Shown: piece by piece, positions 1-64,000 of the stretch
How the letters are laid out: each line of letters begins with the position of its first letter
How positions within the stretch are numbered: the stretch's first letter is position 1
Virus record (IMG/VR): IMGVR_UViG_3300032323_003835
Location: 47,206 to 111,205 of that record
Reading direction: 5' to 3' (one strand)
Length of the DNA stretch: 64,000 bases
From: a virus
Notes under the pieces: generated by a model
What the model saw: only the letters and a program-made list of their open reading frames with translations
What the model was told of the DNA's origin: nothing
Databases searched by the model: none
Made by a program: the position numbers and the translations under genes

Positions 1-172
1 CATTCATTGCAACCTCATTAGTTACAAATGCGGACTGCAATTTAATTCCAACATTACTTGATATGCTAAGCTCTGGTTTGATCTGCTCATGCACACTTGG
101 ATAGATGTCATCTTTAGTACATCCTGCTACAAAGAATGCCATTCCGAAAGATACGATTAATACTTTTTTCAT
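1..172 (-). CDS. Lipoprotein, C-terminus cut by window edge
   Basis: ATG at 172 opens a reading frame that runs off the left edge. The N-terminus is a signal peptide with lipobox FVAGC around residues 14-18, so the product should be a lipid-anchored export protein. It follows the lipoprotein at 181..525 after 8 bases and is the last visible gene of the exported-protein operon that begins at 5862. No domain is recognisable in the 57 visible residues. Confidence 0.7.
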   Translation of the reverse strand, partial: MKKVLIVSFGMAFFVAGCTKDDIYPSVHEQIKPELSISSNVGIKLQSAFVTNEVAMN

Positions 173-180
173 TTTTTTTA

Positions 181-525
181 TTATTTTATTATTACGGTCG
201 TTTTTGCTATTTCTTTCTTGAGGGAATCCTCTAATAATAGATATAGGTATTTCGATTGTATTGAGTTTGTGTATATTTTTTTTACAACTTCACCTGCACT
301 ACTTGTGAATCTTTCTCTACTGATTACCTGATTTGTTTCTTTGTCAATTAGTGTAAGTGTATACACACCATCGAAAGGTACATTAAAATAGATAGATTGG
401 CCATTAGTTACGGAGCTTTCCTTAACACTGAATATGTCGTCTTTAGCTAATACATCAGGCAGTGGTAGTTCTGGTTTAGTACATCCAGCTAATAAAATCA
501 ACGATATCAAGATTATTTTTTTCAT
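181..525 (-). CDS. Small lipoprotein
   Basis: 114 residues. Signal peptide with lipobox LAGC at residues 12-15, followed by TKPELPLPD. The remainder looks like a single beta-sandwich (YFNVPFDGVYTLTLIDKETN). That resembles the short secretion-linked repeats of Bacteroidota surface proteins, but I cannot assign a family. The start codon overlaps the last base of the upstream gene, so the two are translationally coupled in the exported-protein operon. Confidence 0.75.
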   Translation of the reverse strand: MKKIILISLILLAGCTKPELPLPDVLAKDDIFSVKESSVTNGQSIYFNVPFDGVYTLTLIDKETNQVISRERFTSSAGEVVKKIYTNSIQSKYLYLLLEDSLKKEIAKTTVIIK

Positions 526-1418
526 TAGAATTTAAAATTAGTTCCTATCATAAACATTATTGGGTTACTCTTTTTATATCCAACAGATTCACTTAGTTTA
601 TCCCAGGTTGTGTTATATCTGATATTGGTGTTTAGTATAAACCTTTTAGTTATTTTCCAATCGATAGATGTACCATAGTATAAGTCTAGATTAAAATCAT
701 CCAGATACCCTAAATCAGATTCGGTTCCATCTTTAAAAACTTTATACACATCACTCATTGCAAATATTTGAGGCGATATGTTTACCCTCTTCGTTTCGAA
801 TGTATATGTGTACATCGCCATACCTCTATATGTCATTTCGCTCGATGGAGGTATTTGTGGATAAATTAAATCCAAAAAATTGCCATCAACATCTACTGTA
901 TATTTTCCTTCCCATTCACCTGGATAACTTCCCCAGAATGATTTAGATGCAATTAAGCTATAACCGAACGTTCCCCACTTCTTAGTTCGAAATACATCTA
1001 TGAATGATAGTGTAATATCTTTTTGGAAGTTAAAATCCGTAGAGTAGAATGATTGTAAAGTCGTAGTCCTTTTCTGTGTGTTTTTACTAACACCATAACC
1101 TACACCGTAATAATTCCATATTGGATTTATTGATGCTGCAAAAGTGTGTCCCCATTTTCCGTTTATAGATGATTTATGGTATCCTAGATTAAGAGTAGTT
1201 GATACTTGTTTTCCTATAATACCTACTGAAAGGTTCGAAGACGAAAGGACATCCTTTGAAAAATTAACATAAGATTGTAATATACCCACATCGTTCCAAT
1301 CATCGCTTTCACCAAATAATTCTTTTGGAGACAGCTGTAATGTATCAGGTTTTTGTATTTGTGCATTTGATACAAATACAATTAAAAATAAAAATATGGT
1401 TAATACTATTTTTTTCAT
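525..1418 (-). CDS. Outer-membrane beta-barrel-like exported protein
   Basis: 297 residues. Cleavable signal peptide ending in SNAQ. The body is rich in alternating aromatic/polar strands (YGVGYGVSK, FTLQSFYSTDFNF-like segments) and ends in a terminal phenylalanine (MIGTNFKF), a classic outer-membrane barrel ending. The inferred location is the host outer membrane. It overlaps both neighbours by one base. A phage-made barrel could alter receptor exposure or anchor the neighbouring secreted proteins; that is inference only. Confidence 0.65.
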   Translation of the reverse strand: MKKIVLTIFLFLIVFVSNAQIQKPDTLQLSPKELFGESDDWNDVGILQSYVNFSKDVLSSSNLSVGIIGKQVSTTLNLGYHKSSINGKWGHTFAASINPIWNYYGVGYGVSKNTQKRTTTLQSFYSTDFNFQKDITLSFIDVFRTKKWGTFGYSLIASKSFWGSYPGEWEGKYTVDVDGNFLDLIYPQIPPSSEMTYRGMAMYTYTFETKRVNISPQIFAMSDVYKVFKDGTESDLGYLDDFNLDLYYGTSIDWKITKRFILNTNIRYNTTWDKLSESVGYKKSNPIMFMIGTNFKF

Positions 1419-3715
1419 TAGTTTATTTTTACCTTTAATTGTGTTCCGTTCTTATTAACAGCATCTGTTGTTGATACTGATGTTAAACCTAATATGTTAT
1501 TAATTCCTATTAATGGAACGAATGTTATTTTATATTCGGTTTTGCTGTCTAATGTTGTTGATCCGTCTGTTATTAACGAGCCAAGCGTTACTGAAGATCC
1601 TCTATTAGCACCAAAATTGGTTGGATTACCCTTTGTTGTAAAATCAACTTTTTCAAAACTTAAAGCAGTATTATCATAGTTTAATTGAAATTGTGTTCCT
1701 ACAACTTCCTGCTGAAGAGGATCTAAAGATATTGTTATTATAACTTTTCCTCCAACTATTTCCCCCATTAAATAAGCCTTTATCTCATTAGAAGTTGATG
1801 TACTCATAGTTTTTAAACTCATACTTCTAACAGAATTACCGGCAACAGTACTTACACTTTGTTGTGCAGAATGGGATAAATTTACATCACCAACCCATGT
1901 TATGTTTACATTATAAGTATTGTTAAGTGTTCCTGTATTCAAACTGAACGGAAATAGACTTCTGGTTGAATTAAATTGTGTGTTCCAATTAGATTTCGTT
2001 ATTGCATCATAATCAGATTTACTATACAATTTCATCAAATAAGTTAATGCTGAAAACTGCGTAAGAGACTGTGCCCCAGTTAAGTGCTGTAATAGTCTAT
2101 ACGTATCAGCTTCGTTGAATATACCATTTCCGTCTACGTCTGCGTTCATAAACTGAATACCTGACGTAAATTCATTTCCGCTTTCATTACCAAATAATCC
2201 GCCTAATGATAATTCTTTAAATGCCAAATAAACATCAGATACTGTTACAATACTATTGTATAAAGAGTTTAATTCTGTTTGATTAGAATAAGACAATTCA
2301 ATCCCGTGTTGTTTAAATATTGTATTTGGGGAAAATGAATAATCTGCTTTAAATGCATACCATCCGTCCTGTAATCTTATATTGCTTTGGAACGAACTTG
2401 CAGCAACTTTACTAGCCAAATTAATATTTCCGGGTACTACCCATTGTTTCCACCATCCATTAAAATCCATTGGTGTAATTGGACCTTCGTAGATATCAAA
2501 TAACTTTACATATTTTACATTGTTTAAGTTAATACCAGTTCCACTAAATACTCTTTCATCAATTTGTAATCTATGCCCGTTTCTTGATTGTTCGTACGGA
2601 TTTATAAGCGACCATTCTACTTGACCCGGAACTATCGTTGCTCTGACTCCGTCGGATATCTTTGCTGTATCTAAATCGTTTGTAATATCAACTTTACCCA
2701 ATCCACTTATTGATCTTGATACATTAGTTGTTGTACCCCATACATTGTTTACATAAGTATTTGCTTTTGCTGAGAATTTAGTTTCATCTACATTACTACC
2801 AAAATCAAAATTGAATCTTGCGGTAAGGACTTCTCCGTTTGAGTGAGTTACTGAATTGGTATAGAACTCTGTAAATGTTGCATCGTCAGGATTAGTCCAA
2901 GTTCCATATTCGATTACATACGGATTACTAAAGTTATTAGGTAAATCGTTCCATTGAGAACCATTCCATTTTGTTACTGCGTAATCTTCATTACCAGAAT
3001 TGTTTGGTTCGCCCGGTGCCCAGTTATTATATTGTCCGGGTATGTTTCCGTTTGTTTGTCCATTATTTATTTTAATTAAAGTTCCTTTTTCAGGACCAGC
3101 ATCAATCACCCATCTGGCTTCACTTGCTTCATCAGTTAGTGCAAACCATATATTTGATTGAGGTACATTATTAAAAATAAAAGCATCTTCATCTGGTGAA
3201 GTGATTGTTACCAAATATCCTTTTTGACCTTTAAATGTTGTTAATTCAGCGGCAGCCCTTGCGTTTGTATAAGTTGCTCCGGTTGATATTGGTCTATAAA
3301 AGTGTCCGTTTGTTCCATTATAAAAGAAACCCGTTGGATTTACAGTTGCCGCTACTGATAATGCAATATTACCTCTTACCGAACCTGTGTTTACTTTAAG
3401 AGATGTTAATGCCGTATTAATACTTGCCATTGTGCCGGTTACCACTAAACGGGTCTTATTACCTGCTAATGTAAAACCACTTGCTGCGGTTAGACCTGTT
3501 GTTATGGTTAGGTTAAATGTTGTACCTGTTGGTGGATTAACTAAACTGATTGATGCTAATAGAGTTGATGTAGAAGTAAAACCACTTAATACGAATCCAC
3601 TAGCATCTTGTCCGGCAGTAGATGGTAAAAAAGATTTAGAGTCCGGAGCAGATACACTCTGTCCGAACCCTAAAAATGAAATTAGTAAAAAAAATATTAC
3701 TAATAATTTCTTCAT
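1418..3715 (-). CDS. Large secreted protein: C-type lectin, dockerin-like loop, cohesin-like C-terminus
   Basis: 765 residues with a signal peptide ending near GFGQS. Residues about 130-275 carry a C-type lectin-like domain: a GYLVTITS start, WFALTDEASE, the hallmark NNWAPGEPNN, and WNDLPN before a final YVIEYG. Near residue 525 NADVDGNGIFNEAD is an EF-hand/dockerin-like calcium loop followed by an amphipathic helix. The last ~120 residues (GGKVIITISLDPLQQEVVGTQFQLNYD) resemble a cohesin beta-sandwich. It sits in an operon with a second cohesin-like protein, so the two may interact. A carbohydrate-binding role is inferred from the lectin fold. Confidence 0.7.
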   Translation of the reverse strand: MKKLLVIFFLLISFLGFGQSVSAPDSKSFLPSTAGQDASGFVLSGFTSTSTLLASISLVNPPTGTTFNLTITTGLTAASGFTLAGNKTRLVVTGTMASINTALTSLKVNTGSVRGNIALSVAATVNPTGFFYNGTNGHFYRPISTGATYTNARAAAELTTFKGQKGYLVTITSPDEDAFIFNNVPQSNIWFALTDEASEARWVIDAGPEKGTLIKINNGQTNGNIPGQYNNWAPGEPNNSGNEDYAVTKWNGSQWNDLPNNFSNPYVIEYGTWTNPDDATFTEFYTNSVTHSNGEVLTARFNFDFGSNVDETKFSAKANTYVNNVWGTTTNVSRSISGLGKVDITNDLDTAKISDGVRATIVPGQVEWSLINPYEQSRNGHRLQIDERVFSGTGINLNNVKYVKLFDIYEGPITPMDFNGWWKQWVVPGNINLASKVAASSFQSNIRLQDGWYAFKADYSFSPNTIFKQHGIELSYSNQTELNSLYNSIVTVSDVYLAFKELSLGGLFGNESGNEFTSGIQFMNADVDGNGIFNEADTYRLLQHLTGAQSLTQFSALTYLMKLYSKSDYDAITKSNWNTQFNSTRSLFPFSLNTGTLNNTYNVNITWVGDVNLSHSAQQSVSTVAGNSVRSMSLKTMSTSTSNEIKAYLMGEIVGGKVIITISLDPLQQEVVGTQFQLNYDNTALSFEKVDFTTKGNPTNFGANRGSSVTLGSLITDGSTTLDSKTEYKITFVPLIGINNILGLTSVSTTDAVNKNGTQLKVKIN

Positions 3716-3716
3716 A

Positions 3717-5357
3717 TTATTCTATAATTAAATTTATTTTGTTACCAGCTCCATCAACAGCATCTGATAAAACGAAATAAAATAAACCTGCGGTATTTGT
3801 TAATTGAACCTTAGGTGTGAAAATTAATCTATATGGTTTTCCTGTTTTAATTCTAGCGGTTTTTATCTGATCGATTGAACCGAAAGTTAATCTACCATCT
3901 TTATGTGTAGAGAAATTTGTCATGGTTGATCCTGAATCAAAGATTACATTATCTAATGTCAATTTAGATTCGTCATAATTCATAATAACCTCTAATCCTG
4001 CTAATCCTTCTTTTGTTAGGTTTGTAGTTAATACAACTTTACCACCTTCTAATGTTGATGTTACACTCAATTTAGCAGTCTCTAATGCCTCAGTTCTATA
4101 AGCCATTGATTGAGTTGACATAGTTGTCTTGGCGTTAATAGAATTTACAGAATTTGTAAATTGACCAGCATTAATTCTACTTAAAATTTCTGAAGGATCT
4201 GATGAATGTGACCAGTTCAAATCACCACCCCACGCAAATACCGCATAAACTTCCTTAACCGGGGTATCAATTTTAACTTTATTTTTAACATTACCGTCTA
4301 ACCAATCTTGATTTAATAAACCACTTTGCCATCTCCATGAAGTTGCAGTTGATGTTGGGATGAATGCGTTTGCTGAAACGTCTTGTCCCATAACATAAGC
4401 GAATGAATAATATGAATCCGATTCATTAAATACTGCATCATTCCTAGTTATATTACCGACTTTCTTCTCCAAATTAGGATACGTAAAGAAATTAGAATTA
4501 CCACTAATATCAGTTTGTGAGTGGCCTAAAAATGATTTATAAGCATCTGATACAGTAATGACGTTATTCATCCAAGCTTTTTGAGAAGCAGGACTTACGA
4601 ATACTCCAACAGAATCACCAACTTTAACCTGTGTTGTAAATAGTGCTTCTCCGGTAGCATCCAATGGTAATTGTGCAACTGGTGGTACCGCCCAATCAAT
4701 TGTTCCGTCGGTTTTTAATTTCATCAGCTGAACATTATGATCTGCGATTGTATAACCTTGCGGGAATAAAACTTTAACCTTGAATTGAGAAGTATTACCA
4801 ACCACATTTGTTAATGATAGATTAGTAGAATTTCTAGTGATCGGAGAAATGTTTGCAGACAAATCGCTGATAGCATACGCTAAATCCAATTTGTGTATAT
4901 CATTATAGGTATTTTGATCTTTTAACACATATTTTTGTGTTGCAATATCTCCGTTAATTGATGCATCAGCTCTTTGAACTGTTAATTGTCCAACGTTCCA
5001 ATCGTTGTTTAAGATGTAAGCCCAAGGAGTAGCTTGATATTGACCATATAAATTAGTAGCTGTCACATTTGGGGCAGGTGTAAATGAGTAATTGTTCCAT
5101 CCAGTAAAGAACGTTTGGGTTGAACTACCCTGTGTAAACGCAGTGCTGTTTGGCACCATTGCCAGTGCTTTGTTATTAAAGGAATATCTTAACCAAAAAT
5201 AACGCGGAAGAGAAGTACCCCTGTCTACTGTGTACTTTACTGTTAATGTATCACCAACTTTATAGGGAGGAGCAGGTGTTACCGATTGAAACACGTTAAT
5301 TTGAGCAAATGACGATAGGGACATTAACATTCCCAGGACTGTTAGTAGTTTTTTCAT
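3717..5357 (-). CDS. Secreted protein with cohesin-like C-terminal domain
   Basis: 546 residues. Signal peptide MKKLLTVLGMLMSLSSFAQ. The middle includes NNVITVSDAYKSFLG and FNESDSYYSFAYVMG, which parallel the VSDVYLAFKE and FNEADTYRLL segments of the downstream lectin protein. The C-terminus (GGKVVLTTNLTKEGLAGLEVIMNYDESKLTLDNV) is the same cohesin-like module as in 1418..3715. The two proteins therefore look like diverged paralogues, only one of which gained the lectin domain. Two bases separate the genes. Confidence 0.65.
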   Translation of the reverse strand: MKKLLTVLGMLMSLSSFAQINVFQSVTPAPPYKVGDTLTVKYTVDRGTSLPRYFWLRYSFNNKALAMVPNSTAFTQGSSTQTFFTGWNNYSFTPAPNVTATNLYGQYQATPWAYILNNDWNVGQLTVQRADASINGDIATQKYVLKDQNTYNDIHKLDLAYAISDLSANISPITRNSTNLSLTNVVGNTSQFKVKVLFPQGYTIADHNVQLMKLKTDGTIDWAVPPVAQLPLDATGEALFTTQVKVGDSVGVFVSPASQKAWMNNVITVSDAYKSFLGHSQTDISGNSNFFTYPNLEKKVGNITRNDAVFNESDSYYSFAYVMGQDVSANAFIPTSTATSWRWQSGLLNQDWLDGNVKNKVKIDTPVKEVYAVFAWGGDLNWSHSSDPSEILSRINAGQFTNSVNSINAKTTMSTQSMAYRTEALETAKLSVTSTLEGGKVVLTTNLTKEGLAGLEVIMNYDESKLTLDNVIFDSGSTMTNFSTHKDGRLTFGSIDQIKTARIKTGKPYRLIFTPKVQLTNTAGLFYFVLSDAVDGAGNKINLIIE

Positions 5358-5358
5358 T

Positions 5359-5862
5359 TTAATTTAATAATTGTTTTATTGCTGTTCCGCATACCTTTTT
5401 AATAACAGTTGAAACGGATTGTTGATTCATCTTTCCTCCCTCGTCAACTATTAATGTTGACACTGAAATTTCGGATGCTTTTTCGGTTATTAAACATTCT
5501 TTTATTTTTTTCCCCTTGCTATCTAGGAGGTATGCTTTTATTTTTAATACGGTTTCAGCGTTGTTCTTATGGAATACAGCAACGCTAGATTTTGTTGTTT
5601 CAACATCAAAGAATAAAAGATCTATATTGATTTTATAATCAAATTTGGTCTCATCTTCTACTATGTCAAAATTTGTTTCTTGGAGATATTCTTCTAGGAG
5701 ATTTTTGAATCCAAAAGTTAACGGCCTGGATCCTGCTAAATTACCGATCATGATCTTATTGTTTATTTCTCCAATAAGAACAGACTTTCCCTGCCCGAAT
5801 GATGAAAGGGCAAAAAGGGAAACTACTAAAGTTAGTGTGAGAGATTTAAAGAGGTTTGGCAT
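5359..5862 (-). CDS. Small secreted protein, first gene of exported operon
   Basis: 167 residues. Signal peptide ends near SSFGQG. The mature part (VLIGEINNKIMIGNL, FGFKNLLEEYLQETNFDIVEDE, KINIDLLFFDVETT) has the look of periplasmic CsgG/LpoB-like assembly proteins, but I do not recognise a named family. It is the promoter-proximal gene. The only late-type box upstream is about 160 bases away, leaving a long structured leader. Confidence 0.6.
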   Translation of the reverse strand: MPNLFKSLTLTLVVSLFALSSFGQGKSVLIGEINNKIMIGNLAGSRPLTFGFKNLLEEYLQETNFDIVEDETKFDYKINIDLLFFDVETTKSSVAVFHKNNAETVLKIKAYLLDSKGKKIKECLITEKASEISVSTLIVDEGGKMNQQSVSTVIKKVCGTAIKQLLN

Positions 5863-5975
5863 TTTTTCCTATTTTATTAGGAAAAAACCCGGCATTCCCC
5901 CTAAGGAGGGCTTCAAATAAAGATCATTTCTGATTGGGGATCGTGTTTCCCAAAGAGAGACCTTTATGATTTGCT

Positions 5976-6002
5976 GGTAAAAAAATTGTTTGCTTTTTTA
6001 CC
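5976..6002 (-). other. Hairpin in leader of exported operon
   Basis: GGTAAAAAA, an 8-base loop, then TTTTTTACC: a 9-bp stem between the late-type box at 6023..6031 and the first start codon at 5862. It could be an mRNA structure controlling export-gene expression or a terminator of an upstream read-through transcript. Confidence 0.4.
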
Positions 6003-6022
6003 GAATGAGGATTTTTTCGAGT

Positions 6023-6031
6023 TTATATATC
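6023..6031 (-). promoter_or_regulatory. Late-type promoter box
   Basis: GATATATAA on the minus strand, the same box found close before many late-type genes. The nearest downstream gene starts at 5862. Confidence 0.5.
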
Positions 6032-6069
6032 TAATACAACTCTGAAAATCCACATAGTAAAAATAATAT

Positions 6070-6459
6070 TTATAATGATATTTGGAAACGGTCTTTCATC
6101 CTTTTAAGAGTATCGTCAGGTACCCCGTGTAAATTTTTATTCCCATGACGATTTTCTATTATAATAGAAAAAACCTGATATTCATACTTTTCTGCCAGAT
6201 CATAGTATGCTTTCATTTCCCAATCCTGTGTGAATGTATTAGAAACTGCAATTTTATGTTTTCCCCACACCATTGCAGATTCGGTCTTTGATCTACACCA
6301 TTCATGAGCATCCTTTATTTTTGATGCATCAAAAGAATATTCGCCTGACTGGTTTATAAAATATTGATCCGCTTCAAAATATGTATCAGTAATTTGAGAT
6401 GCGAAAGTTGACTTACCTGATCCTGGTAATCCCCTAACAATAAATAAAGATTTCTCCAC
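6070..6459 (-). CDS. P-loop kinase-like ATPase
   Basis: 129 residues. Walker A motif GLPGSGKST at residues 10-18, typical of the AAA_33/polynucleotide-kinase-like P-loop family. The segment ADQYFINQSGEYSFDASKIKDAHEWCRS is the usual metal and acceptor region of these short kinases, and NTFTQDWEMKAYYDLA follows. The start codon is GTG at 6459. A perfect 8-bp stem-loop (TTGCTTAA / TTAAGCAA) ends right at the start and may tune translation or terminate the gene upstream. The substrate cannot be told from sequence. Confidence 0.75.
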   Translation of the reverse strand: MEKSLFIVRGLPGSGKSTFASQITDTYFEADQYFINQSGEYSFDASKIKDAHEWCRSKTESAMVWGKHKIAVSNTFTQDWEMKAYYDLAEKYEYQVFSIIIENRHGNKNLHGVPDDTLKRMKDRFQISL

Positions 6460-6510
6460 TTGCTTAATTTTTAAGCAATTTAAAATAAAATAACGGTAAA
6501 CAAAAATGTA

Positions 6511-6639
6511 TTATCTTCCTTGTCCTCTGTAGTTCTTCTCTTTACGATCGCTCTTGTTGCGATTCTTCTTAGCAGTTCCTCTTCTTCTTTTACCGAAGGT
6601 AACTTTTTGACTGCTGGAGGTTCCTTTTGCCTTTGCCAT
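6511..6639 (-). CDS. 42-residue highly basic protein
   Basis: ATG at 6639, TAA at 6511. About half of the residues are Lys or Arg (TFGKRRRGTAKKNRNKSDRKEK), ending in YRGQGR. No fold is assignable; the composition suggests binding to RNA or DNA, or a packaged basic peptide. A late-type box sits 17 bases upstream, inside a hairpin with TTTGGGG/CCCCAAA arms. The clean start, stop and promoter support a real small gene. Confidence 0.7.
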   Translation of the reverse strand: MAKAKGTSSSQKVTFGKRRRGTAKKNRNKSDRKEKNYRGQGR

Positions 6640-6655
6640 TATTTGGGGTTTTTTA

Positions 6656-6665
6656 CTATATATTC
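6656..6665 (-). promoter_or_regulatory. Late-type promoter box inside a hairpin
   Basis: GAATATATAG on the minus strand, flanked by TTTGGGG and CCCCAAA inverted arms. Serves the basic small protein starting at 6639. Confidence 0.6.
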
Positions 6666-6681
6666 CCCAAAGTTAATTTTT

Positions 6682-7149
6682 TTAATGTCCAAAGGGAACT
6701 ACATATATGTCGTCCCATTCTTCACCTTTCATTCCATCAAGTATGGATTTGGCTAGTGAGAATCTTCTATAAGAATCATATTTTAATTCCTGCTCTATTG
6801 CAGATAAAACTTGTAATAATGGAATTGCCGGTAAGGGATCTCCGTAGAGATCCTCTTTAATTTTTTCATCTCCTTCCCAGATCTCGACATTAACATAATC
6901 CATTCCAAGATCGAACAATTCTGCTGATTTAGAATCCAATCCCAGATGCGATCCCTTAACACTATTTAAAAATCTCCAATCATTAAATTCAGGGGATATT
7001 TCCTTGCCCTTGGAAAAAAGAATTAATTTAGATAGTGCACCTATCCCTATTTTAGAAAGGTCAACCCTAGCTACCTCTAGAAACGATTTATCTCTTAACA
7101 CTCCAACAATTAATTTAATCTCGTACCCCATATCACCGGAACTATTCAA
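6682..7149 (-). CDS. Uncharacterised phage protein
   Basis: 155 residues, soluble, no recognised domain. It has a compact mixed alpha/beta look (EIKLIVGVLRDKSFLEVARVDLSKIG, YVNVEIWEGDEKIKEDLYGDPLPAIPLLQVL). Its start overlaps the end of the 69-residue gene upstream by 8 bases, so it belongs to the operon running from about 8272 leftward. Confidence 0.6.
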   Translation of the reverse strand: MNSSGDMGYEIKLIVGVLRDKSFLEVARVDLSKIGIGALSKLILFSKGKEISPEFNDWRFLNSVKGSHLGLDSKSAELFDLGMDYVNVEIWEGDEKIKEDLYGDPLPAIPLLQVLSAIEQELKYDSYRRFSLAKSILDGMKGEEWDDIYVVPFGH

Positions 7150-7351
7150 AATAACTTTTGCTGAAAACTGACGTAACTAATTTGTCGGAATGGATTATTC
7201 TTAAGTACTTTTCCTGATCTATCCCGGATTGATCCTGGTGTATCCAAACTTTCTCGGAAGGCTTAAGTGGATTGGGTAGATGCAAGTTCCAACCTTTTTC
7301 TGAAATCCCTTTTTTAAGGGTTACTGTTTTTAAATTTTCTATAGATTCCAT
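7142..7351 (-). CDS. Small uncharacterised protein
   Basis: 69 residues (ENLKTVTLKKGISEKGWNLHLP). No domain recognised. It overlaps the following gene by 8 bases and lies 2 bases after the previous one, fully within an operon-like run. Confidence 0.55.
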   Translation of the reverse strand: MESIENLKTVTLKKGISEKGWNLHLPNPLKPSEKVWIHQDQSGIDQEKYLRIIHSDKLVTSVFSKSYFE

Positions 7352-7353
7352 GT

Positions 7354-7575
7354 TTAATATTTATTATGATCCGTGAATAATGGATCTATTGACTGATCGA
7401 TCTGTGTTGATTTTTTTCTTTCTATGTAGTCTAGTGCAGATTTTCCCATATGATCCATAAAATCGAAATTATCATTGAAGATATCTTTTTTAATCCCCGG
7501 ATTTAATCCGTTTATCTTATTAAAAGAATCTAATTTTTTAGATATCTGTTCTAAATATTCCTTGCTCGGTATCAT
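7354..7575 (-). CDS. Small uncharacterised protein
   Basis: 73 residues, mostly helical by eye (SKEYLEQISKKLDSFNKING). No family recognised. Sits 10 bases after the methyltransferase gene and 2 bases before the next. Confidence 0.55.
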   Translation of the reverse strand: MIPSKEYLEQISKKLDSFNKINGLNPGIKKDIFNDNFDFMDHMGKSALDYIERKKSTQIDQSIDPLFTDHNKY

Positions 7576-7585
7576 ATTTTATAAT

Positions 7586-8272
7586 TTATATTTTCCAAAA
7601 ATATAATAGGGTCTGATGACCAGCCCCGTGTATCCATCCATTAAAACCTGCCTGATTTATTCTGTTAACAAATGCTTCCATTAGCTTTGTGTTTGAATTC
7701 TCGGTAATCCCGGATACGTTGTGCCACTCAATAAATATTCTATCAATCTTTCTTAGCGTATCGTCTGTTATTGTATTAAAACAGGATCTTTCTGCTCCCT
7801 CTATGTCAACCTTAAGAAAATCTATTCGGTCTAGTTTGCAAATAGAAAACACATCATCCAGTGTTATAGCTTCGACAAGTGCTTTTTCTTGTAAAGATGG
7901 CCAAAGCCCTATTTCAAACATACCTCTGTGGTCCGTGATTGCTTTATTATAGGTTTTCCAATTAACACCCTTATTCATCAATAAAGACTCGTAAACAACC
8001 GGATCTGCCTCGAATGAATATATTTCTTTAACCCCAATCCTTTCCGCATATCTAGAGGACATACCTATATTAGACCCAAGATCGACAAAAATATCCCCGG
8101 GTTTGACCGAGCATTCCGGTTGAAAGCTTAGTTCAGTGTGATGAAAGGTAGACCAATACATACATGCCTCCCATCCATATTCTCTTTCGACATCAGATTG
8201 TGAAACATTGAAATTAACATTATCGAAATCCATTAATTTTCCACCTATGGTGTGGAATTTTTCTCTCATCAT
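7586..8272 (-). CDS. FkbM-family SAM-dependent methyltransferase
   Basis: 228 residues. Motif I is GDIFVDLGSNIGMSSRYAER (about residues 65-85), followed by the acidic strand IYSFEADPVVYESL and the FkbM signature FLKVDIEGAERSCF (about 150-163). FkbM enzymes typically O-methylate sugars or polyketides. With the sugar-modifying genes further right it plausibly acts on a virion or host-surface glycan. Two adjacent ATGs occur at the start; either could be used. Confidence 0.85.
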   Translation of the reverse strand: MMREKFHTIGGKLMDFDNVNFNVSQSDVEREYGWEACMYWSTFHHTELSFQPECSVKPGDIFVDLGSNIGMSSRYAERIGVKEIYSFEADPVVYESLLMNKGVNWKTYNKAITDHRGMFEIGLWPSLQEKALVEAITLDDVFSICKLDRIDFLKVDIEGAERSCFNTITDDTLRKIDRIFIEWHNVSGITENSNTKLMEAFVNRINQAGFNGWIHGAGHQTLLYFWKI

Positions 8273-8283
8273 ATTCTGTATAT

Positions 8284-8973
8284 TTATTTAGTTCTGTAGT
8301 AATTTTTAAAGTTGTCTGAGAATGCTTTCGTGTACTTTTGGATCTCTTTGGTATCAAAAGAAGAATATAAACCAGTAGATAAAATTGCTTGAATTTCGTC
8401 ACAAATTATTTTATCATCATCAGCATATCCCATTTTAATCAACGATTTTTTTATCGAATTGTAATCCTTCTTTTTCATTTCCGATATTAAAATATCGCAG
8501 GATTTTTTATATTTCTTATTTGTGAAATATAGACCATGTGCTATTTCATGGTCCATAGTTTGGGATTTAAAACCATCAGCTCCTATTAGGTACCAATTCG
8601 TCCTTATTCCTGCGTTTTTATTCTGCGAATCAAGAGAGCAATAAAAATAAATATCATTCATCACAACATCATATTCCGTTTCTTTGTAAAACAGATTGTG
8701 TGCTTTTTTAAGAATATTTGATGGTATATTATACCCGGACCAGTCCCACGGATAGTTAAATACTTTTGATCCACGTTCGGTCTTGTATAATTTCATGAAT
8801 TCGAACAGGGTAAAGTATTTTCCTCTTATTTTTTTGAAGGGTGATTCATAAAACTCTTGATATCTACAAAAAAGCATAGCCCTATCGTAATGATCCTTTA
8901 TAGCTGCTCCGTATATTTTTGGAGCTATTTCTTTAACAGTGCCACTCACAAGTCTGCTTTTTATTTTATGCAT
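8284..8973 (-). CDS. Putative zinc metallopeptidase (HExxH)
   Basis: 229 residues. MDHEIAHGLYF around residues 130-140 fits the HExxH zinc-binding helix of metallopeptidases. Flanking sequence (GIRTNWYLIGADGFKSQ) is plausible substrate-cleft context, but no exact family is recognised and no third zinc ligand is certain. No signal peptide, so cytoplasmic or virion-associated. Eleven bases separate it from the methyltransferase downstream. Confidence 0.5.
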   Translation of the reverse strand: MHKIKSRLVSGTVKEIAPKIYGAAIKDHYDRAMLFCRYQEFYESPFKKIRGKYFTLFEFMKLYKTERGSKVFNYPWDWSGYNIPSNILKKAHNLFYKETEYDVVMNDIYFYCSLDSQNKNAGIRTNWYLIGADGFKSQTMDHEIAHGLYFTNKKYKKSCDILISEMKKKDYNSIKKSLIKMGYADDDKIICDEIQAILSTGLYSSFDTKEIQKYTKAFSDNFKNYYRTK

Positions 8974-9100
8974 TCTTAAGATATTAAATTAATCAAAAAT
9001 ACGAACAATTCTCGAGGAATTAAAACGTTTAAAATTGTAGCTATTATTTACCAAATATTTCAGTGATAGGGAATTTTTAATAAAATCCTACATTTTTTTT

Positions 9101-9110
9101 GAATATATAA
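9101..9110 (+). promoter_or_regulatory. Late-type promoter box
   Basis: GAATATATAA, 17 bases before the ATG at 9128 on the plus strand. Confidence 0.6.
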
Positions 9111-9127
9111 ATCAAATAACAAAAATT

Positions 9128-9427
9128 ATGGGAATATTAATATTAGCGGTCGCAATATGTTCTTTGTATTTAATTTACGTAAGCAAAACAAAAAAAGATA
9201 AACCTAAAGTACAGGAAGCCCCAGAAAAAATAGAACCTACTACAAACATAGAGATTGTGCAAGATGTAGAGTTACCAGTTAAAAAAACAAGAAAGCCAGC
9301 AGCTAAGAAGCCAGAGGTTAAAAAACCAGCAGCTAAAAAACCAACAGCTAAGAAGCCAGAATCTAAAAAACCAGCAGTTAAAAAAACTAAGGCTGAACCG
9401 GCTAAATCAAAGAAGTCTAAAAAGTAA
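9128..9427 (+). CDS. Membrane-anchored lysine/alanine/proline-rich (histone H1-like) protein
   Basis: 99 residues. Residues 2-18 form a single membrane segment (GILILAVAICSLYLIYV), then SKTKK marks the cytoplasmic side. After a short acidic linker the C-terminal half is an imperfect KKPAAKKP repeat like the tail of histone H1 or bacterial Hc1 proteins. Inference: a membrane-tethered nucleic-acid-binding tail. It is alone on the plus strand with its own late-type promoter, converging on the gene at 9454. Confidence 0.7.
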   Translation: MGILILAVAICSLYLIYVSKTKKDKPKVQEAPEKIEPTTNIEIVQDVELPVKKTRKPAAKKPEVKKPAAKKPTAKKPESKKPAVKKTKAEPAKSKKSKK

Positions 9428-9453
9428 TAAGGATCACCAAGAATCTGGACGAT

Positions 9454-10611
9454 TTAAATATCATCTAGTATACCCGCCTGTATTAAATCGGATACATTAT
9501 TTATAGATTTCTGGAATGTTTTATTGGTGTTTCTGCTAGTAATCTCTTTAATTACCCTCTGTTTTATGTGAACCGGAAGTCTGTCATAGATCTTTGTTAT
9601 CTTGATAGGGTCCTTAGAATAACTACCATAAATATAGTCAGATACATCCATATAATCTAAAAATCTACTTAGATGCTCTTGATCTCTGTAATCGATAAGA
9701 TCCCACGATAAAGCAATTGCAACATTGTAAGGTGTACCAGTAGAAACATCTTTAGCTAGTAGATTGAGTGTTTTTTCAGAAACTATATTACCAGATAAAA
9801 CCAAATTTTCTGGGTTCATTACGGGAAGTCCCTCTAAAGAATTTAAAAGATTCGAAGAGCAATTGAATCCAGATTCTACCGTTTGTGGGGATCCCTTAAG
9901 ATTTTCTAATAAATTATTATTACACACAAAATCACCGAGTACTATTGATGGGCCAAGATCAAGAGAGGATAAACTATTATTAGAGCATATAAACTTACCA
10001 TTTAGTTTATTGGGGGATCCTTTTAGGGTTTCAAGATTATTTTCTGAACAGTTGTACAGTTTTCCTACATTTTTTGGTCCTCCCACTAACGATGTTAATA
10101 GGTTGTTTTCGCATTGGAAAAACCCACCGACTTCTTTTGGAGATCCAATAAGGGATGTTAATTTATTAACAGTTACTCGATAATCCCCGTTGACTTTAAT
10201 TGGTCCTCCTTCTAGAGATGTTAATTCATTAAAATCTGCTATGAAATTTCCTGGTATCTCCTGAGTACATCCCTTTAATGTTTCTATCTCGTTGTACATA
10301 CAATCGAAATTTGACCCAACGATTATTGGGGAATATTTTAGGGATTTTAGTTTATTAGAAGAGCATCTGAATGATCCCCCAATCTCTTCTGGGCAATTTA
10401 TGAGGGATTCTAAATTATTATTGGAGCAATTAAAATTGCCGGTGATTTTTTTAATTCCTACTTTAGGTAAAGTTTTTTGTTCAGGTTTCAGACCGTTTGA
10501 ACAATCAAAATCCCCATCTATTAAAACTGAACCTTCATTGGTAAGGATCCAAGAACCTGATACAAATTTATTTAAAAATTCTATTAAAGATGAGGATAGC
10601 TTTTTTGACAT
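9454..10611 (-). CDS. Leucine-rich-repeat protein, untagged paralogue
   Basis: 385 residues. About ten 20-21-residue repeats of the form GxFxCxxNxLxSLxGxPxxV occupy roughly residues 50-265, giving a solenoid. Unlike its relatives at 24.6-29.3 kb it starts MSKKLSSSLIEFLNKF, has no N-terminal LFE tag, and lacks the ADLGELGF C-terminus. It ends instead in a helical domain. It still has the WILTNEGSVLIDGDF cap seen in the others. Likely protein-protein recognition; target unknown. Confidence 0.75.
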   Translation of the reverse strand: MSKKLSSSLIEFLNKFVSGSWILTNEGSVLIDGDFDCSNGLKPEQKTLPKVGIKKITGNFNCSNNNLESLINCPEEIGGSFRCSSNKLKSLKYSPIIVGSNFDCMYNEIETLKGCTQEIPGNFIADFNELTSLEGGPIKVNGDYRVTVNKLTSLIGSPKEVGGFFQCENNLLTSLVGGPKNVGKLYNCSENNLETLKGSPNKLNGKFICSNNSLSSLDLGPSIVLGDFVCNNNLLENLKGSPQTVESGFNCSSNLLNSLEGLPVMNPENLVLSGNIVSEKTLNLLAKDVSTGTPYNVAIALSWDLIDYRDQEHLSRFLDYMDVSDYIYGSYSKDPIKITKIYDRLPVHIKQRVIKEITSRNTNKTFQKSINNVSDLIQAGILDDI

Positions 10612-10615
10612 TCAT

Positions 10616-10894
10616 TTATCTATCAATAGATATTTTTTCAAATGGTATAATTGGACTCATTCCGGTTTCTCTAAAATATGTAGATCTTATTTTTTTACCG
10701 AGTTCCATGTCGTTTGGTGTATCTAGGATGACCCGATAATCTATCATGATGTGAGACCTTGAGGATCCTTGGTAACAAGGTGTGCATAATTGTCCTACCC
10801 CCTCTACGTATCCATATCTTATATCGATATGGTCAGATATGCTGTATTTTGTGAGGATCCCACATATAACACATTTTTCTTTACCTGAATTCAT
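10616..10894 (-). CDS. Small zinc-ribbon protein
   Basis: 92 residues. CVICGI near residue 8 and CTPCYQ near residue 37 form a CxxC...CxxC zinc site. The rest (VILDTPNDMELGKKIRSTYFRETG) is helical. No named family. It lies 4 bases upstream of the repeat-protein gene and downstream of bS21. Confidence 0.6.
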   Translation of the reverse strand: MNSGKEKCVICGILTKYSISDHIDIRYGYVEGVGQLCTPCYQGSSRSHIMIDYRVILDTPNDMELGKKIRSTYFRETGMSPIIPFEKISIDR

Positions 10895-10912
10895 ACACTT
10901 AAGTATTATTGG

Positions 10913-11107
10913 TTATTCATTAGATGTATTGATCATCCTCTGTTTATAGATGGCATCTAGAACTTCCTTTCTTCGGGTAACTGAGGGTTTTGTGTAGCTC
11001 TGTCTTTCCCTTAGTTGATTGATAAGCTTAGTTTTAGATACCTTGTTCTTATAAACCTTTAGAGCCTGATCTATAGATCCGTACTTTGTTGCGTCTATTA
11101 TAATCAT
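10913..11107 (-). CDS. rpsU: 30S ribosomal protein bS21 homologue
   Basis: 64 residues, the usual bS21 length. The pattern MIIID...SIDQALKVYKNKVSKTKLINQLRERQSYTKPSVTRRKEVLDAIYKQR matches bS21 along its length: the SID.ALK..K.K start, the central LR.R..Y.KPS and the basic RR.. helix. bS21 sits near the 3' end of 16S rRNA and influences anti-Shine-Dalgarno access. Phage copies are known and are thought to enter host ribosomes to favour phage mRNA. Here that could serve the phage's non-Shine-Dalgarno and near-leaderless messages (inference). Confidence 0.85.
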   Translation of the reverse strand: MIIIDATKYGSIDQALKVYKNKVSKTKLINQLRERQSYTKPSVTRRKEVLDAIYKQRMINTSNE

Positions 11108-11156
11108 AACATAATATCTATCCCTAAATAAATAAAAAGTTCCAAAACAGCAATAT

Positions 11157-11615
11157 CTAATTTTTATTATTTTCGGAAGGAATCCAATAGTTAAAATAAA
11201 AATCTCGGATAAAGTCTAGGGTTATATTTCCGCTCAGGAATCTATCCCTAAGCCCAAAATCCCTAAAGTTGATAACATTCCCGTTTATTAGGAATTTATA
11301 AAGAGGTTTAATTTGCTCTAGATCGTCTCTTTCGTTTAACGAGATTATTTCAGTGGATGTAAATTGTAAAAGGTCCCGGTTGTTTAGGAGTAATCTAAAT
11401 TTAGTAGTAGTTGTTGTTCCCTCTTTGAAGACTCTGGCTGACAAGTATACTGGTTTAATATGCCTTTTATCAAGATCAAATATATCTATAGCGGTATCCC
11501 CTAGATCCTTTATGTCCCGGCGATCTTTTATCTCGCCAATCCATTTAACATATTCATCGTTTGAACAATCATATATCATTGTTTCACATTGGCTTAACAC
11601 TGTCTCCTTTATCAT
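11157..11615 (-). CDS. Uncharacterised protein
   Basis: 152 residues, soluble, no domain recognised (MIKETVLSQCETMIYDCSNDEYVKWIGEIKDRRD at the start, YFNYWIPSENN at the end). The start overlaps the carbamoyltransferase stop by 4 bases, so it is cotranslated with that enzyme. Confidence 0.55.
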   Translation of the reverse strand: MIKETVLSQCETMIYDCSNDEYVKWIGEIKDRRDIKDLGDTAIDIFDLDKRHIKPVYLSARVFKEGTTTTTKFRLLLNNRDLLQFTSTEIISLNERDDLEQIKPLYKFLINGNVINFRDFGLRDRFLSGNITLDFIRDFYFNYWIPSENNKN

Positions 11616-13291
11616 TTTTTTGAAATTAAATAATTACCTAAAACTAAGAAATCCATTTCGGAATCTAAAAATCTTATTATAGCATCTTTCGGATATAGCG
11701 TTATAGTTTGGTCCTTGAAATTGAAAGATGTGTTAAGTAATATTGGGTATCCTGATAATTCTCCAAAAGTTTTTAATAAACGATAGAATCTTGGATTTTC
11801 GTACGATGTTACAGTCTGAACTCTTGCTGTTCCATCCACGTGTGTTATTGCAGGTAAATCCCACTCTTCTTTAACCTTTACTACCATATTCATATACGGA
11901 ATGGACGATTCTGTTTCAAAAAATTTAGATGCTTCATCGAGGGTGACTGAGGGAGCGAAGGGCCTAAACATCTCCCTTTTCTTTATCACCGAATTTATTC
12001 TATCCTGCATGTGAGGATAGAGTGGTGAAGCTAGAATAGATCTATTTCCAAGTGCTCTGGCTCCAAACTCCATTTTACCCTGAAACCATCCTATAACATT
12101 TCCTTCGTTAAGAAGATTGGAACACTTGAAAATAAGATCTGTTGGATCCATATGATCGTAATTAATTCTATCTCCGAAATTTTTAAAGGATGCTTCTATT
12201 TCTTCTCTATCAAATGAAGGTCCCTGATACGCATCAAACGGTCCCTTTCTCTTCCATTCTTTTACTACGTTTATATAATGGAGACATGCTCCTATAGCGG
12301 ATCCCCCGTCGGACGGAGATAAAGGAACCCAGACGTTTTCATAATTTGATGAGGAGGATATTTTAGAATTTGCTACACCATTATAAGCGCATCCTCCGCC
12401 CAGACACAAATTACTAGTGTTATTAAGCTCGTAGCTAAACTTTATCACCTCAATCAATATTTCTTCATATATCTTCTGAACAGAGGCAGCTATGTGCTTG
12501 TGATGAGCTTCTATGGCATCATTAGAGAATCTTGGGTGGATATTAAGAAGAATAGATAGGTTCTCGTTAAACATTATTCTGTCCGAATAATTCCACGAGA
12601 AATATTTCATATTTACCCTGATTTTACCATTATCATAGGCTATGGTTTTTTTGATGGCATCATAATAGACGGAGGGATCACCATAAGAGGCCAATCCCAT
12701 TACCTTGTATTCTCCTTCGTTGGGCCTAAATCCAAGAAAGGCGGTAAATGCAGAATAAAAAAGCCCGAGGGAGTGCGGGTAATTTATCGAATGTAATTTA
12801 GTTATCCTATTTTTGGTTGCTTTAGAAATAGTAACTGTTTCCTTTTCACCAACGCCATCGACGGTTACTATATTACATTCCGAAAAATTAGACGTGAAGT
12901 ATGCTAAAGACGCGTGGGATAGGTGATGATCTACGAAATAGATTTTTTTAGAAAATCCCAGTTCGTCCAATAAAACGTCTTCCACTGATTTCTTTTTTCC
13001 GCTAAAGATGTAATCTACAATTCTTCTAAAATTTTTGATTGGATTCTTTCTGAAGGTTTCGATTACCCTCTCTCTTTTCTTTATGGGGTTTTCGTACCAA
13101 CAAACTACACTTATATCTTTTGCGGATATTCTATTGGATTTTAGTAGCCATTTAATAGTTTCCTTAGGGAATGAGCTATCACCCTTAACCCCGGTGAATC
13201 TTTCCTCCTCTGCTGCTCCCAGCAAGGTATTATTCCTATATAAACATGCTGCAGAATCGTGGTAAAATGCAGAGATTCCAAGTATATACAT
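11612..13291 (-). CDS. O-carbamoyltransferase (NodU/CmcH/TobZ family)
   Basis: 559 residues, typical family length. N-terminal ASKA-fold motifs: ILGISAFYHDSAACL, then VDHHLSHASLAYFTS with the conserved histidines, then VTVDGVGE. The nucleotide-binding region has CLGGGCAYNGVANSKI and the YrdC-like C-terminus contains FGARALGNRSIL. Family enzymes move a carbamoyl group from carbamoyl phosphate via carbamoyl-adenylate onto a hydroxyl, usually of a sugar. A sugar acceptor fits the nearby FkbM, sulfotransferase and epimerase genes; a modified nucleotide is an alternative. Confidence 0.9.
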   Translation of the reverse strand: MYILGISAFYHDSAACLYRNNTLLGAAEEERFTGVKGDSSFPKETIKWLLKSNRISAKDISVVCWYENPIKKRERVIETFRKNPIKNFRRIVDYIFSGKKKSVEDVLLDELGFSKKIYFVDHHLSHASLAYFTSNFSECNIVTVDGVGEKETVTISKATKNRITKLHSINYPHSLGLFYSAFTAFLGFRPNEGEYKVMGLASYGDPSVYYDAIKKTIAYDNGKIRVNMKYFSWNYSDRIMFNENLSILLNIHPRFSNDAIEAHHKHIAASVQKIYEEILIEVIKFSYELNNTSNLCLGGGCAYNGVANSKISSSSNYENVWVPLSPSDGGSAIGACLHYINVVKEWKRKGPFDAYQGPSFDREEIEASFKNFGDRINYDHMDPTDLIFKCSNLLNEGNVIGWFQGKMEFGARALGNRSILASPLYPHMQDRINSVIKKREMFRPFAPSVTLDEASKFFETESSIPYMNMVVKVKEEWDLPAITHVDGTARVQTVTSYENPRFYRLLKTFGELSGYPILLNTSFNFKDQTITLYPKDAIIRFLDSEMDFLVLGNYLISKK

Positions 13292-13312
13292 TTAGATTTT
13301 AAATTTATATTT

Positions 13313-13519
13313 CTAGGAATCTAGATGTTTCCATCTGTCCTTGTTTACTATTGCAGAAATGCTTCTTCTTGACATCCCAAATTTTTCTGCCAATTGAATC
13401 ATAGTAACAGATCCAGATTTATAAATTTTTCTGATTTCCTGAACCTCTGATTCAGTGAGCTTAGAATTTGGATTCTTTTCCCCACTTAAAAAGGGATTGA
13501 TTGATTTTTCTTCTTTCAT
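13313..13519 (-). CDS. Small helix-turn-helix protein
   Basis: 68 residues. GEKNPNSKLTESEVQEIRKIYKSG followed by TMIQLAEKFGMSRRSISAIVN is the helix-turn-helix module often attached to phage HNH endonucleases, here freestanding. Either a small regulator or a remnant of such an endonuclease. The late-type box ends only 5 bases before the ATG. Confidence 0.65.
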   Translation of the reverse strand: MKEEKSINPFLSGEKNPNSKLTESEVQEIRKIYKSGSVTMIQLAEKFGMSRRSISAIVNKDRWKHLDS

Positions 13520-13524
13520 ATCCC

Positions 13525-13533
13525 TTATATATC
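13525..13533 (-). promoter_or_regulatory. Late-type promoter box
   Basis: GATATATAA on the minus strand, 5 bases before the ATG at 13519, implying an almost leaderless message. Confidence 0.65.
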
Positions 13534-13552
13534 AAAAACGCGAACACGCGCA

Positions 13553-13696
13553 TTATTCAGTAGATTCTTCCTTTTTTTCTTCGGATTCTCTAATCTTTTT
13601 TTCGTGGATTATTTTTTCTCCCATGATTTTTGCTGCCGCTTTTCTCATGGCTCTTTTATCCTCTTCTGACATTTTTTTGAGGTCTTTCTTTTTCAT
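13553..13696 (-). CDS. 47-residue charged helical protein
   Basis: ATG at 13696, TAA at 13553. Sequence starts MKKKDLKKMSEEDKRAMRKA and ends in acidic KKEESTE; alternating basic and acidic helices, no hydrophobic core of note. It directly follows the 97-residue gene whose stop is 2 bases away from this start. Confidence 0.55.
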   Translation of the reverse strand: MKKKDLKKMSEEDKRAMRKAAAKIMGEKIIHEKKIRESEEKKEESTE

Positions 13697-13697
13697 C

Positions 13698-13991
13698 CTA
13701 TTCCCATTCTTTTATTTGTAAGACTAGATCCCCAGATCCTTTTATAACTCTGTGCCATGTCAGACTAGGTATTGTTATGTTATCAAAGGATTTAGGTAGT
13801 TCATTTTCCATCTGGATTTTCCAGTCCTTACCCTCTAATATTTTAACACTTCTGTTTTTCAGATCCCTATGCCATAACAATTCTACTGGATCTATTTCCT
13901 GTGAGAACCTTCTTATTACAGAATCCTCAGAGTCAATGTCAATATATGGTTTAATCTCTACCAAAATCCAGGATAAGTTTTTCCTCCCCAC
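13698..13991 (-). CDS. Uncharacterised protein
   Basis: 97 residues, with two short tryptophan-containing motifs (LLWHRDLKNR, LTWHRVIKGSGDLVLQI). No family recognised. It overlaps the end of the DUF5872-like gene by 34 bases in another frame; the internal start cannot be excluded. Confidence 0.5.
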   Translation of the reverse strand: MGRKNLSWILVEIKPYIDIDSEDSVIRRFSQEIDPVELLWHRDLKNRSVKILEGKDWKIQMENELPKSFDNITIPSLTWHRVIKGSGDLVLQIKEWE

Positions 13992-14485
13992 AAGTGAGCA
14001 TATCTATTAGCTCTACAAGCCCAATATCCTGGTTTAGTTTTGTCCTTCTTTTTATGACACTGATGTCTAGCAGCAAAACTTCTTCTGCGCTCTGGATCAC
14101 TAACCTTTGCTCTCATTCCCGGTATACCAAATTGAACCTTGATAACTTTTCCATTCTTGTTTTTAACGTAAACATAAAACTTCTTACTTCCTCCTCTCAT
14201 AGGATATGAAAGCTTAACATTCTTCCCCTGATATAATGCTTCATCAAGTATTTCTAGGGGCATATCAAGGGGAACTATAAGTCCCTCGTAGATCCCGGTT
14301 AATCCTAGATCACTAGTTTCGAAAAGCAAAGCTGTTTGCCTATCAACGGTTAGATCCCCCTTTAGATATAAGGATCTAGATTCACTTAAAAGATCAACAT
14401 GAGAATTGCTTCCTGGTCTGAATATTGATTCCGCAATACAGATTCTGTTGTCGATGTGAAATTGTAGGTGTTCTGATAATAACAT
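13958..14485 (-). CDS. DUF5872-like phage protein
   Basis: 175 residues. The second half (KLSYPMRGGSKKFYVYVKN, VIKVQFGIPGMRAKVSDPERRRSFAARHQC, KTKPGYWACRANRYAHLWGG) matches the module I know as DUF5872, common in T4-type phages of aquatic bacteria. The RRRSFAARHQC...WACR segment with Cys/His could bind metal. Function is unknown; in relatives it is often fused to internal virion proteins. It supports a T4-type phage origin. Confidence 0.75.
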   Translation of the reverse strand: MLLSEHLQFHIDNRICIAESIFRPGSNSHVDLLSESRSLYLKGDLTVDRQTALLFETSDLGLTGIYEGLIVPLDMPLEILDEALYQGKNVKLSYPMRGGSKKFYVYVKNKNGKVIKVQFGIPGMRAKVSDPERRRSFAARHQCHKKKDKTKPGYWACRANRYAHLWGGKTYPGFW

Positions 14486-14486
14486 A

Positions 14487-15407
14487 TTAAACCATATTTT
14501 TAGCTAGCATATCATCTCTGAAAGCAGTTGATTTTGCTAGGGTTTCTTGGAATATAGGCTTACTTAAATCGTTACCTAATCCGGCGTTAACGTGAAAGAC
14601 AGCTTTGAGAGCTGCATCTTTATTCGGAAATTCATTAGGATCATTTGATCCGTACAGGGATTTAACTTTAGGGTTTTTTAAATTCTCTATAAAATAAAGT
14701 ACTGCAACTTCTGCTGCAACATCTAGCTCGTTTAAGGCATCGGGATTGGTAACAAAGTTTATTGACCTTCCAAGTTTTCCATTTTCGTTATAGATCTTTT
14801 GCATTTTTTCATATCCGGCTTTAAAAGTAATTCCATTGAATCCTATTCCCGCATATTTTGATCCATCACCTGGTTGGGTGTTTCCCATTTTTTGAGAAGC
14901 CCCTGTAGGATCATCTGGACCATAAACCCTATCCCAAAATTTAGAAGGATCAGCTTTTAATGTATTAAGCTCAGCGTCAGTTAAAGTGGCGACTCTTTTA
15001 CCAAAGATTTTTCTGATTCTGTCATTACTAGTATTAGTATAAGGAACCTCATTCTGTGGTGCCCAACCGCACTCTTTACCGATAACACCCTGAATGGATG
15101 CTCTCATATTTTTATCGGTAATTCCGTGTCTGTCCATTGCCTTGTTTACTTCCTCTACGCCCTTTTTAACATCCTCCGCGGAAGGAACTTTAGCACCGCT
15201 TCCTTGTAATCTTTCGCCCCATGATGTACCACCACCTTCAGGATCATCCCCTAAGAAATCACCAAATCCTGCTCCTTTGATTATTTCTGCAGCCTTTTTT
15301 AATTGGTCTATCATTGTAGCACCCGACCCAGTAGGATCTTTCATTGGGTCTTCTTTTTTTACTTCCTGCTCATTTATAAAGCCTGAAAATTGTTTTAGGT
15401 ATTTCAT
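14487..15407 (-). CDS. Tagged GH19-type lysozyme
   Basis: 306 residues. N-terminal tag MKYLKQFSGFINE, then a linker containing DPTGSGAT. The catalytic part (about residues 100-300) shows GVIGKECGW (catalytic Glu region), KDPSKFWDRVYG and GDGSKYAGIGFNGITFKAGYEKM, the counterpart of the GDGW+YRGRGxxQLTGxxNY signature of glycoside hydrolase 19 endolysins. It should cleave the peptidoglycan glycan strand. The tag suggests virion packaging rather than a plain lysis enzyme (inference). Confidence 0.75.
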   Translation of the reverse strand: MKYLKQFSGFINEQEVKKEDPMKDPTGSGATMIDQLKKAAEIIKGAGFGDFLGDDPEGGGTSWGERLQGSGAKVPSAEDVKKGVEEVNKAMDRHGITDKNMRASIQGVIGKECGWAPQNEVPYTNTSNDRIRKIFGKRVATLTDAELNTLKADPSKFWDRVYGPDDPTGASQKMGNTQPGDGSKYAGIGFNGITFKAGYEKMQKIYNENGKLGRSINFVTNPDALNELDVAAEVAVLYFIENLKNPKVKSLYGSNDPNEFPNKDAALKAVFHVNAGLGNDLSKPIFQETLAKSTAFRDDMLAKNMV

Positions 15408-15408
15408 A

Positions 15409-15723
15409 TTAATTTCTAAATTTATGTGGGAATAGCAATCTTAATTCGTGCCCTTGTGGAATGTCTTTTTTTCTGATTCCAAATATTTTTTCTTCAGGAC
15501 AGGGATCTTCCCCGTTCCATTTAAATCCATTATTACATGCCCAGGTTTTCATTCCAGCGTTTACAGTCTGTCCGACCGAATATGGAAATCTAATACCAGC
15601 ATCATTATTTATCTCTGTAATTCTACCACCAGTGACAGAAACTATAATTTCTCTTCCCTGTCTAGAAACCAGATTAATTTTATTCTCTCCTGAATATGCT
15701 TCGTATATTTCTATATGCCTCAT
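15409..15723 (-). CDS. Tagged small protein
   Basis: 104 residues beginning MRHIEIYEAY, which fits the shared N-terminal tag with I-Y-E. The following NLVSRQGREIIVSVTGGRITEINNDAGIRFPYSVGQTV suggests a small beta-rich domain; CNNGFKWNGEDPCPEEK follows. No family recognised. First gene of the unit that also makes the lysozyme. Confidence 0.65.
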   Translation of the reverse strand: MRHIEIYEAYSGENKINLVSRQGREIIVSVTGGRITEINNDAGIRFPYSVGQTVNAGMKTWACNNGFKWNGEDPCPEEKIFGIRKKDIPQGHELRLLFPHKFRN

Positions 15724-15740
15724 TTTCTTGTTATTGTAAT

Positions 15741-15750
15741 TCTATATATC
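15741..15750 (-). promoter_or_regulatory. Late-type promoter box
   Basis: GATATATAGA on the minus strand, 17 bases before the ATG at 15723. Confidence 0.6.
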
Positions 15751-15815
15751 AGATACATAAATCGATCCTTTGGAAACAATGATTGTAAAATAAACTAAAA
15801 TAATTAAAAGAAAAG

Positions 15816-16226
15816 ATGACCGAAAGAAAATATTTGCCAACATTAGCAGAATTGGTCGACAGACTAAGTATATCGCAATTAAAGGAGGTTTTTATTCCCC
15901 AACATAAGGATGAATACGCACAAGAAATAAGCGATATAGTGCATGATATTCAGGTTTTATTGGATTCAAGTGAAAAGGTAAACGCAGATACAATCAGGGC
16001 TATTGTGGTTCTTTCCCAAATGAATCTTCATATTTGGCACAACGAATCCAATTATAGAAAGGGAATAAAGGACGGAAATAACCTAGAACTTACCCACGGT
16101 CTGAATGGGATAAGAAACACGGCAAAGAACAAGATCCAAGAAATAGTGGGCGGAAGAAAGGATTACAAGATTGATTGCTTAGCTGCTGATTTTAAAGACT
16201 GGGAAATTAGCTGGAATAATGGGTAG
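15816..16226 (+). CDS. Uncharacterised phage protein beside SGNH hydrolase
   Basis: 136 residues, helical (LPTLAELVDRLSISQLKEVFIPQHKDEYAQEISDIVHDIQVLL). Similar proteins in aquatic T4-type phages sit in sugar-modifying clusters as far as I recall, but the function is not known. The stop overlaps the hydrolase start by 8 bases, implying coupled expression. Confidence 0.6.
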   Translation: MTERKYLPTLAELVDRLSISQLKEVFIPQHKDEYAQEISDIVHDIQVLLDSSEKVNADTIRAIVVLSQMNLHIWHNESNYRKGIKDGNNLELTHGLNGIRNTAKNKIQEIVGGRKDYKIDCLAADFKDWEISWNNG

Positions 16227-17064
16227 GATATTTTTATTCGGCGATTCTTTTACCTTCAATCTGTATGAGAGAGCAAGGAATGTAAAAGAACCAGGGGTTA
16301 GTGAAAGACCGATATTAAAGTATATGGATCTCTTAACAAAAGAGTTGAACCCAGATCCATTACATTTTTCAGACTATTTAAAGAAATTTGGATATGATGT
16401 TTATAATTACGGGGGAAATGGAATATCGATATACTCGATCATTTACTACTTTAAAGCATTAGCAGATTTCAAATTCAAAGAGGGAGACAGAATAATAGTC
16501 AATCTTACCTCATTCTCTAGGTTCGATCTGATAGACGATAAAGGGGAGAACCACACAGCTGTCTGTGAAAACGTAGGCGACTGGACAGAGGATCTAACAA
16601 TAAAAAGATTTATTGTAGATCAAAGATTAAATAGACTCTACAGTTTAGACAATCGTGGGTATATTGGATGGGAACTTTTAAACTTTTTAAAATATTTCTT
16701 AGATCTACATAAAGAATATAGACCGATTCTTTGGTCGCCATTTCCTGAAAATATAAAACCTTTTGAAGATTGCAGGTGGTTTGTTAGAGACATTTCAGAC
16801 CCCATTTTTAAATCGATTTGTCCAGAGCATGATAAAATAAGAATATGGGACGAAACCCATAATTTAATTTATGATGAGCATTACAGCAGATATGGTAACT
16901 ACTATAATGCTCATATATTTAAATCTGTTTTAGAATCTGGACTGGATGGATTTTATCTTTCTGATGAAGATTTAAATTCTAAAATTTTTGACATTGTTTC
17001 AAAAGAATCTGGATTTACCCCAATAAAAGAAAGAGCAATTAATAGATTTAGGAATCTCATTTAA
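16219..17064 (+). CDS. SGNH/GDSL-family hydrolase, copy 1
   Basis: 281 residues. Block I is FLFGDSFTFNLYER (nucleophile Ser at residue 10), block II-like YGGNGISIYSI, and a C-terminal DEHYSRYGNYYNAHIF providing the Asp/His dyad. It is likely an esterase or acyl-transfer enzyme acting on an O-acylated glycan. It is a clear paralogue of 60696..61541 (same length, same GDSF and HYSR.GNYY blocks). Confidence 0.8.
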   Translation: MGRIFLFGDSFTFNLYERARNVKEPGVSERPILKYMDLLTKELNPDPLHFSDYLKKFGYDVYNYGGNGISIYSIIYYFKALADFKFKEGDRIIVNLTSFSRFDLIDDKGENHTAVCENVGDWTEDLTIKRFIVDQRLNRLYSLDNRGYIGWELLNFLKYFLDLHKEYRPILWSPFPENIKPFEDCRWFVRDISDPIFKSICPEHDKIRIWDETHNLIYDEHYSRYGNYYNAHIFKSVLESGLDGFYLSDEDLNSKIFDIVSKESGFTPIKERAINRFRNLI

Positions 17065-17088
17065 AACCAACAGGTAATATTTAGAAAA

Positions 17089-17634
17089 TTAGGAATAATA
17101 CAATTCCGGATATTCAACTATAACGTGGATGCCTCCTTTATTATAGACATCTTTATAAATTGATTCAATAGATTCCCATCCAGAAAGATCCCAGAATTTG
17201 ATATTAGGACACATGGATCTGAATTCGCTGAAATAATTTCCTCTGTGCTGATGTCCCGGATCTAATGGTTTATCTGATCCTTTTCCCAATCGTATAATCA
17301 TATTCGGATTCCACTTTCCTTGGCTCATCAATCCTATCTTATCAACATGATTAACTAGTTGATTCGTTGCGCATATTAAAAAATCCCATCTTGGATAAAA
17401 CGTGATTACAAAATTTCCAGTCATCGCCATTCCTAAAGACATTCCCATTTGGGATTCTTCCATTACAGGAACTTCGATCAGCTTATCTTTTGGTACGTCC
17501 CCGATAGTGGTACTCATCGGATTGCCGTGCCACAATACTTGTTGCCCGATGAATACAGTATCTTCTTTATCGGCAAGAAATTTCATGGATGCTGTTAGTG
17601 CATCTTTATAAGGGGTGTATTGGGGTTGTGCCAT
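17089..17634 (-). CDS. ThDP-dependent enzyme, pyrimidine-binding half
   Basis: 181 residues. FIGQQVLWHGN, then IEVPVMEESQMGMSLGMAMTG with the catalytic-type Glu, and PRWDFLICATNQLVNHVDKIG, typical of the pyrimidine-binding domain of transketolase/E1-beta. It is about half the length of a full E1-beta chain: the C-terminal domain is absent. It works with 17796..18428, which supplies the other half. Confidence 0.75.
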   Translation of the reverse strand: MAQPQYTPYKDALTASMKFLADKEDTVFIGQQVLWHGNPMSTTIGDVPKDKLIEVPVMEESQMGMSLGMAMTGNFVITFYPRWDFLICATNQLVNHVDKIGLMSQGKWNPNMIIRLGKGSDKPLDPGHQHRGNYFSEFRSMCPNIKFWDLSGWESIESIYKDVYNKGGIHVIVEYPELYYS

Positions 17635-17636
17635 AT

Positions 17637-17786
17637 TTAATTTATTTTAACATGAAAGAATAAAGAATCAAATTTAGAATGGGCAAGAAATCTAGATCCA
17701 TCTTTACATTCATACATGTTTACTTGTTTACCATTTACAATGTCTGTAAATTTATATTTAATGAATTTAGCAAATAATCTTTTCAT
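17637..17786 (-). CDS. 49-residue protein between the ThDP halves
   Basis: ATG at 17786, TAA at 17637. Sequence MKRLFAKFIKYKFTDIVNGKQ followed by VNMYECKDGSRFLAHSKFDSLFFHVK looks like one small beta-hairpin-rich domain. Tight packing (9 and 2 bases from its neighbours) argues it is a real gene of the same unit, maybe a small accessory subunit. No family recognised. Confidence 0.55.
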   Translation of the reverse strand: MKRLFAKFIKYKFTDIVNGKQVNMYECKDGSRFLAHSKFDSLFFHVKIN

Positions 17787-17795
17787 ATCTATCGA

Positions 17796-18428
17796 TTAAA
17801 AAACTACCCATTTACCAGTTCCGTAATGGGGCCATTCTTTTTCATATTCATACCAGATAACATCTTCTGGGATTTCTCTTTTGGTTCCTCCCCAGGTTTC
17901 TATTGTTGGAGTATTGGTTGAAACGTGATTGTCTTCAACTACAAACACTATTGGAAGATTTAAATTTTTAGCATACTTGTGCATCTCATAAAATCCTCCA
18001 GTTTCGAAAGCCATATCCCCAATAAAACACCAAACTTTATCTTTGCGATTTTCCCTCTTATTAGAAAGAGCAACCCCTGTTGCTATCGGAATTATAGCTC
18101 CCACTATAGCAGACGCATAAAATCTTTCTTCCTGACTTACTATTGTGATAGATCTTCCTGCTATAATTTCTTCTTCTAGCCAAACCGGACATACTCCTTT
18201 AATTAGAGCATGATAATGTGATCTCCACGTGGAAAAAACCCAATCGGTTGGTCTAATCCTTCTTCCGATTTCAATTAATTGATCCTCATTTCCACCGCTT
18301 AAATGTACCGGTCCTTTGATTTTTCCCGCTTCCCAGTGGTCTGCGATTAATCTCTCAAACTTTGATAAATCCTCTTTGGTGTATATGGGATCAGTAACAA
18401 CCGGGTATTTGTCTAAATTCTTTATCAT
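17796..18428 (-). CDS. ThDP-dependent enzyme, pyrophosphate-binding half
   Basis: 210 residues. The ThDP motif is present as CFIGDMAFETGGFYEMHKYAKNLNLPIVFVVEDNHVS (GD..E, then E-x-N). VFSTWRSHYHALIKGV and GAIIPIATGVALSN match E1-alpha/transketolase N-terminal domains. Together with the pyrimidine-domain gene it would form a minimal two-gene ThDP enzyme, likely transferring a two-carbon unit or decarboxylating a keto acid during unusual sugar synthesis. Confidence 0.8.
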   Translation of the reverse strand: MIKNLDKYPVVTDPIYTKEDLSKFERLIADHWEAGKIKGPVHLSGGNEDQLIEIGRRIRPTDWVFSTWRSHYHALIKGVCPVWLEEEIIAGRSITIVSQEERFYASAIVGAIIPIATGVALSNKRENRKDKVWCFIGDMAFETGGFYEMHKYAKNLNLPIVFVVEDNHVSTNTPTIETWGGTKREIPEDVIWYEYEKEWPHYGTGKWVVF

Positions 18429-18431
18429 AAA

Positions 18432-18977
18432 TTAAATTAATCTTTTTACGTAATCTAAATTTTTTCTATATCTTCTAGATACATTCATATCTTCTATATG
18501 TTTTGGATTTTCTATATTTAAAAAATTACATATCTTAGGTATGTCCGTTTTATTTTCGAACAATCCTTCGTACGTTAATATAACATTATAATCCATCTTT
18601 CGTATTTTATTATTTTCCGAGGATATCCTTTCAGATAATACTTCCAATTTACTTTTATTAAAAACTATCCAATTCTCCGTAATAGAATATGGATTGTGCC
18701 AATTATTTGTTTCTGTAGCGTGCAAATGACTTATTGCACAATTTGATATATCTTCCCTTATTAATCCTATTGTTATTTTTTCTCCCTTTATATTTTCAAG
18801 GTGCTCTGGTTCCATTTTTATAATAAAGTTAGAGTTTGAAAAATCTACATTTCCGTATTTTTCTAAATGATATGGGTGATAAGGTTCATGAATATATTCC
18901 TTACTAAGTTCTTTACTAATCCAATTACAAAATGTTGTACCCCCGGTCCTCCCGTATGATAGAATACATATATTCAT
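18432..18977 (-). CDS. Sulfotransferase-like P-loop protein
   Basis: 181 residues. N-terminal CILSYGRTGGTTFCNWI is a PAPS-binding-loop-like motif (compare SxPRSGTT of sulfotransferases); GLIREDISNCAISHLHA resembles the 3'-phosphate-binding segment. Probably sulfates a glycan or a related acceptor. It shares one base with the upstream epimerase stop and lies 3 bases before the ThDP gene. Confidence 0.65.
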   Translation of the reverse strand: MNICILSYGRTGGTTFCNWISKELSKEYIHEPYHPYHLEKYGNVDFSNSNFIIKMEPEHLENIKGEKITIGLIREDISNCAISHLHATETNNWHNPYSITENWIVFNKSKLEVLSERISSENNKIRKMDYNVILTYEGLFENKTDIPKICNFLNIENPKHIEDMNVSRRYRKNLDYVKRLI

Positions 18978-19522
18978 TATCTGTCTCTCTTTTGTAATAT
19001 CGGTTTATCGGTTGGCCACTCCATTTGATATTCAGGGTCATTCCATTTAACCACACCTTGCTCATCCGCATCAACATATCTGTCTTTATAAAATAGATTA
19101 TAATGGAACATACAATCTGTTAAGGCATAATGTCCATTAGCAAATCCGGGCGGAACGAGAACTTGGTTCCTGTCTTTCTCTGTGATCATAAAAGATTCCC
19201 AATCTCCATAAGTTGGTGATTGCTTTCTCATATCTAGCACAATCAAATAAATGTCACCGACTGCCGCTTGAACCAATTTCCATGTTTTACTGTCGTAATG
19301 TAATCCTCTCAATACCCCTTTGTATGATTTTGAAAATCTTCCGTGTATACTGATTTCGTTCTTATCGTAATGTATGTGTCTCATTACCGGATGCTCTTCA
19401 CTATGAAATGTGGTAAATATCTCTCCTCTATATTCTCTATAGATCGAAGGGGTAAATGTTGGAACTTCGTATCCAAACTTTTTTGAAGGTGTTTCTTTAA
19501 ATTCGTCCCACTTGCTACTCAT
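18977..19522 (-). CDS. dTDP-4-dehydrorhamnose 3,5-epimerase (RmlC-type)
   Basis: 181 residues from the ATG at 19522 (MSSKWDEFKETPSK). A longer in-frame start at 19591 would overlap the preceding gene by 65 bases and is less likely. Cupin motifs: GVLRGLHYDSKTWKLVQAAVGDIYLIVLDMR (catalytic His in GLHY), GDWESFMITEKDRNQVLVPPGFANGHYAL. Such enzymes epimerise C3/C5 of 4-keto nucleotide sugars. Works with the adjacent NAD epimerase. Confidence 0.85.
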   Translation of the reverse strand: MSSKWDEFKETPSKKFGYEVPTFTPSIYREYRGEIFTTFHSEEHPVMRHIHYDKNEISIHGRFSKSYKGVLRGLHYDSKTWKLVQAAVGDIYLIVLDMRKQSPTYGDWESFMITEKDRNQVLVPPGFANGHYALTDCMFHYNLFYKDRYVDADEQGVVKWNDPEYQMEWPTDKPILQKRDR

Positions 19523-19526
19523 TGTC

Positions 19527-20498
19527 TTACATATTATTTGCGTATCCCAGTGGGAATCCATTTCTGAATTCCGCACCCATTTTTGGTACAATCATTTGAT
19601 AACCCATTATCAATTCCTCTATTCCTCTATCTATATCCCACTCAGGAGACCAGCCTGTTGATTCTATTTTTGCATTTGATACAATATAATCTCTTTTGTC
19701 AGGATCCTCGTAATAGTCGTTATAAGAAACAGCAAAGTTCTTAACATGATTCTGTATCTTTTCAAGCAATTCTTGTTTACTTAAATTTGCAGTAGTTAAA
19801 CCAACATTAAAAATCTCACCTCTATATCTCTCATAATTTTCCAACATAAACAAGAAGACATTTGCAACATCCTGTATATGAATGAAATTTCTTTTAAAGT
19901 TCTTCTCAAAAACCACAATGTATTTGTCAGTAATGGCTTTATATGTGAAATCATTAACTAACAAATCAGTTCTCATTCTTGGGGATACACCGAATACAGT
20001 TGCTAATCTAAAGATGATAGCATCAGTACTGGATTTTAATAAATCCTCAGCATTACATTTTGTTTTTCCGTAAATCGATATTGGATTTAAAGGTGATTCC
20101 TCTGTACATTCCGTTTGTCCCACACCGATACCATATCCACTGTTAGTGTTGGGGTACAGAATTTTTTTATTTTTACCTAATGTAAATTTAAAAATATTGA
20201 ATATTTGTTTATAGTTAATTTCCTCGGCCAATTCAGGTTCAGCATCACATGCAGGAAATCCAACGACCGCAGCTAAAGGGATGATTGCATCAACCTCGTT
20301 GCAAAGTTTTTCTAATAATGATTCATTTCTGACATCCCCGTGAATGAATCTAAAATTAGGGTTCGAGGTGTAAACTAATAGAGATGTCTGATTGAATATC
20401 AATTTATCCAAAACGACAACTTCATGACCGGCATTTAATATCTTTCCGGTGATAACAGAGCCTAAATATCCAGCCCCTCCTGTGATCAAAATCTTCAT
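19527..20498 (-). CDS. NAD-dependent sugar epimerase/dehydratase
   Basis: 323 residues, extended SDR family. Rossmann motif ITGGAGYLGS at residues 4-13, FIHGDVRNESLLEKL, then IYGKTKCNAEDLL supplying the YxxxK pair, and NFIHIQDVANVFLFML. It should act on a nucleotide sugar. Directly followed by the RmlC-type epimerase, sulfotransferase and ThDP enzyme, forming one biosynthetic operon for a decorated sugar. Confidence 0.9.
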   Translation of the reverse strand: MKILITGGAGYLGSVITGKILNAGHEVVVLDKLIFNQTSLLVYTSNPNFRFIHGDVRNESLLEKLCNEVDAIIPLAAVVGFPACDAEPELAEEINYKQIFNIFKFTLGKNKKILYPNTNSGYGIGVGQTECTEESPLNPISIYGKTKCNAEDLLKSSTDAIIFRLATVFGVSPRMRTDLLVNDFTYKAITDKYIVVFEKNFKRNFIHIQDVANVFLFMLENYERYRGEIFNVGLTTANLSKQELLEKIQNHVKNFAVSYNDYYEDPDKRDYIVSNAKIESTGWSPEWDIDRGIEELIMGYQMIVPKMGAEFRNGFPLGYANNM

Positions 20499-20535
20499 AA
20501 TAATTATAGATATAAAGCATCAATGAATTCAATTA

Positions 20536-20557
20536 AATCCCTAAATATTTAGGGATT
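20536..20557. repeat. Perfect 22-bp palindrome
   Basis: An 11-bp half (AATCCCTAAAT) and its exact inverse meet without a spacer. Lies between the sugar operon start (20498) and the terminator at 20562; possible operator or cruciform. Confidence 0.6.
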
Positions 20558-20561
20558 GCAC

Positions 20562-20588
20562 AAAAAACCCTGGATTTACCAGGGTTTA
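20562..20588 (-). terminator. Intrinsic terminator
   Basis: AACCCTGG/CCAGGGTT stem followed by a T-run on the minus strand, after the acidic protein gene ending at 20609. Confidence 0.75.
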
Positions 20589-20608
20589 TGATTAGATTAG
20601 AAATTGAT

Positions 20609-20842
20609 TTATTCTTCTTCGGTCTCTCCTTCTTCCTCTTCAGCTTCTTCAGCTTCATAATCATAAGGATCGTACTCAGCTTTAAATTCAGCTTCTTCCT
20701 CTTCTGGAGTTTCTTCCTCGAAATCTTCTGCGTATGACGGAGATGGACCTTCATTAGGATCTACCAGATTGTCAGCATCATACATGAATTGTGTCTCCTC
20801 TTTTACGTCGTCCCAACTTTCGAATAATTTAATGTGTTTCAT
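20609..20842 (-). CDS. Tagged, extremely acidic small protein
   Basis: 77 residues. Starts with the shared tag MKHIKLFESWDD, then FMYDADNLVDPNEGPSPSYAEDF and a C-terminal tail that is nearly all Glu (EEEEAEFKAE, EAEEAEEEEGE). If cleaved after LFE the mature peptide would be a strong polyanion, comparable in charge to DNA-mimic or packaging peptides (inference). The promoter is weak: a CATATAAAAA segment near 20856. A terminator follows. Confidence 0.7.
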   Translation of the reverse strand: MKHIKLFESWDDVKEETQFMYDADNLVDPNEGPSPSYAEDFEEETPEEEEAEFKAEYDPYDYEAEEAEEEEGETEEE

Positions 20843-20880
20843 TTGCGTTATTATTTTTATATGTATTCCGAACCTATACC

Positions 20881-21711
20881 CTATCTTAACTCGTCGAAGG
20901 TATTTTTTACGTCTGTGGCAGTTTGGATGTCAGTCGGTTTGTTTGCATTAGCAGTTGCCGAAAGTATATTACCAAGAGCCTGCTGCATTAACTTAGAGCT
21001 TGGATCCTCCGGTGCTTTTCCAAACTCTCCTCCAACAGTTTCATCGTCAGGATAAACATCTTGTCCAGTTAATGGTGAAAGATTTGAGGCTTGACCTGTT
21101 AATGCTTTAGATATATTAGTTTCAAATTCCGGAGTTCTACTACTTTTAAAATAGTCGATAAATCCAACGAGGTTAGTACCGTCTATCTTTCTTTTGTTGA
21201 TCCCAACTCTATCTCCTTCACCGCTGAGCTGATCGTTGGTGTTACCCTCCATAGAAGTGAAAGATCTATCCTTCTCGTCAACCGAAACTACAATACCAGT
21301 ATGACCTAGACCTTTCCCTGGACGGGTCATAATAAAGATCTGACCAGGTCTGATTAAGCTTGGATTAGATTTTATTCGATCAACCGGAATTTTAGTATCA
21401 GCAGGAGCTTGGTTCCAGTGATTCAAACATCCTCCTGTTTTAACTACGCTTGTTGTTTTACCCAATCTCTTACAAAGCTCATCGAAGATATAGTAAACAA
21501 AGGCCATGCACCAAGGAAGACCTCCCGAAAGACCCACTGATTGTAAATATTTAGTAACCTCTGGACCCTTATTACTTCCCTTAGGTTGTTCTTTCGCGTC
21601 CTTATGGGATGCAAGAACACCAGCGAAAGTTTCACCTGCCCCGGAAGGGTCGCTAAGTGGAATTTGCTGTGCTTCCTGTACAAACAGGCTAAAATTTTTA
21701 ATTCTTCTCAT
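20881..21711 (-). CDS. Tagged CHAP-domain peptidoglycan hydrolase
   Basis: 276 residues. Tag MRRIKNFSLFVQE, then a linker with DPSGAGET matching the DPTGSGAT linker of the lysozyme at 14487. CHAP/NlpC-like catalytic features: LPWCMAFVYYIFDEL (catalytic Cys), GLGHTGIVVSVDE (catalytic His), SFTSMEGNTND. Likely cleaves peptide cross-bridges. The C-terminal ~80 residues look disordered. A late-type box lies 3 bases from the ATG. Confidence 0.75.
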   Translation of the reverse strand: MRRIKNFSLFVQEAQQIPLSDPSGAGETFAGVLASHKDAKEQPKGSNKGPEVTKYLQSVGLSGGLPWCMAFVYYIFDELCKRLGKTTSVVKTGGCLNHWNQAPADTKIPVDRIKSNPSLIRPGQIFIMTRPGKGLGHTGIVVSVDEKDRSFTSMEGNTNDQLSGEGDRVGINKRKIDGTNLVGFIDYFKSSRTPEFETNISKALTGQASNLSPLTGQDVYPDDETVGGEFGKAPEDPSSKLMQQALGNILSATANANKPTDIQTATDVKNTFDELR

Positions 21712-21714
21712 GAT

Positions 21715-21724
21715 TCTATATATC
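21715..21724 (-). promoter_or_regulatory. Late-type promoter box
   Basis: GATATATAGA on the minus strand, 3 bases before the ATG at 21711. Confidence 0.65.
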
Positions 21725-21730
21725 CGGTTG

Positions 21731-21764
21731 CATTTTTTTGTTTCGTAGAATCTTTATATATTTG
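21731..21764 (+). promoter_or_regulatory. Early-type promoter, plus strand
   Basis: CATTTTTTTGTTTCG block, then TATATTTG (21757..21764), only 5 bases before the ATG at 21770. Divergent from the late box at 21715. Confidence 0.7.
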
Positions 21765-21769
21765 GACAT

Positions 21770-22393
21770 ATGCAAAGATTTATATTAATTATTTTCTGCT
21801 TGATGTCAATTAGAGCAAACTCACAGGTAGTAATTATTGCGGGGGATCTTACCAGGGCAGGGGATCTTATCGATAATAGAATAGTCTACGATAATAAACT
21901 TGGATGGAGGATAGATTGTAAAAAACTAGAGGATATTATTATCTCAGATTTAAATAGATTCAGAAGAAAAAACAATCTTAATAGATTAAAGATTTCAGAG
22001 AGATGCGACAGCGTGGCCAGAGAGCAAACAAGATACATGATAAAGAGTGGCAATTTTTCACACGAGAGAGATTCATTAGATTTCACGCAAAGAATAAGAC
22101 TAGTCATAGGAAAGGGTCACTTTGGGGAAAATCTATTTCGGGAAGAAACCCCTGCTCCCTTAGACCTTTATAGAGAAAATTACGAGAAGATAAAATCGAA
22201 GTATCCAGGATTTAATTTCATGTGGGAAGCAGATAGAGCGACCTACACCATGCTTGCAAGTGAGATCATAAAAAAGTGGATTGATTCTCCTTCCCATTAT
22301 AAGAATTTGATCAATCCACTTTGGAATTATTTTTCGGTCAGTTCAGTTTCGACAGGTAAAGGAATTTATGTTACCCTTGTATTCGAAGAATGA
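21770..22393 (+). CDS. Secreted CAP (SCP/PR-1) domain protein
   Basis: 207 residues. Signal peptide MQRFILIIFCLMSIRANSQ. CAP features: LNRFRRKNNLNRLKISERCDSVAREQTRYMIKSGNFSHE (His of the CAP site), GHFGENLFRE, IIKKWIDSPSHYKNLINPLWNYFSVSS and the end IYVTLVFEE. Bacterial CAP proteins are exported and of mixed roles, including cell-wall or protein processing. It carries an early-type promoter and stands divergent to the endopeptidase, so it may act on the envelope early in infection. Confidence 0.85.
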   Translation: MQRFILIIFCLMSIRANSQVVIIAGDLTRAGDLIDNRIVYDNKLGWRIDCKKLEDIIISDLNRFRRKNNLNRLKISERCDSVAREQTRYMIKSGNFSHERDSLDFTQRIRLVIGKGHFGENLFREETPAPLDLYRENYEKIKSKYPGFNFMWEADRATYTMLASEIIKKWIDSPSHYKNLINPLWNYFSVSSVSTGKGIYVTLVFEE

Positions 22394-23677
22394 TTAAAAC
22401 TTAGGACAAGACATGCTGCCCCATTTTCTTTTACTTTCCAATCTGTAAAATAACATGTTCCAGTCAATATTGAGTCTAAGCTTAGGTATCCTAAATTTAG
22501 GTTTCTTACCTGCTGTAATAGTCACGAAGAAAGCTTTTTCCTTAACCTCTATTGGTTTTTTAGGATCTACCTTAATTGGTTCTGGTTTAGTTTCTGCTCC
22601 TTTAACCGGTTCTTCCTTTTTAGTGTCATTAAAAACTATTCCAGCTTCTACCGAAACTTTTTGATACTTCTTCAGAGCTTGTTTATTTGCATCGGTTTTA
22701 TCCCATTCTTCACCGGATGTCCCAGTTAAATCCGTTCCAACAGGCTGAGACGCATAAGCAACCGTGGATTTTTTACCTGCATTGGTGCCTTTAGTCGATT
22801 TTTCTATTTTGGTGTCACCGTCAATTAATACCCCAATCTTAGCTAATTCTTCTTTTAAATACTTAATGGTAGATTCTGCTCTAAGATCAGAGAGTTCGGC
22901 AAAAGTATGTTTCTTTTTATCCTCAGGAGAAACTCCGTTTGGAATAGTAGAAGAAGATGTTGTAATCTTCAGAGAATTAAGATATGATTTAGGTTTGCCG
23001 TCCGGCGGGTTTAATTTAGAGATTGCTTCCTTAGAAGGATTTATCACATTTTCAGTTAACCACGTTTTAAATTTCTCCGAAAGTGTCCAACTATTAAACT
23101 CAAAGAAATCTGAAGTGTCAATATCTTGAGGAATTTCTAGTTTAACCTCTGGGTATAATATCGGAGGAGTGTCAGAAGATTTAGGATCTGTTGATTCGCC
23201 AGGAGCTCCAGGGGTTTCGCGATTATTATAAAAATCAGCAGCATATATTTTTACATTCTTACCTAGATCTAATGGTGCTTTTCTATCCACTGGTTCTCCC
23301 TTGTAATCCTTCGGAAGCTTGTCATGAGTTGCATACACAATAAACATGGCATACTTCTCTGGAAATTTTTCTTTAAACCCCTCAAGAGCTGTCTTAGATT
23401 GATCGTCGCCAACAATTTTCAAAACTCTTTCTTCACAATCTGTAAATCCTTCGGTGTTCATCCAGTCTAAAAGGCTCATATCTTTGGTTAGTCCTTTTGC
23501 TAATGGATATCCCTCTGCCTTGTAATTATTATAGGATTTCAATGATGAAAATCCAACTTTACTTGTTCCAGAAGCGTCCTGATCGTTTGCTTTGAATCCC
23601 CACACGTAGTAAGGATCTTCTTGCTCGTTCATTGCACTTTCATCATTCCATGATTTAAATTCTACTAAATACTTCAT
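22394..23677 (-). CDS. Tagged protein with divergent OmpA-like C-terminal region
   Basis: 427 residues. Starts MKYLVEFKSWNDE, related to the shared tag (L-V-E is the only protease-type site). Residues about 190-330 (FFEFNSWTLSEKFKTWL, then ELSDLRAESTIKYLKEELAKIGV) resemble an OmpA/MotB peptidoglycan-binding domain, with the usual R-A-x-x-V-x-x-Y-L helix recognisable. A Lys/Pro-rich linker (KPEPIKVDPKKPIEV) precedes a short conserved tail. Probable virion protein that touches peptidoglycan; moderately sure. Confidence 0.55.
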   Translation of the reverse strand: MKYLVEFKSWNDESAMNEQEDPYYVWGFKANDQDASGTSKVGFSSLKSYNNYKAEGYPLAKGLTKDMSLLDWMNTEGFTDCEERVLKIVGDDQSKTALEGFKEKFPEKYAMFIVYATHDKLPKDYKGEPVDRKAPLDLGKNVKIYAADFYNNRETPGAPGESTDPKSSDTPPILYPEVKLEIPQDIDTSDFFEFNSWTLSEKFKTWLTENVINPSKEAISKLNPPDGKPKSYLNSLKITTSSSTIPNGVSPEDKKKHTFAELSDLRAESTIKYLKEELAKIGVLIDGDTKIEKSTKGTNAGKKSTVAYASQPVGTDLTGTSGEEWDKTDANKQALKKYQKVSVEAGIVFNDTKKEEPVKGAETKPEPIKVDPKKPIEVKEKAFFVTITAGKKPKFRIPKLRLNIDWNMLFYRLESKRKWGSMSCPKF

Positions 23678-23693
23678 GTTTTTATTATTTCAC

Positions 23694-23702
23694 TTATATA
23701 TC
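23694..23702 (-). promoter_or_regulatory. Late-type promoter box
   Basis: GATATATAA on the minus strand, 16 bases before the ATG at 23677. Confidence 0.65.
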
Positions 23703-23715
23703 CAAGGAATGTCGA

Positions 23716-24147
23716 TTAGAGTTGCTCGATCGAAATAATATCGTCGCCCTGCTTAATCTGATCCAGTACATCTAATCCTCCTATTACCTTTCCAAAACAG
23801 GTATGATTATGATCTAGGTGTTGTGTACCCTGACGGTTAAAGCAGATGAAGAATTGAGATCCCCCAGTGTTACGACCAGCATGTGCCATACTTAATACTC
23901 CACGATCATGAACCTGCATTTGACCCCCGGTCTCGCATGGGATTGTCCATCCTGGTCCACCGTCTCCTCTTTTATTAGGACAACCTCCTTGTGCTACAAA
24001 TCCCGGAATCACCCTATGGAAGTTTAATCCGTTATAGAATCCTTGATTGGATAGTTTTAAAAAGTTAGCAACAGTAACTGGGGTTGCCTCATCATAAAGG
24101 TCTGCGATCATTTCGCCCTTTGTAGTTGTAATTTTAACTTGACTCAT
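23716..24147 (-). CDS. Cyclophilin-type peptidyl-prolyl isomerase
   Basis: 143 residues, a minimal cyclophilin. Key segments: NFLKLSNQGFYNGLNFHRVIPGFVAQGG (FHRVIPGF with the catalytic Arg), GGPGWTIPCE, MAHAGRNTGGSQFFICF, HTCFGKVIGGLDVLDQI. It catalyses proline cis-trans isomerisation and could assist folding of phage or exported proteins. No signal peptide, so cytoplasmic. Cyclophilins are uncommon in phages. Confidence 0.9.
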   Translation of the reverse strand: MSQVKITTTKGEMIADLYDEATPVTVANFLKLSNQGFYNGLNFHRVIPGFVAQGGCPNKRGDGGPGWTIPCETGGQMQVHDRGVLSMAHAGRNTGGSQFFICFNRQGTQHLDHNHTCFGKVIGGLDVLDQIKQGDDIISIEQL

Positions 24148-24157
24148 ATATTTGTTT

Positions 24158-24262
24158 TTAAATGTTAACGTATCTCATCCAGTAATAAAGAATGACTATC
24201 AGCAAAACTGTGATTGCTAATTTCTCTTGTGGGGTGGGTTCTGGATTATCCTTTCTCTTCAT
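24158..24262 (-). CDS. 34-residue membrane peptide
   Basis: ATG at 24262. A charged N-terminus (MKRKDNPEPTPQEKL) is followed by a single hydrophobic segment (AITVLLIVILYYWM). It overlaps the 54-residue gene by 17 bases. Topology could suit a small lysis or membrane-adaptor peptide; no family recognised. Confidence 0.5.
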   Translation of the reverse strand: MKRKDNPEPTPQEKLAITVLLIVILYYWMRYVNI

Positions 24263-24410
24263 TTTTCTTATCAAATGTAATTTTAACGGCATCTCTCTCT
24301 AGCTTAGAGATTCTTCTAGAGATCTCTTCGGTTCTATCTTCTTGCTCACCGATCATAGAAAATATTTTATATACCAGAACCACAAACACAACACATATAA
24401 ATACTGCCAT
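24246..24410 (-). CDS. 54-residue membrane protein with helical tail
   Basis: ATG at 24410. Residues 2-18 are hydrophobic (AVFICVVFVVLVYKIF), then a charged coiled-coil-like helix (EQEDRTEEISRRISKLERDAVKI). N-in single-pass membrane protein by charge distribution. Overlapping arrangement with the next tiny membrane gene suggests a functional pair; a spanin or holin accessory role is speculation. Confidence 0.55.
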   Translation of the reverse strand: MAVFICVVFVVLVYKIFSMIGEQEDRTEEISRRISKLERDAVKITFDKKNEEKG

Positions 24411-24474
24411 AGAATTTTTAATTTAACTATTATAGCTCTTCGTGTCAGTATATTTCAGAAATTGTCTAAATGTG

Positions 24475-24552
24475 TCACAGCACTTGAATCAACCACCAGA
24501 CTAGAAATCCGAGCAAAAGAGCGGAGGAAAGAGCGAATAATGCCTTTTTCAT
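24475..24552 (-). CDS. 25-residue hydrophobic peptide
   Basis: ATG at 24552, TGA at 24475. Nearly all hydrophobic (ALFALSSALLLGFLVWWLI) after a KK start. A tiny membrane peptide next to two others. Too short for certainty; no distinct promoter. Confidence 0.35.
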   Translation of the reverse strand: MKKALFALSSALLLGFLVWWLIQVL

Positions 24553-24584
24553 ACCTATTTTAATTTACACATCTGCACATTCTT

Positions 24585-25715
24585 TTAAAATCCAAGCTCA
24601 CCTAGATCTGCAAGGGTTGAAGCCGCGTCTCCAATTCTCTTGGAAACAGCATCAAATGCCTCCGGATAATTTTTCTTAAGCAGAATCATCGCTTCTGGGG
24701 TAAGATATTTGGCATCAATATTCGATGCTCTATCTAAAATAAACGGACCAAAAAGATTAGGATGCACACTTAAACCCTCCAGCCATCCTTCAAAATTCCA
24801 TTTCTTTATTTCGAAGGTATCCATCTTTTTTGGCCAATCTGGTGCATATTCGAACTTTCCCCCTATTTTTAAAGGTGCCCCAAATAATGAGGTAAGTTTT
24901 GAGCCGATAAAAAATCTTCCGCCAACCCTTAGAGGTGATCCTTCTAATGAATATAGGTTACTTCCTGTGCAAAGAAATTCTCTTCCAACATCCAAAGGTC
25001 CTCCTTTTAGTGAGGTAAGTTTATCATTACCGTATAATCTAAATGATGCTCCTACCTTCTCAGGAGATCCTTCTAATGAGGTAAGTCCTATATCCATGGC
25101 CACAAAATCATGGAGAATCTCACCAAACTTAACTCCTCTAAATCCAAGATTGGTTCCTTGTGCTTCAAAATTTCCTAGAACGTCAATTTTTCCGGTTGTT
25201 TCGTTGATCCTCCATGTTTTCTTTGATGATTTATCCAGCCAATTAACTATGGATGGTGTAAGATTATATTTTTTATAAAGATCACCAAGAGGATCATCAA
25301 TCCCTGTTCTATCCAAAATCTCTTCCCTAATTTTTGGAAGTTCATCCAGATATTTTATCATCTCCGGGTTGTTCTTCATAAGGGTATCTAAATCATCAAT
25401 GGATACCTGGGTAATTCCTTTTTTAATAAATCTAGTAATCACATACCCTAACATTTTGGGCATTGGATTTTCCAATTGATATTGATAAACATAACCTTGA
25501 CTAGATGTTCTCACATATCCAGCTGAAGTAATTCTAAGTTTTACCCCGGAGTATGGACTATGTATTGTAAGGGTTCCGTTTTTATTGATGTCATAAATTT
25601 CAAAACCCATTAGCCTTAGAAATTTCCATTCGGGAAGATCTTGCCATGCACCAGCCCAGTCCTCTACTGTAACAATTTTAGATTCAAATATTTTAAAATT
25701 CTTTAGATGCTTCAT
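24585..25715 (-). CDS. Tagged leucine-rich-repeat protein, array member 3
   Basis: 376 residues from the ATG at 25715 (MKHLKNFKIFESK); an in-frame start 27 bases upstream is less likely because the tag begins at 25715. After the I-F-E tag comes a ~190-residue unique domain, the WRINETTGKIDVLGNF cap, only about four repeats (LTSLEGSPEKVGASF, LTSLKGGPLDVGREF and so on), then the conserved tail ending ADLGELGF. Fewer repeats than its neighbours, consistent with expansion and contraction of the array. Confidence 0.8.
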   Translation of the reverse strand: MKHLKNFKIFESKIVTVEDWAGAWQDLPEWKFLRLMGFEIYDINKNGTLTIHSPYSGVKLRITSAGYVRTSSQGYVYQYQLENPMPKMLGYVITRFIKKGITQVSIDDLDTLMKNNPEMIKYLDELPKIREEILDRTGIDDPLGDLYKKYNLTPSIVNWLDKSSKKTWRINETTGKIDVLGNFEAQGTNLGFRGVKFGEILHDFVAMDIGLTSLEGSPEKVGASFRLYGNDKLTSLKGGPLDVGREFLCTGSNLYSLEGSPLRVGGRFFIGSKLTSLFGAPLKIGGKFEYAPDWPKKMDTFEIKKWNFEGWLEGLSVHPNLFGPFILDRASNIDAKYLTPEAMILLKKNYPEAFDAVSKRIGDAASTLADLGELGF

Positions 25716-25719
25716 ACCT

Positions 25720-26142
25720 TTATCTTTTTCCTTCGAGAACAACCTTTAGTCCATTGTTTCTGTCGATGTACATCCATTCACATGAAATGAGACCAAATTG
25801 GTCAAAATGATCTAGCACCTCGTCAGCTGAAAATTGTGAACATGAATAAATGTCAAATTGGAAGAAAGCAGGATCTTTGGCATCCCAAACGTGGATGGCT
25901 GCATGTGAAGTAGCTAATGTAACAGTACCTGTGATACCTTCGTTACCTGGTTCATTCACGTAAACCGAGGTTGGTCCGGCAACAACTACCATTCTAACTC
26001 TTTCGACTAGATCTTTTAGCCACTGGTTTAAAACCTCTTCCTCTCTGGGAGGATTTTGAATATGACCTCTAACTAGGAGGTGGAGGTGATTGGGAACGAA
26101 CCCCGCTAATGTTTCTTTTTCTGTATGTGTATTCTCTTGCAT
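25720..26142 (-). CDS. AdoMet-decarboxylase-like (SpeD family) protein
   Basis: 140 residues, SpeD-like size. VTLATSHAAIHVWDAKDPAFFQFDIYSCSQFSADEVLDHF parallels the SpeD core, in which the Ser of ESH becomes the pyruvoyl cofactor; here the residue before Ser-His is Thr, not Glu. An NHLHLLVRGHI segment precedes it. If active it makes decarboxylated AdoMet for polyamines, which can neutralise packaged DNA. It sits inside the repeat-protein array behind its own late-type box. Confidence 0.65.
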   Translation of the reverse strand: MQENTHTEKETLAGFVPNHLHLLVRGHIQNPPREEEVLNQWLKDLVERVRMVVVAGPTSVYVNEPGNEGITGTVTLATSHAAIHVWDAKDPAFFQFDIYSCSQFSADEVLDHFDQFGLISCEWMYIDRNNGLKVVLEGKR

Positions 26143-26147
26143 GGATC

Positions 26148-26157
26148 TATATATTTA
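26148..26157 (-). promoter_or_regulatory. Late-type promoter box overlapping a stop codon
   Basis: AAATATATAG on the minus strand. It shares its first bases with the TAA stop of the upstream repeat gene and ends 5 bases before the ATG at 26142. Confidence 0.6.
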
Positions 26158-27387
26158 AAATCCTAACTCTCCTAAATCTGCAAGAGTTGAAGCACCGTCT
26201 CCAATTTTCTTGGAAACAATATTGAATCCCTCCGGAGAATTTTTTTTAAGCATAATCATTATTTCTGGAGTAATAAATGGTCTAAGATCTTTGACATCTA
26301 TCTCTTGTACCCTATCTAAAAGGAATTCGCTAAAAAGCCTTGGACTTATTCTGAAACTATCAATCCATCCCTTTAAATTCCATTTAATTCTATTTATGTG
26401 ATTATCATAACCAAAAAGTCCACCAATCTTCAGAGGTGCTCCCTCCATGGAGTCAAATGGATTTCCATGACAAGCAAAATTACCTTCAACCTCCAGCGGT
26501 GCTCCTTCTAGGGAGGTAAGTAGATTATTACTACAATGAAAACCCCCACCTATCTTCTGCGGAGATCCTTTTAGAGAAACGAGTTTATTGTTATAGCAAT
26601 TAAAATCACCACCAACACTCTGTGGTGCTCCTTCTAGAGACGTAAGTTTATTTCCCGAACAATCAAATTTCCCACCAACCTCTGTTGGTGATCCCGCTAA
26701 AGAGGTAATTTTATTGTTATGGCAATCAAAATCCCAACCTACCTCTTGAGGTGCTCCCGTCAGGGAAGTAAGTTGATTTCCCCCACAATCAAAATGCCTT
26801 CCTATCCTCCGAGGTGCTCCTACTAGGGATGTAAGACGATTACGAGAACAATCAAAAAACCCTTCAACCTCCAGCGGTGCTCCCTCTAGAGAGGTAAGTT
26901 CATTATCAGAACAATAGAAAGTACCCCCGACCTCTTGCGGTGATCCTTTTAGAGAAGCGAGTTTATTGTTATAGCAATTAAAATCACCACCAACACTCTG
27001 TGGTGCTCCCTCTAGAGAAATTAGTTTATTACTGTAACAATGAAAGTTCCCACCAACCTTCCGCGGTGCTCCGTTTAACGAAGTAAGTTTATTATCGTTA
27101 CAGACAAAATTCCCTCCTACCTCTTGGGGTGCTCCTTTTAGAGAGGTAAGATTGTTTACGATATCAAAAACAATAAAATCACCAGTCACCACTCCAAAGG
27201 AAACAGGCAGCACTTTTTTCTTACTATCCGAGATCATAAAGTCACCATCAACATCAATTAGTCCAGTTTGCGGATTTAAAGACCATGTACCTGTACCCGA
27301 ATGGGTTCCCATATTCAGAAAAGACCTCTGTGACGGGGTTAAGTCGGAAGCAGATTCAAACAAGGAAAATTTCTTTAGATATTTCAT
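26155..27387 (-). CDS. Tagged leucine-rich-repeat protein, array member 2
   Basis: 410 residues. Tag MKYLKKFSLFESA, cap WSLNPQTGLIDVDGDFMI, then about 11-12 repeats of exactly 21 residues (consensus GGxFxCxxNxLTSLxGAPxxV) from about residue 78 to 322, then the conserved tail LKKNSPEGFNIVSKKIGDGAS and ADLGELGF. Leucine-rich solenoids mediate protein binding. The tag and late-type promoter suggest a virion-internal protein. The repeated Cys and Asn positions form the usual ladder. Confidence 0.85.
   Translation of the reverse strand: MKYLKKFSLFESASDLTPSQRSFLNMGTHSGTGTWSLNPQTGLIDVDGDFMISDSKKKVLPVSFGVVTGDFIVFDIVNNLTSLKGAPQEVGGNFVCNDNKLTSLNGAPRKVGGNFHCYSNKLISLEGAPQSVGGDFNCYNNKLASLKGSPQEVGGTFYCSDNELTSLEGAPLEVEGFFDCSRNRLTSLVGAPRRIGRHFDCGGNQLTSLTGAPQEVGWDFDCHNNKITSLAGSPTEVGGKFDCSGNKLTSLEGAPQSVGGDFNCYNNKLVSLKGSPQKIGGGFHCSNNLLTSLEGAPLEVEGNFACHGNPFDSMEGAPLKIGGLFGYDNHINRIKWNLKGWIDSFRISPRLFSEFLLDRVQEIDVKDLRPFITPEIMIMLKKNSPEGFNIVSKKIGDGASTLADLGELGF
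26421..27180 (-). repeat. 63-bp coding tandem repeats
   Basis: About twelve 63-bp units within the repeat gene. Two units (near 26560 and 26940) are almost identical over the stretch encoding GGDFNCYNNK, indicating recent internal duplication. Confidence 0.75.
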
Positions 27388-27390
27388 TCC

Positions 27391-27401
27391 TTTATATATT
27401 T
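27391..27401 (-). promoter_or_regulatory. Late-type promoter box
   Basis: AAATATATAAA on the minus strand, 3 bases before the ATG at 27387. Confidence 0.65.
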
Positions 27402-27414
27402 AAAATCCTAACTC
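27399..27414 (-). pseudogene. Relic of a repeat-gene 3' end
   Basis: Reads GAG TTA GGA TTT TAA, that is E-L-G-F-stop, the exact end of the array members, directly before the late box. No gene is attached upstream, so an array member has been deleted or replaced here. Confidence 0.6.
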
Positions 27415-27542
27415 ACAACCGGACAAAGTTATAATATTTATATTTTTATCAAATCGGAAAAATTATCGGATCTATCATTTCGAATATGCTTGTAATAAGA
27501 GATAGAAAAAGATTCGGTCCTTAATTTATTCCATGTAGTAGC

Positions 27543-27552
27543 GAATATATAT
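27543..27552 (+). promoter_or_regulatory. Late-type promoter box
   Basis: GAATATATAT on the plus strand, 19 bases before the ATG at 27572. Confidence 0.5.
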
Positions 27553-27571
27553 TATAGTCAATAAAATAAAA

Positions 27572-28084
27572 ATGATGAGGTATATTAAAAGCTACGACGA
27601 AAAATCAAATATAAACGAATCTGAAGAATATCCCGGATTGTACAAGGTATCAATAGATTTAATGCTCGACAGTGATTATGTAGATCCTATAATATATTTG
27701 CAGGAAATAATTGATCAGTTCCATGTTCAAATTATAAATATGCATCCCATAGGTCAAGGAGGGGGTAGCACAGAAGTAGTTTTTAGAGGGAAAGCTACTG
27801 ACATTATGAGACTATTAAAATATCAAGAGGATCGTGCAAATTTTACCGGAGAAGAAACCAAGGATTTTGTAACAATTACAAATTTACCAAATCCTGCCGA
27901 GGATGATGGGTGGGAATATTTCGAAGAATTTGCAGTACCAGATTCCCCTATCCCTTTCAGTGTTCAATCTCTTCCTAGATTTTCTACAGACAAGAATAGA
28001 AGATATATCAATTTGGACGGAACAGCAATTGATGCATCAGGAAGAGAACGACTCAAAGATATGTTCTCAACTAAGAACAATTAA
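27572..28084 (+). CDS. Tagged protein on the opposite strand within the array
   Basis: 170 residues (two adjacent ATGs at 27572 and 27575). MRYIKSYDEKSNINE fits the tag type that ends in I-N-E. The body (LYKVSIDLMLDSDYVDPIIYLQEIIDQFHVQIINMHPIGQGGGSTEVVFRG) suggests a small alpha/beta domain of unknown function. Its position, flanked by a repeat-gene relic, suggests it was inserted into the array. Confidence 0.65.
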   Translation: MMRYIKSYDEKSNINESEEYPGLYKVSIDLMLDSDYVDPIIYLQEIIDQFHVQIINMHPIGQGGGSTEVVFRGKATDIMRLLKYQEDRANFTGEETKDFVTITNLPNPAEDDGWEYFEEFAVPDSPIPFSVQSLPRFSTDKNRRYINLDGTAIDASGRERLKDMFSTKNN

Positions 28085-28103
28085 GAAGATTATCACTCGA
28101 AAT

Positions 28104-29258
28104 TTAAAATCCTAGATCACCTAGGTCTGCAGCGGTGGTAGCTCCTTCCCCAAATCTCTTAGCCAGAATCTTAAAGGTCTCTGGTAATTTTTTTCTGATG
28201 ATATTAAGGTCTTCCGGAGAGAGATCTCTAGGATCTATTTTTTCCGCCATGTTTGCAATAAAAGGTAAAAAAAGATCTGGGTCTTGCTCCATTCCCTGTA
28301 GCCAACCTTTTATATTCCATTTAATATCCGAAAAACGAGGGTGATATGAAAAATTACCTCCGATTCTCATCGGTGCACCCTCTAGAGAGGTAAGCGGATT
28401 GTATACACAGAGAAAATTTCTTCCGACCTCGATCGGCGCTCCTTCTAGAGAAGTGAGCTCGTTACTTTCACAACTAAAATTATCACTAACACCCTGTGGT
28501 GATCCTATTAAAGAGGTAAGATTATTTCTATCACAACGAAAATAAGGTCTAATTCCCTGTGGTGCTCCTACTAGGGATGTAAGACGATTACTACTACAAT
28601 CAAAACCACCCCCGATCTTAGAAGGTATTCCCTCCAGAGAGGTAAGCTCGTTGTTGCCACAATCGAAACCCCCTCCTACATCCTGTGGTGCTCCCTCTAA
28701 GGAGGTAAGTTGATTAGTATAACATATAAAATCGCCACCAACACTCGGGGGTGCTCCTGCTAGAGACGTAAGTTTATTTCCCGAACAATCAAATACCCCA
28801 CCAACCTCTGTTGGGGATCCCGCTAAAGAGGTAATTTTATTTTCCCGACATCTAAAATTCCCTCCTACATTCTGAGGTGCTCCTGTCAGAGAAGTAAGTT
28901 CATTTCCCCCACAATCAAAATTCCCTCCTATCCTCCGAGGTGCTCCCTCTAGAGAGGTAAGACGGATAACCCTACAAATAAAATTTCCTCCAACCTCTTG
29001 GGGAGCTCCTTTTAGGGAGGTGAAACTGTTTTTATATTGTTTAAAAGCAAAATTTCCCGACACAACACCAAATGAAACTGGCAGTAATGTTCTGGTAGTT
29101 TCACCAACACTAAAATCTCCATCAACGTCAATCAGACCGGTTTGAGAATTTAATGACCAGGTTCCACCACTTTGGGTTCCTTTGTTTAGGAAAGCTATCT
29201 GAGGGACGGATAGTTTGAAAGAGGATTCAAATAAGGAAAATTTCTTTAGATATTTCAC
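28104..29258 (-). CDS. Tagged leucine-rich-repeat protein, array member 1
   Basis: 384 residues, GTG start at 29258. Tag MKYLKKFSLFESS is nearly identical to that of 26155..27387, as is the cap WSLNSQTGLIDVDGDF. About ten 21-residue repeats follow (roughly residues 80-300), then a tail ending ADLGDLGF. A diverged tandem duplicate of member 2, with repeat order and surface residues changed. Confidence 0.85.
   Translation of the reverse strand: MKYLKKFSLFESSFKLSVPQIAFLNKGTQSGGTWSLNSQTGLIDVDGDFSVGETTRTLLPVSFGVVSGNFAFKQYKNSFTSLKGAPQEVGGNFICRVIRLTSLEGAPRRIGGNFDCGGNELTSLTGAPQNVGGNFRCRENKITSLAGSPTEVGGVFDCSGNKLTSLAGAPPSVGGDFICYTNQLTSLEGAPQDVGGGFDCGNNELTSLEGIPSKIGGGFDCSSNRLTSLVGAPQGIRPYFRCDRNNLTSLIGSPQGVSDNFSCESNELTSLEGAPIEVGRNFLCVYNPLTSLEGAPMRIGGNFSYHPRFSDIKWNIKGWLQGMEQDPDLFLPFIANMAEKIDPRDLSPEDLNIIRKKLPETFKILAKRFGEGATTAADLGDLGF
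28358..28991 (-). repeat. 63-bp coding tandem repeats
   Basis: About ten 63-bp units, each encoding GGxFxCxxNxLTSLxGAPxxV with variable x positions. Confidence 0.75.
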
Positions 29259-29262
29259 CCTG

Positions 29263-29272
29263 TATATATTTA
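29263..29272 (-). promoter_or_regulatory. Late-type promoter box overlapping a stop codon
   Basis: TAAATATATA on the minus strand: the TAA of the gene ending at 29270 starts the box, and GTG at 29258 follows after 4 bases. Confidence 0.6.
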
Positions 29273-29926
29273 GAATCCTAACTCGCCTAGGTCTGCAATT
29301 GTGTTAGCGCCTGGGTTGGCACTCAGGGTCTGCCAGATGGCGGGAAATCTTTGACGCAGGACTCTTGCAACTTCTGGTTTAACTTTCGCGGATAGAATCC
29401 CCTTCAGATGTGTGATAAGAAATTTAAGATCCTCTATGTCATAGGCATGTCCCTCAAAGAGCGAGATGTTAGAATTAATAAGCTCTACGTGTTCTTTCCT
29501 AATGAGGGTATCAGGGAAGATCTCCGCGTCACAAATGAGAAGGACAAGATCCGTCCAAAGGGATCTTAAACAATCTTCTGCTGTGGGAAAGTCCCCTCCA
29601 TGAAAATATACATTACCATATCCACTAACAGGCCTATATCCCCAGGACCACATAATATCTACATCGGAGGTTGTTAAATTAGGACCAAAATTGGCATTTT
29701 TCTTTATATAATTGGTTTCAACAGTAGGAAATACCGTAGTACCACCACGTTTAACGTACGAAAATCTAGCCCAGGTCTTAAACTTTTCCGAAGCCATGCC
29801 TGTAGTTTTATTAATAGCAAGCAGATCTCTGCCCGCCTGGGTTTCTTCTAGAGCATACTTAAGTTCACTCTCAAGATCTTGTCTTGTCTTATTTTCGTAG
29901 AGTGTATAGGTCTGGAGGTGTTTCAT
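29270..29926 (-). CDS. Tagged protein sharing the array C-terminus
   Basis: 218 residues. Tag MKHLQTYTLYENK and the same end, ADLGELGF, but with no leucine-rich repeats between them. The middle (WARFSYVKRGGTTVFPTVETNYIKKN, MWSWGYRPVSGYGNVYFHGGDFPTAEDCLRSLW) is a different, unrecognised domain. So tag and tail form a constant frame around a variable payload. Confidence 0.75.
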   Translation of the reverse strand: MKHLQTYTLYENKTRQDLESELKYALEETQAGRDLLAINKTTGMASEKFKTWARFSYVKRGGTTVFPTVETNYIKKNANFGPNLTTSDVDIMWSWGYRPVSGYGNVYFHGGDFPTAEDCLRSLWTDLVLLICDAEIFPDTLIRKEHVELINSNISLFEGHAYDIEDLKFLITHLKGILSAKVKPEVARVLRQRFPAIWQTLSANPGANTIADLGELGF

Positions 29927-29930
29927 TGAC

Positions 29931-29939
29931 TTATATATC
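29931..29939 (-). promoter_or_regulatory. Late-type promoter box
   Basis: GATATATAA on the minus strand, 4 bases before the ATG at 29926. Confidence 0.65.
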
Positions 29940-29997
29940 TTTGTTCATCTAGATCAAGACCCCTAAATGGGTTTGGAAAACAGGATCCCGGAAAGGA

Positions 29998-30714
29998 CTA
30001 GTCCCAATAGTTGTGATGGTGTTTAAAGAATGATGGATTTTTGCGATTGAGATAAGATTTGATCATAATGCTAAACATCCAAAGAATTCCCTTGGATCTA
30101 AATCTTCTGGGAGAGGTGTAAACCCCATCGATGCGGTGGATTCTAAAATCTCTCACCCCCACCTTCTGAGAGAGTGAGTAGTCCTCGGCAAATCTCTCCG
30201 ACGGATCATATCCTCCTACCCTCCAATAGGTCTCTCTTTTCCATAATTGAAATCCACCAACTGCAAAAGGGGTGCCCAGAAGTTTGGATAGATGTTGGAA
30301 CGCATCAAATGCTCTGAACACCCAGCGGTAGGGGGGATCTGTATGAAATGGAACTGTTAGCAGTCCAGGATTGAGACCCACACATTCTTTTAGAATATCC
30401 GGCTGGGTGAGAAACACATCAGCATCTAGAAAAAGAAGCTGGGGGGTGGTAACAAGTTCACTTCCCTTCAGTCTGCCCTCACTAGGAAATCCTCCCTCAA
30501 TCACTTCAATATTTAATATGTGGGAAAAGTCCTTCACCGCTCTCCTCACCCATTTAAGGGATTCTTTGGTGTCGGAGACATCCGCTATAATGATTCGGGT
30601 TCCTTCGATGTATAATTGGCGGGAGAGATGATAGACACAGTCCCAAAGGGTGCGTGATTCATTCTTAGCCGGGATCACAATAGTTAAATTATCCTTTAAT
30701 GACTCTGTACTCAT
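29998..30714 (-). CDS. Family 2 glycosyltransferase
   Basis: 238 residues, GT-A fold. NLTIVIPAKNESRTLWDCV start, nucleotide-sugar region IIIADVSDT, metal site FLDADVF, acceptor region GGFQLWKRETYWRVGGYDPSERFAEDYSLSQ and a basic C-terminus SPRRFRSKGILW. It would transfer a sugar from a nucleotide donor to a lipid or glycan. It overlaps the phosphoesterase gene by 26 bases, so the two are coupled. Confidence 0.85.
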   Translation of the reverse strand: MSTESLKDNLTIVIPAKNESRTLWDCVYHLSRQLYIEGTRIIIADVSDTKESLKWVRRAVKDFSHILNIEVIEGGFPSEGRLKGSELVTTPQLLFLDADVFLTQPDILKECVGLNPGLLTVPFHTDPPYRWVFRAFDAFQHLSKLLGTPFAVGGFQLWKRETYWRVGGYDPSERFAEDYSLSQKVGVRDFRIHRIDGVYTSPRRFRSKGILWMFSIMIKSYLNRKNPSFFKHHHNYWD

Positions 30715-31378
30715 TCTTGTTGTATATGATATATGAATTGTTTTCTATCCAGTCTCCTGTGTTTAAATATCTAATGCCATCTATATGCCTATCTTCCGGG
30801 TGATGAATGTGTCCGCAGATAACAGTGTGACATCCTTGTTTTCTGGCTTGTCTTGCCAGTTCAACCTCAAATTGAGTGATAAACTTAACCGCTTCCTTTA
30901 CCTTGTTCTTCAGGAACTTGCTTAGGCTTCTTCTCATGCCCCATTTTTTCAATGTCCGGTCAATAGAGATAGCAGCGTCATATCCGATGGATCCAAGTAC
31001 ACCTAACCATTTAAGGCTCACCACGCCATCATATAGATCTCCGTGAGTGATAAGGGTGTCTTTCCAAATGTACTCGTTATGAATCTCTATATTGCCAAAG
31101 GAGAATTCAAGGTACTCCCTAACAAACTCATCATGATTGCCGGGAATGTAAATTACCTTGGTGTTGTGCTTGGAATAAGAAAGAATCTTACGAATAACAT
31201 TGGTGTGAGACTGAGGCCAGCGAAACTTGCGTTTAAGTAACCATCCATCTATAATATCCCCGACCAGGAAAAGTGTTTCAGGCTCATATCTTTTTAGGAG
31301 AGCCAGGACATCATCTGCATTACTTCCTTTACTGCCTAGATGCACATCGCTAATAAAGAGTGCTTCGATTTTTTCCAT
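30689..31378 (-). CDS. Metallophosphoesterase (LpxH/YbbF-like)
   Basis: 229 residues. Complete calcineurin-like motif set: FISDVHLG, LVGDIIDGW, IPGNHDE, LITHGD, VICGHIHHPE, LNTGDW. This order and spacing match the UDP-2,3-diacylglucosamine pyrophosphatase-like group acting on lipid A precursors or related diphosphates. Coupled to a glycosyltransferase, it may modify the host envelope. A weak late box (GATATAAC near 31386) precedes it. Confidence 0.85.
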   Translation of the reverse strand: MEKIEALFISDVHLGSKGSNADDVLALLKRYEPETLFLVGDIIDGWLLKRKFRWPQSHTNVIRKILSYSKHNTKVIYIPGNHDEFVREYLEFSFGNIEIHNEYIWKDTLITHGDLYDGVVSLKWLGVLGSIGYDAAISIDRTLKKWGMRRSLSKFLKNKVKEAVKFITQFEVELARQARKQGCHTVICGHIHHPEDRHIDGIRYLNTGDWIENNSYIIYNKNEYRVIKG

Positions 31379-31547
31379 GGATTATGTTATATCTCTTATT
31401 TATCCCCGGATCTCTATTTAGTAAGGGAATACCACGCGAACAAATGATTAATATTAAAAGGGGGCGGGGGGCCGAATCTCCAGTCCACTGGAAAGCGCGC
31501 CCTTAAAAATACCGAGGAGAATCTCAGAAACCGCCCCGTATGGCCAT

Positions 31548-31582
31548 AAAAAAAGATCTGACCGGTTAAGATCAGATCTCTT
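31548..31582 (-). terminator. Intrinsic terminator
   Basis: AGATCTGA/TCAGATCT stem with a run of seven T on the minus strand, after the tail-collar gene. Confidence 0.8.
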
Positions 31583-31600
31583 TCACTATAAGACAATCCC

Positions 31601-32104
31601 CTACTGACGTGGAGGAAATATCCCTTGAGTGGCAATAATAAAGTAAACGCCTAGATAAGGAGGTTGGGTACTTAGAGGCTGGGAAGGGCCTTGACCAAAC
31701 AGGGGAGTTCTAACTCCTACTCCCGTAGTGCTCTGAGCCGCACTTAGAGTTCCATTAGGAACATAAGGAAGATTATTAGGAGAGATCACAACAGACGCTG
31801 AGCCTCCTTTTTGTCCAGCTCTAATATCAGGCACTCCAGCAACTCCCTGTGATGGGTGAATGGGTAAACGACCACGGAGATCTGGTAAAGCGAAGGTGCT
31901 GATTCCATCTCCGCCATACGTGGTACCCAATAAGACGAAGAGAGCTTGGTTCTGTGCGACAGACAGAAGTTGACCATTACACATCTCCCAGCCTTGAGGA
32001 GCAAAGTTAAAGCCTACCATACGGATCTCTCCGATGTAAGGATCCTGTGCCTGGGCAGAGAATGCCACGAAGGCAAAGCAAATGATTAGTAAGAACTTTT
32101 TCAT
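31601..32104 (-). CDS. Secreted tail-collar domain protein (MdpB-like)
   Basis: 167 residues. Signal peptide MKKFLLIICFAFVAFSAQAQ, then the tail-collar domain: IGEIRMVGFNFAPQGWEMCNGQLLSVAQNQALFVLLGTTYGGDGISTFALPDLRGRLP, a textbook fit. C-terminus carries QGPSQPLSTQPPYLGVYFIIATQGIFPPR. Tail-collar modules occur in phage fibres, and exported versions occur in Bacteroidota. A signal peptide on a phage copy is odd; it may be surface-displayed by the infected cell. Confidence 0.9.
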   Translation of the reverse strand: MKKFLLIICFAFVAFSAQAQDPYIGEIRMVGFNFAPQGWEMCNGQLLSVAQNQALFVLLGTTYGGDGISTFALPDLRGRLPIHPSQGVAGVPDIRAGQKGGSASVVISPNNLPYVPNGTLSAAQSTTGVGVRTPLFGQGPSQPLSTQPPYLGVYFIIATQGIFPPRQ

Positions 32105-32178
32105 GAATTTAAGTTATATTACCCATTATAGCACGGAGATCCAAGAAAGGTTCAGAACACGCGGTTAGGAACATCGGG

Positions 32179-32481
32179 TCAGACCTCTATAGACTGCCAG
32201 CATCCCTGCATGCGCCAAACCACCTCGTCATGCATAGTATCCCAGACAGTGGGCATGTATCCACGCTCCAGTTGTTCAACAGTGTAGCGCTCCTCTAGAT
32301 GCCGAATGATGTTAATCAGGTGATCGTCCTTAAGATCCTTAATGAGAGTGTCCTCGATGGGACCTTTACCTAGGATCCCATAGGAACGCCAAGTCTTTCT
32401 CTCTGATAATAGAATGCTCTGTGTGCATGGTTTAAAAATAAGGAAGAATACCGAGATAGAAAAATGTGGGATCCAAACCAA
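32179..32481 (-). CDS. Small conserved phage protein, start uncertain
   Basis: Up to 100 residues, but the frame opens with TTG at 32481 and runs through a promoter, so the true start lies further in. The core PIEDTLIKDLKDDHLINIIRHLEER resembles a small T4-type phage family (pattern I.D..D.HL.NII..L). An ATG at 32428, well placed behind an early-type promoter, lies in another frame and stops after 20 codons; reading it into this frame would need a shift near 32390. Possible frameshift. Confidence 0.5.
   Translation of the reverse strand: MVWIPHFSISVFFLIFKPCTQSILLSERKTWRSYGILGKGPIEDTLIKDLKDDHLINIIRHLEERYTVEQLERGYMPTVWDTMHDEVVWRMQGCWQSIEV
32433..32465 (-). promoter_or_regulatory. Early-type promoter
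   Basis: CATTTTTCTATCTCGG block and a TATTTTTA -7-like box on the minus strand, upstream of the ATG at 32428. Confidence 0.5.
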
Positions 32482-32531
32482 CCAGCCCGGAAGAATCTAT
32501 TTTAAAATATCCGAATGGATAGGCCAGTCAG

Positions 32532-32552
32532 TGTGCGTACGCGCATTGGTAG
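32532..32552. repeat. TGTGCGTACGCGCAT repeat, copy 1
   Basis: TGTGCGTACGCGCATNGGTAG, containing the palindrome GCGTACGC; second copy at 32645..32665. Confidence 0.65.
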
Positions 32553-32644
32553 ACACTTACTACGTGCGCGGGTCCGTATCTAAATTATAATAACAAGCCG
32601 TACTTATACTATAATATGTCGTCATGAATATGACGCCCCGGTCA

Positions 32645-32665
32645 TGTGCGTACGCGCATAGGTAG
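32645..32665. repeat. TGTGCGTACGCGCAT repeat, copy 2
   Basis: Differs from copy 1 by a single base over 21 bp; the copies lie 113 bp apart, start to start. Confidence 0.65.
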
Positions 32666-33346
32666 GGTCAGGTCTCCTGCAAAAGAAAAACGGAAAGGAA
32701 GAAGGGACCCCCTGCGGAAACCCTAGTTCTATATTTTAAAGTATCATCTCAAGAACTATATCTTTAAAAAACATTAAAAATGAGCATATACGGCCCCCCT
32801 TTTTTACCCCCCTAAAAGCCCCACTTTTACCCCCCTATTTTAGGGCCCTTTTTAGGCCCCGTTCCCCCCAGGCTCCCCTAGGGCTAAATAATGGGCCTTT
32901 TTGGTGGGCCCGCCCCGGGGATCTAATAGGGGTTTTTCACATCCTTTTTTAGGTGTGAGTCCTCCCCTTACTATAGAAAGGATTTACAAGCCGGTGGGGG
33001 CACCCCGAATTGGAATTCTAGGAATTTCCCTTTTTCCTACTTTTTCCGCGGGGGCACCCCGAACTGATATAAATAGGAATTCCCTGTTTTTTAAACTTCA
33101 TGCTTTTTTGAGTGAGCCCGCCCTCGGTGTAAGATAAACTCAAATTTCCAACTGTATGGTTTTTGAGTGAGGGCGCCTACTATAGTAATTACCTATTTTT
33201 CCCTTTTTCCATTTTCCCCGTGGGGGCACCCCGATTTGAAAAACCACAAAAATGGGTTTATTTGGTTTTTTTGGAAACTTAAGGTTTTCCATGTGGAGGT
33301 GCCCTCTCCACGATAGCCTATAAGTTTGATTCTAAACCTTACCCCA

Positions 33347-33374
33347 TAAAAAAACCTTCCAATTTCTTGGAAGG
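33347..33374 (-). terminator. Intrinsic terminator
   Basis: CCTTCCAA/TTGGAAGG stem followed by T-run on the minus strand, after the gene ending at 33414. Confidence 0.8.
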
Positions 33375-33413
33375 CTTCTCGTTAACTCAACACTTATTAA
33401 CTAACCACAAACA

Positions 33414-33581
33414 CTATTTTCTTTCTATTCTTTTTCTGGCTCTTTCTTTCGGTCTGGGATGGGTATTGATTTTACCACATGAGCAAACACTTGATTTATA
33501 TTCCTCGTTCCGTTTGAACATGATTGTGTAACCATGCCTACATGCGGAGCAGATAACGTACTTGTCTCTTAGTCCTGTCAT
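33414..33581 (-). CDS. 55-residue zinc-ribbon protein
   Basis: ATG at 33581 overlapping the previous stop (ATGA). Two Cys pairs (VICSACRHGY and SSVCSCGKI) form a zinc ribbon; the tail is very basic (RPKERARKRIERK). Likely a small nucleic-acid-binding or transcription-affecting early protein. Confidence 0.7.
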   Translation of the reverse strand: MTGLRDKYVICSACRHGYTIMFKRNEEYKSSVCSCGKINTHPRPKERARKRIERK

Positions 33582-33823
33582 CTTAGAGATTTTTCTCCTT
33601 TAACCCAATCCTCCATTGTCTTATAACTCCAGTAGGTTGTTTCTCCATCTCTTGATCTTTCGCTGTAGAAATTTTCAAATATGTATTCCCACACTTTCTT
33701 ATATGAGGAGGCTTTAAATTCCCAGAGGAAGTAAGCCGTGCCTATGAGTAGGAAGGCTAATAACTTCCATACTAGATAAGCATAACCGAGGATGTATTTT
33801 AATACTTCAAAAATCCATTTCAT
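33578..33823 (-). CDS. Small membrane protein
   Basis: 81 residues. Residues about 8-33 are hydrophobic (KYILGYAYLVWKLLAFLLIGTAYFLW), enough for one long or two short membrane spans, then a charged aromatic tail. Function unknown; early-type promoter in front. Confidence 0.6.
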   Translation of the reverse strand: MKWIFEVLKYILGYAYLVWKLLAFLLIGTAYFLWEFKASSYKKVWEYIFENFYSERSRDGETTYWSYKTMEDWVKGEKSLR

Positions 33824-33842
33824 GTCCTTGTGTTTTATAAGG

Positions 33843-33875
33843 TAAATGTAAGTCTTTTCCTCGTGTAATTAAAAC
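33843..33875 (-). promoter_or_regulatory. Early-type promoter
   Basis: -7 box TACATTTA on the minus strand with an upstream CGTTTTAATT block; drives the gene starting at 33823. Confidence 0.55.
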
Positions 33876-34072
33876 GTCTGAGGACCGTTTTTTCTACGGA
33901 AGGGTTTGAATCCGTTGGCTTCAATTGCTATCTTAATACAACCCCATGCCACAATGGCTAGGCTTCCTACAGCCATCGATAGGGTTGGGTGTTCTAGATA
34001 TAACACGTAACAGAAAATTAAAGTGGCTGCAAGGTAAAGTACCGATCCGATAATAAAAGTTGTTTTTGTCAT
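33869..34072 (-). CDS. Small two-span membrane protein
   Basis: 67 residues with two hydrophobic segments (FIIGSVLYLAATLIFCYVLYL and LSMAVGSLAIVAWGCI) and a basic C-terminus. No family recognised. Early gene by promoter. Confidence 0.6.
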   Translation of the reverse strand: MTKTTFIIGSVLYLAATLIFCYVLYLEHPTLSMAVGSLAIVAWGCIKIAIEANGFKPFRRKNGPQTF

Positions 34073-34094
34073 AGTGGGGTTATTTGATTATGAA

Positions 34095-34129
34095 GCTAAA
34101 TTAAATAAAACCCGCGGAAGTAAAAAATG
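34095..34129 (-). promoter_or_regulatory. Early-type promoter embedded in a terminator hairpin
   Basis: -7-like TAATTTAG with CATTTTTTACTTCCGCGG upstream. The upstream block forms the loop and arm of the hairpin at 34110..34140. Confidence 0.55.
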
Positions 34130-34140
34130 TTTCCGCGGGT
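34110..34140 (-). terminator. Terminator overlapping an early promoter
   Basis: Ten-bp stem ACCCGCGGAA/TTCCGCGGGT with an 11-base loop, then TTTTATTT on the minus strand. Ends the gene at 34149 and contains the promoter block of the next gene. Confidence 0.65.
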
Positions 34141-34148
34141 TGGTGTGA

Positions 34149-34313
34149 TTAACCTCCTTTAAGAATAAGTTCTATTCTAGCAGGGATTACCTTTTCTGCA
34201 TTACATTCGTCGCAGCACTCTTCATCCTCCTCACCTAGATTTCCTAGCGGTTCTGGGTTGTTCCCGAATCCTTCTACTTCCTTGTCGCAAAGACAGCATT
34301 TAAACTTTTCCAT
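34149..34313 (-). CDS. Small zinc-binding protein
   Basis: 54 residues from the ATG at 34313 (MEKFKCCLCDKEVEGFGNNP); a longer in-frame opening runs through the promoter and is rejected. CCLC...CCDEC is a zinc-ribbon pattern, with NPxPLGNLGEEDEECC typical of a small family seen across bacteria and phages. Role unknown. Confidence 0.65.
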   Translation of the reverse strand: MEKFKCCLCDKEVEGFGNNPEPLGNLGEEDEECCDECNAEKVIPARIELILKGG

Positions 34314-34334
34314 GTGTGTGTTTTTAAGTGTGAG

Positions 34335-34369
34335 GTAAAAGTATGAATAATCCGCGAAAGAAAAAAATG
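34335..34369 (-). promoter_or_regulatory. Early-type promoter
   Basis: -7 box TACTTTTA and ATTTTTTTCTTTCGCGG block on the minus strand; gene start 34313. Confidence 0.6.
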
Positions 34370-34396
34370 TGCATGGAAAGAATTCCAAGAATTCCA

Positions 34397-34465
34397 GTGA
34401 GGGCGCCTTTACAAGGATAATCCAAAAAATCCAAACTTTGGTTTTTTCCGTGGGGGTGCTCTCAC
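34397..34465. repeat. Paired palindrome cassette A1
   Basis: GTGAGGGCGCC at the left and GTGCTCTCAC at the right enclose an inner AAAAAATCCAAA/TTTGGTTTTTT hairpin. Nearly identical to 35036..35106. Confidence 0.65.
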
Positions 34466-34498
34466 GCGGTTTAGCTAAGATTTAGCTTTCACTTGCCA

Positions 34499-34530
34499 CA
34501 AAAAAAACCTTGGAAAATTCCAAGGTTTTT
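34499..34530 (-). terminator. Intrinsic terminator
   Basis: CCTTGGA/TCCAAGG stem, T-run on the minus strand; follows the gene ending at 34553. Confidence 0.75.
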
Positions 34531-34552
34531 AAAAAGCATGTAATACTAGTTA

Positions 34553-34945
34553 TTACATTTTCCAAATACTATCTAATAAAGCTTCTTTAAAATCTTTATA
34601 GGTTTCTATATTTACACGCATTTGCATAAATTCATATTCATGATTATCAAAATCTGCAACAACTAATCTATAGTATTTTTCTTCAGGTGTTAACAGGTAT
34701 GCACAAGGACAATTTTGATAATACACAATTGCTAGTACACACATAGGTTGTACATTTTCAAAATTATCAAGGTTTTCTGCATAACCTGATTTTTTCCATT
34801 TTTCACTTTCACTAGGATTTTCCCAAATTAGCATTAAATATTCGCTATCAGAATCATCAATTGATAATTTGTAATCTTTCATTTTAGAATCTTTTGCTAG
34901 TGATTCAAGCATTTTTTCTGTGAAATCTTTTAATAGTGCTTTCAT
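34553..34945 (-). CDS. Uncharacterised early protein
   Basis: 130 residues, acidic, mixed alpha/beta (YKLSIDDSDSEYLMLIWENPSESEKWKKSGY, VLAIVYYQNCPCAYLLTPEEKYYRLVVADFDNHEYEFM). No family recognised. Single-gene transcription unit with its own promoter and terminator. Confidence 0.6.
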   Translation of the reverse strand: MKALLKDFTEKMLESLAKDSKMKDYKLSIDDSDSEYLMLIWENPSESEKWKKSGYAENLDNFENVQPMCVLAIVYYQNCPCAYLLTPEEKYYRLVVADFDNHEYEFMQMRVNIETYKDFKEALLDSIWKM

Positions 34946-34967
34946 GTGTTTGTGTGTTTAAGTACAT

Positions 34968-35002
34968 ATAAATATAAGCATTTTCCCCGAAAATTAAAAA
35001 TG
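34968..35002 (-). promoter_or_regulatory. Early-type promoter
   Basis: -7 box TATATTTA and CATTTTTAATTTTCGGGG block; gene start 34945. Confidence 0.65.
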
Positions 35003-35035
35003 CCCCGTAAAATAAATTCAAGCTATACACTTACC

Positions 35036-35106
35036 CGTGAGGGCGCCTTTACGATGATAATCCAAAAAATCCAAATTTTGGTTTTTTCTCCGAGGGTGCC
35101 CTCACT
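35036..35106. repeat. Paired palindrome cassette A2
   Basis: CGTGAGGGCGCC and GGTGCCCTCAC flank the same inner hairpin as cassette A1; the two copies differ by only a few bases over about 60 bp. Confidence 0.65.
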
Positions 35107-35142
35107 AACAGTTAATGGAATTTTTCAAGAAAGCTATCCCCA

Positions 35143-35168
35143 CAAAAAAAGTCCCTAAGGACTTTTTT
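35143..35168 (-). terminator. Intrinsic terminator
   Basis: AAGTCC/GGACTT stem, T-runs on both sides (bidirectional); after the gene ending at 35186. Confidence 0.75.
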
Positions 35169-35185
35169 AAATCTGTGAGTTTGGA

Positions 35186-35362
35186 TTAAACCCTTACCTT
35201 CCTTAGTTTTGAAACTGCTGCTTTTAAAAAGGTAAAGATTATGTAAACAACTGTTCCGTAAAACAGAGCTACACATAAACCCCAAAATGAAAATGCTGCT
35301 TTTTCTACTCCATCTAAAGATTGGAATAAGTTTAATGCTTCGGTGAATTTTTCTGATAACAT
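35186..35362 (-). CDS. 58-residue membrane protein
   Basis: ATG at 35362, TAA at 35186. An amphipathic start (MLSEKFTEALNLFQSLDG) and one membrane span (FSFWGLCVALFYGTVVYIIFTFL), ending basic (SKLRKVRV). Promoter and terminator frame it exactly, so it is very likely real. Function unknown. Confidence 0.65.
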   Translation of the reverse strand: MLSEKFTEALNLFQSLDGVEKAAFSFWGLCVALFYGTVVYIIFTFLKAAVSKLRKVRV

Positions 35363-35392
35363 GTCGTGTTTTTTTAGTGATTAATTACAAGG

Positions 35393-35426
35393 CAAATATA
35401 GGATATTTCCCCGAAATAAAAAAATG
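35393..35426 (-). promoter_or_regulatory. Early-type promoter
   Basis: -7 box TATATTTG and CATTTTTTTATTTCGGGG block; gene start 35362. Confidence 0.75.
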
Positions 35427-35497
35427 TATTTGAGGTTAATTATACAAAATACCTCATTTCGGGGTGCCCTCTCCGATTGATGTGTTTTTGATGTATT

Positions 35498-35560
35498 TGC
35501 GTAACTCATTAGTTATTAACATGTTAACTCAGTTGGGGGCGGACTCACTAGAGTTACGCA
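35498..35560. repeat. 10-bp inverted repeat around a palindromic spacer
   Basis: TGCGTAACTC and GAGTTACGCA flank 43 bases that contain the palindrome TTAACATGTTAA. Unlike the other intergenic elements; possible protein site or remnant of a small mobile piece. Confidence 0.45.
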
Positions 35561-35584
35561 TAGGGAAGATTAGGGAAAATACCC

Positions 35585-35603
35585 CTTCGCGAGCGCGGGG
35601 TCC
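35585..35603. repeat. GCGCGGGGTCC element (variant)
   Basis: CTTCGCGAGCGCGGGGTCC followed by C/T tract; near-identical to 37151..37169, related to the CGTACGCGTGCGGGGTCC family. Confidence 0.55.
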
Positions 35604-35621
35604 TCTCCCCCTCCCCTCCAC

Positions 35622-35650
35622 AAAAAAAAGTCTGAGATTGCTCTCAGACT
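35622..35650 (-). terminator. Intrinsic terminator
   Basis: AGTCTGAG/CTCAGACT stem with eight T on the minus strand; after the gene ending at 35673. Confidence 0.8.
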
Positions 35651-35672
35651 CTTTGTTTCCTCTTTCTTTTGC

Positions 35673-35891
35673 TTAGAAGTACTTTCTTCTTACATGCTTT
35701 GGTGTTCCTGGAGGTCCTATGGATTCTCCCCCTGCATCTAGAAACATAAACCCTTTATATGAATCGCTTCGCATTAGAACATGCTCCAGTACACAAATCA
35801 TGCCTTGCTTTTCATCTAAGGTGTTTCCATCGTTAGCGAGTTGCTCATTAACGAATGCCTTTATCCTTTCTATCTCAAAAGTCTTTCTCAT
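35673..35891 (-). CDS. Uncharacterised small protein
   Basis: 72 residues (FEIERIKAFVNEQLANDGNTLDEKQGMICVLEHVLMRSDSYKGFMFL). Helical start then a Gly/Pro-rich end (GGESIGPPGTPKHVRRKYF). Two bases after the preceding gene, so cotranscribed with it. Confidence 0.6.
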   Translation of the reverse strand: MRKTFEIERIKAFVNEQLANDGNTLDEKQGMICVLEHVLMRSDSYKGFMFLDAGGESIGPPGTPKHVRRKYF

Positions 35892-35893
35892 GC

Positions 35894-36070
35894 CTAATCT
35901 TTTAAAGCCATTTGTTTAGCTACTAGAACCTTAGCGTAATGTTCCCAGTTAATGTTATCTGTTTGTAAACCTTCTTGTTCCATCTTACATCTTCGAATTT
36001 GTACCAGAAGAGGAAGATTGATAACTGAATCTCTTGTAATGTAATTGAGAATGTTTTCGAATTGAATCAT
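35894..36070 (-). CDS. Uncharacterised small protein
   Basis: 58 residues from the ATG at 36070 (MIQFENILNYITRDS). A longer GTG-initiated opening at 36157 crosses the promoter and is rejected. Helical (LLVQIRRCKMEQEG). Followed after 2 bases by the 72-residue gene. Confidence 0.55.
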   Translation of the reverse strand: MIQFENILNYITRDSVINLPLLVQIRRCKMEQEGLQTDNINWEHYAKVLVAKQMALKD

Positions 36071-36092
36071 GACGTTGTGTATTAGTATGAGG

Positions 36093-36127
36093 CTAATGTA
36101 AACCATTTCCGCGACAAATAAAAATGT
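36093..36127 (-). promoter_or_regulatory. Early-type promoter
   Basis: -7-like TACATTAG and CATTTTTATTTGTCGCGG block; gene start 36070. Confidence 0.55.
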
Positions 36128-36175
36128 GGAAGGAAAGAATCCCAAACACGGATCCACCGTGGTGAGGGCACGCCC

Positions 36176-36202
36176 ACAAAAAACCTCCGGTTGGAGGTTT
36201 CT
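36176..36202 (-). terminator. Intrinsic terminator
   Basis: AAACCTCC/GGAGGTTT stem, T-run on the minus strand; after the gene ending at 36225. A GTGAGGGCACGCCC copy abuts it. Confidence 0.75.
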
Positions 36203-36224
36203 TTTCTTTTTATGTTCCTATGAC

Positions 36225-36590
36225 TTAGTAGTATTTCTCCTGGCTCATTCTACGAAGAGCATTATAAAGTAATACTGCTTCTTCCTCTATATTATGTAAG
36301 TCTAATACATTACCTCTGTACATAATCTCTGGTGCATTCTTATCAACTGTTACGGATGTGTTAAGAACGCTAGCTACTATTACACCAGGTTTAATTTCTC
36401 TTACGTTACTTACATAACCATACATATCTGAGCTACCAATAGCTTTATGAATGGAACGTAGTGACTTGCGATCTTCCTCGTTTTCATATCCCATTGCGTG
36501 TTTAGCTCCCTTTGCTAATCTAGAAAACAAGCCTTCAGGCTTTCTCATTGGACCTTCTTGGAAGTTTTCATATATCTGAAGATGTTTCAT
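36225..36590 (-). CDS. Tagged small protein
   Basis: 121 residues. Tag MKHLQIYENFQEG (I-Y-E). Then RSIHKAIGSSDMYGYVSNVREIKPGVIVASVLNTSVTVDKNAPEIMYRG, a possible small beta domain. No family recognised. Late-type promoter only, standing within the early region. Confidence 0.7.
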   Translation of the reverse strand: MKHLQIYENFQEGPMRKPEGLFSRLAKGAKHAMGYENEEDRKSLRSIHKAIGSSDMYGYVSNVREIKPGVIVASVLNTSVTVDKNAPEIMYRGNVLDLHNIEEEAVLLYNALRRMSQEKYY

Positions 36591-36607
36591 GCTCCTATTG
36601 TTTTCAT

Positions 36608-36617
36608 TTATATATCC
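36608..36617 (-). promoter_or_regulatory. Late-type promoter box
   Basis: GGATATATAA on the minus strand, 17 bases before the ATG at 36590. Confidence 0.65.
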
Positions 36618-36636
36618 AAACCAACATCCGCAAACC

Positions 36637-36711
36637 GGGTGAGGGCGCCTTTCCGAGGATAATCCGAAAATTCCATTTTTTCTCCTTCTTCCGTCGAGGC
36701 GTCCTCACCCC
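36637..36711. repeat. Paired palindrome cassette
   Basis: GGGTGAGGGCGCC and GGCGTCCTCACCC face each other about 47 bases apart, forming a potential long hairpin. Confidence 0.6.
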
Positions 36712-36742
36712 GCTTAGCTAAGGTTAAGCTGAAGTAATCCCA

Positions 36743-36774
36743 CAAAAAAACTCAGGACAAAGTCCTGAGTCTTT
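36743..36774 (-). terminator. Intrinsic terminator
   Basis: ACTCAGGAC/GTCCTGAGT stem, T-run on the minus strand; after the gene ending at 36798. Confidence 0.8.
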
Positions 36775-36797
36775 AATAGTTTAAACTTTAACCCAAT

Positions 36798-37088
36798 CTA
36801 ACTATAATATGGATATACTCCCTCACAAAGATTAAGATATGAATCTATAAAGAAACCATACCCTGCATCTTTTAATGCTTTACTTACATTATGACAGATA
36901 TGACCTCTCGGTTCAGTGTCATGCACTTCAGGGTAAATGAGACCGATGAGGGTTTGTCCCTGCTCTATCTCTCCCAGTATTTCTTCTCTTGTGACCCTAA
37001 CGTTTGAATGAATCTTTTTGCAGATTCGATTAACTAGTGTTTCGCATGCCTTATCTCCGGCTGCTGAGTACATTTCATAACTTTTCAT
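36798..37088 (-). CDS. Uncharacterised early protein
   Basis: 96 residues from the ATG at 37088 (MKSYEMYSAAGDKACETLVNRI); the longer opening crosses the promoter and repeats. KKIHSNVRVTREEILGEIEQGQTLIGLIYPEVHDTEPRGHICHNVSKALKDAGYGFFID is compact alpha/beta. No family recognised. Confidence 0.65.
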   Translation of the reverse strand: MKSYEMYSAAGDKACETLVNRICKKIHSNVRVTREEILGEIEQGQTLIGLIYPEVHDTEPRGHICHNVSKALKDAGYGFFIDSYLNLCEGVYPYYS

Positions 37089-37106
37089 ATGTGTGGTTTT
37101 AGAATA

Positions 37107-37140
37107 CAAATATAACATGGACGTGCGGGGAATAAAAATG
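37107..37140 (-). promoter_or_regulatory. Early-type promoter
   Basis: -7 box TATATTTG and CATTTTTATTCCCCGC block; gene start 37088. Confidence 0.75.
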
Positions 37141-37150
37141 CAAAAACCCC

Positions 37151-37169
37151 CTTCGCGAGCGCGGGGTCC
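37151..37169. repeat. GCGCGGGGTCC element (variant)
   Basis: CTTCGCGAGCGCGGGGTCC, second copy of the variant at 35585, including the following C/T tract. Confidence 0.55.
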
Positions 37170-37225
37170 TCTCCCCCTCCCCTCTGTGTGTATTCTATCG
37201 GGAATGAGAATCAAAACATTATTAT

Positions 37226-37302
37226 CGAGGTGAGGGCACCCTCGGATGATTTCCAAATCCGATCAAAAGGTTATATCTCTATGTGGTTGCGCCCTCACCT
37301 CG
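37226..37302. repeat. Paired palindrome cassette, longest arms
   Basis: CGAGGTGAGGGC at the left and GCGCCCTCACCTCG at the right are complementary over 12 bp, enclosing about 51 bases: a potential extended hairpin. Confidence 0.65.
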
Positions 37303-37335
37303 ATTACGCTAGCGTAAAGTGCTTTCCACCGCGCA

Positions 37336-37368
37336 CAAAAATGGCCTGAGATAAAATCCCAGGCCATT
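37336..37368 (-). terminator. Intrinsic terminator
   Basis: AATGGCCT/AGGCCATT stem then T-run on the minus strand, right after the gene ending at 37374. Confidence 0.7.
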
Positions 37369-37373
37369 CTCGA

Positions 37374-37529
37374 TTAGTTTAATCTATTGATGTTGGAGAT
37401 AACTATTTCGCCAACTTCATTCTTTAGGGTTTCCCAATCCTCTGGGGCTAGTGCATCCTCGATGCCTATTCCTTCCAACAGACTTATTAGGTCTTCCTGC
37501 ATTTGTTCTTTTAATTCTTGGATACTCAT
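37374..37529 (-). CDS. 51-residue acidic helical protein
   Basis: ATG at 37529. MSIQELKEQMQEDLISLLEG then IGIEDALAPEDWETLKNEVGEIVISNINRLN. Entirely helical by eye, acidic. Follows the 134-residue gene by 18 bases. Unknown function, possibly a small inhibitor. Confidence 0.6.
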   Translation of the reverse strand: MSIQELKEQMQEDLISLLEGIGIEDALAPEDWETLKNEVGEIVISNINRLN

Positions 37530-37547
37530 ACATTTTTATTGAAGATT

Positions 37548-37952
37548 CTAAAATGAGCTTGCTAGTTGTGACCAAGTCTGGGCTTTGTGAATCGGTCCAT
37601 TCCAAAGATTCATTTGACCCCAAACCTCTGCCAGTCCTGTGTGTCCACACTTAGGTGTAACAGTGAAAACATTGTCACCAGTTTCTAAAGAGGCAATACG
37701 AAAATCATCGTATAATGGTCCGTTCATTGGACAGTTGTTCTTGAACCAAACATAATGTCTGTCTAGATCTATTCCTTTGGCTTTAGCAAATTTAATAACC
37801 TTGGGCATTAGATTCATTGCTTTGCCTTCTAAGGCTTTTTCTGAACAGAACCAATCGTAAAATCCCCAGCAATGTTCGTAATCGCCAACGATTCTTTTTT
37901 CTAATTCAAATGCTTCGATTTGTTCTCTGAGTGTTACTTGAAAGTTTACCAT
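37548..37952 (-). CDS. Uncharacterised early protein
   Basis: 134 residues (REQIEAFELEKRIVGDYEHCWGFYDWFCSEKALEGKAMNLMPKVIKFAK, DLDRHYVWFKNNCPMNGPLYDDFRIA). Several aromatic and Cys positions suggest a compact enzyme-like or binding fold, but I do not recognise it. First gene behind a strong early promoter. Confidence 0.65.
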   Translation of the reverse strand: MVNFQVTLREQIEAFELEKRIVGDYEHCWGFYDWFCSEKALEGKAMNLMPKVIKFAKAKGIDLDRHYVWFKNNCPMNGPLYDDFRIASLETGDNVFTVTPKCGHTGLAEVWGQMNLWNGPIHKAQTWSQLASSF

Positions 37953-37991
37953 TTTTTTAATTTTTTAAGGTTTGTGGATTTAAGTACAAGG

Positions 37992-38025
37992 CAAATATAT
38001 GAATAATCCCCGAAAGAAAAAAATG
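37992..38025 (-). promoter_or_regulatory. Early-type promoter
   Basis: -7 box TATATTTG and CATTTTTTTCTTTCGGGG block; gene start 37952. Confidence 0.75.
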
Positions 38026-38073
38026 TTTCGGAAAAATGTTTCAAATCTCTTGGAATGTTTCGGATTCAAGACG

Positions 38074-38144
38074 GGGTGAGGGCACCTCCTCGGATAAAAC
38101 CCCAAAAAAGGAAAAACTTGGTCTTTTCCGTCGGGGCGCCCTCC
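38074..38144. repeat. Paired palindrome cassette
   Basis: GGTGAGGGCACC and GGGGCGCCCTCC flank about 45 bases with a CCAAAAAAGG-type inner segment. Confidence 0.55.
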
Positions 38145-38179
38145 AATGATTTTTGGGACGACCCCTAATTTGGATGCCA

Positions 38180-38210
38180 CAAAAAAACCAAACGCACGGT
38201 TTGGTTTTTT
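38180..38210 (-). terminator. Intrinsic terminator
   Basis: CCAAAC/GTTTGG stem with A- and T-runs on both sides; follows the tagged gene ending at 38231. Confidence 0.75.
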
Positions 38211-38230
38211 GAATGAGAGTTATGGAGAAG

Positions 38231-38512
38231 TTACATAGACCAAGCTGGATTAGCAACTATTAAAATTCCGTTTTCTATTCTTGGAATCTCTTTGGTTGAA
38301 TAAGCATCATCATATTGGATTTGATTCGGATAAAATTTTTGTCCTTTGAATACCACATAGTTTTCATCAGAATCATCCTTGCCCATATGACTATGTCCCT
38401 GACCTCTTAATGAGTCATGAGCTGCATCTTTTACCGTGGGTTTACCGAATATGCTATTCCAAAAGCTTTCGTTAACTTCTGATTGTTCTCCGTACTTTTT
38501 AAGGTGTTTCAT
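38231..38512 (-). CDS. Tagged small protein
   Basis: 93 residues from the ATG at 38512: MKHLKKYGEQSEVNESFW (V-N-E type tag). An in-frame upstream start lies inside the promoters. The body (SIFGKPTVKDAAHDSLRGQGHSHMGKDDSDENYVVFKGQKFYPNQIQYDDAYSTKEIPR) is hydrophilic. Both a late-type and an early-type promoter precede it. Confidence 0.7.
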   Translation of the reverse strand: MKHLKKYGEQSEVNESFWNSIFGKPTVKDAAHDSLRGQGHSHMGKDDSDENYVVFKGQKFYPNQIQYDDAYSTKEIPRIENGILIVANPAWSM

Positions 38513-38532
38513 TATCTGAGTTATTTTGTGAT

Positions 38533-38541
38533 TTATATATC
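38533..38541 (-). promoter_or_regulatory. Late-type promoter box
   Basis: GATATATAA on the minus strand, 20 bases before the ATG at 38512. Confidence 0.6.
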
Positions 38542-38545
38542 TTTC

Positions 38546-38579
38546 CAAATATAGGTAACCTGGGCGAAATATAAAAATG
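38546..38579 (-). promoter_or_regulatory. Early-type promoter in tandem with a late box
   Basis: -7 box TATATTTG and CATTTTTATATTTCGCCC block, just upstream of the late box at 38533. Confidence 0.65.
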
Positions 38580-38624
38580 CCCCGTGGAAAATCATGAAGC
38601 GATCGGTTAAGCGATTGCTAAGCG

Positions 38625-38640
38625 GCGTGAGGGCGCCCAC
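38625..38640. repeat. GTGAGGGCGCCC palindrome copy
   Basis: GCGTGAGGGCGCCCAC; identical 16-mer at 39421..39436. Confidence 0.65.
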
Positions 38641-38673
38641 TCTCTGTGTTACATCTGTTCCCTTCCAAAGGCC

Positions 38674-38708
38674 ACAAAAAAAAATCTAGACGAATTTGTC
38701 TAGATTTT
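38674..38708 (-). terminator. Intrinsic terminator
   Basis: AAAATCTAGAC/GTCTAGATTTT stem, T-run on the minus strand; after the gene ending at 38731. Confidence 0.8.
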
Positions 38709-38730
38709 GAATTTTAAAATGAAGATGAGA

Positions 38731-38913
38731 TTAACCCAGGATTAGTATTCCTCTTTCTTGTATACCTGATTTTATTTCATCAGTTAACAGAGTAGAACCA
38801 ACAGAAGTGAAAATAAATGTGGGTCCTTGAAGAGAAACGAGGTAATGTTCCTGATTAAATATCCCTCTTTCTTCTAGAAATTTGATTCCTGCATCAATAA
38901 TTTTCCTTTTCAT
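38731..38913 (-). CDS. Uncharacterised small early protein
   Basis: 60 residues (KRKIIDAGIKFLEERGIFNQEHYLVSLQGPTFIFTSVGSTLLTDEIKSGIQERGILILG). Looks like one helix followed by a beta-rich part. Own promoter and terminator; function unknown. Confidence 0.6.
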   Translation of the reverse strand: MKRKIIDAGIKFLEERGIFNQEHYLVSLQGPTFIFTSVGSTLLTDEIKSGIQERGILILG

Positions 38914-38938
38914 ATTATATGTGTGTTTAAATACAAGG

Positions 38939-38973
38939 CAAATATAGAATAAATCCTCGGGATAAAAAAATGT
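38939..38973 (-). promoter_or_regulatory. Early-type promoter
   Basis: -7 box TATATTTG and CATTTTTTTATCCCGAGG block; gene start 38913. Confidence 0.75.
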
Positions 38974-39001
38974 ATGAATTCGGACATCTACGGATCATTA
39001 T

Positions 39002-39022
39002 CGGGGTGTGGGTGCCCTCACC
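39002..39022. repeat. Palindrome copy (GGTGCCCTCACC form)
   Basis: CGGGGTGTGGGTGCCCTCACC, a GGTGAGGGCACC-type half in reverse orientation. Confidence 0.5.
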
Positions 39023-39056
39023 ATCTCTTTCTGACTTATATCTTTCGATTTTCCAT

Positions 39057-39074
39057 CGTACGCGTGCGGGGTCC
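39057..39074. repeat. CGTACGCGTGCGGGGTCC element
   Basis: Exact 18-mer, followed by a C-rich TTCCCCTAGCCCC tract. Same 18-mer at 40955, 46118 and 48843. Confidence 0.7.
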
Positions 39075-39103
39075 TTCCCCTAGCCCCCTACGGGATAAAA
39101 GGA

Positions 39104-39289
39104 TTAATCAGGTTCTCCTTCATAGTAAACCTTGTTATCTGCTCCACACTTGTGACAAACATAAAGGTCTTCCTCTGATGACTCGGTGGAATTCCAGTTC
39201 CAGCCACATTTATTGCATTCTATTTGGGTAGGAGCCTCATAAGGTTCAACTTCAATCCCAAAGTTCTCGTAGATCTGTAGGTGTTTCAT
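39104..39289 (-). CDS. Tagged zinc-ribbon protein
   Basis: 61 residues from the ATG at 39289. Tag MKHLQIYENFGIEVEP (I-Y-E) followed by a rubredoxin-like zinc ribbon: ECNKCGWNWN and LYVCHKCGADN. If the tag is cleaved, the mature protein is the bare zinc ribbon. No clear late-type box; possibly read through from upstream. Confidence 0.7.
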   Translation of the reverse strand: MKHLQIYENFGIEVEPYEAPTQIECNKCGWNWNSTESSEEDLYVCHKCGADNKVYYEGEPD

Positions 39290-39322
39290 AATTCTATGTA
39301 TCCCAAATTCGATTCTAAGCAT

Positions 39323-39345
39323 CGTGAGGGCACCGTGCCCTCACG
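39323..39345. repeat. Perfect hairpin of the palindrome family
   Basis: CGTGAGGGCAC, one base, GTGCCCTCACG: 11-bp perfect inverted repeat, the cleanest hairpin of the family. Confidence 0.7.
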
Positions 39346-39420
39346 GAGCCGTTTAACATTTTGTTTAATCTTTTAAACAGAAGGCCCGAACAATACTCTA
39401 ACAATATAAATTCATTCTCT

Positions 39421-39436
39421 GCGTGAGGGCGCCCAC
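39421..39436. repeat. GTGAGGGCGCCC palindrome copy
   Basis: GCGTGAGGGCGCCCAC, identical to 38625..38640; the following CTC[T/G]CTGTGTTAC is also shared. Confidence 0.65.
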
Positions 39437-39474
39437 TCGCTGTGTTACGTCGTCCCTCGCTAGAGTTTTACCCA

Positions 39475-39505
39475 CAAAAAAACCCAGACCTAAGTCTGGG
39501 CTTTT
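39475..39505 (-). terminator. Intrinsic terminator
   Basis: CCCAGAC/GTCTGGG stem with T-run on the minus strand; after the gene ending at 39541. Confidence 0.75.
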
Positions 39506-39540
39506 AAATCTGTTTGGGATTTAGAAGTGTTTAAGCAATT

Positions 39541-39825
39541 CTAGAATAGCCTGAGTTGATGAAGATTGGTTGTGAGCCCAATGTGCCATTCAATTTCCTC
39601 GTCCATGGAAAGTTTGCGGTATTCTTTCCAATCATAAATTGTGAAAACGATTCCTTCTCCAAGTTCCAGTTCCCATTCCATGTTTACTTTACCTTCTCCA
39701 TCATTGTTAGAATAGGAAGGAGGTCCAAAGGTATCAATCAATTGCTGTGGAGATGCACTGAAAACATCGTCATAGAATGAAGTACCGTTAATCGTTTTTT
39801 CTTCTGATAATTTTTTAATGTTCAT
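39541..39825 (-). CDS. Uncharacterised early protein
   Basis: 94 residues. FYDDVFSASPQQLIDTFGPPSYSNNDGEGKVNMEWELELGEGIVFTIYDWKEYRKLSMDEEIEWHIGLTTN resembles small proteins known from phages and Bacteroidota in which a predicted strand pair is followed by an Asp-Trp-Lys turn. No function assigned. Confidence 0.65.
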   Translation of the reverse strand: MNIKKLSEEKTINGTSFYDDVFSASPQQLIDTFGPPSYSNNDGEGKVNMEWELELGEGIVFTIYDWKEYRKLSMDEEIEWHIGLTTNLHQLRLF

Positions 39826-39849
39826 GTGAGTGTGTGTTTAAGTATAAAG

Positions 39850-39883
39850 CAAATATAAGAAAAAGAGGCGTAATAAAAAAATG
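39850..39883 (-). promoter_or_regulatory. Early-type promoter
   Basis: -7 box TATATTTG; upstream GAGGCATTTTTTTATTACGCCTC is itself a small hairpin. Gene start 39825. Confidence 0.75.
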
Positions 39884-39931
39884 CCTCGAAAATAAATTTG
39901 AAAGTTAGTGTCACAAAAAACACGCTAACAT

Positions 39932-39950
39932 CGGTGAGGGTGCCCCGACT
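39932..39950. repeat. GTGAGGG palindrome copy
   Basis: CGGTGAGGGTGCCCCGACT, with one substitution in the core. Confidence 0.5.
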
Positions 39951-39989
39951 GGTTTTAGCATGGCGTTTACATCTTTGGGTTTGACCCAT

Positions 39990-40021
39990 AAAAAAAAGTC
40001 CTAGAAAATCTAGGACTTTTT
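39990..40021 (-). terminator. Intrinsic terminator
   Basis: AAAGTCCTA/TAGGACTTT stem, long T-run on the minus strand; after the gene ending at 40041. Confidence 0.8.
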
Positions 40022-40040
40022 GGTTTAATAGGTTTTCTTA

Positions 40041-40310
40041 TTATCCAAAAACCAATTGGCCAACTTGAATACTTCTCCAAGCGAACTTTTCCAAATCATA
40101 GAATGGAAGAATTTTGGGAGAAGCCTCGTTTCCAGATTTAGGTTGTTGGTCTGCTGGAATATTAGACATGTCTAAAGTTCCATAGGCTAATCTTAACGAA
40201 CCATCTTTTTTTCGGAATGCGAAATTAACTGGTCCTGATTTTAATCTTTGTCTTAGGTCTTCAATTGATGATTCAGGAATTGAAGGACCGGGTGTCGTGT
40301 TTGTTAACAT
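40041..40310 (-). CDS. DUF2693-like small protein
   Basis: 89 residues. NFAFRKKDGSLRLAYGTLDMSNIP is the characteristic start of the family I know as DUF2693 (F.K.DG..R.A.GT), with the tail ILPFYDLEKFAWRSIQVGQLVFG. Family members are common in Bacteroidota and their mobile elements; function unknown, SH3-like barrel suspected. Confidence 0.7.
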   Translation of the reverse strand: MLTNTTPGPSIPESSIEDLRQRLKSGPVNFAFRKKDGSLRLAYGTLDMSNIPADQQPKSGNEASPKILPFYDLEKFAWRSIQVGQLVFG

Positions 40311-40334
40311 GGTTATTTGTTTTTAAGTACGAGG

Positions 40335-40368
40335 TAAAATTAATAATAAACCTCGAAATAAAAAAATG
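40335..40368 (-). promoter_or_regulatory. Early-type promoter
   Basis: -7-like TAATTTTA and CATTTTTTTATTTCGAGG block; gene start 40310. Confidence 0.6.
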
Positions 40369-40422
40369 TTTGGAATAATTTTTTTTCCACCCAAAACCTA
40401 GCTATGTTCACCTCGTGGACCG

Positions 40423-40513
40423 GCGTGAGGGCACCCTCGGATGATGTCTTTCGATTCCTCCTCCCGAATTTCGGCTGGAGGACCGATGTATCCGATTACG
40501 AGGGCGCCCCGAC
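40423..40513. repeat. Two palindrome copies enclosing a spacer
   Basis: GCGTGAGGGCACCCTCGG at 40423 and CGAGGGCGCCCCGACT at 40498, with CTCCTCCCGAA...GGAGGA-type inverted segments between them. Confidence 0.55.
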
Positions 40514-40550
40514 TCAACACTACGTGCAGATGTTTGGAAGAGTAAGTCCA

Positions 40551-40582
40551 CAAAAAAACCTAGAACTTTTGGTTCCAGGTTT
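40551..40582 (-). terminator. Intrinsic terminator
   Basis: AAACCTAGAAC pairs with GTTCCAGGTTT (one mismatch), T-run on the minus strand; after the ClpS-like gene. Confidence 0.65.
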
Positions 40583-40616
40583 GGCTGTGTTTTACTTCCA
40601 GGTTTGGCAGATTTCC

Positions 40617-40898
40617 CTATTCAATCACTGCTGATATACCAGCATCAGTTAGGGCTTCTTTCATGGGTTGTAATTTGGTTTTACTTCCTGATTTAACTTG
40701 GCATTTACCTTTCGTATGAATCAATAAAGCGCACTGTTCTGCTTGTTCTGGTGTATGCTTAAGATAATTACATAGACAAGTTATGACCCAGTCAAACGTG
40801 TTAAAATCATCGTTATACACGATTAATTTGGATTCAATGAAGTCTTCTACTGAGACATCTGATAATTCTACTTCATCTAATTGAGTTGACATATACAT
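40617..40898 (-). CDS. clpS: ClpS-like protease adaptor
   Basis: 93 residues from the ATG at 40898 (MYMSTQLDEVELSD); an opening from TTG at 40916 would start within the -7 box. KLIVYNDDFNTFDWVITCLCNYLKHTPEQAEQCALLIHTKGKCQVKSGSKTKLQPMKEALTDAGISAVIE aligns with bacterial ClpS: the NDD, H-x-x-x-x-G and alpha/beta core are intact. ClpS delivers N-degron substrates to ClpA(C)P. A phage copy could redirect host proteolysis early in infection. Confidence 0.85.
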   Translation of the reverse strand: MYMSTQLDEVELSDVSVEDFIESKLIVYNDDFNTFDWVITCLCNYLKHTPEQAEQCALLIHTKGKCQVKSGSKTKLQPMKEALTDAGISAVIE

Positions 40899-40913
40899 AT
40901 TTATTTGAGAAAG

Positions 40914-40947
40914 CAAATATAGGATTATATCGCGGAAAATTAAAATG
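40914..40947 (-). promoter_or_regulatory. Early-type promoter of clpS
   Basis: -7 box TATATTTG and CATTTTAATTTTCCGCG block; 15 bases before the ATG at 40898. Confidence 0.75.
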
Positions 40948-40954
40948 TTTCCCT

Positions 40955-40972
40955 CGTACGCGTGCGGGGTCC
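40955..40972. repeat. CGTACGCGTGCGGGGTCC element
   Basis: Exact 18-mer between the clpS promoter and the gene ending at 40985; no GGCGCC palindrome occurs in this spacer. Confidence 0.7.
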
Positions 40973-40984
40973 TCCCACCATCCC

Positions 40985-41452
40985 CTAGAACAAAATACTC
41001 AGTGCCTTTGCTGTATCCTTCTCCTGTTGCTGAGGAGTTGGCGTGTCCTGGGGTAGATTTAGATATTCCTTAAGTATACCCCAATCTTTAGATCCAACAT
41101 TAGGAATAGTGATTAGCATAGGTAGCATATCTTCGTGGCTACATCTAAGGTAATCTAATTCCTTCTCCCTCATATAACCAATAATAAATGCCGATATCTT
41201 TTCACTTAGGCAGTTGTCGATTGAGAACTTAGCTCCATAATGATGTTTCCAAAAATCCTCTCTCTTATCAGAGGAGTGTAGTTTTAGTCCTAACGTGGAT
41301 GCTACCTTGCTTATCTGTTTACTGGTTGTCCTAGAATACTTACCTCTTGCTTGGATGTGACCGTCTTTGATATCAGCAACATGTGTTTCATAACTGATAA
41401 CCTTATTACCTTGTAGGAATATGTTGTTACCTAATTTAAAATTTAGTTGCAT
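40985..41452 (-). CDS. Uncharacterised early protein
   Basis: 155 residues. Beta-rich start (LNFKLGNNIFLQGNKVISYETHVADIKDGHIQARGKYSRTTSKQISKVASTLGLKL), then a helical part and a Gln/Pro-rich linker near the end. No family recognised. Two bases after the 63-residue gene, so cotranscribed. Confidence 0.6.
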   Translation of the reverse strand: MQLNFKLGNNIFLQGNKVISYETHVADIKDGHIQARGKYSRTTSKQISKVASTLGLKLHSSDKREDFWKHHYGAKFSIDNCLSEKISAFIIGYMREKELDYLRCSHEDMLPMLITIPNVGSKDWGILKEYLNLPQDTPTPQQQEKDTAKALSILF

Positions 41453-41454
41453 GA

Positions 41455-41646
41455 TTAGAAGTTTATCGGGTTAGGATAAGGAGTAGTTGTGGTCATCCAT
41501 TCACAATTTGTTAAAGAGTAATCTAGCATCTCTTCGATGAATTCATGTGCGTCGTCGCTTGGATTCATGTCATGTAAAGATAGGATATCAACCTTACCCG
41601 TTTCGAAGTTAAGGATAACTGCATACGATGTTTTTTGTGTACTCAT
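41455..41646 (-). CDS. Uncharacterised small early protein
   Basis: 63 residues (SYAVILNFETGKVDILSLHDMNPSDDAHEFIEEMLDYSLTNCEWMTT). The pattern ILNFETGKVDIL...DAxEFIEE recurs in small Bacteroidota phage proteins as far as I recall; no function known. Confidence 0.65.
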   Translation of the reverse strand: MSTQKTSYAVILNFETGKVDILSLHDMNPSDDAHEFIEEMLDYSLTNCEWMTTTTPYPNPINF

Positions 41647-41666
41647 GTCGTGTTTATTTTATGATG

Positions 41667-41700
41667 TAAATATATGAAAATGAGGCGGAAAGAAAAAATG
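41667..41700 (-). promoter_or_regulatory. Early-type promoter
   Basis: -7 box TATATTTA and CATTTTTTCTTTCCGCC block; gene start 41646, leader ends AACACGACATG. Confidence 0.75.
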
Positions 41701-41742
41701 TCCTCGGAAGTATTCATGAATGCAGATAGACTGCACACTTAG

Positions 41743-41760
41743 GAGTGAGGGCGCCCTGAC
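41743..41760. repeat. GTGAGGGCGCCCTGAC palindrome copy
   Basis: GAGTGAGGGCGCCCTGAC, near-perfect palindrome upstream of the promoter at 41667. Confidence 0.7.
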
Positions 41761-41797
41761 GATAGACCACAGTTTCTATTTGGATTCCTCCACACAC

Positions 41798-41830
41798 AAA
41801 AAACCCTTACCATTTCTGATAAGGGATTTT
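41798..41830 (-). terminator. Intrinsic terminator
   Basis: CCCTTA/TAAGGG stem and T-run on the minus strand; just after the methyltransferase gene. Confidence 0.7.
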
Positions 41831-41831
41831 A

Positions 41832-42776
41832 CTATATTTTTTCTAGAACTATTCCTGTTTGGTATAAAGGTATCTGTGATGCGCTTGGGTTCTGTTTGGG
41901 ATAGGATAGCATAAAGACTGTTTGGGGTATATGCTTATGTATAAAGGATCCATAATATTTAAGCTCATCGGTTGCCCCTAATATTTCGTCTATTACCATC
42001 TTGTGCAATAAATATGGTTGTCCCCCTTGTACCATATCTTTAATTAGGATTACCATCTTAGCACCCTTCCCCATAAAAGGTATGCATTGTATATACATCG
42101 TTCTTATTAAATCCCAAAACTCTTCACCTTTTTGCAATCCAAAGTTTTCGTTATTTTGGTAATTAAAAGTCTTTTCTGTTTTTACTCCATCCTTTATTCT
42201 TAATGTTCTTTGAGGTGCATCTGATGAATATCCAGACGCCATTCTAGGATATGGGGTACCATTTAACACTAAAGATATCTGTCCATTTTTTATACCATTT
42301 CTCCCCAATATGTCGGTCAAATTTCTCGCATCACCATTCTCAAATATATTTTTTCCAGTAGCAGGATCTGTCAATCTCTTATATTGGTGTTTTATATTTG
42401 CTGATGATATCTGGGGGAATTCAAGTTCGATCCCTATCCCATTTCTCCCGTGATTTATAGATTCGACTATTGCTGTACCCGTTCCTACCGTAGGATCAAA
42501 TACCCAGTCACCCTCTTTGGTGAAATTTTGAATTGCCCATCTATATCCAAGAAAATGCCCAGGTGCAATATGTTTCTCTGCACTTGGATTGTAGTAATTA
42601 TTTCTTGCTAATTGGGAATAATATTTATCTATATCGGTATTGTATATTTCACCCAAGAAGTTTGTTCTACAATATTCGCACGTACAGTGATAATCCTGGG
42701 GTATCCTATCTCTAGACAGGAGTATCTCCGTTATATCAACATTACTGTCGTATTGATTTTTTAAATTTTTTAGCAT
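41832..42776 (-). CDS. DNA (adenine/cytosine-N4) methyltransferase
   Basis: 314 residues. Near residue 90 KEGDWVFDPTVGTGTAIVES is motif I (the D-P-x-x-G-x-G form), preceded by GHFLGYRWAIQNF (motif X type). NGIGIELEFPQISSANI is motif II. LVLNGTPYPRMASGYSSD near residue 180 is a candidate catalytic motif IV with TPYP in place of the usual PPY/PPW. CEYCRTNF near residue 35 is a partial zinc knuckle. Overlaps the next gene by 7 bases. Confidence 0.75.
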   Translation of the reverse strand: MLKNLKNQYDSNVDITEILLSRDRIPQDYHCTCEYCRTNFLGEIYNTDIDKYYSQLARNNYYNPSAEKHIAPGHFLGYRWAIQNFTKEGDWVFDPTVGTGTAIVESINHGRNGIGIELEFPQISSANIKHQYKRLTDPATGKNIFENGDARNLTDILGRNGIKNGQISLVLNGTPYPRMASGYSSDAPQRTLRIKDGVKTEKTFNYQNNENFGLQKGEEFWDLIRTMYIQCIPFMGKGAKMVILIKDMVQGGQPYLLHKMVIDEILGATDELKYYGSFIHKHIPQTVFMLSYPKQNPSASQIPLYQTGIVLEKI

Positions 42777-43501
42777 CTTTTTTTGTTAACATTTATTATA
42801 GATATTAAATCATTTAAGATTTCTTTAGTTCCTGAAAAATTTCTTTTTCTTAATCTTTCTATATTACCAATCACAGTTTCGGGATTGTTGGACTCGTTTA
42901 TATATTTTATAATTTCATCCGAATCACACATGTTTAATAATTCAACATTGGCTTTTTTGTAATCATTCTTCCAGTCCCCTATTGATGATTTGAGTTGAAA
43001 TTCCTGAAGCCTCGTATTTTCTGTTACTGTAACGACGTTGCATTTTCTCGCTTCATCCATCAGGTTAAAAAATTCCTTCCAAAGCAAAGATGCCCCATTC
43101 TCATGTATATGTGTTAACACCTTGTATTGATTTTCCCTGTGTTCGTCAACACAGAATTTTTTTTCGTCCAATGACATTAACAGAACCCCAGAAGAGACAT
43201 AGAATGTTTCTTTATCATCTTCTATATTAACAAACTTTTTTGTTATGTTATGTATATGCTTTTGATATCCCTGTGTAAGATAATGTTCAAAATTGCCAAG
43301 ACTAAATGCTAATTTACTTGGTATGTTATTTTTCCAACAGTATTCCCACTTGTCTTCTTTTAATTCTATAAAGAGAGATTTTATTTGTTGAGTTTTTAAA
43401 ACGGGAAATCTGGGATCCTGATAATCCGCAAATTTATTAGATTCTTCTTCTGTACCAAAAATAAATTCGATAAAGTCTTTTGAAATTGATTGATTTTTCA
43501 T
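42770..43501 (-). CDS. Partner of the DNA methyltransferase, unknown fold
   Basis: 243 residues, cotranslated with the methyltransferase. Features: EDKWEYCWKNNIPSKLAFSLGNFEHYLTQGYQKHIHNITKKF, a beta segment ETFYVSSGVLLMSLDEKKFCVDEHRENQY, and helices (EFFNLMDEARKCNVVTVTENTRLQEFQ). Position suggests a cognate restriction enzyme, specificity factor or anti-restriction protein. No PD-(D/E)xK or HNH motif is obvious, so the role is open. Confidence 0.55.
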   Translation of the reverse strand: MKNQSISKDFIEFIFGTEEESNKFADYQDPRFPVLKTQQIKSLFIELKEDKWEYCWKNNIPSKLAFSLGNFEHYLTQGYQKHIHNITKKFVNIEDDKETFYVSSGVLLMSLDEKKFCVDEHRENQYKVLTHIHENGASLLWKEFFNLMDEARKCNVVTVTENTRLQEFQLKSSIGDWKNDYKKANVELLNMCDSDEIIKYINESNNPETVIGNIERLRKRNFSGTKEILNDLISIINVNKKRC

Positions 43502-43524
43502 GTCGTGTGTTTTTAATTATGATG

Positions 43525-43558
43525 TAAATATATGAAAACGGGGCGTAATAAAAAAATG
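43525..43558 (-). promoter_or_regulatory. Early-type promoter of methyltransferase unit
   Basis: -7 box TATATTTA and CATTTTTTTATTACGCCCC block; leader ends AAAACACACGACATG at 43501. Confidence 0.75.
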
Positions 43559-43613
43559 TCCTCAGGATTTATAGAACCCATACCAATGTTTCCAAGAATT
43601 GATTCAGCCGTTA

Positions 43614-43630
43614 GTCAGGGCGCCCTCACC
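43614..43630. repeat. GTCAGGGCGCCCTCACC palindrome copy
   Basis: Reverse-orientation near-perfect copy between promoter 43525 and terminator 43673. Confidence 0.7.
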
Positions 43631-43672
43631 ACACTATACGCTTTCCCTATGGAGGAAGAAACCTCCACACAC

Positions 43673-43698
43673 AAAAAAGGCCAGACTAATCTGACCTT
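43673..43698 (-). terminator. Intrinsic terminator
   Basis: AAGGxCAGA/TCTGxCCTT stem (one mismatch) with T-run on the minus strand; after the gene ending at 43729. Confidence 0.65.
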
Positions 43699-43728
43699 CC
43701 CTGTTTACTTACTAACACCTAACCTTCC

Positions 43729-44016
43729 TTATACCTCAACAACCTCTGGTTGTGAAATTTTGTATTCTTTTTTAACCTTTGGCTTTTCTTCGTATCCTAA
43801 ACCGGTGATACACTTATCCATACAACCTACGATTAAATCTGGAGAGATAATATGTCTTTCGTATTTCTTAGGATTTACTACGATATCCTGTTTCGTGATT
43901 TCACAAATATGTAAAATCCTTTCTCTTACAATTGTTAACTCTAATGGGCTTAATTCTTTTATTAGATTTCTAATCAGCAACGAAGCTGATTTTCCTTTCT
44001 TAGGTCTTCTTGGCAT
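43729..44016 (-). CDS. Uncharacterised early protein
   Basis: 95 residues. Basic start (MPRRPKKGKS), helices LLIRNLIKELSPLELTIVRERILHICEITKQDI, then KYERHIISPDLIVGCMDKCITGLG. Could be a small nucleic-acid-binding or host-takeover protein; no family recognised. Confidence 0.6.
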   Translation of the reverse strand: MPRRPKKGKSASLLIRNLIKELSPLELTIVRERILHICEITKQDIVVNPKKYERHIISPDLIVGCMDKCITGLGYEEKPKVKKEYKISQPEVVEV

Positions 44017-44022
44017 TTCTTT

Positions 44023-44238
44023 TTATTTATTTTGCAAATTTAATACTTCTACTCGAGAATTAATAATGTTCTGACTCGGTTCCCATTTATGCATTCTCTG
44101 AACTAGGAACTCCGCTGATTGTAGATTATCCGCGGGAATTAAAAGTCCTTTACCTACCGCATAATATCCATCATTCAATCTAAGAACTCTTGGCTCTCCT
44201 GAGGTGTCTATACTGATCCCGTCTGAAAATCTTAACAT
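44023..44238 (-). CDS. Uncharacterised small protein
   Basis: 71 residues (FSDGISIDTSGEPRVLRLNDGYYAVGKGLLIPADNLQSAEFLVQRMHKWEP). Short beta-sheet followed by one helix. Cotranscribed with its neighbours (6 and 1 bases apart). Confidence 0.6.
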   Translation of the reverse strand: MLRFSDGISIDTSGEPRVLRLNDGYYAVGKGLLIPADNLQSAEFLVQRMHKWEPSQNIINSRVEVLNLQNK

Positions 44239-44239
44239 A

Positions 44240-44452
44240 TTAATTTGTTTTAGGAGCGAACATTTTTCGTCCCATGTTTATAAAGTTATCGTACTCTTCT
44301 TCTCCCATCGCGGATTTTAATTCTTCGACATGAGAGTTATGCTCTTTAATTTTTTCGAGAGCATCCAGCCACTTTCCTGATTCTTTTAATTCTTTTACTT
44401 CCCAGTTGGTGTCTAACACCTTCCTGAAGATTAGAGATTGTTCGTTTGTCAT
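44240..44452 (-). CDS. Small helical early protein
   Basis: 70 residues from the ATG at 44452 (MTNEQSLIFRKVLDTNWEVKELKESGKWLDALEKIKEHNSHVEELKSAMGEEEYDNFINMGRKMFAPK). The upstream extension crosses the promoter. All-helical and charged, in the style of phage regulators or inhibitors. First gene of a three-gene unit. Confidence 0.65.
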   Translation of the reverse strand: MTNEQSLIFRKVLDTNWEVKELKESGKWLDALEKIKEHNSHVEELKSAMGEEEYDNFINMGRKMFAPKTN

Positions 44453-44473
44453 CGTTTGATTTATTTTATGATG

Positions 44474-44507
44474 CAAATGTATAAGGGAAGTGCGGGTTTT
44501 AAAAATG
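44474..44507 (-). promoter_or_regulatory. Early-type promoter
   Basis: -7 box TACATTTG and CATTTTTAAAACCCGCA block, again within a TGCGGG/CCCGCA hairpin. Confidence 0.65.
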
Positions 44508-44528
44508 TTTTCCCCGCATTTCCTAGAT

Positions 44529-44756
44529 TTAAACAAATAAAGCCATTTCTCCTGGATCCATACTTTCCAAATCGTTAGATCTGATTTCATCATAGGTGTA
44601 ACCATCAATGGTAACTATGGTAACTCGGTCTTCATCTTTTTTGGATACATCCTTGACAAAGCAAGGTGTTCCTATCCAGTGCATCATTTCTCTGCCGTTT
44701 AGTTCCCTGAAGAAATCAAAATTCGGGTTCGTGGTTTGGGGTTTTTTTGGTTTCAT
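44529..44756 (-). CDS. Uncharacterised small early protein
   Basis: 75 residues. MHWIGTPCFVKDVSKKDEDRVTIVTIDGYTYDEIRSNDLESMDPGEMALFV reads as a small beta barrel (SH3-like). No family recognised. Confidence 0.6.
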   Translation of the reverse strand: MKPKKPQTTNPNFDFFRELNGREMMHWIGTPCFVKDVSKKDEDRVTIVTIDGYTYDEIRSNDLESMDPGEMALFV

Positions 44757-44789
44757 TGTTAGGTTTTTATCTGTTAGTAAATTATAGTA

Positions 44790-44823
44790 CGAATTTATAA
44801 CATTTCCGCGGGAATAAAAAATG
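44790..44823 (-). promoter_or_regulatory. Early-type promoter
   Basis: -7-like TAAATTCG and CATTTTTTATTCCCGCGG block; gene start 44756. Confidence 0.6.
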
Positions 44824-44888
44824 TTATTCCCCTACAGGGGGAACATGGGGTACTTCAGGTACATGTGGAACATCTGGTACATACAACC

Positions 44889-44905
44889 GGTGAGGGCGCC
44901 CTGAC
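44889..44905. repeat. GGTGAGGGCGCCCTGAC palindrome copy
   Basis: Near-perfect copy, preceded by a short run of GGTAC/GGAAC repeats at 44850-44885. Confidence 0.7.
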
Positions 44906-44943
44906 GTGTTTTACGCCCAGCGTACATCACTAATTCTAGGGCA

Positions 44944-44975
44944 TAAAAAAACCCCAGACTATAAGTCTGAGGTTT
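44944..44975 (-). terminator. Intrinsic terminator
   Basis: CCxCAGACT/AGTCTGxGG stem and T-run on the minus strand; after the gene ending at 45007. Confidence 0.7.
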
Positions 44976-45006
44976 AAAACTAAAAATAAACAAAAACTAT
45001 CTCACA

Positions 45007-45660
45007 TTACCAAAGACCATATGAACTGAATAGGTCTAAATCTTTAATCCATTCGTTTGAACGACGAACTGTTTCTGGTATGTATATTTTTTCAAAGCAA
45101 TCTGGGCGTTTATCAACTGCATTAATGACCTGCTGGTTATAACTTAATCCTGGTACTAGAATACCAATTTCTTCCATGAACTTTAGGGATTTGGCTTCTC
45201 TATACTTTTTACATTGAGGACCAATTCCGTTTTCAATACTCTCAGGAACAGTTAGAGGTAATCCACATTTGCAACAAATACCTTGATGGTACATGCCTAG
45301 TTTTCCTCCTCCTTCCAACCTTTCCAAATCACCCCAACTTCTTATTAGCCAATTCATGGTTTGTATTCCAACGTGATCGTTAGCAACATATCCAGATGGT
45401 TTAAACGTTTTCATCTTTCTATCAACTCGTCCAATGTACTTCAAACCCTGATACTGGTCATTCAGTGCACGTACATGAACATCAAAGAGTCTTGTCTCTT
45501 CGGGTTGGTCTCGCTTTCTTTTAAGTTTCTGAACCTTAAATGTGATGTAGGTTCCTTTCTCTTTGTTCTCAAGCGTAAATAGAGCTTTACCCTGAAAGAT
45601 GAACGTCTTGAATGCTGCTGCATCCAACTTGTGGCTTGTCGCGTGTTTTAGATATCCCAT
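45007..45660 (-). CDS. DUF6011-like zinc-finger protein
   Basis: 217 residues. GICCKCGLPLTVPESIENGIGPQCKKY at about residues 128-154 is the C-x2-C...S-x3-GIGP-x-C motif I know as DUF6011, common in phage and plasmid proteins. The N-terminal half (AFKTFIFQGKALFTLENKEKGTYITFKVQKLK) is a beta-rich domain. Possibly nucleic-acid binding. Five bases after the previous gene. Confidence 0.75.
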   Translation of the reverse strand: MGYLKHATSHKLDAAAFKTFIFQGKALFTLENKEKGTYITFKVQKLKRKRDQPEETRLFDVHVRALNDQYQGLKYIGRVDRKMKTFKPSGYVANDHVGIQTMNWLIRSWGDLERLEGGGKLGMYHQGICCKCGLPLTVPESIENGIGPQCKKYREAKSLKFMEEIGILVPGLSYNQQVINAVDKRPDCFEKIYIPETVRRSNEWIKDLDLFSSYGLW

Positions 45661-45664
45661 GTTG

Positions 45665-46048
45665 TTATTTTGTGTAATAAGGATCCAAATCTGGGTTTGG
45701 AATCATCTTCCAATTCTTCTCTGCTGCACCCTTTGTGGTTCCATAGGTACCTAGCATTATCTCTGTTGAGCAAGACTTAATCTCTCTCAGTGCAGCTTCG
45801 TAATCTCCTCCTTTAATAAACGATTCAATTACTTCAATCTGTGATTGTGGTATTGCTGCTCTATAAACAACAGCATGTCTTTGCTGATTAGCCTGAGCAC
45901 GTAGACACATCGCAAACTGCTTAGAATTCTTCTCTTTCTTATCACTATCATTAAAGAATAGAGCTGCTGAAGCATCGTCTATATCATGTACGAACGATTC
46001 TACACCGTGACAATCTGCTAATCCGTAAAACCAATGAGTTAATTCCAT
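45665..46048 (-). CDS. Uncharacterised early protein
   Basis: 127 residues (WFYGLADCHGVESFVHDIDDASAALFFNDSDKKEKNSKQFAMCLRAQANQQRHAVVYRAAI). First gene of the unit with the DUF6011-like protein. No family recognised. Confidence 0.6.
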   Translation of the reverse strand: MELTHWFYGLADCHGVESFVHDIDDASAALFFNDSDKKEKNSKQFAMCLRAQANQQRHAVVYRAAIPQSQIEVIESFIKGGDYEAALREIKSCSTEIMLGTYGTTKGAAEKNWKMIPNPDLDPYYTK

Positions 46049-46067
46049 ATTCTATCTTTTTATAGGA

Positions 46068-46101
46068 TAAAAATAAAGAATTTCCTCGGTGAATAAAAAT
46101 G
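46068..46101 (-). promoter_or_regulatory. Early-type promoter
   Basis: -7-like TATTTTTA and CATTTTTATTCACCGAGG block; gene start 46048. Confidence 0.55.
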
Positions 46102-46117
46102 TAATTCGATTTACACC

Positions 46118-46135
46118 CGTACGCGTGCGGGGTCC
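46118..46135. repeat. CGTACGCGTGCGGGGTCC element
   Basis: Exact 18-mer followed by TTCCCATATCCCC; here it shares a spacer with a palindrome copy at 46201. Confidence 0.7.
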
Positions 46136-46200
46136 TTCCCATATCCCCTTCCTAATATGCAAAGCCAAACCTCCTTTAAATGCAAAGCCATATGCACACT

Positions 46201-46218
46201 GAGTCGGGGCGCCCTCGT
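46201..46218. repeat. Palindrome copy (GTCGGGGCGCCCTCG)
   Basis: Diverged copy with intact GGGGCGCCC core. Confidence 0.55.
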
Positions 46219-46259
46219 GGTGTTTTTCGACAGTCAAGAATCGAAAACCTTAGGGCACG

Positions 46260-46290
46260 AAAAAGCCCTCCATTGCTGGTAGGGCGATTT
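46260..46290 (-). terminator. Intrinsic terminator
   Basis: GCCCT/AGGGC stem then TTTTTC on the minus strand; after the gene ending at 46321. Confidence 0.6.
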
Positions 46291-46320
46291 CTGCTAACTG
46301 GGGGGAGTCAGCGAAGTGAC

Positions 46321-46518
46321 TTATGAAAACAGAGGAGATACTTTTACCATGAATTTGATGTAGTCCCTGAAGGCCATAGTATTCATGAGCTTATTCTTTT
46401 TCTCTTCTATTTTGTATTGAATGTGTGTTTTCCTATCTTCATCTCTTTCTGTTTTTAGGGAGTAAAACAAATCTAATATGTTATTAAATATTTCTTGCTG
46501 TTCCGAGTTAAGGTTCAT
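46321..46518 (-). CDS. Small helical protein
   Basis: 65 residues (NLNSEQQEIFNNILDLFYSLKTERDEDRKTHIQYKIEEKKNKLM), coiled-coil-like, ending VKVSPLFS. No family recognised and no strong promoter; possibly read from upstream. Confidence 0.55.
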   Translation of the reverse strand: MNLNSEQQEIFNNILDLFYSLKTERDEDRKTHIQYKIEEKKNKLMNTMAFRDYIKFMVKVSPLFS

Positions 46519-46565
46519 ACAATTGAATCTAATGATGAAATGATAACTATTATATCTTACACATT

Positions 46566-46892
46566 TTAGATTGTTTCGAATTGGGGTTTGAACTTTTTAA
46601 CTTGTCCGTAATCCCTAGCATAAACCATAATACGAATTGCTTTAACGATTGTGGAATCTGCTCTGGAAAAGGCTGCTCCCAATTTATCTTCCAGAATTGA
46701 TTGAACGAATCCTCCACCGATACGATATGCGTGCTGAGTCATGTAGATGGAAGCTACAATATCAGTAACATGGCTAATCTGTGAATCATTAAAATCCTCT
46801 CGTGAAGGATATGCAAAACCTTTAAAGAAATCATTAACAGTTTCAGCTGCGCTTGTGCGAAAATCTTGTTCATCGAATTTTTGTGTGTTCAT
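46566..46892 (-). CDS. Uncharacterised early protein
   Basis: 108 residues, helical (DFRTSAAETVNDFFKGFAYPSREDFNDSQISHVTDIVASIYMTQHAYRIGGGFVQSILE). No family recognised. Leader carries the conserved ACACGACATG-type end. Confidence 0.6.
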   Translation of the reverse strand: MNTQKFDEQDFRTSAAETVNDFFKGFAYPSREDFNDSQISHVTDIVASIYMTQHAYRIGGGFVQSILEDKLGAAFSRADSTIVKAIRIMVYARDYGQVKKFKPQFETI

Positions 46893-46913
46893 GTCGTGTA
46901 TTTTTATTTAAGG

Positions 46914-46947
46914 TAAATGTAATGATTTTCCGCGCGGATAAAAAATG
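46914..46947 (-). promoter_or_regulatory. Early-type promoter
   Basis: -7 box TACATTTA and CATTTTTTATCCGCGCGG block; gene start 46892. Confidence 0.65.
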
Positions 46948-46953
46948 AGAGGT

Positions 46954-46990
46954 ATAAAAAAACCCAAGCTAATAGCTTGGGTATTTTTTT
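46954..46990 (-). terminator. Intrinsic terminator
   Basis: CCCAAGCT/AGCTTGGG stem with T-runs both ways. Confidence 0.8.
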
Positions 46991-47166
46991 GAAAATGAAT
47001 TCACACGACTAAATTCACATTCGGTAATTGTTGCTGAAAGAATCCTCATTCGTTAAAGCAGATTACCCTTCATTGTTAGATGGTTACCCATCCTATTTTG
47101 AAGCTCTTATATTCCTGAAACAACTTGTACCAATAAGATGTTTCTGGGTTGTAAATATTGTTATGA

Positions 47167-47337
47167 TTATGCTCCTTCATTATCTTTTACTGCTTTCTCT
47201 TTGGTTTGTTTCACCGGACGAGTAGCTTCTTTCCAAACACTTTTTGGAACGAATTTGTATCCACGATTCTTAACCATCAATTCAGCTTCGTCATCATTTA
47301 CTCTTCTGATATCATTTGCCTTTTGTACCGTCTTCAT
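47167..47337 (-). CDS. 56-residue basic protein
   Basis: ATG at 47337. MKTVQKANDIRRVNDDEAEL then MVKNRGYKFVPKSVWKEATRPVKQTKEKA. The GYKFVPKSVWKE segment is typical of small phage zinc-free adaptor proteins; function unknown. Overlaps the preceding membrane-protein gene by 26 bases in another frame. Confidence 0.6.
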   Translation of the reverse strand: MKTVQKANDIRRVNDDEAELMVKNRGYKFVPKSVWKEATRPVKQTKEKAVKDNEGA

Positions 47338-47485
47338 ACTTCTTTAATTTGATTCTGAGTTTGTGATTTTCTCTACATAATAGTCTGTTACGACATTTTA
47401 GTTTCATGGTTTCTTTACCAGAAATAACAAGAGAAATCAGAAGAACCAATATTGCAAGGCCGGCGCTGATTATTGGGAAAGCCAT
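47312..47485 (-). CDS. 57-residue membrane protein with basic tail
   Basis: ATG at 47485. One membrane span (PIISAGLAILVLLISLVIS) then a strongly basic tail (MKLKCRNRLLCRENHKLRIKLKK). N-out, C-in single-pass topology likely. Function unknown. Confidence 0.6.
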   Translation of the reverse strand: MAFPIISAGLAILVLLISLVISGKETMKLKCRNRLLCRENHKLRIKLKKYEDGTKGK

Positions 47486-47496
47486 CTTTGGGATTT

Positions 47497-47724
47497 TTAT
47501 TTAGATACTCTATAATATCCGTCAGGACTCAAGGTACTGTAAATTCGTGTTTCTCCGTCTTCAAAATCAACTATGATGTTATTACCCTGCCACATTGCTC
47601 TAACTGGCTGACCACTAGTTTCGATACTATAAGGGTTGTACTGGTCGATCCATGGACGGAAACATCTTTGTCCATAAGGGATGTCGATTAGACCGAACAT
47701 CCTGGCTTTTTCAAAATTACTCAT
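47497..47724 (-). CDS. Uncharacterised small protein
   Basis: 75 residues (FGLIDIPYGQRCFRPWIDQYNPYSIETSGQPVRAMWQGNNIIVDFEDGETRIYSTLSPDGYYRV), beta-rich. Overlaps the upstream gene end by 4 bases, so cotranslated. Confidence 0.6.
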   Translation of the reverse strand: MSNFEKARMFGLIDIPYGQRCFRPWIDQYNPYSIETSGQPVRAMWQGNNIIVDFEDGETRIYSTLSPDGYYRVSK

Positions 47725-47933
47725 ACCATTTGGAATTTGATTTTTTCAATCTCGGAAAGGAGCATATCATACTTCTCCTTCCTGTCCTTGTTCTCTTCTG
47801 TTAATTTTTCGCAAAGAAATTTTGCTTGTGTTTTCGCTGCGTTAAATACCTCTTCAAGGTCTTTCTGAGACACGAGGTCCCATTTAAGACTGTGATAGAT
47901 TTTACGAACTAAATCTAGTGCTTCTTTTTTCAT
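47721..47933 (-). CDS. Small coiled-coil protein
   Basis: 70 residues from the ATG at 47933 (MKKEALDLVRKIYHS). The upstream extension crosses the promoter. Heptad-like helix DLEEVFNAAKTQAKFLCEKLTEENKDRKEKYDMLLSEIEKIKF. Function unknown. Confidence 0.6.
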   Translation of the reverse strand: MKKEALDLVRKIYHSLKWDLVSQKDLEEVFNAAKTQAKFLCEKLTEENKDRKEKYDMLLSEIEKIKFQMV

Positions 47934-47951
47934 GTCGTGTGTTTTATGAGG

Positions 47952-47985
47952 CAAAAGTAATACAGTTTCGGGGTAGCAAAAAATG
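47952..47985 (-). promoter_or_regulatory. Early-type promoter
   Basis: -7 box TACTTTTG and CATTTTTTGCTACCCCG block; leader ends AAAACACACGACATG at 47933. Confidence 0.65.
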
Positions 47986-48222
47986 CTAATAGATTCCGTA
48001 ATCAACTAACTGACATTCGTGATCTTCTAACTTTCTAAGGTCCTTTAGATGAATCTCTGGAAACATATACCACATTGCTTCGTGGAGAGGTGAAGGTAAT
48101 ACTGCGGGTTGGATTGATGTGACACTACTAGTCTCCCATACCCTAACAACCGTACCAGCAGGAAATCTGTGTCCTCTGAGATTGATTGTTGATCTTACAA
48201 TTGCTAATTTAGTGTTTATCAT
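47986..48222 (-). CDS. Uncharacterised small protein
   Basis: 78 residues from the ATG at 48222 (MINTKLAIVRSTINLRGHRFPAGTVVRVWET). LRGHRFPAGTVVRV is a small beta-barrel pattern reminiscent of short DUF4926-like proteins; not certain. The -7 box is only 4 bases from the ATG, so the message may be leaderless. The longer upstream opening is rejected. Confidence 0.55.
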   Translation of the reverse strand: MINTKLAIVRSTINLRGHRFPAGTVVRVWETSSVTSIQPAVLPSPLHEAMWYMFPEIHLKDLRKLEDHECQLVDYGIY

Positions 48223-48226
48223 GGTG

Positions 48227-48260
48227 CAAAAGTAACGATCAGGTGCCGGTAATAAAAATG
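48227..48260 (-). promoter_or_regulatory. Early-type promoter abutting a start codon
   Basis: -7 box TACTTTTG and CATTTTTATTACCGGC block; 4 bases before the ATG at 48222. Confidence 0.65.
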
Positions 48261-48296
48261 TAGACAGAAAACATCCGCGGAAGTATCCGCAGTGAT

Positions 48297-48311
48297 GGTG
48301 AGGGCGCCTAC
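48297..48311. repeat. GGTGAGGGCGCC palindrome copy
   Basis: GGTGAGGGCGCCTAC; right half degenerated. It overlaps the 3' end of the oxygenase gene. Confidence 0.55.
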
Positions 48312-48808
48312 TCCTCGGTCCAATGGAGAAACATCTGAACGACGTATTCATCTTCTCCACACACTAAAGGTTCTCTCCAATGTTCCAACGTCCGTCCAGC
48401 AACGAGGTTGCCCTCACCGGTTATCGTACGGAATTCGACATTGCCTTCCTCTCCTTTTACTATCAAAGGCCAATCATGTTTTAAATTAGTGAATAGACAA
48501 ACAGAAACTGTCCAATCTAAGCCATCGCGGTCTTTGTGTGGATGAAGTGTTGACTCATTATTGTATATGCGGCAATAGGGATTAGCTTCTTTTAATTTTC
48601 TACCACTTACTTCAGTTACGAGTGGTGTAAATCTTCTAAGACATTCCCAAGCACCGGGGGTGGATCCACCAAACGAATTCTTGTAATACTTGGTGTCTTT
48701 TTCTTCGACTATGGAACCACTTTTAAGGTGTTCAAAGACTTCCAGAGCAAGGTTCTCGCATTCTTCAGGTGATAGAATGCTTCCTAAATTGAAATATAGA
48801 TTGTTCAT
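48308..48808 (-). CDS. 2-oxoglutarate/Fe(II)-dependent oxygenase-like protein
   Basis: 166 residues. LHPHKDRDGLDWTVSVCLF contains the HxD iron ligands (HKD form), and GNLVAGRTLEHWREPL supplies the distal His and an Arg for 2-oxoglutarate. The fold is similar to prolyl-4-hydroxylase-like proteins of T4-type phages. Substrate unknown; protein or nucleic-acid hydroxylation is possible. Its end overlaps a palindrome copy. Confidence 0.7.
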   Translation of the reverse strand: MNNLYFNLGSILSPEECENLALEVFEHLKSGSIVEEKDTKYYKNSFGGSTPGAWECLRRFTPLVTEVSGRKLKEANPYCRIYNNESTLHPHKDRDGLDWTVSVCLFTNLKHDWPLIVKGEEGNVEFRTITGEGNLVAGRTLEHWREPLVCGEDEYVVQMFLHWTEE

Positions 48809-48842
48809 GTGTGTTATAGACGTATTTACCTATATGTATTCA

Positions 48843-48860
48843 CGTACGCGTGCGGGGTCC
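48843..48860. repeat. CGTACGCGTGCGGGGTCC element
   Basis: Exact 18-mer followed by TTCCCATAGCCCC, upstream of the oxygenase gene; no GGCGCC palindrome in this spacer. Confidence 0.7.
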
Positions 48861-48877
48861 TTCCCATAGCCCCATAC

Positions 48878-48905
48878 ACAAAAAAGGCCAGCATTGCTGC
48901 TGGCC
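48878..48905 (-). terminator. Intrinsic terminator
   Basis: GGCCAGC/GCTGGCC stem followed by T-run on the minus strand; after the gene ending at 48938. Confidence 0.75.
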
Positions 48906-48937
48906 CGAGATTCCAAAGAATCTCCACACACACGTCT

Positions 48938-49063
48938 TTATTTATACGGAGGTTTAACTATAAGGGAAAGTAACACAAGATAGATGTGTTTGATCCAACC
49001 TCTAACGGTATTCTGCCTCTCGTAATTTTCATACTTCTTATTGTAGTAATCGTGATCTTTCAT
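48938..49063 (-). CDS. 41-residue membrane protein
   Basis: ATG at 49063. Charged Tyr-rich start (MKDHDYYNKKYENYERQNTV) then one membrane span (IYLVLLSLIV). Overlaps the 37-residue gene by 26 bases in another frame. Function unknown. Confidence 0.5.
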   Translation of the reverse strand: MKDHDYYNKKYENYERQNTVRGWIKHIYLVLLSLIVKPPYK

Positions 49064-49151
49064 TGCCCTTGGATTTTTTTGGTTTAGGTTTAGGCTTAGG
49101 TTTTCTCACACTTCCCCCAGGAGTTCCCTTAACAACATCATAGTATCCCAT
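49038..49151 (-). CDS. 37-residue Lys/Pro-rich peptide
   Basis: ATG at 49151. Contains VRKPKPKPKPKKSKG, a highly basic Pro-rich stretch after MGYYDVVKGTPGGS. Nucleic-acid- or membrane-binding by composition. A weak late-type box (AATATAAGAG) lies just before the start. Confidence 0.5.
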   Translation of the reverse strand: MGYYDVVKGTPGGSVRKPKPKPKPKKSKGNERSRLLQ

Positions 49152-49177
49152 ATCTCTTATATTAAAAGGTTAAAAAA

Positions 49178-49504
49178 TTACTCAGTCTGGTGATTATAGA
49201 ACTCCTCAAAATCCTTAGCAGCTTTTGGATTGATCTCTTTTAAAAACTCCAAAGATAATTCATATCTGCCGTTAACCGTAGACGTGTGAAAGTACTCATC
49301 ATGCAGTTCTAAATTTTTCTGGGTCAGTTCCTCAATTTTCAGGTTCAATTCCTCAATGTCGTTTTCTTGATTGCTTACTTTAACCATTAACCAAATTGCA
49401 ACAAGAGAGCTGATGACAAACATCAAAGCCCATCTGCTACGGATTCTTCTTTCTCTAGCAGTCATACCTCTAGTGTATGTCTCGAATGGATTGTTAATCT
49501 TCAT
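49178..49504 (-). CDS. Single-span membrane protein with coiled coil (i-spanin-like topology)
   Basis: 108 residues. Basic cytoplasmic start (TARERRIRSRW), membrane span ALMFVISSLVAIWLMVKV, then a periplasmic coiled coil (NDIEELNLKIEELTQKNLELHDEY) and a short globular end. This is the Rz-type spanin topology, but no matching outer-membrane partner lies next to it, so the role is uncertain. Overlaps the upstream gene by 11 bases. Confidence 0.6.
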   Translation of the reverse strand: MKINNPFETYTRGMTARERRIRSRWALMFVISSLVAIWLMVKVSNQENDIEELNLKIEELTQKNLELHDEYFHTSTVNGRYELSLEFLKEINPKAAKDFEEFYNHQTE

Positions 49505-49931
49505 CTTCGTCGTTTATATTATTTAATGCAGAGCTGATTGTTTTCCAGCCTGAATATCTATCATATGTATCACGAAAAGTCCATTCTCCATCTTTAAAAA
49601 GATATAGGTAAGGCCAATTGAGATTGGTTTGGAATTCTTCTAGCGTGACAATCTTGGATTCCATCTTCGATTCTCCGCGATCTCTTCCGTACGCTAAACA
49701 CCAATTTTGATTCTGGGATGTGAAATCGTTGAAGTCTTGCTTCTCTCCGATTTCTTTTCCTAGAGCGGATAGATTGCCTAAGTCTAGTAGCGAATCTACC
49801 TTTGATGAATCGCTATAGTAATTTAACAAATCTTCTCCGACTCCTCCTTCTACATATCCGTCCCAGTGACATGTAATAGCTCTTACTTTTCCGTCTGGAA
49901 GTAATTTTCCGATTCTTGAATTAGTTGACAT
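49494..49931 (-). CDS. Conserved phage protein of unknown function
   Basis: 145 residues. STNSRIGKLLPDGKVRAITCHWDGYVEGGVGEDLLNYYSDSSKVDSLLDLGNLSALG matches a widespread small-protein family of phages and bacteria that I recognise by CHWDGYxEGVG, though I recall no function. Acidic C-terminus. First gene of its unit. Confidence 0.75.
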   Translation of the reverse strand: MSTNSRIGKLLPDGKVRAITCHWDGYVEGGVGEDLLNYYSDSSKVDSLLDLGNLSALGKEIGEKQDFNDFTSQNQNWCLAYGRDRGESKMESKIVTLEEFQTNLNWPYLYLFKDGEWTFRDTYDRYSGWKTISSALNNINDEDED

Positions 49932-49953
49932 ATCGTGTGTGTTTTATGTTGTT

Positions 49954-49987
49954 CAAATATATGAAACTTTTTCGGGAGGAAAAAACG
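49954..49987 (-). promoter_or_regulatory. Early-type promoter
   Basis: -7 box TATATTTG and GTTTTTTCCTCCCG block; gene start 49931. Confidence 0.65.
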
Positions 49988-49991
49988 CGCA

Positions 49992-50022
49992 CAAAAAAAG
50001 AGAGGAACCACCCTCTCTTTTA
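49992..50022 (-). terminator. Intrinsic terminator
   Basis: AGAGAGG/CCTCTCT stem, T-run on the minus strand; near the gene ending at 50114. Confidence 0.7.
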
Positions 50023-50113
50023 TAACTTACTAACCCTAACCATTTAACTAAACACTGGCAAGTGTTTAATTCTATTGATCCCAAATGTAATCAATAGAAT
50101 CCGTAAATAAAAA

Positions 50114-50236
50114 TTATTTGTCGTTCTTACTATTAATAATATCCGATGCTATCTTTAGCACGAAAGCAATAATACCGGCTGCGAAAGTTATCTTGATTAA
50201 AAAGACAACGACATCTACAAAATTTTCTACGCTCAT
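50114..50236 (-). CDS. 40-residue membrane peptide
   Basis: ATG at 50236. Hydrophobic through most of its length (DVVVFLIKITFAAGIIAFVLKIASDII) with a charged tail. Single-span. No distinct promoter; between the terminator at 49992 and a palindrome at 50299. Confidence 0.5.
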   Translation of the reverse strand: MSVENFVDVVVFLIKITFAAGIIAFVLKIASDIINSKNDK

Positions 50237-50298
50237 GATTTTGATTTTACATTATATACCCATTCGGGAAAAAGATTTCAAGCCATATGGATAATCCG

Positions 50299-50313
50299 CG
50301 AGGGCGCCCCGAC
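50299..50313. repeat. Palindrome copy (CGAGGGCGCCCCGAC)
   Basis: Diverged copy with intact GGGCGCCC core. Confidence 0.55.
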
Positions 50314-50352
50314 TGGGTTTGTACCGAGCGGTTTGGGTTCGATTCATTAGCC

Positions 50353-50390
50353 CACAAAAAAAGAGCCTCATCTTTCGATGAGACCCTCGG
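50353..50390 (-). terminator. Intrinsic terminator
   Basis: CTCATC/GATGAG stem then T-run on the minus strand; after the gene ending at 50407. Confidence 0.6.
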
Positions 50391-50406
50391 AACTTAAAAC
50401 CAAGTC

Positions 50407-50952
50407 TTATGCCACTCTGAAAATTCTATGGAATTTCTTATCTGGAGAAGTTGCAGAGGTTTTAATTTTGTAAGCGGGAAATTCTTTGTCCGTGATATAC
50501 TTAGCCACGTGAACCATCTTCTGTGGAACCACAAAGGATTGGCCAACCTCCATTTTACCGAAGAGGTTTCTCATTTGATTACGAACTTCTTCGTTTGCAC
50601 CACCTCTTGAAGGAAGTGGAACGTTTGATTCCATTTGGAATAATTGTAATCCCTTTGGTGCCTTTTCAGTTACCATTTGTGATACTTTGGTTGAAGGAGT
50701 TTTGATTGTTTTGATTCCTTTACCTTTTGCGCTAGGGAATCTTCCTTCGATACCTAAGATCCATTTGCGGTTTTTAACTGAGTGTTCAGTGCGACCTAAT
50801 TTGGAAGCCACTGTACCTGCACAGATACCTTTTTCAACTGCCATACGAAGGTAGTTGTCTTCGGCTGCTGACCATTGGGAATTCTTGTTGTCTGCTTGAG
50901 ACTTGTTGCGTCCCATTGGGACACCTTTTTTGGAAAATGTTACGTTTGCCAT
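50407..50952 (-). CDS. Myb/SANT-like DNA-binding protein
   Basis: 181 residues. WSAAEDNYLRMAVEKGICAGTVASKLGRTEHSVKNRKWILG at about residues 27-67 is a single Myb-type/SANT-like helix-turn-helix, as in phage GcrA-like and homing-endonuclease-associated domains. A basic linker follows, and the C-terminal 70 residues (VRNQMRNLFGKMEVGQSFVVPQKMVHVAKYITDKEFPAYKIKTS) form a small domain. Probably an early transcription regulator; a good candidate reader of the intergenic palindromes (inference). Confidence 0.7.
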   Translation of the reverse strand: MANVTFSKKGVPMGRNKSQADNKNSQWSAAEDNYLRMAVEKGICAGTVASKLGRTEHSVKNRKWILGIEGRFPSAKGKGIKTIKTPSTKVSQMVTEKAPKGLQLFQMESNVPLPSRGGANEEVRNQMRNLFGKMEVGQSFVVPQKMVHVAKYITDKEFPAYKIKTSATSPDKKFHRIFRVA

Positions 50953-50990
50953 GTGAGTTAAATTTTTATGGTTTTAAATTATTAACAAGG

Positions 50991-51024
50991 TAAATATATG
51001 ACCCAAATGCGGAAAGAAAAAATG
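50991..51024 (-). promoter_or_regulatory. Early-type promoter
   Basis: -7 box TATATTTA and CATTTTTTCTTTCCGCA block; gene start 50952. Confidence 0.75.
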
Positions 51025-51031
51025 TTTCCCA

Positions 51032-51520
51032 TTATGTGGTCTTTAGATTTTTTAATGTGGAATGAAATAAATCTAGAAATGCATGGCTCTTCTTATGATT
51101 GTATAGAGAGCAATAGAATCCCCAAATCAAATCACTGAAGGGTACCCAATCTGGATTTTCCTTGGCCTTAAGGTCAATGTAATAAAGAGCTATCTGAAAA
51201 TTATTAAAGTGATTTCCAAATGATCCAACCTCTCTATTAAGGATTTCCAGTTTGTATGCATCTCCTTGACTGTGAATATAATGGTTATAATGATCACTTA
51301 GACTCCTACACATATCTCTAGTGTTTTCATGAACCTTGAAATAAATGTAATCTGAATATATTGGTGCGGTGGCTAGGAAGTGTAGGAAAGCTGCGCACTT
51401 AAGTGAGTAGTCATCCTCTGGATCATTCAGAATACTATTGGAAATAGCATTGATTGATTCCAAAAGAGTTAGACTGTGTGGATCCTGTGGGATCTTTGGG
51501 AATTGAACTTCTTTTGACAT
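51032..51520 (-). CDS. Uncharacterised early protein
   Basis: 162 residues, all helical (SLTLLESINAISNSILNDPEDDYSLKCAAFLHFLATAPIYSDYIYFKVHENTRDMCRSLSDHYNHYIHS). No family recognised. Separate transcription unit. Confidence 0.6.
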   Translation of the reverse strand: MSKEVQFPKIPQDPHSLTLLESINAISNSILNDPEDDYSLKCAAFLHFLATAPIYSDYIYFKVHENTRDMCRSLSDHYNHYIHSQGDAYKLEILNREVGSFGNHFNNFQIALYYIDLKAKENPDWVPFSDLIWGFYCSLYNHKKSHAFLDLFHSTLKNLKTT

Positions 51521-51543
51521 ATCGTGTGAGTTTTATAACAATG

Positions 51544-51577
51544 CTAAAGTAATAAAATGTTTCGAAAATAAAAAATG
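51544..51577 (-). promoter_or_regulatory. Early-type promoter
   Basis: -7-like TACTTTAG and CATTTTTTATTTTCGAA block; gene start 51520. Confidence 0.65.
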
Positions 51578-51630
51578 CCTCGGTGAAACATTTCAAAAAA
51601 GTTTCAGATGTTGGAAAGCGCCCAGCCAGC

Positions 51631-51648
51631 GGTCAGGGCGCCCTCACC
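51631..51648. repeat. GGTCAGGGCGCCCTCACC palindrome
   Basis: 17 of 18 positions match the perfect palindrome. The next ~50 bases (CAGAAATCC.GCCATATGGCGAT) repeat those after 52432 in the same orientation. Confidence 0.75.
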
Positions 51649-51689
51649 AGAAATCCAGCCATATGGCGATTCTCTGTGGGAAAGGCCAC

Positions 51690-51716
51690 AAAAAACCAGA
51701 CACTAGGTCTGGTTTT
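51690..51716 (-). terminator. Intrinsic terminator
   Basis: AAACCAGAC/GTCTGGTTT stem, T-run on the minus strand; after the tagged gene ending at 51740. Confidence 0.75.
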
Positions 51717-51739
51717 AAAGTTATAGAATTTGGATTTTA

Positions 51740-52306
51740 TTACATTCTAGCAGCAGGTCCTTCTTCCTCATCATCTCTGAATTGCATGAAGTGTTCCATA
51801 GCTCCTGTTTTTAACTCTTGTCCCCATGATTGAATTTCCATGAATTGATCACCATCAACAAGTTCAACAGCATACATAGTGTCACTATGTTCTCCTACTA
51901 CTTCTCCGTTCCTGTTATAAATAAGGACAGGAGTCTCGTTTCCTTGTAATAGACTAAGATCGTAAGCTGTAGTGATTAAAGCCTGGCCGCCTTCAAATCC
52001 TGGTACGTTAACTGCAGGAAATCCTAGCTGAGCGTCTCCTGGATTTGTTACTTCTGAAATAGAGTCAACTAGCAAATAGATAGAACCTCCTGTTTTAGCT
52101 TTTAAAGATTCTAGAGACTCGCCTAAATCAAATCTGAATGGTAGGTAGTAATCTGATTGTAAGCTTGAAAGATGTTGCCAAATCATGTTTGCTTCTTTAG
52201 CTGGGAAAACTGCAACGTCTACACCTTCGCTAATTACACCAATAACTATCTGTCCTTCCATTGCAGGATCTTCGTTGAAAGCTTCGAATAATTTAATGTG
52301 TTTCAT
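51740..52306 (-). CDS. Tagged protein with both promoter types
   Basis: 188 residues. Tag MKHIKLFEAFNED (L-F-E). The body (MEGQIVIGVISEGVDVAVFPAKEANMIWQHLSSL, SIYLLVDSISEVTNPGDAQLGFPAVNVPGFEGGQALITTAYD, NETPVLIYNRNGEVVGEHSDTMYAVELVDGDQFMEI) is a compact alpha/beta domain of unknown type. It lies in the early region yet carries the late-type tag; late box and early promoter stand in tandem in front. Confidence 0.7.
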   Translation of the reverse strand: MKHIKLFEAFNEDPAMEGQIVIGVISEGVDVAVFPAKEANMIWQHLSSLQSDYYLPFRFDLGESLESLKAKTGGSIYLLVDSISEVTNPGDAQLGFPAVNVPGFEGGQALITTAYDLSLLQGNETPVLIYNRNGEVVGEHSDTMYAVELVDGDQFMEIQSWGQELKTGAMEHFMQFRDDEEEGPAARM

Positions 52307-52321
52307 TTTTTTTTTATTTTA

Positions 52322-52331
52322 TCTATATATC
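52322..52331 (-). promoter_or_regulatory. Late-type promoter box
   Basis: GATATATAGA on the minus strand, 15 bases before the ATG at 52306. Confidence 0.6.
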
Positions 52332-52359
52332 GATCGTGTTTCTTCTTTTTATTACTGTG

Positions 52360-52393
52360 CTAATATATGAAAAAATTCCGCGGGGAAAAAATG
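52360..52393 (-). promoter_or_regulatory. Early-type promoter in tandem with a late box
   Basis: -7-like TATATTAG and CATTTTTTCCCCGCGG block, 30 bases upstream of the late box at 52322. Confidence 0.65.
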
Positions 52394-52431
52394 TGGGATC
52401 TAAAGATTCTAAAGGTTTTCATCCAGCCATT

Positions 52432-52449
52432 GGTGAGGGCGCCCTGACC
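52432..52449. repeat. GGTGAGGGCGCCCTGACC palindrome
   Basis: 17 of 18 positions match the perfect palindrome; twin of 51631 with a shared ~65-bp context. Confidence 0.75.
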
Positions 52450-52489
52450 AGAAATCCCGCCATATGGCGATTTCCTGTAGGAAAGGCCA

Positions 52490-52521
52490 CAAAAAAATCC
52501 GAGGGATTAGTTCGGATTTTT
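52490..52521 (-). terminator. Intrinsic terminator
   Basis: AAATCCGA/TCGGATTT stem, T-run on the minus strand; after the gene ending at 52548. Confidence 0.75.
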
Positions 52522-52547
52522 AAGTGGGTACTTAGTTTTGGTTTTTC

Positions 52548-52691
52548 CTAGCTATTTTTTATATGAAAATAGATGCATGAATAAGACCTTCCCATCTCTT
52601 GGGCAATCACCTTGATTGCCTTTCCCTCACGTCTCTTCTCCTGAATCAATTCTCTTTGATAGTCAGTTAAGTTTCTTCCTCTCTCTTTCAT
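52548..52691 (-). CDS. 47-residue helix-turn-helix protein
   Basis: ATG at 52691. RNLTDYQRELIQEKRREGKAIKVIAQEMGRSYSCIYFHIKNS is a freestanding helix-turn-helix like the N-terminus of IS30-type transposases. A small DNA-binding regulator. Overlaps the upstream membrane peptide gene by 29 bases in another frame. Confidence 0.65.
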   Translation of the reverse strand: MKERGRNLTDYQRELIQEKRREGKAIKVIAQEMGRSYSCIYFHIKNS

Positions 52692-52773
52692 TTCGGTTAA
52701 TTTGACTTAACATATCAATGGAACCCCAAATAGCAACAAAAGCTAGAAGTGCTAATGCTAAAATTGTTATCAT
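52663..52773 (-). CDS. 36-residue membrane peptide
   Basis: ATG at 52773 overlapping the previous stop (ATGA). Hydrophobic span ITILALALLAFVAIWGSI followed by a charged tail (NRNERERKKLN). Function unknown. Confidence 0.55.
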   Translation of the reverse strand: MITILALALLAFVAIWGSIDMLSQINRNERERKKLN

Positions 52774-53081
52774 GGCTTAATAGTTGGATTATAACTGTGA
52801 CCTACTCTTTCGTAGGAAACTAAATTTTCCAGGGGTTTGAAAAGATGAAAACAACTCCTCTTGCTAGGATAGCCAAACTTGTCCTGGGTGAAAAGCTGAG
52901 TCTCTCCTTCATTAACAACATAGCTAGCGTTAACTGCTGGAATGGTAATGTGGGTAAATCGGTTCGGTGCTTTTCCCGCAGTGTTCCAAATCTCATACTC
53001 TCCAGACTGTAAGATTACCTCTGGCATCTTTACCGGATCTTCCTGGCTTAGATATTCTTTAAGTGTCATTCGTCGTCCCAA
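52770..53081 (-). CDS. Uncharacterised early protein
   Basis: 103 residues, beta-rich (VILQSGEYEIWNTAGKAPNRFTHITIPAVNASYVVNEGETQLFTQDKFG). Overlaps the upstream gene by 16 bases. No family recognised. Confidence 0.6.
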   Translation of the reverse strand: MGRRMTLKEYLSQEDPVKMPEVILQSGEYEIWNTAGKAPNRFTHITIPAVNASYVVNEGETQLFTQDKFGYPSKRSCFHLFKPLENLVSYERVGHSYNPTIKP

Positions 53082-53320
53082 TTTAAAGAGTCAATAATTT
53101 CCATACCGTAAACATCACCCTGACTTCCAAATCCGAAATCACTTAGGTTGTTAATACGACATAGTAGTGTCTTGTAATCGTCCCAACCAACTTCCTCTCG
53201 GTTGTTAACGGCATCGCTCCAGGATTTCACCTTCTTATCAAAGATGTATTGGGCGTCTTCTAATTTTCCAAAGAGAGCATATGAATCTCCATCTGGATCC
53301 AGGTTAAAGATGATATACAT
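53066..53320 (-). CDS. Uncharacterised small protein
   Basis: 84 residues (IIFNLDPDGDSYALFGKLEDAQYIFDKKVKSWSDAVNNREEVGWDDYKTLLCRINNLSDFGFG). Acidic alpha/beta; the EVxWDDYKTLLxxIxN pattern is seen in other small phage proteins. Overlaps both neighbours or lies close to them, so it is operon-encoded. Confidence 0.6.
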   Translation of the reverse strand: MYIIFNLDPDGDSYALFGKLEDAQYIFDKKVKSWSDAVNNREEVGWDDYKTLLCRINNLSDFGFGSQGDVYGMEIIDSLNWDDE

Positions 53321-53324
53321 GGGC

Positions 53325-53531
53325 TTAGTATTTAATTGTGTCTAGAATCGAAAAGATATAGTGCGTTGCCCTATTCAAATCCCCTTCGGTTTCATTCACC
53401 CACATGGAGACTTCTTCAACGAGTTCTCCTAAGGTTTCGCAATTCATTAATGTACCCACGTACTCGGTTGAGTGCCCGCGTTCAGCTTCTACCGTAGCGA
53501 AGCTTTCGATGATGGTTTTTACTAGTGTCAT
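53325..53531 (-). CDS. Small helical early protein
   Basis: 68 residues from the ATG at 53531 (MTLVKTIIESFATVEAERG); the upstream extension runs into the promoter. Helical and acidic. First gene of a five-gene unit ending at 52548. Confidence 0.6.
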   Translation of the reverse strand: MTLVKTIIESFATVEAERGHSTEYVGTLMNCETLGELVEEVSMWVNETEGDLNRATHYIFSILDTIKY

Positions 53532-53556
53532 AATTGTCGTGTTTTTAATTACCAGA

Positions 53557-53590
53557 CAAATATACAACCCATCCGCGGAAATTTAAAATG
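53557..53590 (-). promoter_or_regulatory. Early-type promoter
   Basis: -7 box TATATTTG and CATTTTAAATTTCCGCGG block; gene start 53531. Confidence 0.75.
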
Positions 53591-53601
53591 TGCCCGGAAA
53601 A

Positions 53602-53853
53602 TTAAAGGGAAGCTCCTAGTGGAATAACAGGAACGTCATAGGCACCAAATACCTTTTTGCGATAACGCTCGTAGATATGACCTTCACGTATAGATTTGGA
53701 TTCAAGGTCAATTAGAAAATAGGAATAAGCTCTATCGTTTTTAACGTCAGCAAAAAGTATCTTGCCTTCTTGCTTTAGAGGTACTTGAATTAATTTACCG
53801 AGTGGGCGTCGCCCAAAGTTAAGTAAACGGCTTCGAAGTTCTGAACTTGTCAT
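53602..53853 (-). CDS. Uncharacterised small protein
   Basis: 83 residues (SELRSRLLNFGRRPLGKLIQVPLKQEGKILFADVKNDRAYSYFLIDLESKSIREGHIYERYRKKVFGAY), basic, beta-rich. The upstream spacer 53854-53992 shows no clear promoter block apart from AT-rich sequence containing TATATTTG-like bases near 53900. No family recognised. Confidence 0.55.
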   Translation of the reverse strand: MTSSELRSRLLNFGRRPLGKLIQVPLKQEGKILFADVKNDRAYSYFLIDLESKSIREGHIYERYRKKVFGAYDVPVIPLGASL

Positions 53854-53992
53854 TAAATTACTTTTTAGTTAAGAATTACATTGCTTCTAATCATTCCGCA
53901 AATATAACACTTATATTTTGGTATGTTCCTATGAGTTTCAAACTTTTTCATCATATGTTTAACTTTTTTCTAATTCCGTTAAACACATTTCT

Positions 53993-54208
53993 TTAAATCG
54001 CCCCAGTTTGTTCCTCATTCAGGGTTTGCCACTCATCAGGATGAGAGCTGTACTTTACTAGGGCTTGAACATAGAGAGCTCCATTAGAACTAAGTGAAAC
54101 TGCGGGTTGACCCCAGGGTTGCCAACCTTCATCAATGGCTAGGTTAACATCCTTCTCCAAGTCCGCCGCTGTGTAATTCGATTTGACTATTTTATATTCT
54201 GTTATCAT
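53993..54208 (-). CDS. DUF1737-like small protein
   Basis: 71 residues. MITEYKIVKSNYTAADLEKDVNLAIDEGWQPWGQPAVSLSSNGALYVQALVKY matches the short family I know as DUF1737 (EYK.V....LE..VN..I.EGW.P.GG). Function unknown. Directly adjacent to the gene upstream. Confidence 0.75.
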   Translation of the reverse strand: MITEYKIVKSNYTAADLEKDVNLAIDEGWQPWGQPAVSLSSNGALYVQALVKYSSHPDEWQTLNEEQTGAI

Positions 54209-54700
54209 TTACATCCAATAAGCTAGGACACCTCTTTTAATCACATATCCAATACTTAACTCCTCTAATGCCTTTAGGTCCTTAGCAAACTTCGTCTTGA
54301 GAATTTCCTCTGCTCCATCTAACTGAGGGAGTTTACTTATGATACCAAACCCGTTGTCTTCATAGTACTTACCCCATTTGCCACTTTTGTGAGGGATTAG
54401 AATCTTGTCTAGTTCTTCACATCCCCAACCAAATCCATTTGGCCAATTAAAGACGTCAGAGAATTCATGTTCGACATCTGCCATGTCCCAACGTTTCTCA
54501 GCCTTGAGCTTCTCTACTATGAGTTGAATAGGCTTGCCACATGAAGGACAGAACTTAGCTTTCGTGGTCAAGTACTCATGATCGCACTTCTTCTTGCAAT
54601 CGGGGGTAGAGAATCTTTCATTCTCGACTTCTTCCCAAACAATAGGGAGCTTTGTTACTTCTATATAAGCTCCAACATAAACCATTAAATCTTGTGACAT
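54209..54700 (-). CDS. Zinc-ribbon protein
   Basis: 163 residues. CKKKCDHEYLTTKAKFCPSCGKPI around residues 35-58 forms a zinc ribbon, including the CPSCG half. The rest is acidic and aromatic (WDMADVEHEFSDVFNWPNGFGWGCEELDKILIP). Possibly a nuclease-free metal-binding adaptor; no family recognised. Confidence 0.65.
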   Translation of the reverse strand: MSQDLMVYVGAYIEVTKLPIVWEEVENERFSTPDCKKKCDHEYLTTKAKFCPSCGKPIQLIVEKLKAEKRWDMADVEHEFSDVFNWPNGFGWGCEELDKILIPHKSGKWGKYYEDNGFGIISKLPQLDGAEEILKTKFAKDLKALEELSIGYVIKRGVLAYWM

Positions 54701-54717
54701 ATGTGTGTTTTAGAAGG

Positions 54718-54751
54718 TAAAAGTAAAGCCCGTGGGCGGATTAAAAAAATG
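54718..54751 (-). promoter_or_regulatory. Early-type promoter
   Basis: -7 box TACTTTTA and CATTTTTTTAATCCGCCC block; gene start 54700. Confidence 0.65.
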
Positions 54752-54752
54752 C

Positions 54753-55004
54753 CTAGAGAACTTCTCCCATTCGCTTGGGAATAATCTTATATGCCCAGGC
54801 CTCCTCAAAATCGTCTGCTAGCTCCTCCTCATCCTCACCTACCCAGTCCGCTTTGACTTGGTCATATAGATGCTCTTCCGAGTCCGCTCGCCAAAGACTA
54901 ACATTACTATCCTCGGTGTCTTCTTCATCTACTGAGATAACTGCCCAAAGGATTTTTCCTTCTCCGTGGGGTTGGCCCCAATCAAGGTTTAATCTAATTT
55001 CCAT
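54753..55004 (-). CDS. Acidic small protein
   Basis: 83 residues. ILWAVISVDEEDTEDSNVSLWRADSEEHLYDQVKADWVGEDEEELADDFEEAWAYKIIPK is strongly acidic, alpha/beta. Possible nucleic-acid mimic, by charge only. Its start overlaps the end of the previous gene by 16 bases. Confidence 0.6.
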   Translation of the reverse strand: MEIRLNLDWGQPHGEGKILWAVISVDEEDTEDSNVSLWRADSEEHLYDQVKADWVGEDEEELADDFEEAWAYKIIPKRMGEVL

Positions 55005-55186
55005 TGTTCTCTTAATTTAGTGGTGAAATGAATGATAGAGTCTAGGCTCTTATTAAGAGCTACTAGTTCTTTTACCTTTACGTCCTCAGGCAAGTCAGGT
55101 TGCATAAGGTTGTGTGTCTTCTCTAAGACTGTAGCGGAATGGTACTGGATTTTGGGTAGGTACCCGTGTTCATACTTTTTTGACAT
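54989..55186 (-). CDS. Small helical early protein
   Basis: 65 residues from the ATG at 55186 (MSKKYEHGYLPKIQYHS). The longer opening crosses the promoter and a palindrome. Helical (LNKSLDSIIHFTTKLREQWKLD at the end). Function unknown. Confidence 0.6.
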   Translation of the reverse strand: MSKKYEHGYLPKIQYHSATVLEKTHNLMQPDLPEDVKVKELVALNKSLDSIIHFTTKLREQWKLD

Positions 55187-55211
55187 GGTCGTGTGTGTTT
55201 TAATTACAAGG

Positions 55212-55245
55212 CAAATATAAGAATGAACCCCGCATAATAAAAATG
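55212..55245 (-). promoter_or_regulatory. Early-type promoter, last of the early block
   Basis: -7 box TATATTTG and CATTTTTATTATGCGGGG block; gene start 55186. Confidence 0.75.
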
Positions 55246-55277
55246 TATCGGGGAAAATGCGGGAACAGGCCTCGCTC

Positions 55278-55292
55278 AGTGAGGGCGCCCAC
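55278..55292. repeat. AGTGAGGGCGCCCAC palindrome copy
   Basis: Upstream of the early promoter at 55212, same arrangement as in other cassettes. Confidence 0.6.
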
Positions 55293-55531
55293 ACATCCTT
55301 TTGGGTGCTAGCCAAAATGGATGTGTGAACGGGGATTTTTAGGAATTCCCCGCTGGTCATTTTTAGACTCCGTCGCTACTCAGTTTTAGACCCAGGATAT
55401 GGTCATGGGGTGAGGGCACCTCGGCTAAGAAAAGACGGGGAATTCCAAAGAGAATTCGTACCCCCGAAACTTTTTTATGAAACTTTTGTTACGGGTTCTT
55501 TTCGGGGAGAATCCAAGGTATATCCCCAGAA

Positions 55532-55548
55532 AGTGAGGGCGCCCCAAC
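55532..55548. repeat. AGTGAGGGCGCCCCAAC palindrome copy
   Basis: Isolated copy within the non-coding region, not next to a recognisable promoter. Confidence 0.55.
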
Positions 55549-55734
55549 AGATTTTTGCCCATTTCGGTTTTTTCGCCCACTCCACAGGATTTCCCGTAGC
55601 ATACAGGGATTCTCTCAGAGGGAGGGAAGCGGGGAGCTCTCGGATACCTACCGGGGAGCACTCACCAAGAAATATAGGGCAATGCCCTGTATTTCTAGAT
55701 CTCTGAGTTAGATCCTTATATCTAGGATTAACTT

Positions 55735-55750
55735 CGTCGGGGCACCCTCG
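55735..55750. repeat. CGTCGGGGCACCCTCG palindrome copy
   Basis: Diverged copy within the non-coding region. Confidence 0.5.
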
Positions 55751-56362
55751 CAGACAATCGTTGACTCCCGCAACTATCCCTGTTCTCCCAGGGTTCTCCT
55801 GGTTCTTCCCAGACTTCCCAGAGGTCTAGGACTTAGTGGAAAGAATTCCTAGAAAATCTGGGTTATACTGGAAAGAATTCGTGAAGGCACCCCCGCATCT
55901 AAGTCCTTATTGGAAAAAATTTCGGGGCGGCTTCACCGAGAGAATTCAAGGATTACCGTGATAAATTTCGGTAGGGATCCAGGATACCATGCCCTATGGG
56001 GTCCCCCGGGGAGCCCCCTGTCCAAAACGCACGCAGAGGAGGGGGTTACTCAAGAGCACTTTTAGGGGTCTTCTAACGAGGTCTTCTCTAAGTCTGCCCA
56101 AGGGTGTCTTATATAGGGTTTTTTAATCGTACGGGTATTTTTTGACACTTTTCCCCACTTCTTACCACTTTGCCACACTATCCGCCTCGATATACGGGGT
56201 ATTATGTAAGATATCCAAGTAATGCCCTAGTCTGCCCCGTTCTACGCCTCAATACGGGGCGACTACAAGACTTTACGGGGCGAATCATAGTCTAATACGG
56301 GGCGAGAATTCGAGGCGTGCTATATGGTGTTTAAATGAGGGTAATAGAAGGATGGGATGCCA

Positions 56363-56386
56363 CAAAAAGACCCCTTGAAAGGGGTC
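56363..56386 (-). terminator. Intrinsic terminator of the candidate RNA
   Basis: GACCCC(TT)GAAA/GGGGTC stem, TTTTTGTGG on the minus strand, with no protein gene upstream. Confidence 0.65.
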
Positions 56387-56422
56387 CTGGGTAAGACCCT
56401 ATTGCTAGGGTCTAGGTGATTT
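56363..56422 (-). ncRNA. Candidate small non-coding RNA
   Basis: A minus-strand late box (56429..56437) is followed by about 60 bases with no start codon that fold as two hairpins: AGACCCT/AGGGTCT (56394..56413) and the terminator GACCCC/GGGGTC (56369..56386) ending in TTTTTGTGG. Promoter, structured body and terminator without an open frame suggest a short late RNA. Confidence 0.45.
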
Positions 56423-56428
56423 TGCTTC

Positions 56429-56437
56429 TTATATATC
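56429..56437 (-). promoter_or_regulatory. Late-type promoter box of the candidate RNA
   Basis: GATATATAA on the minus strand with no start codon downstream before the terminator. Confidence 0.5.
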
Positions 56438-56506
56438 ACGGCCATAGGCCTAGGCGTTGGAGCGGATTCTAGGGGCTTGATCCTGGATGGTCTAAGGGAG
56501 TCTCTG

Positions 56507-56515
56507 GATATATAA
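56507..56515 (+). promoter_or_regulatory. Late-type promoter box
   Basis: GATATATAA on the plus strand, 18 bases before the ATG at 56534. Confidence 0.65.
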
Positions 56516-56533
56516 TGAAAATAATACAGCAAC

Positions 56534-56887
56534 ATGAAACATCTAAGAGTCTTTGAAGCCAATGCATGGCCTGTTCAGGAAGATGCACTACCTAAGGATA
56601 ATATGTCCTCTAAAAAAGGAGAGCACACCAAGAAGATGGCTAACTTCTTTAACAAGTATTATAAAATGAATCTTCCACTAGACGGCAACGCGAAGAATCC
56701 GGAATACATCAAAGCTTTTACTAGATTCTGTACCGAGAAAAAGATTACCATCTGGACATGTAAGCCAGGCGATGGCTGGTGTTCAGACGCACAAGCAGGT
56801 GAGGTAACTATCAAAGACCCAATTGCTAAATCAAAATTTGATAAGATCCTTAAAAACACTTTGCTTACCTTACTGATGAAACCTTAG
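56534..56887 (+). CDS. Tagged small protein
   Basis: 117 residues. Tag MKHLRVFEANAWPVQEDA (V-F-E). Then a charged helical body (KKMANFFNKYYKMNLPLDGNAKNPEYIKAFTRFCTEKKITIWTCKPGDGWCSDAQAGEVTI). No family recognised. Plus-strand unit with late box and terminator. Confidence 0.7.
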   Translation: MKHLRVFEANAWPVQEDALPKDNMSSKKGEHTKKMANFFNKYYKMNLPLDGNAKNPEYIKAFTRFCTEKKITIWTCKPGDGWCSDAQAGEVTIKDPIAKSKFDKILKNTLLTLLMKP

Positions 56888-56911
56888 GGTTCGACCTTAT
56901 TATAACACACC

Positions 56912-56941
56912 AAAAAGGCTTAGATGATTCTAAGCCTTTTC
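56912..56941. terminator. Bidirectional terminator
   Basis: AAAAGGCTTAGA/TCTAAGCCTTTT stem between convergent tagged genes. Confidence 0.85.
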
Positions 56942-56959
56942 TTTGATTTATATATTCCC

Positions 56960-57520
56960 TTAAGCCTGTAGGTCTTTTAGACTTATGGTCTGCTTATCTG
57001 CTGGGAGTTCGTCTAGCATCTTTCCAATCTCGTCCCATTTGGATGGACCTTCATCTTGTGGCTCTCTTACGTATGCCGGGGTATCTTCTACCTTCTCCTC
57101 AGGAGGAAGCTTCTCTACCGGGATTGTCCCTAGTACCTTAATGGCAGATGGTGGTATACCCTGGTTGGTGTAGATTGCTACATAGGATAGAGAACTATCT
57201 GGATCCGCATAGAACTTATGATCGGTCAATTGTGGCAGATCTATCTCTAGTATATGGTATTTCTTTACCCTGTCCTTATATGAGCTAGAATGCCATAGAT
57301 CCCTCGCTAGGGTCTTAAGCGAGCTCGAAGGATTGAGATAAAGGTAGATTCTCTCTGGATGGGGAGCTAGCTTGCTTTCTGTGCGGGGTGTGAGTCCTTC
57401 TTTCTGGATACTCCCTAGGTAGATGTCCGGAGTAAGATGATAAGCCTTCTTCTTGCTTGGGAATATCTCCATTTCCTCTGTTGGGAAAAGAAAGTTCTCA
57501 TATAGTAGGATGTGTTTCAT
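56960..57520 (-). CDS. Tagged protein, ADP-ribosyl-transferase-like start
   Basis: 186 residues. Tag MKHILLYENFLFP (L-Y-E). Then KKAYHLTPDIYLGSIQKEGLTPRTESK...RIYLYLNPSS, the pattern of phage and bacterial proteins related to RNA 2'-phosphotransferase or ADP-ribosyltransferase folds (YHxT...IxxxGLxP). T4 packages the ADP-ribosyltransferase Alt with its DNA, so an injected enzyme here would be a close parallel. Catalytic residues are not certain. Confidence 0.6.
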   Translation of the reverse strand: MKHILLYENFLFPTEEMEIFPSKKKAYHLTPDIYLGSIQKEGLTPRTESKLAPHPERIYLYLNPSSSLKTLARDLWHSSSYKDRVKKYHILEIDLPQLTDHKFYADPDSSLSYVAIYTNQGIPPSAIKVLGTIPVEKLPPEEKVEDTPAYVREPQDEGPSKWDEIGKMLDELPADKQTISLKDLQA

Positions 57521-57524
57521 GTCC

Positions 57525-57534
57525 TTATATATTC
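57525..57534 (-). promoter_or_regulatory. Late-type promoter box
   Basis: GAATATATAA on the minus strand, 4 bases before the ATG at 57520. Confidence 0.65.
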
Positions 57535-57556
57535 CCGAACTTATGCCTTGGACGGA

Positions 57557-57718
57557 TTAATATTTGCCTGGCCCGAAATAAGGTTTGAGCTGATGCCGAT
57601 TAGGGTACTTGCCGCTCTTGTGGTAGGGTCTTACTCCTAGTCTTCTGGATTTCTTGTGTAATATGACACAGCCACCTGCAAGAAGGGAAACAATTAGAAA
57701 TATGATGAGTTTTTTCAT
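57557..57718 (-). CDS. 53-residue lipoprotein
   Basis: ATG at 57718. Signal peptide with lipobox LAGGC (Cys at residue 17), then a basic Tyr/Lys-rich mature part (HKKSRRLGVRPYHKSGKYPNRHQLKPYFG). Size and lipobox fit a small outer-membrane lipoprotein such as an o-spanin, but this is not proven. Late-type box in front. Confidence 0.65.
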   Translation of the reverse strand: MKKLIIFLIVSLLAGGCVILHKKSRRLGVRPYHKSGKYPNRHQLKPYFGPGKY

Positions 57719-57730
57719 GGGGGTTTTTTA

Positions 57731-57740
57731 TTATATATTC
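57731..57740 (-). promoter_or_regulatory. Late-type promoter box
   Basis: GAATATATAA on the minus strand, 12 bases before the ATG at 57718. Confidence 0.6.
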
Positions 57741-57754
57741 GAAGTCCGAATATA

Positions 57755-57955
57755 CTAACTACCCCCACATTGGGTGGTTGGCAATTCCCCAATCTCACAG
57801 TCTGCTAGGTAAAGAGCACCCGCAATCTTAGTCATTTGTTCTCTCGTTAGGGTGTAGCTCTCTTGCTCGTAAAGGACTGTGGTGCCTCCATGGTCATCGA
57901 ATCCTTCCATGATTTGGCGAGCCTCATTAATTGCTTTTTGTGCCGCTGATTCCAT
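57755..57955 (-). CDS. Uncharacterised small protein
   Basis: 66 residues (AAQKAINEARQIMEGFDDHGGTTVLYEQESYTLTREQMTKIAGALYLADCEIGELPTTQCGGS). Helix, beta-turn, helix. Early-type promoter. No family recognised. Confidence 0.6.
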   Translation of the reverse strand: MESAAQKAINEARQIMEGFDDHGGTTVLYEQESYTLTREQMTKIAGALYLADCEIGELPTTQCGGS

Positions 57956-57998
57956 CGTGTTTCATTTTTTGATTGAGTATTTTTATTTACGTATGGAT

Positions 57999-58032
57999 CA
58001 AATTTATGAAATTTTCCAGGTAGTAAAAAATG
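57999..58032 (-). promoter_or_regulatory. Early-type promoter
   Basis: -7 box TAAATTTG and CATTTTTTACTACCTGG block; gene start 57955. Confidence 0.65.
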
Positions 58033-58068
58033 TACGTGATATGACTGGGTTTAGTTAAGCAACGACAG

Positions 58069-58362
58069 CTACCCTTCCTTCACATTTCTGACCGGTAGAA
58101 GGAGATTGAGATTATCCAGAGGGTTGAGATACGTATTGCCTGTGTGAAATCCCTTGCTCCAAGCCCAGTCCTGGTCTTTCTTCTCTCCCCAGACACCATA
58201 ATTTCCTAGCGTGAGCCTGTCTTCCTGGCCTAACTGATGAATGTAGTCTAGTTCCTCTATTGTGGGTAGTCTCCATCCTCCTCCCAGTGATTGACAAAGA
58301 TCATGAGCTTCTTGCCATGTCCTGTACTCGTGGATTGTGTGGGGGTAAATCTCTATGCTCAT
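58069..58362 (-). CDS. DUF1566-like protein
   Basis: 97 residues. EYRTWQEAHDLCQSLGGGWRLPTIEELDYIHQL...WGEKKDQDWAWSKGF is the W.LPT..EL signature of DUF1566/C-type-lectin-like modules found in Bacteroidota surface and phage proteins. Here a single short domain with no signal peptide. Carbohydrate or protein binding is possible. Confidence 0.7.
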   Translation of the reverse strand: MSIEIYPHTIHEYRTWQEAHDLCQSLGGGWRLPTIEELDYIHQLGQEDRLTLGNYGVWGEKKDQDWAWSKGFHTGNTYLNPLDNLNLLLPVRNVKEG

Positions 58363-58373
58363 ATCTTGTGGAT

Positions 58374-58613
58374 CTAGAATAATGCCTTACTTCTAGGTAA
58401 TTCTGCTGTGGACTGACTGTCTGCTTTCGAATCAGGAAATCCTTCCCTTCTAATCTCAAGTATGCGTTGGTTCCTTTCTATCATGTTTGCCATGGTTGCT
58501 TTGATCCATGCATCATAGGATACCTTAATAGTGTATTCCTTCCACTCTTGGGTGGTTGTCTCATTTGGATGAGTCTGTTCTATCAGTAGTCTTACCTTCT
58601 CTTCCTTTCTCAT
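58374..58613 (-). CDS. Uncharacterised early protein
   Basis: 79 residues (KEEKVRLLIEQTHPNETTTQEWKEYTIKVSYDAWIKATMANMIERNQRILEIRREGFPD). Basic/acidic helical mix. First gene of its unit, leader ends ACACACATG. Confidence 0.6.
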   Translation of the reverse strand: MRKEEKVRLLIEQTHPNETTTQEWKEYTIKVSYDAWIKATMANMIERNQRILEIRREGFPDSKADSQSTAELPRSKALF

Positions 58614-58641
58614 GTGTGTGGTTTACTTTTATAGACTCAAT

Positions 58642-58673
58642 AGATAAATTAGTTACCCGGAAATTTAAAACGT
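58642..58673 (-). promoter_or_regulatory. Early-type promoter, weak
   Basis: -7-like TAATTTAT and CGTTTTAAATTTCCGGG block; gene start 58613. Confidence 0.5.
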
Positions 58674-58679
58674 GCCCAC

Positions 58680-58710
58680 AAAAAAGGCTTAGAGTTTATC
58701 TAAGCCTTTT
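58680..58710 (-). terminator. Intrinsic terminator
   Basis: AAAAGGCTTA/TAAGCCTTTT stem, T-runs both sides; after the tagged gene ending at 58733. Confidence 0.8.
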
Positions 58711-58732
58711 CTTTTTATGTTTGATCTAATTT

Positions 58733-59287
58733 TTATTTGAAAATTACTCTTCTTGGGAAAGGTGTTCCACTTTGAGCAGCTTCGATAAATTCAGGTTCAA
58801 ATGTATATGAATCAAAAGATTCAGCCGCATCGCTGTCAAAATTTTCTGGTCCATTATAGATCTGATCGCATTGCTCTTTCATTGAAACCTCAATGTCAGC
58901 AGGATCGATTGAAGGATTGACGAACAATCTCACAATACCATCTCTTCTGTCCTGTCCAAATTGTGTTTTAAGTTTGCTCGAATAGATAGATTTGTCAGGA
59001 GCAGTGTAAGCACCATTTTGATCCCCGCCAAATATGTTCTCTGCAATATCTTCCATGTTATCTAAAGGCTCTTCCCCTTCCATTTCATAACCAGAAGGAA
59101 TTGGTGATCCTGCAGGTACATATTGGAAGATATATGTCATTGGAGCAATAAAATCACCGGCAAAGTCTTCCGCGAATTTGTCAGGATTTTTTAAAATGCC
59201 TGTCCAGTCTCCAGTAACTAATAATTGTGCTGGGGTTTCCTGGGACATCTCCTGATCCCATGCTTCGAATAATTTAACGTGTTTCAT
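58733..59287 (-). CDS. Tagged protein
   Basis: 184 residues from the ATG at 59287: MKHVKLFEAWDQEMSQE (L-F-E); the ATG 33 bases upstream lacks the tag context. The body (QLLVTGDWTGILKNPDKFAEDFAGDFIAPMTYIFQYVPAGSPIPSGYEMEGEEPLDNMEDIAENIFGG) is acidic and unrecognised. Late-type promoter in front, terminator behind. Confidence 0.7.
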   Translation of the reverse strand: MKHVKLFEAWDQEMSQETPAQLLVTGDWTGILKNPDKFAEDFAGDFIAPMTYIFQYVPAGSPIPSGYEMEGEEPLDNMEDIAENIFGGDQNGAYTAPDKSIYSSKLKTQFGQDRRDGIVRLFVNPSIDPADIEVSMKEQCDQIYNGPENFDSDAAESFDSYTFEPEFIEAAQSGTPFPRRVIFK

Positions 59288-59303
59288 TTTTTTGTTATTT
59301 AGT

Positions 59304-59312
59304 TTATATATC
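59304..59312 (-). promoter_or_regulatory. Late-type promoter box
   Basis: GATATATAA on the minus strand, 16 bases before the ATG at 59287. Confidence 0.6.
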
Positions 59313-59391
59313 TTTTTCACTTTACTGTTCTAAAGATTTATTTTACATTCCTGTTGGATTTTATAGGGTTGAATTCTATATATCAAATGTA

Positions 59392-59727
59392 TTATCTCCA
59401 ATAATCATTACCATAAACATCTCCTCCATCCTCAAGTTCTCTGGCTTTGATCATTTTTTGATTTCTCTGCTCTGCTTTTATCTCTTCTTTTTGATCGGGA
59501 GGCAATGAATTAACCCACCTCATAATTTTATCAGATCTTCTTTTTCGGCTTCTAGGAGTTGGTGCATTACGTGCGTAACCTATTAGATCTAACCATTTCT
59601 CTGTTATGGATTGTTTAGAGTGATTAATTATCATCCCGAACATGTAATCAAAATCCTCTTCTGAATGAGACAGGGATCCAGTATGGCTGTCATCGTCCCA
59701 ATTTTCGTATAATTTAATGTGTTTCAT
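59392..59727 (-). CDS. Tagged small protein
   Basis: 111 residues. Tag MKHIKLYENWDDDSHTG (L-Y-E). Helical body with a basic middle (NAPTPRSRKRRSDKIMRWVNSLPPDQKEEIKAEQRN); the PPDQKEEIK pattern recurs as TPQQREDIK in the tagged protein at 61571, so these two may be paralogues. Confidence 0.7.
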   Translation of the reverse strand: MKHIKLYENWDDDSHTGSLSHSEEDFDYMFGMIINHSKQSITEKWLDLIGYARNAPTPRSRKRRSDKIMRWVNSLPPDQKEEIKAEQRNQKMIKARELEDGGDVYGNDYWR

Positions 59728-59744
59728 TTTTTAATACTATTAGA

Positions 59745-59753
59745 TTATATATC
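59745..59753 (-). promoter_or_regulatory. Late-type promoter box
   Basis: GATATATAA on the minus strand, 17 bases before the ATG at 59727. Confidence 0.6.
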
Positions 59754-59769
59754 TAAATTCAAAGGGGCA

Positions 59770-60213
59770 TTAAGTCGTAGCATTTTTTAATAGAGAGGAT
59801 GAGGATTGAATCTTTTCACCCATGCTATCTTCCATCCTTATGCCCAGCCATAAACATATCTCCCACTCTGCCACGTTCCGAGAGAATTGGTCCCCTCCGT
59901 TAACAAATACAAAACTCAAAGGATGTTGGTCGTATATTCCCTTATACTTGTAATAGACCATCTCTAAACTTTTTCTCACTGTCCGGTCCCTATCTATAGA
60001 GAGTTCGACGTGGTCCACCGCCCGTAAAGCTCCAATGATTCTAATCCTTTCTTCTTCGTCCTGAAATGCCTTAGATCCCTTTAGTTCCCTTTGCAGATCA
60101 TTATTAACAATAACCACAAGAATGTCTGAGATTCCCTTTGCTCTTTCAAAAAGATCGAGATGTCCTTTATGTACCGGGTTAAAGTAACCGCTGGCTATCG
60201 AGATGATTTTCAT
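59770..60213 (-). CDS. Nucleotidyltransferase (cytidylyltransferase-like)
   Basis: 147 residues. SGYFNPVHKGHLDLFERAKGISD is the GxFxPxHxGH ATP/CTP-binding motif, GALRAVDHVELS follows, and near the end SSSSLLKN matches the ISSTxIR-type site. Family members join CMP or AMP to phosphorylated alcohols or sugars. It could activate a sugar or glycerol phosphate for the surface-modification genes. Coupled by ATGA overlap to the coiled-coil gene upstream. Confidence 0.8.
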   Translation of the reverse strand: MKIISIASGYFNPVHKGHLDLFERAKGISDILVVIVNNDLQRELKGSKAFQDEEERIRIIGALRAVDHVELSIDRDRTVRKSLEMVYYKYKGIYDQHPLSFVFVNGGDQFSRNVAEWEICLWLGIRMEDSMGEKIQSSSSLLKNATT

Positions 60214-60389
60214 ACCAAGGGGGATTGATTCTCCATTCTTATCTTAAGGGTTCTTAGCTCCCTTTCCCTGCTCCCTATCTCCTCCCTGATTCTTCTGGAG
60301 ATGTCTTTCTCATTTATCCTAATTGAATGATCCAGAAGATCCTTGAGATTACGAATCTGGGTCATGAGTTCTACCATTTGTGCTCTCAT
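60210..60389 (-). CDS. 59-residue coiled-coil protein
   Basis: ATG at 60389. MRAQMVELMTQIRNLKDLLDH then INEKDISRRIREEIGSRERELRTLKIRM: continuous charged helix with heptads. Its stop overlaps the nucleotidyltransferase start (ATGA). Function unknown. Confidence 0.6.
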   Translation of the reverse strand: MRAQMVELMTQIRNLKDLLDHSIRINEKDISRRIREEIGSRERELRTLKIRMENQSPLV

Positions 60390-60393
60390 CCCT

Positions 60394-60609
60394 TTATCCG
60401 TTCATCTTGTAGTGAAACTCCTTGAGGATCTCTTCGACTTCATCCTCCGTTCCATCTCTGTCTTTCCAAGAGATATCTTCCGCGGTGGCATTCCAATCAT
60501 CCCAGTCATTCCAATTAGCTGTGATTGTGAATTCTTTTCCGTCTTCCGTTTGCCCGTCGAAGTCCATCGTCTTCGATATTAGTCTGGCAGAATCGTAATC
60601 AATTTGCAT
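60394..60609 (-). CDS. Acidic small protein
   Basis: 71 residues (DYDSARLISKTMDFDGQTEDGKEFTITANWNDWDDWNATAEDISWKDRDGTEDEVEEILKEFHYKMNG). Beta-strands then an acidic helix. First gene of the unit with the nucleotidyltransferase. No family recognised. Confidence 0.6.
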   Translation of the reverse strand: MQIDYDSARLISKTMDFDGQTEDGKEFTITANWNDWDDWNATAEDISWKDRDGTEDEVEEILKEFHYKMNG

Positions 60610-60633
60610 GTGCGATTTGTTTATTAGTTTATG

Positions 60634-60667
60634 CTAATATAAAAAGAATCCCCGAAAAATAAAAACG
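60634..60667 (-). promoter_or_regulatory. Early-type promoter
   Basis: -7-like TATATTAG; upstream ATCCCCG...CGGGGAT arms enclose the GTTTTTATTTTTC block. Gene start 60609. Confidence 0.6.
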
Positions 60668-60681
60668 CGGGGATAACTTCC

Positions 60682-60691
60682 GAATATATAA
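60682..60691 (+). promoter_or_regulatory. Late-type promoter box
   Basis: GAATATATAA on the plus strand, 4 bases before the ATG at 60696; the GDSF motif starts at residue 8, so the start cannot be much further in. Confidence 0.7.
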
Positions 60692-60695
60692 TTAT

Positions 60696-61541
60696 ATGGG
60701 AAAAAGAGTATTTTTATTGGGTGATTCCTTCACAGAAAATTTATATCAAACCCAATTGGAGGTTAGAAATACAGGAGGTCCTAGAATTGGAGAAATTCGT
60801 AAATATATTGATTATGTAATAGAGAACACTGGGGAGTGTCCATTATACTTTGACGACTGGCTTAGGAAATGGGGATACGAGGTTCACAACTTTGGAATGG
60901 GTGGTTGTTCCATTCACCATATATTTAATCAATTTGCACAGATTGATTCTGAATTTAGACCTGGCGATAGACTGATTGTGAATTGGACAGATCCTCAACG
61001 ATTGGATTGGCTTAGAGGTGATGGCAGGATTTCAACACTAGGTCCCAATCAATACGCCGAAGAGCCTAAGGTCATGCGTGCAATCCAGGATCAATTGATT
61101 CTTCGAATGAAATCAATACAGAATGAGGATGGGTATGGATACCTTAGAAATCAAACACTGTTTTTTGCATCAAAACTTGTAGACCTACACGCTAAATATA
61201 AGCCTATTCAATGGTCTCCTTTTGGTGATATATCAGAGGCTCTTCAAAGTTATGTGTGGTATTTCTTTGAACCACATCACAGAATGTTTAAAGATTTCAT
61301 ACCAGAGTGGGATATGCTTTTTATTGACTCAGAGACAGGCGGGATTTGTAACGATAAGCACTATTCCAGATTGGGTAACTATTATGTAGCTCTGGCATTT
61401 AAAACTATCATGGAAGAAGGAGATGAATTTAATGGTGATTGGAAAAATGAATCGCTATTAGAAAAAGTGTCTAGTGTGTTTAAGAATAACCCTCCCAATT
61501 TTGCTCCTATCAATTGGAAATTAAAAATTGCTAGAGGGTAA
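60696..61541 (+). CDS. SGNH/GDSL-family hydrolase, copy 2
   Basis: 281 residues, same length and layout as 16219..17064. FLLGDSFTENLYQ (Ser nucleophile, residue 10), FGMGGCSIHHIFNQFA, and a C-terminal NDKHYSRLGNYYVALAF with the Asp/His pair. Likely an esterase acting on O-acyl groups. Paralogue pairs of such hydrolases may act on two different substrates, for instance virion-attached and host glycans (inference). Confidence 0.8.
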   Translation: MGKRVFLLGDSFTENLYQTQLEVRNTGGPRIGEIRKYIDYVIENTGECPLYFDDWLRKWGYEVHNFGMGGCSIHHIFNQFAQIDSEFRPGDRLIVNWTDPQRLDWLRGDGRISTLGPNQYAEEPKVMRAIQDQLILRMKSIQNEDGYGYLRNQTLFFASKLVDLHAKYKPIQWSPFGDISEALQSYVWYFFEPHHRMFKDFIPEWDMLFIDSETGGICNDKHYSRLGNYYVALAFKTIMEEGDEFNGDWKNESLLEKVSSVFKNNPPNFAPINWKLKIARG

Positions 61542-61543
61542 CG

Positions 61544-61552
61544 GATATATAA
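61544..61552 (+). promoter_or_regulatory. Late-type promoter box
   Basis: GATATATAA on the plus strand, 18 bases before the ATG at 61571. Confidence 0.65.
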
Positions 61553-61570
61553 ATAAGTAAATTAAAAAAA

Positions 61571-62062
61571 ATGAAACACGTTAAACTTTACGAATCTTGG
61601 GACGAAGGCCAAGACAATTACCCTGATCCTGCAGTACTATCCCCCGATGAATTTGAGGCTGAAATAGAAAAAGCAATCCAAATGGAGGATCCAGTGGCAG
61701 GTGCTTTACGCATTCAGAAATTGATCAGAAATCTAAAAGATGCCCCGGAGGATATGAAGGTTTACAATTCAGTTAGAAAATATAAAGATTATACAGAAGG
61801 ATTAACTCCTCAGCAAAGGGAAGATATTAAAAAAGCTTTGGCATCTACTAAGAAATCCGAGGCGGATTGGGAAGCTGATGCAAATATATTGGAACCAAAA
61901 CTCAGATCTGCATTAAAGGCACAAAGAGACGATTTACTTTCTAAGCTCGATAAAAAGAATGATCAGGATCCGATGGAAAGAAACAAACAGCATAAATCTG
62001 ATATTCTTGATAAATTTGCAGCGGGCGAGATCACTAAAGAAGAAGCTTTAGCAGCATTATAA
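61571..62062 (+). CDS. Tagged helical protein
   Basis: 163 residues. Tag MKHVKLYESWDEGQDN (L-Y-E). Then helices (LSPDEFEAEIEKAIQMEDPVAGALRIQKLIRNLKDAPEDMKVYNSVRKYKDYTEGLTPQQREDIKKALAS), ending ILDKFAAGEITKEEALAAL, a short recurring type of C-terminal helix-turn-helix (GEIT.EEA). Likely an internal virion protein by tag; function unknown. Confidence 0.7.
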   Translation: MKHVKLYESWDEGQDNYPDPAVLSPDEFEAEIEKAIQMEDPVAGALRIQKLIRNLKDAPEDMKVYNSVRKYKDYTEGLTPQQREDIKKALASTKKSEADWEADANILEPKLRSALKAQRDDLLSKLDKKNDQDPMERNKQHKSDILDKFAAGEITKEEALAAL

Positions 62063-62073
62063 CTACACAAAAC

Positions 62074-62107
62074 AAAAAAAAGACCTAGAGAAATCTAGGT
62101 CTTTTTT
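62074..62107. terminator. Bidirectional terminator
   Basis: AAGACCTAGA/TCTAGGTCTT stem with T-runs on both strands, between convergent genes. Confidence 0.85.
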
Positions 62108-62126
62108 GTGGAATTGGTTAGACGAA

Positions 62127-62510
62127 CTATTTATAATAGGAGTCTGGGGCTTCTATAACCCATAGAGGAGGATCTATACCCATTCTAACCAATCCTGCCA
62201 ATCTAGTATTACCTGACATGAGATCATAGTAATGATCGCTAAACTTAACCACGATGGGCAATTCAACCTTGCATTCCCTTATTGCTTTTTTAAAGCGTAA
62301 TTTCTTTGGTTCTTCCAATGAGTCAAAGTCCAAATCGACATTTCCTAATATCTCCTTGATCTCCGAATATTTTATTACATGTCCGCATGTAGCTAAATCC
62401 AGCCATTTTTCCTTTCCCACCTCTTCGAATTCTGGATATCTAATGGCTTCTTCCCATTCTAAATCGAAATTGGGTACTTTAAATTTGAGTCCTAGTGTTT
62501 CGTTTTTCAT
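62127..62510 (-). CDS. ParB/Srx-like nuclease-fold protein
   Basis: 127 residues from the ATG at 62510 (MKNETLGLKFKVPNFD); the longer opening crosses the promoter. CKVELPIVVKFSDHYYDLMSGNTRLAGLVRMG matches the ParB/sulfiredoxin-fold core with the GNxRL loop. It may bind or hydrolyse nucleotides; phage ParB-like proteins include modification and nuclease functions. No HTH domain, so not a full partition protein. Confidence 0.65.
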   Translation of the reverse strand: MKNETLGLKFKVPNFDLEWEEAIRYPEFEEVGKEKWLDLATCGHVIKYSEIKEILGNVDLDFDSLEEPKKLRFKKAIRECKVELPIVVKFSDHYYDLMSGNTRLAGLVRMGIDPPLWVIEAPDSYYK

Positions 62511-62513
62511 TGG

Positions 62514-62549
62514 TATAAATTTATTGAAGGTATGCGGAATAATAAAATG
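62514..62549 (-). promoter_or_regulatory. Early-type promoter, weak
   Basis: -7-like TAAATTTA and GCATTTTATTATTCCGCA block; gene start 62510. Confidence 0.5.
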
Positions 62550-62594
62550 CGTCATTATATATGGTAGGAGTAAAATTTTATTTACTTTTGAAAC

Positions 62595-62960
62595 ATGGCA
62601 GGACATTCACACAGACACATAGGGGATATCGAGGATCTGTATTACGTGGATCAAGAAAATGGATTTATTATAGTTTATAATTATGCATATAACAAAGGTG
62701 TTGTTCACGGTAAAGGTGGAAAGGTAGAGTTAAAAAGCTATTCTAGAATCACTATAGATATTAGTCTAGAAAATGGTAAGACTAGTAACAGACACACTGC
62801 AGTATACTATAAAAAACATGAGCCGGGAAATAAATTGATTACCAGATATTACTTCACTAAAAATGTTGGAAGTTCTATGGATATAGATCTTTCACCCGTT
62901 CCTAAAGATCTGTACGTAATAGAGAACGATTGCATGATTTGGGAAAGTATCCAGTCCTAA
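62595..62960 (+). CDS. Uncharacterised protein
   Basis: 121 residues (MAGHSHRHIGDIEDLYYVDQENG, FIIVYNYAYNKGVVHGKGGKVELKSYSRITIDISLENGKTSNRHTAVYYKKHEPGNK). His-rich start, beta-rich body. Divergent from the ParB-like gene. No family recognised. Confidence 0.6.
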   Translation: MAGHSHRHIGDIEDLYYVDQENGFIIVYNYAYNKGVVHGKGGKVELKSYSRITIDISLENGKTSNRHTAVYYKKHEPGNKLITRYYFTKNVGSSMDIDLSPVPKDLYVIENDCMIWESIQS

Positions 62961-62988
62961 CTTCGCAATAGGAACTATAATTACTTTA

Positions 62989-62997
62989 GATATATAA
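62989..62997 (+). promoter_or_regulatory. Late-type promoter box
   Basis: GATATATAA on the plus strand, 20 bases before the ATG at 63018. Confidence 0.65.
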
Positions 62998-63017
62998 ATA
63001 AAAAATAACAAAAAGTT

Positions 63018-64000
63018 ATGCAAAACAAGATTATGAACTTCAATGAGTTCTCTAGAGTTTATGAATCAAACTCGTATCTCACTGAAGAGGAAGCAGCAGC
63101 TCCACCTAAAGACAATGCAGAAACCGCAGTGGTTTCCGACGACGGATCCATAGGGGTACAGCCATCAGAAATTCTAGATCTTTTAAAAGAACTAGGAGGA
63201 AAAGAAGGCGAGGAAAAAGTAGAATCTACACCAGACGAAGAAACTCCAAACGAATCCCTAGTTGAACAGGAGGCAGTTAGCACACTTAAGGTTGCTAAAA
63301 TGGGAGAAAAAAGTGAAAGAGTAAAACAAATACAAAGCCTCTTAGGTCTTAAACCAAGCGGTAATTTCGATCAAGCTACTAAAGATAGCGTTATGAAATT
63401 CCAAACTGAACAGAAGAAAAAAGATTCAACAATTGTAGTTGATGGTATCGTTGGTGTTCAAACATATGGTTTAATGCTTAGAGTTAAAAAAGGAATGACT
63501 AGTAAGAGTGATATAGCAACCATGATAGATAAATTCCAAAAATCTGGTAAGACCGTGGTTTCTGTTGCTCCAGCAGGAAAAAACATAGCTCTTGATCCTA
63601 GATTGTATGAGGTTTTCGAAAAAATAGAAATCGTTACTAACAACGGAACAACCTACGTGGTAGCTACTCCTAGAAGAGATGCAGCAACCAAAGTCGCTGA
63701 ATTAAAGAAAGCGGGATTATTAGGCTCTGATTTCTCTTGGCTATTAGCAGTTCCTGCAGCTATTGGTAAAGCTATAGTATACACCGCAATCGGGGCAGTA
63801 GTTATTCAAGTAGAAATTGCTAAAGCAATGGTAAATGCTGCTATCGCAGCAGGTGCATATGTAGGTCAAGCATCAATGGCAGTTGCATCCAATATAGCTT
63901 ACGGGGTTGCTCAAATTGGTAACTGGGTTAAAGCTAAAGGAGTACAAGCTTGGGCCACTCTTAAACAAGACGCAAAAGAAGCACTTGCGGTTTGGGCAGG
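63018..64000 (+). CDS. Tagged peptidoglycan-binding protein, 3' end outside window
   Basis: Open to the window end (at least 327 residues). MQNKIMNFNEFSRVYESNSYLTEEE contains the tag (V-Y-E) from an internal Met at 63033. Residues about 95-155 form a PG_binding_1 domain (KMGEKSERVKQIQSLLGLKPSGNFDQATKDSVMKFQTEQ...VDGIVGVQTYGLM). The last 100 visible residues are Ala/Val-rich and long hydrophobic (VPAAIGKAIVYTAIGAVVIQVEIAKAMVNAAIAAGAYVGQASMA), possibly membrane-inserting. Fits an injected peptidoglycan-interacting protein. Confidence 0.75.
   Translation, partial: MQNKIMNFNEFSRVYESNSYLTEEEAAAPPKDNAETAVVSDDGSIGVQPSEILDLLKELGGKEGEEKVESTPDEETPNESLVEQEAVSTLKVAKMGEKSERVKQIQSLLGLKPSGNFDQATKDSVMKFQTEQKKKDSTIVVDGIVGVQTYGLMLRVKKGMTSKSDIATMIDKFQKSGKTVVSVAPAGKNIALDPRLYEVFEKIEIVTNNGTTYVVATPRRDAATKVAELKKAGLLGSDFSWLLAVPAAIGKAIVYTAIGAVVIQVEIAKAMVNAAIAAGAYVGQASMAVASNIAYGVAQIGNWVKAKGVQAWATLKQDAKEALAVWA

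Follow-up and report, generated by a model that had tools for sequence, protein, structure and literature searches.

The window, a stretch of 64,000 nucleotides, spans positions 47206–111205 of a linear virus record of 111,205 bp (G000), a fragment without the terminase gene (TerL). It harbors an rpsU-like gene for ribosomal protein bS21 on the minus strand, running from an ATG at 11107 to a stop codon at 10913; frame 1 of the plus strand of 10913–11107 is interrupted by stops. The preliminary description of this DNA gave the interval correctly but without a strand, which is hereby set to minus. The translated ORF is a 64-aa protein, MIIIDATKYGSIDQALKVYKNKVSKTKLINQLRERQSYTKPSVTRRKEVLDAIYKQRMINTSNE, which matches over the full domain both Pfam PF01165 (Ribosomal_S21; E 2.3e-13, 50.1 bits against a cut-off of 27) and NCBIfam TIGR00030 (S21p; 38.4 bits against 28.95), above the curated cut-offs of the bS21 family. 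It also matches phrog_21469, “ribosomal protein S21”, and a profile built from it and its phage relatives gives an ungapped alignment with the Flavobacterium johnsoniae ribosomal chain 7JIL_z over residues 1–62. These matches bear out the earlier claim of a full-length bS21; the annotation is confirmed, and the gene is real. It is the only S21 gene in the whole 111,205-bp record.

A lysis and surface-modification locus

The genes around bS21 lie on the same strand and begin, in a presumed transcription unit, with a 68-aa helix-turn-helix-like protein (HTH68, 13313–13519). The promoter-like motif GATATATAA (13525–13533, minus strand) ends 5 nt before this gene. The unit continues with a NodU-like carbamoyltransferase (11612–13291) and a 152-aa protein to which no function is assigned (11157–11615), followed by bS21, a 92-aa CxxC…CxxC protein (10616–10894), and a 385-aa leucine-rich-like repeat protein (9454–10611). 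This order is conserved in related contigs in which the identity of bS21 ranges from 93% to 56%, including the two genes downstream; L006 and L127-type relatives lack the 152-aa gene at this position, and the gap between it and bS21 is wider in L244. More distant relatives of the carbamoyltransferase (about 50%) occur without the bS21 block. An endolysin-like protein (phrog_181; 14487–15407, minus strand) marks a late or lysis neighborhood, and an FkbM methyltransferase, an epimerase, and two ORFs of a TPP-dependent enzyme are also found near bS21, which thus sits inside a lysis and surface-modification block. Structural genes were not recognized among the neighbors of the window bS21. The TPP-dependent enzyme (phrog_34187) is split across ORFs 17089–17634 and 17796–18428, both of which are conserved in relatives. 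The leucine-rich-like repeat protein is one of four paralogs in the window (9454–10611, 24585–25742, 26155–27387, and 28104–29258).

This setting differs from that of the Bacteroidetes myoviruses of Chen 2022 (clades a–e; PMC9723584), in which bS21 is found within the terminase–portal–protease–capsid region, at most about five genes from these genes and on the opposite strand. The two groups are otherwise alike, in that both are large phages that encode a Tyr54 bS21 diverging in helix 1 and clustering apart from cellular proteins, and the same mechanism is proposed for both. Unlike the Chen 2022 phages, the window phage has its bS21 surrounded by genes for a carbamoyltransferase, an endolysin, and surface modification in the same orientation. 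In a sister record of 244,850 bp (G001), TerL is about 100 kb from bS21, whereas in a contrast group of three genomes (G002–G004) the two genes are about 3.5 to 4.5 kb apart and on opposite strands, as in Chen 2022. On the basis of this difference, the window phage appears to represent a lineage of its own, with a new type of bS21 locus.

Conserved residues and descent

In the 7JIL-based alignment, the window bS21 carries Tyr54, the residue associated with sequestration of the anti-Shine–Dalgarno sequence (ASD) in Bacteroidia, and of 90 distinct phage sequences, 82 have an aromatic residue there. According to McNutt 2023 (PMC9976891), Tyr54 of F. johnsoniae bS21 stacks on A1534 and helps to hide the ASD, and either Y54A substitution or loss of bS21 increases translation of the SD-bearing rpsU. 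The preliminary description had set bS21 beside the 3′ end of 16S rRNA; this placement next to the ASD follows from the homology of the phage protein to the 7JIL chain. The C-terminal half of phage bS21 is, like Tyr54, highly conserved. The first helix, in contrast to that of cellular proteins, harbors the changes K/R18 to V, R/K21 to N, F/Y23 to V, and E10 to G, at sites where almost every cellular protein sampled has a basic or aromatic residue. Divergence of phage bS21 in this helix has been described by Chen 2022, with positions 21, 23, 25, and 28 named (PMC9723584).

The phylogenetic comparison with host rpsU that had been suggested earlier sets the phage genes apart as a clade of their own. 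A total of 49 phage bS21 sequences fall into one clade (SH-aLRT 96) adjoining Chitinophagales rpsU (81), in a weakly resolved tree of 152 sequences and 64 columns whose members were picked by similarity to the window protein rather than as a sample of all phages. Given this separate clade, the tree does not support a recent capture from a host. The best 80 genome matches to the window bS21 are all from Bacteroidota, with the exception of one record titled only “uncultured bacterium”, and the protein has relatives in several hundred viral contigs or more. Strong purifying selection acts on the gene; dN/dS is approximately 0.03–0.09 in comparisons with members of the lineage whose synonymous sites are unsaturated, several dS values in the remaining comparisons being saturated.

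Tyr54, the SD-less genes, and the position of Chitinophagales as nearest cellular relatives support a Bacteroidota-type assignment of the window bS21. The host can be placed as Bacteroidota but not to order, and its rpsU may or may not carry the SD-based loop described below. A search of the wider record for T9SS or other Bacteroidota secretion-domain markers as proof of the host returned none, and only one FISUMP domain is present there. Matches to designed PPR proteins in the PDB were dismissed as repeat artefacts.

Leaders, promoter-like motifs, and other translation genes

AGGAG or GGAGG is found in the SD window of none of the 94 phage genes of at least 110 aa; the non-SD leaders of the preliminary description therefore hold genome-wide. 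The leaders of these genes are A-rich, with A favored at −3. This pattern of A-rich, SD-less leaders with A at −3 agrees with that known for Bacteroidota. A known exception is the host Bacteroidia rpsU, in which an extended SD leads to autoregulation: as described in McNutt 2023 (PMC9976891), it is translated via this SD by bS21-less ribosomes. The host and phage genes encode the same protein family with the same ASD-sequestering residue, but the phage gene does not have that SD. McNutt 2023 takes up phage bS21, but no phage leaders are examined in the portions available (PMC9976891).

Leaders were compared by how strongly their final 25 nt pair with the 16S tail, at a threshold of −8 kcal/mol or lower and a stricter one of −13. 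The window bS21 leader (11108–11147, minus strand) pairs weakly (ΔG −5.1 kcal/mol) and has neither the extended SD nor the strong 16S pairing of an autoregulated rpsU. Counted as distinct proteins, which are not independent events (the 90 distinct phage proteins form 37 clusters at 75% identity), only 1 of 82 phage leaders with an aromatic residue 54 reaches −8 kcal/mol, a strong SD being missing in the other 81, as compared with 25 of 29 leaders in Chitinophagales, the nearest cellular group, and 51 of 79 in the nearest Bacteroidota. For Flavobacteriales, 5/25 leaders pass versus 0/52 phage leaders (Fisher p 0.003), but a rank test finds no significant difference (p 0.11); the SD contrast is thus carried chiefly by the nearest Bacteroidota groups. 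At −13 kcal/mol, 4/79 nearest cellular, 4/25 Flavobacteriales, and 0/82 phage leaders remain; because few leaders of either group pass, the contrast depends on both threshold and group. The small fraction of sampled Flavobacteriales that pass at −8 further implies that the rpsU loop is not universal in hosts. In addition, SD-less leaders are the default for the genes of this phage, and the absence of an SD before bS21 therefore need not be selected.

The sole strong SD among the 82 aromatic-54 leaders, AAAGGAGG, belongs to a 735-kb phage (L252, LR756501) with Tyr54. It is one of the records LR7565xx/LR745206 (634–735 kb), presumably the huge phages of Al-Shayeb 2020, whose S21 proteins are 42–54% identical to the window bS21. 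The window leader, with no SD, differs from that of the 735-kb phage, and the protein differs as well: the bS21 of the Al-Shayeb 2020 huge phages has an N-terminal extension (PMC7162821), whereas the window bS21 is short and without extension. In the other group of bS21 phages (L012–L025 type contigs), the 40 nt ahead of bS21 hold a conserved TATATTTG box and a TATACTTAT element close to the ATG.

The motif GATATATAA occurs at 12 sites in the window against 1.5 expected, for example at 13525–13533, 29931–29939, and 61544–61552. Across the 111-kb record, the end of RATATATAA is 3–5 nt from the ATG in 8 genes and 12–19 nt in 9 genes, and these distance classes make near-leaderless late mRNAs plausible in this phage. 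In G001, a tail tube gene is preceded by an exact copy whose end is 8 nt from the ATG, and the tail sheath gene by a near copy. The same element, in the form GAATATATAAC, precedes the tmRNA gene in both G000 and G001 at an identical distance of 24 nt, which supports a promoter role independently of ORF calling. The near-leaderless late mRNAs proposed in the preliminary description are thus in keeping with the first distance class but do not clearly extend to bS21, whose own leader has no significant match (best 2.4 bits against 7.0, the 95% point of shuffled leaders); a late promoter directly before the window bS21 was accordingly dropped. Among relatives, L125 has the motif before bS21 (10.0) and L006 comes near (6.6). 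The copy at 13525–13533 may drive the unit that includes bS21.

Other translation genes accompany bS21 in these phages. The tmRNA of G000 (C1:41-423 of L034, outside the window) scores 87.7 bits in Rfam against a gathering threshold of 47 and encodes the tag DNELSTMTFEDAMSFVGADYAVAA; that of G001 is at L358:342-766, and the long tag peptides of the two differ. A tRNA-Met (L358:773-847) directly follows the tmRNA in G001 and, judged by eye, is of the initiator type on the basis of its C1:A72 mismatch and GGG/CCC anticodon stem. The same first tRNA bases are present in G000 (minus strand of L034, bases 1 to about 33), where the gene is cut by the contig end. tmRNAs have been reported in huge phages (Al-Shayeb 2020, PMC7162821).

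Proposed role of the phage bS21 and a recurrent start peptide

The kind of gene and the specialization of ribosomes by phage bS21 have already been published or proposed (Chen 2022, PMC9723584; Al-Shayeb 2020, PMC7162821; Mizuno 2019, PMC6375957). What is new here is the locus type in another viral lineage and the observation on the leaders. Bacteroidota ribosomes are a rare case in which composition, the presence or absence of bS21, is known to alter mRNA choice, and phages that supply their own bS21 constitute a natural experiment on this switch.

The best explanation, which taken as a whole has about an even chance of being correct, is that the phage bS21 enters the 30S subunit, hides the ASD, and both escapes and lowers the host rpsU loop. 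The protein would most likely occupy the normal bS21 site of host 30S subunits, where Tyr54 would keep the 16S 3′ tail sequestered, such that ribosomes would stay in the SD-less initiation mode used by the phage genes. Its mRNA, having no extended SD, would be translated by ordinary bS21-filled ribosomes and so escape the self-limiting loop. As phage bS21, probably made late, fills the remaining ribosome sites, translation of host rpsU should drop. The replaced helix-1 residues may add a preference for phage mRNAs, and it is possible that the phage favors its own mRNAs through bS21. The leader comparison affords a testable prediction beyond a general redirection of ribosomes, namely that host rpsU falls when phage bS21 is made. 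A more far-reaching form of this proposal is rather doubtful: because host rpsU needs bS21-less ribosomes, it would be silenced once the SD-free, Tyr54 phage bS21 fills the ribosomes and hides the ASD, the pool would turn over to the phage version, and bS21, the initiator tRNA, and the tmRNA would together form a small initiation-and-rescue kit.

In the model of Chen 2022, phage bS21 replaces its host counterpart and the altered helix 1 picks phage over host mRNAs late in infection. The changed basic and aromatic sites (18, 21, 23, and 10) are consistent with such a role, as is the published late expression, bS21 transcripts of Bacteroidetes phages being abundant in late-stage infections (PMC9723584). 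However, Bacteroidota host mRNAs are also SD-less, so no evident signal marks those of the phage, and the near-leaderless class comprises only part of the motif-bearing genes, with bS21 not clearly among them; the model is accordingly considered somewhat unlikely for this phage. The same helix-1 replacements, consistent across phages and unlike hosts, are more than would be predicted if the phage simply replenished a ribosomal protein that is exchangeable and limiting, so that ribosomes stay complete during infection with unchanged specificity. The conserved C-terminal half and Tyr54 would fit plain supply, as would the tmRNA and initiator-type tRNA, other general ribosome-serving genes of the same phage, yet this account is improbable.

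It is more improbable still that phage bS21 inhibits translation in the host or has an extraribosomal role, such as RNA binding or virion packaging. The bS21 of Pelagibacter phage HTVC008M became incorporated into E. coli 70S ribosomes and left them about 5% active in vitro (PMC6375957). The literature search returned no other in vitro assay of a phage bS21; this one was performed across species with a distant host, and the protein, although likewise phage-encoded, was acquired from the Pelagibacter host and is of the alphaproteobacterial rather than the Bacteroidia Tyr54 type (PMC6375957). In addition, the purifying selection and the conservation of Tyr54 are in keeping with binding to the ribosome. 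A passenger gene without function, for which nothing speaks beyond its small size, is scarcely credible given the low dN/dS, the conserved synteny, and the many viral contigs with relatives, and was already disfavored.

Many otherwise different proteins of the window start with MK(H/Y)(I/L)K-(F/Y)E-like peptides. Their ORFs have a start or end at 20609, 20881, 22394, 26155, 28104, 29270, 36225, 56534, 56960, 59392, and 61571, among others. The peptide may serve to target these proteins to the virion or prohead.

Follow-up and report, generated by a model that had tools for sequence, protein, structure and literature searches.

How does a single phage come to hold several genes that begin and end alike and differ in the middle, and what could their products do? 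The question is raised by an array on the minus strand at positions 24585-29926 of the window, by which we mean the whole stretch of viral DNA analysed here (64,000 nt). We consider it reasonably likely that the locus is a cassette array evolving by birth and death, with joints at the coding tail and the promoter-like box, and that its products are probably packaged in the head and injected. The host of this large T4-superfamily phage probably belongs to the Bacteroidota. We infer packaging, cleavage, injection, the targets and the role of the tail.

Organization of the array

Four genes, A to D, are both tagged and tailed (Table 1), and the common front tag and ADLG[ED]LGF back ascribed to them by the initial annotation were found in all four ORFs. 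Its counts of 4 and 0 leucine-rich repeats (LRRs) stand, and "11-12" and "10" are corrected to 12 and 11. Paralogy is clear for B and C (55% at the amino acid level). Two non-members break the row of four: the S-adenosylmethionine (SAM) decarboxylase gene, between C and D, and the opposite-strand gene E, located beside a 78-nt relic; family scans gave no family match for gene E. Gene A had no match in INPHARED. Gene B, as a single-protein query, retrieved zero relatives from viral contigs, though the relative L006 encodes one; that query used exact-peptide seeding, which is too strict for LRRs. In the proposed architecture, an exchangeable payload (an LRR solenoid, a zincin-like peptidase or a domain of unknown type) would occupy the middle of each protein.

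Table 1. Features of the array and their positions in the window
Feature	Position	Strand	Description
Gene A	29270..29926	-	218 aa; tag, payload of unknown fold with 0 LRRs, class I C-terminal module
Tag of A	29894..29926	-	capsid-targeting-like; predicted cut after LYE
Tail of A	29270..29296	-	ADLGELGF*
TAAATATATA box of B	29263..29272	-	box includes the stop codon (TAA) of A
Gene B	28104..29258	-	384 aa, GTG start; tag, 11 LRRs, class I module
Tag of B	29226..29258	-	predicted cut after LFE
Tail of B	28104..28130	-	ADLGDLGF*
Gene E	27572..28084	+	170 aa; tag MMRYIKSYDEKSNINES, no tail; interrupts the array between B and C
Relic (78 nt)	27393..27470	-	3' remnant of a lost array gene of the metallopeptidase type; retains the box and part of the tail (ELGF*)
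Gene C	26155..27387	-	410 aa; tag, 12 LRRs, class I module
Tag of C	27355..27387	-	predicted cut after LFE; disordered in the model
Tail of C	26155..26181	-	ADLGELGF*
TAAATATATA box of SAM decarboxylase	26148..26157	-	box includes the stop codon (TAA) of C
SAM decarboxylase	25720..26142	-	untagged; PF02675 (E 1.1e-10), phrog_3125 (E 1.4e-11)
Gene D	24585..25715	-	376 aa; tag, N-terminal domain, internal class II module, 4 LRRs, class I module
Tag of D	25683..25715	-	predicted cut after IFE
Class II module inside D	25293..25406	-	residues 104-141; class II tail profile, i-E 9.5e-9
Tail of D	24585..24611	-	ADLGELGF*

Junctions and array content in relatives

The tail of one gene, with its stop codon, runs directly into the TAAATATATA box and the tag, so that neighbouring genes share direct repeats of about 30-40 nt; in the proposed mechanism, recombination at these repeats could delete, insert or re-join entire genes while keeping the reading frame and supplying a promoter, and would thus leave a different gene set in each relative. 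The stop codon of one gene forms part of the box of the next, as initially claimed, at A>B and C>SAM decarboxylase; upstream of C, however, the box TAA belongs to the relic of another gene, and D retains the tag with no box. The box is GATATATAA-like, and we infer that it is a late-type promoter. The relic occupies the expected promoter position of C, so that the tail of the lost gene now precedes C; it is 77% identical to L006 11780-11857 over 78 nt (E 5e-14) and shares 22 identical nt with the C>SAM junction.

Four close relatives (the window, L005, L006 and L012) have common flanks and differing array content, which excludes an invariant array. The gene order is A-B-(E, relic)-C-SAM-D in the window, X-A-A2-B-78-Pep-SAM in L006, Y-A-78-SAM-D in L005 and X-Z-Y-SAM in L012, the SAM decarboxylase being a constant landmark (87-98% conserved in L005, L006 and L012). 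Orthologues of A are present in L005 and L006 (78-80%), the latter also containing a paralogue, A2, and L006 has an orthologue of B (79%). The differences begin and end at tail or box, in agreement with the initial proposal that payloads are swapped at a joint of tail, promoter and tag. First, the A2+B block of L006, lying between two tails, is absent from L005. Second, X in one relative and Y in another adjoin the same neighbour, A, through a common joint. Third, the Pep insert of L006 is flanked by box repeats. The tail DNA of unrelated neighbours is 97.6% identical over 42 nt in L006 (A2/B) and 100% over 32 nt in L012 (X/Z); for L006 X and L005 Y the value is 94.9% over 39 nt. The promoter-like TAAATATATA box, common to the gene junctions, fits a role as exchange homology.

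The L006 tail preceding SAM was considered as an orphan and rejected as such, since it follows the peptidase gene; the end of that gene is out of frame with the tail by one base, in an A run, and the gene therefore probably belonged to the array. In a scan of 78 loci anchored on SAM decarboxylase, the array adjoined this gene in the three known relatives only, and 37 further records gave a single weak match, a gene that resembles Y but differs at the end of the tail.

The alternative that survives best, unlikely as we hold it to be, is ordinary tandem duplication and decay, with the tail kept for protein function only, the shared tail DNA reflecting recent common descent, and no special joint at tail and box. 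It can draw on the paralogy of B and C, on the varying tail codons and on the ability of T4 to recombine at short microhomologies (PMC9391042), which makes a dedicated joint unnecessary. Duplication does not, however, readily explain why A2/B and X/Z, with unrelated payloads, share 97-100% identical tail DNA, or why the L005/L006 indels are bounded by tails and boxes. The varying tail codons, and a within-genome homogenisation test with a modest result (permutation p 0.025), count against the cassette reading.

The cassette reading has precedents in the PeSL promoter/stem-loop shuffling cassettes and in the T-even IP-locus polymorphism (Arbiol 2010; Comeau 2014; Repoila 1994; via PMC4503421 and PMC12373910). 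As far as these accounts describe them, in PeSL cassettes, too, a promoter sequence lying between genes provides the homology for their exchange; these cassettes combine an early promoter with a stem-loop terminator, whereas in the array the joint extends over the coding tail and stop codon as well, with a box that resembles a late-type promoter.

N-terminal tag

The tag reads MKHLQTYTLYEN in A, MKYLKKFSLFES in B and C, and MKHLKNFKIFES in D. It resembles T4 capsid-targeting sequences (CTS) in the hydrophobic residue 4, the aromatic residue 7 and the [LI]xE motif followed by S, A or N; T4 IPII and IPIII begin MKTYQEFIAEA. In T4, the first 10 residues are enough for packaging, residues 4 and 7 serve targeting and residues 8 and 10 processing, and gp21 cuts after L/I-x-E (PMC9026906). 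On this model, a capsid-targeting-type leader would bring each array protein into the prohead, where a gp21-type prohead protease would probably cut it off after [LI]xE. The pattern [LIVFM]xE occurs within the first 20 residues of 23/24 tail proteins vs 22/123 other ORFs (Fisher 2e-13), and where the start of a tail protein is intact, residue 4 is hydrophobic and residue 7 is F or Y; as an exception, one L043 array member (MKRLLTYQLFKNRF) has K where E is expected. A T4-type prohead protease (PF03420) is encoded in three distant relatives with tag and tail (G008, G009, G010), in two of which it adjoins a gp23-type capsid protein, the neighbours there having similar leaders; it was not found in the phage's own record, a 111-kb fragment. 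The term "injected" of the initial annotation is thus retained by analogy, through the likeness of the tag to T4 targeting sequences and the protease of the distant relatives.

The tag could alternatively be a late promoter/translation-start cassette, consisting of the GATATATAA box and the first codons, of ordinary late cytoplasmic proteins, which we regard as quite improbable. Box and tag do co-occur strongly (TATATA box in 16/20 tagged genes vs 10/107 other genes, 2e-10), and lysis-type enzymes are found among tagged proteins, but among divergent phages the protein sequence of the tag is conserved at both T4 targeting positions, the tag ends in the T4 protease motif and is kept in the boxless D, and similar leaders are present on head-cluster proteins near the capsid gene. 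Injected cargo may not be all that the tag marks, since endolysin-like, CHAP, ATPase and HNH-like proteins carry it as well.

C-terminal tail and module

All four proteins end in xADLG[ED]LGF, and the constant end as a whole is a helical module of about 35-60 residues, larger than the tail motif and present in 11/11 records of the tail set. A search of 2.9 million viral contigs with the exact tail pattern gave 13 stretches, and in 12 of these the protein is tagged, so far as its N-terminus is present; 257 Gb of cellular genomes gave 4 matches, about the chance estimate, and no listed ORF with the tail. The shared tail is not a product of chance. A role as DNA signal only was rejected: the tail is coded by differing synonymous codons, and the motif persists in distant phages that have no DNA junction. 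The tail is therefore mainly a protein feature, and the conserved joining unit proposed earlier holds as a property of the local clade, not as the reason why the tail exists.

A second tail class (class II, GIKDxxxIGRKLKSGLM, as opposed to class I, ADLGxLGF) exists as well. Its profile, built without D, recognizes a module inside D (Table 1), and the N-terminal domain of D is also found on a class II protein; these sequence matches suggest that D arose when a class II gene was fused to an LRR gene.

The C-terminal module would stay on the mature protein and most likely serve for docking, all cargo proteins binding a common partner in the head or along the exit path. A bolder and rather doubtful extension is a two-ended cargo system, in which a leader and at least two interchangeable classes of docking module, together with the tail-stop-promoter-tag joint, would maintain a renewable set of injected LRR binders, functionally like a small receptor repertoire. 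Alternatively, the tail could be a second propeptide removed by the protease, to which we give little credence: ADLGE fits L-x-E (LGE itself being L-x-E) and T4 Alt is processed C-terminally, but Asp replaces Glu in 16/31 tail sequences, which counts against cleavage at the tail, since a cut site with Asp is not processed in T4 (PMC9026906).

Relation to known injected head proteins

The most similar proteins are found in T4, whose IPI, IPII and IPIII are CTS-bearing injected anti-restriction proteins. They have a similar short leader with the residue 4/7 pattern and L/I-x-E cut motif, and unrelated mature parts; their content also varies between close relatives (PMC12373910). T4 internal proteins are small, have dissimilar ends and contain no LRR, whereas the array has larger payloads and a constant C-terminal module; because of this second shared part, the array proteins are a variant of the T4-type CTS-bearing proteins and not plain members. 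The array is best read as a variant of the loci for T4 internal proteins, with shuffling mediated by promoters. The cargo would be injected with the DNA and act at an early stage in the host, most likely in counter-defence or in the takeover of host proteins.

The T4 ADP-ribosyltransferase Alt is head-packaged, injected and processed at both ends, and the array products may be packaged similarly. Unlike Alt and polyvalent proteins (PMC5512222), they have single small payloads, with no ART or polyvalent domain found. In giant phages such as SPN3US and phiKZ, many head proteins undergo cleavage behind a short motif whose last residue is E, and are injected (PMC5694885), as the array proteins would be; the propeptides of these ejection proteins are mostly long, and the available part of that source describes no shared tails or swap arrays.

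If this picture is correct, the T4 internal-protein idea would be extended by a C-terminal module and by LRR binders as cargo; tail and tag would provide a sequence signature for injected cargo in uncultured Bacteroidota phages; the loci would be a readable natural record of injected-protein swapping by phages; and the question of C-terminal signals in head cargo would become testable.

LRR payloads

The LRR solenoid fold was confirmed by the AlphaFold2 model of C (pLDDT 88.7; LRR solenoid and six-helix C-terminus, residues 1-13 disordered) and by sequence and fold matches, including internalin-type LRRs; the model of A was unusable (pLDDT 37). The LRR payloads would bind host proteins. Bacterial short LRR proteins of the YopM, IpaH, SspH and InlJ type have the LRR fold and similar short repeats, a likeness of fold only; the array proteins have the phage leader and tail instead, with no ligase or secretion domain found. 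Partial matches to LRR E3-ligase effectors span the LRR stretch only, and family scans revealed no catalytic domain of such effectors. INPHARED matches (a Vibrio phage and a 735-kb phage) were set aside as LRR relatives only, the stretches examined having neither tag nor tail.

Many LRR proteins are extracellular binders, and internalin-type matches were obtained here, but that the array LRR proteins are receptor- or glycan-binding proteins of the virion surface, and not injected, is the least probable alternative, as non-LRR payloads have the same leader and tail, zincin-like proteins share the leader, and family scans gave no link to tail fibres.

Positive selection on LRR surfaces is not supported, as dN/dS was below 0.45 in every region tested; with values well below 1, and with a variability at exposed LRR positions no greater than in any LRR, the terms "diversifying" and "recognition proteins" of the initial annotation are not supported. 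For the array, dN/dS was 0.23-0.38, vs 0.02-0.18 in the flanks.

Array organization and variation

The ORF calls confirmed the positions of the four tagged and tailed genes of the initial annotation (A to D), which follow on the minus strand, 5' to 3', in the order A, B, C, S-adenosylmethionine (SAM) decarboxylase, D.

Genes of the array and other tagged or related features in the window
Feature	Position	Strand	Content
Gene A	29270-29926	-	0 LRR repeats
Gene B	28104-29258	-	11 LRR repeats
Tagged ORF (gene E)	27572-28084	+	between B and C
Relic	27393-27470		upstream of C
Gene C	26155-27387	-	12 LRR repeats
SAM decarboxylase	25720-26142	-	untagged; PF02675; between C and D
Gene D	24585-25715	-	4 LRR repeats
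Tagged gene	22394-23677		427 aa
Tagged CHAP and endolysin-type genes	20881-21711, 14487-15407

The proposal that payloads are swapped by recombination was examined by comparing array content, which differed in all four records with common flanking genes: A-B-(E, relic)-C-SAM-D in the window, X-A-A2-B-78aa-Pep-SAM in L006 (Pep, peptidase gene), Y-A-78aa-SAM-D in L005, and X-Z-Y-SAM in L012, the other symbols denoting further genes of these loci. All relatives are metagenomic contigs, some ending at the array; the L005 and L012 arrays lie near contig ends, and their upstream parts are possibly incomplete. In collinear stretches, L005 and L006 share 92-96% identity, yet they differ by an A2+B block situated between two tails, by the partner joined to the same A (X in L006, Y in L005), by Pep, flanked by ATATATAGAA repeats, and by D. 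Tail DNA is common to the otherwise unrelated neighbors A2 and B of L006 (97.6% over 42 nt) and X and Z of L012 (100% over 32 nt), and is 94.9% identical over 39 nt between X of L006 and Y of L005. A permutation test gave modest support for within-genome similarity of the tails (p 0.025).

The 78-nt relic matches the 3' end of the peptidase gene of L006 with 77% identity (E 5e-14) and includes a tail remnant and box (TATATA-type element); an array gene was lost here, leaving its tail-box end upstream of C. The peptidase gene of L006 encodes HExxH; a one-base shift in an A run, due to either a mutation or a sequencing error, puts this gene and its tail in different frames. Tagged proteins with HExxH are encoded in L043 (1500-1985), L006 (11240-11821), and L049 (2-805), possible metallopeptidase cargo. 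The tagged 427-aa gene is near-identical to L006 (dS 0.07, compared with 0.6-1.5 in most neighboring genes), and thus appears to have been exchanged between lineages recently.

C-terminal modules and the joint

The tail forms the last part of a more extensive C-terminal module, in which two short helices flank a conserved P and are followed by a helix ending in ADLGxLGF; these helices are visible in the structure model of C. The DNA pattern of the last eight residues and stop matched 13 stretches in the viral collection, 12 of them on tagged proteins, unless the locus or contig was cut off before the gene start, and one an antisense-like chance match. In 257 Gb of cellular genomes four matches were found, in unrelated phyla (approximately four expected by chance, by our estimate), and none yielded a listed ORF with the tail. 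The module profile matched 11 of 11 records of the tail set, extending to a 434-kb phage. This co-occurrence indicates that tag and tail are linked protein features.

A second C-terminal class, GIKDxxxIGRKLKSGLM, was found on tagged genes of two further viral records, G010 and G005. Its profile matches inside D (residues 104-141), and the N-terminal domain of D is also found on a class II protein of G005; hence D has the appearance of a class II gene fused to an LRR gene. In G005, roughly nine LRR or tail genes with tags lie inside 20 kb; one step further out, L060 has a Y-like gene with a different end. In L016, L017, L018, L009, and L014, one lone tail gene, approximately 286 aa long, is retained in a fixed neighborhood (DNA polymerase, ATPase, HNH, Dps-like), and may represent the ancestral core member among proteins with this tail.

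TATATA was present 8-40 bases upstream of 16 of the 20 tagged genes, compared with 10 of 107 others, and the box resembles a late promoter. T4 is well known to recombine at short repeats (PMC9391042), and promoter-mediated gene shuffling has been described for PeSLs (work cited in PMC4503421). Relative to these precedents, as known from later papers, the second constant end is unusual, as is a joint formed by tail, stop, box, and tag together.

Payloads and selection

The model of C (pLDDT 88.7) predicts an LRR solenoid followed by a helical C-terminus, with the first 13 residues disordered; the nearest folds are viral LRR proteins and short bacterial ones. LRR blocks within B and C align in shifted register with 78-79% identity over 370-390 nt, a sign of internal exchange. 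Array genes evolve faster than their neighbors (dN/dS 0.23-0.38 and 0.02-0.18, respectively), without positive selection on average.

Tag and predicted packaging

The tag consensus is MK-x-[LI]-x-x-[FY]-x-[LI]-[FY]-E-[SANT]. Both T4 IPII and IPIII begin with MKTYQEFIAEA; ten residues suffice for packaging, targeting depends on residues 4 and 7, and gp21 cleaves after L/I-x-E (PMC9026906). The array tags match this leader at the hydrophobic residue 4, at F/Y in position 7, and in the [LI]xE directly after. The cut motif is present in 23/24 tail proteins with intact starts and in 22/123 other ORFs. A Peptidase_S77 protease gene is present in the distant relatives G008, G009, and G010, followed in G008 and G010 by a gp23-type capsid gene, with tag-like leaders on head-cluster proteins close by. 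This protease was not found in the window's own IMG/VR virus record, a fragment of 111,205 bases of which the window is bases 47206-111205. Together, tag and protease point, by analogy with T4, to array proteins as head cargo. As T4 IPs are injected and specifically block type IV restriction enzymes (PMC12373910), this precedent points to early anti-defense: the proteins would be carried in the head and then act early in the host. We further infer cleavage at the tag, a function of the tail, and targets of the array proteins.

Since the G008 capsid gene has relatives in Lak, Tenacibaculum, and Flavobacterium phages, the host is probably a member of the Bacteroidota. In L044 (8800-10764) and L046 (405-2495), the prohead protease lies within an ORF of 655-697 aa; the corresponding protein of Tenacibaculum phage PTm1 is annotated as "prohead core scaffolding protein and protease". 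The CHAP and endolysin-type proteins of the window bear the same capsid-targeting-like tag, as if head cargo included cell-wall enzymes too. A longer form of the tag, MKxIKxFxEFINE|S/A, is present in several more contigs that encode a related SAM decarboxylase (L061-L074); it resembles the T4 leader still more closely than the array tags do.
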